The notes below the pieces were generated by a model, which saw only the letters and a list, made by a program, of their open reading frames with translations, was not told the origin of the DNA and did no database searches. From assembly GCA_035528375.1 (NCBI GenBank), contig DATKYS010000003.1:1-12051 (forward strand): 12,051 nucleotides of DNA. The letters run 5' to 3'. This document shows, piece after piece, positions 1 through 12,051 of this stretch (its first letter is position 1; the number at the start of each line of letters is the position of its first letter). The DNA comes from a bacterium (lineage in GTDB: Bacteria; RBG-13-66-14). A program made the translations under genes and the position numbers.

Positions 1-37
1 CCTACATCATCGCAACGCAGGGGGGGGTGAAGTGGCC

Positions 38-60
38 CCCTCTCCCTCTCAGGGAGAGGG
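38..60. repeat. Palindromic intergenic repeat, copy 1
   Basis: A 10-bp perfect inverted repeat: CCCTCTCCCT (38-47) and AGGGAGAGGG (51-60) around a 3-nt loop, followed by a GGGTGAGGG tail at about 64-72. The same layout recurs at 110-144, so this is a repeated element and not a one-off hairpin. It lacks a T tract in either direction and is not a typical intrinsic terminator. Confidence 0.65.
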
Positions 61-109
61 TGGGGGTGAGGGTCGGGGCAAAGAACGTGAAATCGGCGGC
101 CTGCGGTTT

Positions 110-144
110 CCCTCTCCCCGTGGGAGAGGGATTAAGGGTGAGGG
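110..144. repeat. Palindromic intergenic repeat, copy 2
   Basis: A 9-bp perfect inverted repeat: CCCTCTCCC (110-118) and GGGAGAGGG (122-130) around loop CGT, followed by a tail ending GGGTGAGGG (136-144). It shares the palindrome core and tail with the copy at 38-60. Its origin and function are unknown to me; REP-like palindromes are the nearest concept. Confidence 0.65.
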
Positions 145-161
145 CTTCCTTATTGAAAATC

Positions 162-195
162 GGGCCGACCTGAACGGCGCGCCGTCGGTCGGCCC
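162..195 (-). terminator. Long inverted repeat after the ABC/GNAT operon, weak terminator candidate
   Basis: GGGCCGACC (162-170) pairs with GGTCGGCCC (187-195), and the interior contains a second perfect palindrome, ACGGCGCGCCGT (174-185). Read on the minus strand it lies about 40 nt past the permease stop and is followed by GATTTTC, only a short T run, so termination may be weak. A further GGTCGGCCC copy at 216-224 offers an alternative partner. Confidence 0.4.
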
Positions 196-234
196 CTACA
201 TCATCGCATCGGCATGGTCGGCCCGAAAAGGCCG

Positions 235-1077
235 TTACCCGCTACGCTTTAATTTTCCCGTCTTCTTCGCGTATCTCTCGGCCAGGCCGAAAATCCACAA
301 CCCAAGCGGGATAAGCACCACGCCCATCCCCAGCAGAATCAGAATCTCGGGCAGGACGTCCCCCACCGACGCCCCGTGCAGAAGCGCCGCGCGGCAGGCC
401 CGCAGGGTGTACGTTGCGGGGCTCGCGTAGGAGAGCGTCTGGAGCCAGCTCGGCAGCACGTCCACCTCGTAGTACACCCCCGAGATCAGCAGAATCAGGG
501 CCTGGATGATGTGGGTGGCCTGGGCCCCGCGCTCCGGCGATATCAGCGGCAGCACCGCGGCGATGATCCCGAGCCCCATGAAGGCGAAGCTCGAGGCCGC
601 CAGCACCACCAGGAACGCGCCGATGTTCGCCTGTCCCAGCGACAGGTCGAAGAAGAGCGCCACGATGCCCAGCACGATGGCCGTGCGCAGTATGCCGTAC
701 AGGGCGGCGAAGGAGCATGTGCCGCCCAACCGCGTCAGCCGGCTGATCGGCGCCATGAAGGTGTACTCGATGGTGCCCTCCCACCGCTCCCAGGCCACGT
801 CCTCACTCACCACCTCGAAGAGCACCGAGAGGTAGCCCCACAACAGCGCGCCGATGACCAGGTACAGCACGCGCTGCGGGTCCCCGGCCCCCACGGCGAT
901 GAGCCCGATGGTCAGCGTGTTCACGATGGTGTACGCCAGGAACACTATCTCCCAGCCCATGTAGCGCTTGACCAGGTGGAAGTTGCGCTCGACGAAGGCG
1001 TAGGAGGCCTTGGCCTCGCGGGCGAAGCTGGCGAGCGGCCGATTCTTGCCCTTCTGGATGGTTTCTTTCCGGGCCAC
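235..1077 (-). CDS. ABC-2 type exporter permease
   Basis: This 280-residue membrane protein is the transmembrane half of an ABC exporter and should sit in the inner membrane with the ATPase encoded just upstream. Hydrophobic segments fall at about residues 42-64, 70-92, 125-143, 151-178, 188-207 and 241-266, giving the six helices usual for ABC-2 permeases. The polar stretch around 92-114 (EDVAWERWEGTIEYTFMAPI) resembles the coupling region of DrrB-like drug/polysaccharide exporters, and the length is normal. The start is GTG at 1077, supported by AGGAGG (1083-1088) with a 5-nt spacer. The gene follows the ATPase stop by 49 nt on the same strand and is the last gene of the operon. The substrate cannot be read from the sequence; the acetyltransferase neighbours suggest a small molecule, which is inference. 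Confidence 0.88.
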   Translation of the reverse strand: MARKETIQKGKNRPLASFAREAKASYAFVERNFHLVKRYMGWEIVFLAYTIVNTLTIGLIAVGAGDPQRVLYLVIGALLWGYLSVLFEVVSEDVAWERWEGTIEYTFMAPISRLTRLGGTCSFAALYGILRTAIVLGIVALFFDLSLGQANIGAFLVVLAASSFAFMGLGIIAAVLPLISPERGAQATHIIQALILLISGVYYEVDVLPSWLQTLSYASPATYTLRACRAALLHGASVGDVLPEILILLGMGVVLIPLGLWIFGLAERYAKKTGKLKRSG

Positions 1078-1126
1078 GGGGACCTCCTCTCTTTGGTTAT
1101 GGCGCAGGGGCGACGGGTCGCATTTT

Positions 1127-1990
1127 CTAGGCCCCGTCGCCTGAGTCCGCCGGTTCTTCCTCGGTCTGCTTTTTTTCCAGGGCCCGGGCCTCCTCGACCT
1201 CCGGCTCCCAGCCGTGACCCGTCACCCGGATGAAGACCTCCTCCAGGGAGGGCAGCTTGCCGTTGGCGCGGTAGCGCTGCTGGAGGCCGCGGGCGTTATC
1301 GCAGACCAGTATCTCGCCCCGGTCCATGATCGCTATCTCGTCGCAGATGCGCTCGACCTCCTCCATGTCGTGGGAGGTCAAAAGAATCGTGGCGTCGTGG
1401 TCGCGGCGCAGGCGCCGGATGAAGGCCTGCACCTGGAGCTTGGACTTGGGGTCCAGCCCCGTGGTCGGCTCGTCCAAAAGAAGGAGCACCGGCGAGGTCA
1501 GAATCGCCCGCGCGATGGCCACCTTCTGCTGCTGGCCCCGGGAGAGCTCCTGCATCGGCGAGTAGAACTTCCCCGCGGGGAAGTCCAGGACCTCGAGGAT
1601 GCGCAGGGCCTCCTCCCGGGCCTTGGTCCGCTCACCGCCGTAGAGCCGCGCGGCGTATACCAGGTTCTCCCACGGCGAGAGCTTCTTGAAGAAGGCCGCG
1701 TCCACGGAGACGCGGTTGATCATCCGCCTTACCTGCGGCGCCTCGGCGACGACGTCGTAGCCGAAGATGCGCATCTCGCCCTCGTCGGGCAGCAAGAGGG
1801 TGGAGAGCAGCCGCACGAGGGTGCTCTTGCCGGAGCCGTTGGGGCCGATGATGCCGTAGATGCCGCCGCGGGCTATCTCGAGGCTGACCCCGACCAGGGC
1901 CCGGACCTCGGTCCGCCTGCCCTTCTCCCGCTTGCGGAAGGTCTTGGAAAGGCCCCGGCACCACAGGGCGCGTCCGTCACTTTCGTTCAT
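1127..1990 (-). CDS. ABC exporter ATP-binding protein (DrrA/CcmA-like)
   Basis: This cytoplasmic ATPase of 287 residues powers the permease encoded next to it. Walker A is GPNGSGKST (49-57), the ABC signature LSRGQ (149-153), Walker B VLLLLDE (168-174), the D-loop GLDP (178-181) and the switch histidine TSHD (H207), so all catalytic elements are intact. The C-terminus has a charged Glu/Lys-rich tail of about 40 residues. I chose ATG at 1990 because AGGAGG (1995-2000) lies just upstream; an in-frame ATG at 2059 would add 23 Pro/Arg-rich residues and overlap the previous gene by 20 nt, but nothing in that extension looks like ABC domain. With the chosen start the gap to the acetyltransferase upstream is 49 nt, and the same gap separates it from the permease, consistent with one transcript. 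The specific substrate is unknown. Confidence 0.9.
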   Translation of the reverse strand: MNESDGRALWCRGLSKTFRKREKGRRTEVRALVGVSLEIARGGIYGIIGPNGSGKSTLVRLLSTLLLPDEGEMRIFGYDVVAEAPQVRRMINRVSVDAAFFKKLSPWENLVYAARLYGGERTKAREEALRILEVLDFPAGKFYSPMQELSRGQQQKVAIARAILTSPVLLLLDEPTTGLDPKSKLQVQAFIRRLRRDHDATILLTSHDMEEVERICDEIAIMDRGEILVCDNARGLQQRYRANGKLPSLEEVFIRVTGHGWEPEVEEARALEKKQTEEEPADSGDGA

Positions 1991-2039
1991 GTCTCCTCCT
2001 CGGGGCTCCCGGTCCGCCGGGACCTTCGAGGCCGGTGGA

Positions 2040-3011
2040 TTATTCTCGGGCGGGCTCATCGGACACCCCCCTTCTTTTCGTGAAGCCCAGCCAGGGCGGA
2101 ATCGGCTCGAACCCCAGCCGGCGGTTGATTTTCAGGATGGCCTCGTTGTTCCGCTCGTTGCCGGTGTTGATTCTCGGCACACCGTTCTCTTTCGCCCGGT
2201 CCACGCAGGCGTACTTGAGGGCGGTGGCGACGCCGCGTCCGCGGTGGGTCGCCCGGGTGCCGGTGGACTCGATGATGGCATGGTCCTCGGGGCCCGCGGG
2301 GTAGATGAGCTCGGTGAGGCCGACGAGCGCGTCCCCGTCGAGGGCGAGTAAAATTTCTTCTATCCGGCGGACCGGCGAGGCCATCTTCTCCCGCCACTCC
2401 GCCAGGTCGGCCTTTTTGTGCTCGACGGTGCCGGGCATGTCGTGCTCGATCTCCTCGTAGAGCGCCCAGAGTTTTTCCTCTTTGTCGGGGTCGTCCAGAT
2501 CGCCGTAGGTCGCCATCCGGTAGCCCCGTTCGCGGAACCGCGCCAGGGCCGCGTCGTGGTCGGCGGGCGGCGAGTAATGCACGAGGTCCAGCCGGGAGCA
2601 GACGTCGGTCATTTCGTGGACGAATCCGCGCCGCTGGAGCATCCCCCGCGCCGGGCCCCCGTCGTCCTGGCAACCGGCCAGAACCTGGCGCCAGTCCAGG
2701 TAAGCCAGGTGACCGAGCAGGAGGTCGAGGAGCGTCCGGCCGTGACCCCTGCCCCGGTGCCCCGGATGGACCGCCGCTTCCAGACCGAAGGTGCCGGGCT
2801 CGACGACGTGGCGCTCCTCGGACTTGAGATTGGCGTAGCCCGTCATCACCCCGTCATCCAGGGCGACGAACTCCAGCAGGTACGAGTCGTTGCGCAGCGT
2901 CCGGCGTTGGTAGCTCGCGCTCTCCAGGCTCACCGGCCAGTCGGGAAAGCAGGCGTTGGCTATCTCCAGGCGCCGGGGGAGGTCCGCTTCCTGGAATCGT
3001 CTGATCTTCAT
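2040..3011 (-). CDS. Tandem GNAT-fold N-acetyltransferase (two domains)
   Basis: This 323-residue protein carries two GNAT domains, roughly 1-145 and 155-315. Acetyl-CoA-binding motifs are visible in both: HRGRGHG (85-91) in the N-terminal half and THRGRGVA (255-262) in the C-terminal half. The second half also ends with the usual NTGN...INRRLGF block (282-301). Tandem GNATs include mycothiol synthase and antibiotic-modifying enzymes, but I see no residue pattern that fixes the substrate. The ATG at 3011 overlaps the stop of the upstream paralogue by 4 nt (ATGA), implying translational coupling. It is a clear paralogue of the upstream gene, sharing the MxIRRF start, the WALxE motif and the GNxxNExILxINRRxGF end. 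The ABC exporter follows, so modification plus export of one compound is a reasonable guess. Confidence 0.85.
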   Translation of the reverse strand: MKIRRFQEADLPRRLEIANACFPDWPVSLESASYQRRTLRNDSYLLEFVALDDGVMTGYANLKSEERHVVEPGTFGLEAAVHPGHRGRGHGRTLLDLLLGHLAYLDWRQVLAGCQDDGGPARGMLQRRGFVHEMTDVCSRLDLVHYSPPADHDAALARFRERGYRMATYGDLDDPDKEEKLWALYEEIEHDMPGTVEHKKADLAEWREKMASPVRRIEEILLALDGDALVGLTELIYPAGPEDHAIIESTGTRATHRGRGVATALKYACVDRAKENGVPRINTGNERNNEAILKINRRLGFEPIPPWLGFTKRRGVSDEPARE

Positions 3012-4018
3012 GGTCGTCCCTCGTGGGTAGGTTTTTTAAGCTGAAAAAAACCGCCGCCGGCCGTTGCCTCCGGGTTGGAGAGCGTCCAGCAGAGCCAGTC
3101 CGGCTGCGCTTGGAAGCCCATCCGACGGTTGATGGAGAGGATCGGCTCGTTCCCGAAGTGGTTGCCGGTCAGGAGCGCCGGCACGCCCTCGTCCCGCGCC
3201 CACTCCGCCGAGAGATACTTCAGCGCCGTGGCCAATCCCCGGCCGCGGTGCTCCCGCAGCACGCCCGTGGTGACGACGTACGCCGGTCCCGCGGATCCCG
3301 CCCGGAATCCCAACTCGGTCATCCCCACGAACTCGTCCCCCCGCCGGGCGACGAGCGCCGCATCCTTCCGCACGGCGGGGCTGTCGGTACGTTTCCGCTC
3401 CCAGGCATCGAAGGGCTGCCGGCGGTAGGTGTTGGGGCCGGGGTAGTCGCTTGCGACCGCCTCGTGCAGCGCCCACAGCCGCCGGAGCTTCGTCGGGTCC
3501 TCCAGCACGGCGAAGTTCTCCAGCGTGTAGCCCGCCGATAGCACCCGCGCCAGCACCTCGTCCCGGTCGTCGGGATTCCGGTAACCCTTCAGCTCCAGCC
3601 GCCAGGTGCAGTCCCGGCTTTCGAGCCGGAAGCCGAGATTTTCCAGCCACTCGAACGTGGTCCCGTCGTCCTCGTCGCAGCCGATATCGAGCTTGGCCCA
3701 GCGCAGCAGCGACAGACGGGCGGCGACGATTTCCCACAGCCGTTCGCGGACCACGCCGTCGCGGTGTGCCTTTTCGATAGCCATCTCCAGCAGGAACAGG
3801 CCCGGCTGGAGAAAGTGCTCGCGGCGGGAGGTAAGCTCCAGATGAGCGATGAGGCGGCCCGAGACCTCCGCGACGAAGGTCTCGCGGTAATCCAGCACAC
3901 TTTGGCCCCGCCGCTTCCACCGGACGCATTCCTCGTCTATCGGCCAATACGGGTAGACCCGGTTGTGCAGGTCCACCGTCCCCGGAAGGTCGCCCGATTC
4001 GAACCGCCGTATCCGCAT
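3008..4018 (-). CDS. Tandem GNAT-fold N-acetyltransferase, paralogue with degenerate N-terminal motif
   Basis: This 336-residue paralogue of the next gene is first in the operon. The C-terminal domain keeps the acetyl-CoA loop EHRGRGLA (256-263) and the LTGN...INRRMGF block (283-301). In the N-terminal domain the equivalent of HRGRGHG reads HRDGVVR (85-91) and has lost the Gly pattern, so only the second domain is likely to bind acetyl-CoA in the standard way. The ATG at 4018 is preceded by GGAGGAG 7-13 nt upstream. After residue 313 there is a C-terminal tail (GGGFFQLKKP and following) unlike the end of the paralogue; it is encoded by DNA that copies part of the terminator upstream of the operon. 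Transcription must pass a strong intrinsic terminator ending 48 nt before the start. The substrate is unknown. Confidence 0.85.
   Translation of the reverse strand: MRIRRFESGDLPGTVDLHNRVYPYWPIDEECVRWKRRGQSVLDYRETFVAEVSGRLIAHLELTSRREHFLQPGLFLLEMAIEKAHRDGVVRERLWEIVAARLSLLRWAKLDIGCDEDDGTTFEWLENLGFRLESRDCTWRLELKGYRNPDDRDEVLARVLSAGYTLENFAVLEDPTKLRRLWALHEAVASDYPGPNTYRRQPFDAWERKRTDSPAVRKDAALVARRGDEFVGMTELGFRAGSAGPAYVVTTGVLREHRGRGLATALKYLSAEWARDEGVPALLTGNHFGNEPILSINRRMGFQAQPDWLCWTLSNPEATAGGGFFQLKKPTHEGRP
3042..3068 (-). repeat. Partial copy of the operon's leader terminator, now coding
   Basis: The 19 bases at 3042-3060 (tgaaaaaaaccgccgccgg) are identical to 4064-4082, the 3' arm and T tract of the leader terminator. 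After a gap both resume with GTTGCCT (3063-3069 and 4097-4103). The copy lacks the 5' arm of the hairpin and lies 31 nt upstream of the second GNAT start, just as the intact version lies 48 nt upstream of the first GNAT start. It is read as the C-terminal tail of the first GNAT. Confidence 0.7.
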
Positions 4019-4065
4019 CGCCCGCTCCTCCGCTTAACTCCCCGTCTGGGGCCGCTCCGAGGTTG

Positions 4066-4099
4066 AAAAAAACCGCCGCCGGAATTCCCGGCGACGGTT
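4066..4099 (-). terminator. Intrinsic terminator in the leader of the GNAT/ABC operon
   Basis: On the minus strand AACCGTCGCCGG (4099-4088), loop GAATT (4087-4083) and CCGGCGGCGGTT (4082-4071) form a 12-bp stem with one G-U pair, followed directly by a T run to 4066. This is a textbook Rho-independent terminator for minus-strand transcription. No gene lies between it and its promoter at 4322-4351, and the operon starts 48 nt downstream, so it must act on the leader itself. Confidence 0.85.
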
Positions 4100-4315
4100 G
4101 CCTTTATTCAGGGCCTGAATATTACGTAGGCCCACTTCGCCGCCGGGATACACTCCGGGTGTTGAAAAGAACTCCGCTGGGCGCGGTCCGCCGAACCATG
4201 GCCGCCCAGAAGGCGCACGGAGCGCCGCTGACGGCAATCGGCAGAGCGCCGCGGAGCTTGGTATCCCGGGAAATCATTGAATCTCTTTCGTTAAACGTTG
4301 CCGGCCACACTTTCG
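4066..4315 (-). ncRNA. Structured leader RNA, putative riboswitch or attenuator
   Basis: About 250 nt are transcribed from the promoter at 4322-4351 and end in the terminator at 4066-4099. Helices seen by hand: P1 CCGGGATAC (4269-4261) with GTATCCCGG (4151-4143); P2 AAGCTCCGC (4259-4251) with GCGGAGTT (4177-4170); P4 GGCGC (4250-4246) with GCGCC (4216-4212); P3 CTGGGCG (4209-4203) with CGCCCAG (4183-4177). P2, P3 and P4 meet in a compact three-way junction with almost no unpaired linker. A 7-bp hairpin TATTCAG/CTGAATA (4121-4105) precedes the terminator. CCGGCGGCG (4146-4138) overlaps the 3' strand of P1 and can instead pair with CGTCGCCGG (4096-4088), the terminator 5' arm, acting as an antiterminator. 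I recognise no known riboswitch, T-box, 6S, SRP or RNase P signature. A 62-codon frame starting GTG at 4310 exists but lacks a ribosome binding site. It could also be an independent small RNA. Confidence 0.6.
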
Positions 4316-4321
4316 CCGGGT

Positions 4322-4351
4322 AATATAGTCCCGACCCACCGGGGCTGTCAA
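4322..4351 (-). promoter_or_regulatory. Sigma70-type promoter of the leader RNA and GNAT/ABC operon
   Basis: On the minus strand a perfect -35 TTGACA (4351-4346) is separated by 18 bp from -10 TATATT (4327-4322, 5 of 6 consensus). The predicted start of transcription is about 4315. In a GC-rich background this match is unlikely to be accidental. Confidence 0.7.
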
Positions 4352-4435
4352 TGGATTTTGGAGAATAAAGCGTGAATCGCCCGTGGGTCGGCTCTCAGGG
4401 CGAGCCCATTCGGGGTGAGGTGTCTTTCTCCCCCG

Positions 4436-4444
4436 TGCTATAAT
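4436..4444 (+). promoter_or_regulatory. Extended -10 promoter giving a leaderless glycosyltransferase mRNA
   Basis: TGCTATAAT (4436-4444) is a perfect extended -10 element (TGN followed by TATAAT). No good -35 is visible. Only six bases separate it from the ATG at 4451, so transcription should start at or next to the first base of the start codon. No Shine-Dalgarno sequence precedes this gene. Confidence 0.6.
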
Positions 4445-4450
4445 CGTCCG

Positions 4451-5464
4451 ATGCCGCTTTTTCACTACAGCAGGAACTCCCGCTGCCAGGGCCATCTCGG
4501 CGGGGTCGAGAAATTCGCCTGGCACCTTCACCGCTGCCTCGGGGCACGGGTCTACGCCCCCGCCGCCGACCGGCCCCGGTTGTTCGAGCAGCTCGGCCGC
4601 AACCTGGTACGTTCCCGCCGACTCGACGGAGCGCTGGTGGTGGTGGACGGCGGATACCTGGGAGCGCTCTCCGCGGAGTCCTCCGCATACGCCCTGATCA
4701 GCCTGATGCACGGCACCTGGGCCTGGCGTTACCACGTCCTGGAGGGTCTTCCCTACGAGCGGTTGAGGAATCGCGCCGAGGTGAGGATTCAGGCCGCCGC
4801 CTGGAAAAATCCGAGGCTCGCCGTCGTTGCCTGCGCCGACCACGTGGCCTGGGAGCTGACCGACTTCATGGGGATAAAGCGGCCCGTCACCGTGATCCGC
4901 CACGGGGTGGACACCGAGCTCTTTCACCCGCCGATGCGCCGCGAGCCTGTGGGCAAAAAACCGGTGGTAATTCACGCCGCGGCGGATCGGGTCAAGCGGG
5001 AGAAGCTGATACCGCTCCTGGCCGAGTTGCTGCCGGAGTTCGATTTCCGGTTCCTGGGCGTCAAGAGCGGCCGCCCGGAGGATGAGGCCGAAGGCTGGCG
5101 CCGGGGGGACCTCTTCCTCCACATAGCCGCCAAGGAGGGCAACAGCTACGCCATGCTCGAAGCGATGGCGACCGATCTACCCGCCGTGGTCACCTCCGTG
5201 GGTGTTTTCGCGGCCGATGACGGGGGTTGCCGTCGTCACGCGCGGGTTATTGATCCCGGGCTTCCCCCGACCGACCTTCCCGCCGTGGCCGACGCGATTC
5301 GGGAGGCCTGGGAGCGCCGTCGCGAGTACCACCCCCGGGAGTGGATTCTCCGGCACGCCACCCTGGAAACCTTCACCCGGGACTGGCGCCGTTTCTTAAA
5401 CCGGATTGCCGCTGAACGGGGGTTTCCGACCTACGACGCCGATTATTATGCCGACCGATCTTGA
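4451..5464 (+). CDS. Glycosyltransferase, GT4-like (GT-B fold)
   Basis: This 337-residue protein probably transfers a sugar from a nucleotide-sugar donor in the cytoplasm, in cell-surface glycan or lipid glycosylation. GT4-type signs are the N-terminal GGVEKFAWHL acceptor-side glycine loop (17-26), VIRHGVDTELFHP around H151 at the start of the donor domain, and an E-x7-E motif (E229 in KEGNSYAMLEAM, second Glu 237) with AVVTSVGVF after it. It is slightly shorter than typical GT4 enzymes (about 350-400 residues). I set the start at ATG 4451; an upstream in-frame GTG at 4415 would put the -10 box inside the gene. The end overlaps the start of the deaminase gene by 17 nt, suggesting co-transcription. 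Donor and acceptor are unknown. The residues seen fit the retaining GT4 group, but the family assignment is by motif only. Confidence 0.8.
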   Translation: MPLFHYSRNSRCQGHLGGVEKFAWHLHRCLGARVYAPAADRPRLFEQLGRNLVRSRRLDGALVVVDGGYLGALSAESSAYALISLMHGTWAWRYHVLEGLPYERLRNRAEVRIQAAAWKNPRLAVVACADHVAWELTDFMGIKRPVTVIRHGVDTELFHPPMRREPVGKKPVVIHAAADRVKREKLIPLLAELLPEFDFRFLGVKSGRPEDEAEGWRRGDLFLHIAAKEGNSYAMLEAMATDLPAVVTSVGVFAADDGGCRRHARVIDPGLPPTDLPAVADAIREAWERRREYHPREWILRHATLETFTRDWRRFLNRIAAERGFPTYDADYYADRS

Positions 5465-5912
5465 ATGGATGGGGATGGCCCTGGAGGAGGCCCGCCTGGC
5501 GATGAAGGCCGGCGAGGCGCCCGTGGGCGCGGTGGTCGTCCACGCGGGCGAGATAGTCGGCCGGGGGCGCAACCGCGTCGAGGGGCTGGCCGATGCCACG
5601 GCCCACGCGGAGATGCTGGCCCTGCGCCAGGCCTCGATGAACCTGGGGCGCTGGCGGCTCTCGGGCTGCGCGCTTTACGTGACCCTGGAGCCGTGCGCCA
5701 TGTGCCTGGGGGCGTGCTACGCCGCGCGGGTGGATCGGTTGGTGTACGGGGCACCCTCGCCGAAGTTCGGCGCCCTGGGCTCCGCCGTGGAGCTCGCCGG
5801 GGCGGAGAAATTGAACCACCGGCTGGAGGTCGTCCCCGGCGTCCTGACACGTGAATGCGCCGAGCTCATGGAGCGTTTCTTCTCCCGCATGAGGCGCCGA
5901 AAAAACGTTTGA
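5448..5912 (+). CDS. tadA: TadA-like tRNA adenosine / nucleoside deaminase
   Basis: This zinc-dependent deaminase of 154 residues most likely converts adenosine 34 of tRNA-Arg(ACG) to inosine. The zinc site is H53 in HAE (53-55, with E55 as proton shuttle) plus C83 and C86 in TLEPCAMC (79-86); N42 and the PVGAVVV strand (25-31) also match TadA. Length and motif spacing are as expected for TadA. The ATG at 5448 gives the usual short N-terminus; a TTG at 5406 would add 14 residues without similarity. The start lies within the last codons of the glycosyltransferase and there is no clear Shine-Dalgarno sequence, so translation is probably coupled. Related cytosine or guanine deaminases share the fold, so the tRNA role is likely but not proven by sequence. 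Confidence 0.85.
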   Translation: MPTDLEWMGMALEEARLAMKAGEAPVGAVVVHAGEIVGRGRNRVEGLADATAHAEMLALRQASMNLGRWRLSGCALYVTLEPCAMCLGACYAARVDRLVYGAPSPKFGALGSAVELAGAEKLNHRLEVVPGVLTRECAELMERFFSRMRRRKNV

Positions 5913-5925
5913 TGGAGGTGCCGGT

Positions 5926-12051: not shown

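Follow-up and report, generated by a model that had tools for sequence, protein, structure and literature searches.

The leader of the ABC exporter operon in the window (the whole stretch of 12,051 nucleotides that was analysed) is a real and conserved attenuator, on present evidence not a riboswitch and most likely dependent on the ribosome. The upstream open reading frame (uORF), the pairings, their conservation and the gene context were computed, and we infer translation of the uORF, read-through and the inducer; it is very probable that the leader acts as a ribosome-mediated transcription attenuator with the logic of trp and bmrB. Related switches before the same exporter exist in several phyla and appear to be undescribed so far, and none of the open-licence papers searched describes a leader before this exporter.

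Leader and exporter operon of the window

The minus strand carries, in this order, a promoter, a leader some 245 nt long, an intrinsic terminator, 48 nt of spacer and an operon for two GNAT acetyltransferases, an ABC ATPase and a permease. The original prediction, which had proposed a ligand-controlled attenuator here, named a TTGACA-18-TATATT promoter and a 12-bp terminator with a T run, and both were borne out. The promoter (4322-4351; TTGACA at 4351-4346, TATATT at 4327-4322) matches the consensus at 11 of 12 positions, with both hexamers kept in the congener G001. The terminator with its T run (4066-4099) forms a hairpin of 12-13 bp at 4099-4071 (nine G-C among 13 pairs) and is the top-ranking terminator-like site across the window. 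The predicted absence of a second promoter also held, as no promoter-like site was detected between the terminator and the first gene (4066-4018). The whole leader is more stably folded than shuffles (z -3.6), and its identity with that of G001, the nearest relative, is 92% in the ORF region, 88% in the terminator and 52% in the post-terminator spacer. A repeated element was considered and rejected, because the leader is single copy within its genome. A 19-nt exact copy of the terminator 3' arm and T run is located at 3042-3060 (minus) in the 3' end of the first GNAT gene, 31 nt before the start of the second, and is absent in G001; it is possibly the remnant of a terminator-plus-GNAT duplication. 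Elsewhere in the window, a promoter-like TTGACG-17-TATACT (8524-8552, minus) precedes the gene at 8454 and below, and is overlapped by a terminator-like hairpin at the end of an Omp85/PD40 gene (8536-8555, plus).

All four operon genes are encoded on the minus strand. The first acetyltransferase (3008-4018) is of two-domain size and matches Pfam Acetyltransf_1 at 1.7e-11, and the second (2040-3011) matches the same family in two stretches (3.1e-22) and is 38% identical to the first. Against the PDB, a profile of the pair and its relatives hits ORF14 (2wpw) along a single domain (1e-12); the acetyltransferases had no NCBIfam model at or above cutoff, and their resemblance to known families is weak. 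The exporter ATPase (1127-2059) matches ABC_tran at 1e-30, with drrA, below cutoff, as the best NCBIfam model. The ABC-2 type permease (235-1077; ABC2_membrane, 2.8e-15) is present in 11 of the 14 genomes of the phylum, with orthologues 55-96% identical. The original prediction took the whole GNAT-GNAT-ABC operon as the target, of which the ABC exporter stands and the GNAT part does not. No GNAT homologues of this family were found in G007-G013, and since exporters without GNAT genes carry the leader, these genes were rejected as the primary target. The ABC exporter is thus the core under control, and the tandem GNAT genes are a family-specific local insertion.

Some observations were made beside these loci. 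In G012 (L112, 3435-5990), a single ABC ATPase gene is followed by three tandem permease genes. GNAT paralogues in G006 and G004 (L013, L015) have similar imperfect palindromes, TGTATCTAACAGATATACA and TGTATCTTGCAGATACACC, ahead of the GNAT start (1501), which suggests a different, protein-based control. L162 contains a TPP riboswitch at 2060-2170 (78.9 bits, E 5e-14) on the strand opposite to the exporter operon.

The upstream open reading frame and its relatives

The earlier reading overlooked a uORF at 4277-4122 (minus), which overlaps the antiterminator strand. It comprises 51 codons plus TAA (MISRDTKLRGALPIAVSGAPCAFWAAMVRRTAPSGVLFNTRSVSRRRSGPT), has equal length in G001 and G003 without any indel, and is preceded by a weak Shine-Dalgarno-like GAAAGAG at 4283-4289 (duplex -2.9 kcal/mol); among the other Coatesbacteria leaders this duplex reaches -5.7 to -7.9 kcal/mol in nine and -0.9 in G001. 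Codons 44-47 double as the antiterminator strand, and the stop codon is 25 nt ahead of the terminator arm. In 10/10 Coatesbacteria leaders with an alignable antiterminator motif, the earliest good start codon shares the frame of that motif, a frame kept across 93-132 nt of intervening sequence, and in each of these ten the uORF body would stay open after shuffling with a chance of 0.18-0.56. G007 was left out of this count, its frame having been set arbitrarily with respect to the motif.

Altogether 34 leaders of this type were found: 11 in Candidatus Coatesbacteria, four in two other phyla (G149, G286 and G387 in one, G115 in another) and 19 in a further phylum, that of G336. All of them stand upstream of one ABC exporter, which also occurs in other phyla, and share a layout of promoter, uORF, a late-uORF strand that can pair with the terminator 5' arm, and terminator, with the uORF stop 16-34 nt ahead of the terminator arm in every case. 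A joint test of the pairing of the uORF start with the late-uORF strand, and of this strand with the terminator arm, was run against dinucleotide-shuffled uORFs and gave p<0.05 in 28 leaders, a statistic that is descriptive because related leaders are not independent. All 19 leaders of the largest non-Coatesbacteria group (phylum of G336) reached this level, and G003, G008, G011, G013, G149 and G286 did not.

Related leaders precede a GNAT gene in G003, G005 and G006, and a promoter, a uORF with Shine-Dalgarno sequence and a terminator lie ahead of the ATPase gene in G007, G008, G010, G011, G012 and G013; the exporter leader is absent in the Coatesbacteria genome G009. Searched against 61 genomes, a covariance model of the leader 3' part retrieved exactly five loci at 84-111 bits, those of the window, G001, G003, G005 and G006, the next best scoring 23.7. 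In the phylum of G336, the exporter was present in 22 of 103 genomes, and 19 of the 21 fetched loci contained a promoter, a uORF of 23-36 codons with a strong Shine-Dalgarno sequence and a terminator, the leader being absent at the other two.

The uORF peptides vary widely in sequence and length (20-51 aa) among the leaders. Codon-substitution tests detected neither a bias to synonymous sites nor selection on amino acids, and in G007, G115 and G387 the conserved core is read by the uORF in another frame. Because the substitutions are unbiased and the frame differs in three leaders, the peptide sequence is probably of little importance and the act of translation would be what matters, which fits a sensor of slowed ribosomes better than an arrest peptide. 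An arrest peptide with a conserved C-terminus (RxR or RSGP-like) was rejected on the differing frames and the non-significant codon tests; moreover, arrest at the uORF C-terminus would mask the antiterminator, a further point against it. That the small ORF yields an exported or modified peptide, with the terminator merely lowering expression of the downstream export genes, would agree with its place before acetyltransferases and an ABC exporter, but this is highly improbable given the undetected amino-acid-level constraint, the variability of the peptide in both sequence and length, and the complementarity of strand 2 to the terminator arm.

Mutually exclusive pairings in the leader

The antiterminator 5' strand (strand 2, 4138-4148) and the terminator 5' arm (strand 3, 4086-4096) are at the centre of the proposed attenuator, strand 3 having either strand 2 or the terminator 3' arm (strand 4) as its partner. 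The pairing originally put forward, CCGGCGGCG (4146-4138) with CGTCGCCGG (4096-4088) including one G-U, was confirmed and can be lengthened to 11 bp (4148-4138 with 4096-4086). An uninterrupted helix of this length is reached by about 3% of dinucleotide shuffles (p about 0.03), and the duplex energy gives p 0.003. Covariation, proposed as a check in homologous leaders, was found: two pairs of the antiterminator are altered on both sides in a compensatory manner in G006 and G005, the strands being CCCGGCGGCG/CGUCGCCGGG in the window versus CUCGACGGCG/CGCCGUCGAG in G006. Among the aligned leaders, 95.9% of the helix cells pair, compared with 26-71% when the helix is slid. The terminator and the antiterminator, sharing strand 3 and mutually exclusive, are conserved by covariation, partially so in G003, where the helix has one A.C mismatch and is alone not above shuffles. 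In the coatesbacterial exporter leaders without GNAT genes, G007 excepted, the antiterminator is CGGUGG-CGA-GGUGUAA / UUACGCC-GAC-CCACCG, in which one pair is exchanged between U.G, C-G and U-A as read from the sequences, and other leaders use GCCACG/CGUGGC, CCUUGCA/UGCAAGG or GUUCAC/GUGAAC. Such complete turnover of the strand sequences between groups, with pairing retained, amounts to strong covariation.

Strand 1, CCGGGATAC (4261-4269, uORF codons 3-6), is the 5' side of the stem P1 and forms 9 bp with 4151-4143. Tested directly, this duplex is better than 300/300 shuffles. Pairing of the uORF start with the uORF end is also found in other leaders and exceeds shuffles in 20 of the 34, a test that misses the window because strand 1 is largely outside the tested segment. 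The three-way junction that P1 was thought to close is present in the minimum free energy structure, but it is not conserved, with 40 of 65 pairs left in the congener G003. The further claim that formation of P1 favours termination is unsupported at equilibrium, since the free, untranslated window leader still prefers the 2:3 helix (probability 0.75-0.96 once strand 3 is made).

These results bear on the ligand-controlled OFF riboswitch, in which P1 and the junction bind a small molecule and favour the terminator. The P1 strands are present in the window leader, and the core GTGTATCC (4146-4153) is common to the window and leaders in other phyla: GTGTATCC(ATTG) or one-base variants occur in G007, G149, G286 (GTCTATCC), G387 and G115 (GTGTGTCC), and variants in the remaining Coatesbacteria leaders. 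Because the reading frame of this core varies, part of its conservation is at the RNA level, which speaks for such a riboswitch. Against it, the junction and hairpins are not conserved in the congener, as given above, the segments between the P1 strands are unrelated and of different lengths across genera, and a uORF with its stop at a constrained distance is kept in all 34 leaders. No conserved aptamer was found, in terms of junction nucleotides or helices, the cross-genus common part being the short core only, and the 5' two thirds of the window leader could not be aligned to G005 or G006. The lack of any known riboswitch core, already stated in the original prediction, was confirmed with the 4227 families of Rfam 15, none of which scored above gathering at the leaders checked (BjrC68 gave weak hits at or close to three leaders, of up to 26.5 bits against a gathering score of 39), and leaders without an Rfam match count against this reading as well. 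The attenuator proposed originally stands, with its exclusive antiterminator and terminator and their compensatory changes, and its ligand part, with an unconserved aptamer, is very unlikely. A somewhat less doubtful, still tentative idea is that the GTGTATCCATTG core, found in differing frames in leaders of three phyla, could be an RNA-level site for a factor, a ribosome or a ligand beside the uORF switch, which would make the leader a composite and undescribed regulator of the exporter.

Proposed switch and comparison with known leaders

In the ribosome-mediated attenuator, the ribosome would follow RNA polymerase while translating the uORF. If it arrived at the last codons in time, it would cover strand 2 (codons 44-47), so that the terminator (3:4) would form and transcription would end at 4071-4066. 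If it were delayed somewhere within about the first 38-40 codons, then strand 2 would stay free and form the 2:3 helix, allowing read-through into the operon. When the uORF is not translated, the start region could pair with strand 2 (P1, 1:2), clearly favouring the terminator in some relatives; in the window, P1 protects only weakly at equilibrium, and its role could be a kinetic one. The most plausible inducer would be slowed translation, e.g. by a ribosome-targeting drug or similar compound that the ABC exporter could export and the acetyltransferases could modify.

Folding was modelled with the ribosome placed along the uORF and the RNA ahead of it folded up to the end of the terminator 5' arm. 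In 16/16 leaders tried, an early ribosome gave the antiterminator and a ribosome on the last codons gave none, a masking that is partly built in because the model removes the RNA behind the ribosome. The antiterminator of the free leader was lowered by 1:2 pairing to a varying degree in G149, L157 and L166, and weakly in the window. In the window and G001, the terminator is about as stable as the antiterminator, as might be expected of a leader independent of the ribosome or altogether unregulated, with constant read-through or a balance shifted by temperature alone; yet the three-strand complementarity recurs and the position of the uORF stop is constrained, making this the least probable of the explanations considered.

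An amino-acid attenuator, sensing charged tRNA by a run of particular codons as in the trp and his leaders, would share the 1:2, 2:3 and 3:4 layout, and the window uORF has three consecutive Arg codons, with Arg-Trp-Arg in relatives. However, these Arg codons are on strand 2 itself, where stalling would mask the antiterminator, and arginine attenuation was rejected on this wrong geometry. In the window uORF no regulatory codon run was found at a place where a stalled ribosome would leave strand 2 free, the uORF residues differ among the 34 leaders, and the operon encodes an exporter rather than a biosynthetic pathway, so that amino-acid sensing is very unlikely.

If the ribosome-mediated attenuator is true, it provides a phylum without cultivated members, and several lineages far from it, with a testable control of an export pump that drugs probably induce, and uORF attenuators can stay with one exporter family across phyla despite sequence turnover. 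The inducer of the leader would then point to the substrate of the exporter. The case also illustrates that a coding leader can be mistaken for a new riboswitch.

Several known leaders resemble this one in part. The trp/his-type attenuators have the same strands 1:2, 2:3 and 3:4 and a leader ORF ending near strand 2, but here no run of codons for a single amino acid is placed where it could halt the ribosome on the 5' side of strand 2, and the target is an exporter. In Escherichia coli, the toiL uORF of topAI-yjhQ has been proposed as a sensor of several classes of ribosome-targeting antibiotics (PMC12121999); it works via occlusion of the ribosome-binding site and Rho, whereas an intrinsic terminator is used here. 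The uORFC-6-1 motif upstream of hflX in Bacillales is a structured uORF leader with a proposed response to stalled ribosomes (PMC8632094), which is likened here by its description and not by motif sequence, and concerns a different gene and lineage. The closest known system, by analogy, is the bmrB leader of bmrCD in Bacillus subtilis, which serves the BmrCD multidrug exporter; there, lincomycin, erythromycin and chloramphenicol are reported to induce read-through, which requires translation of a 53-aa ORF (PMC4191407). Both leaders precede an ABC exporter operon, have leader ORFs of similar length (53 aa versus 51) and comprise a terminator, an antiterminator and an anti-antiterminator, but the bmrB terminator is inside the leader ORF, whereas here it lies 16-34 nt past the stop. 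The transporter genes differ between the two, and the likeness is one of layout rather than of sequence comparison.
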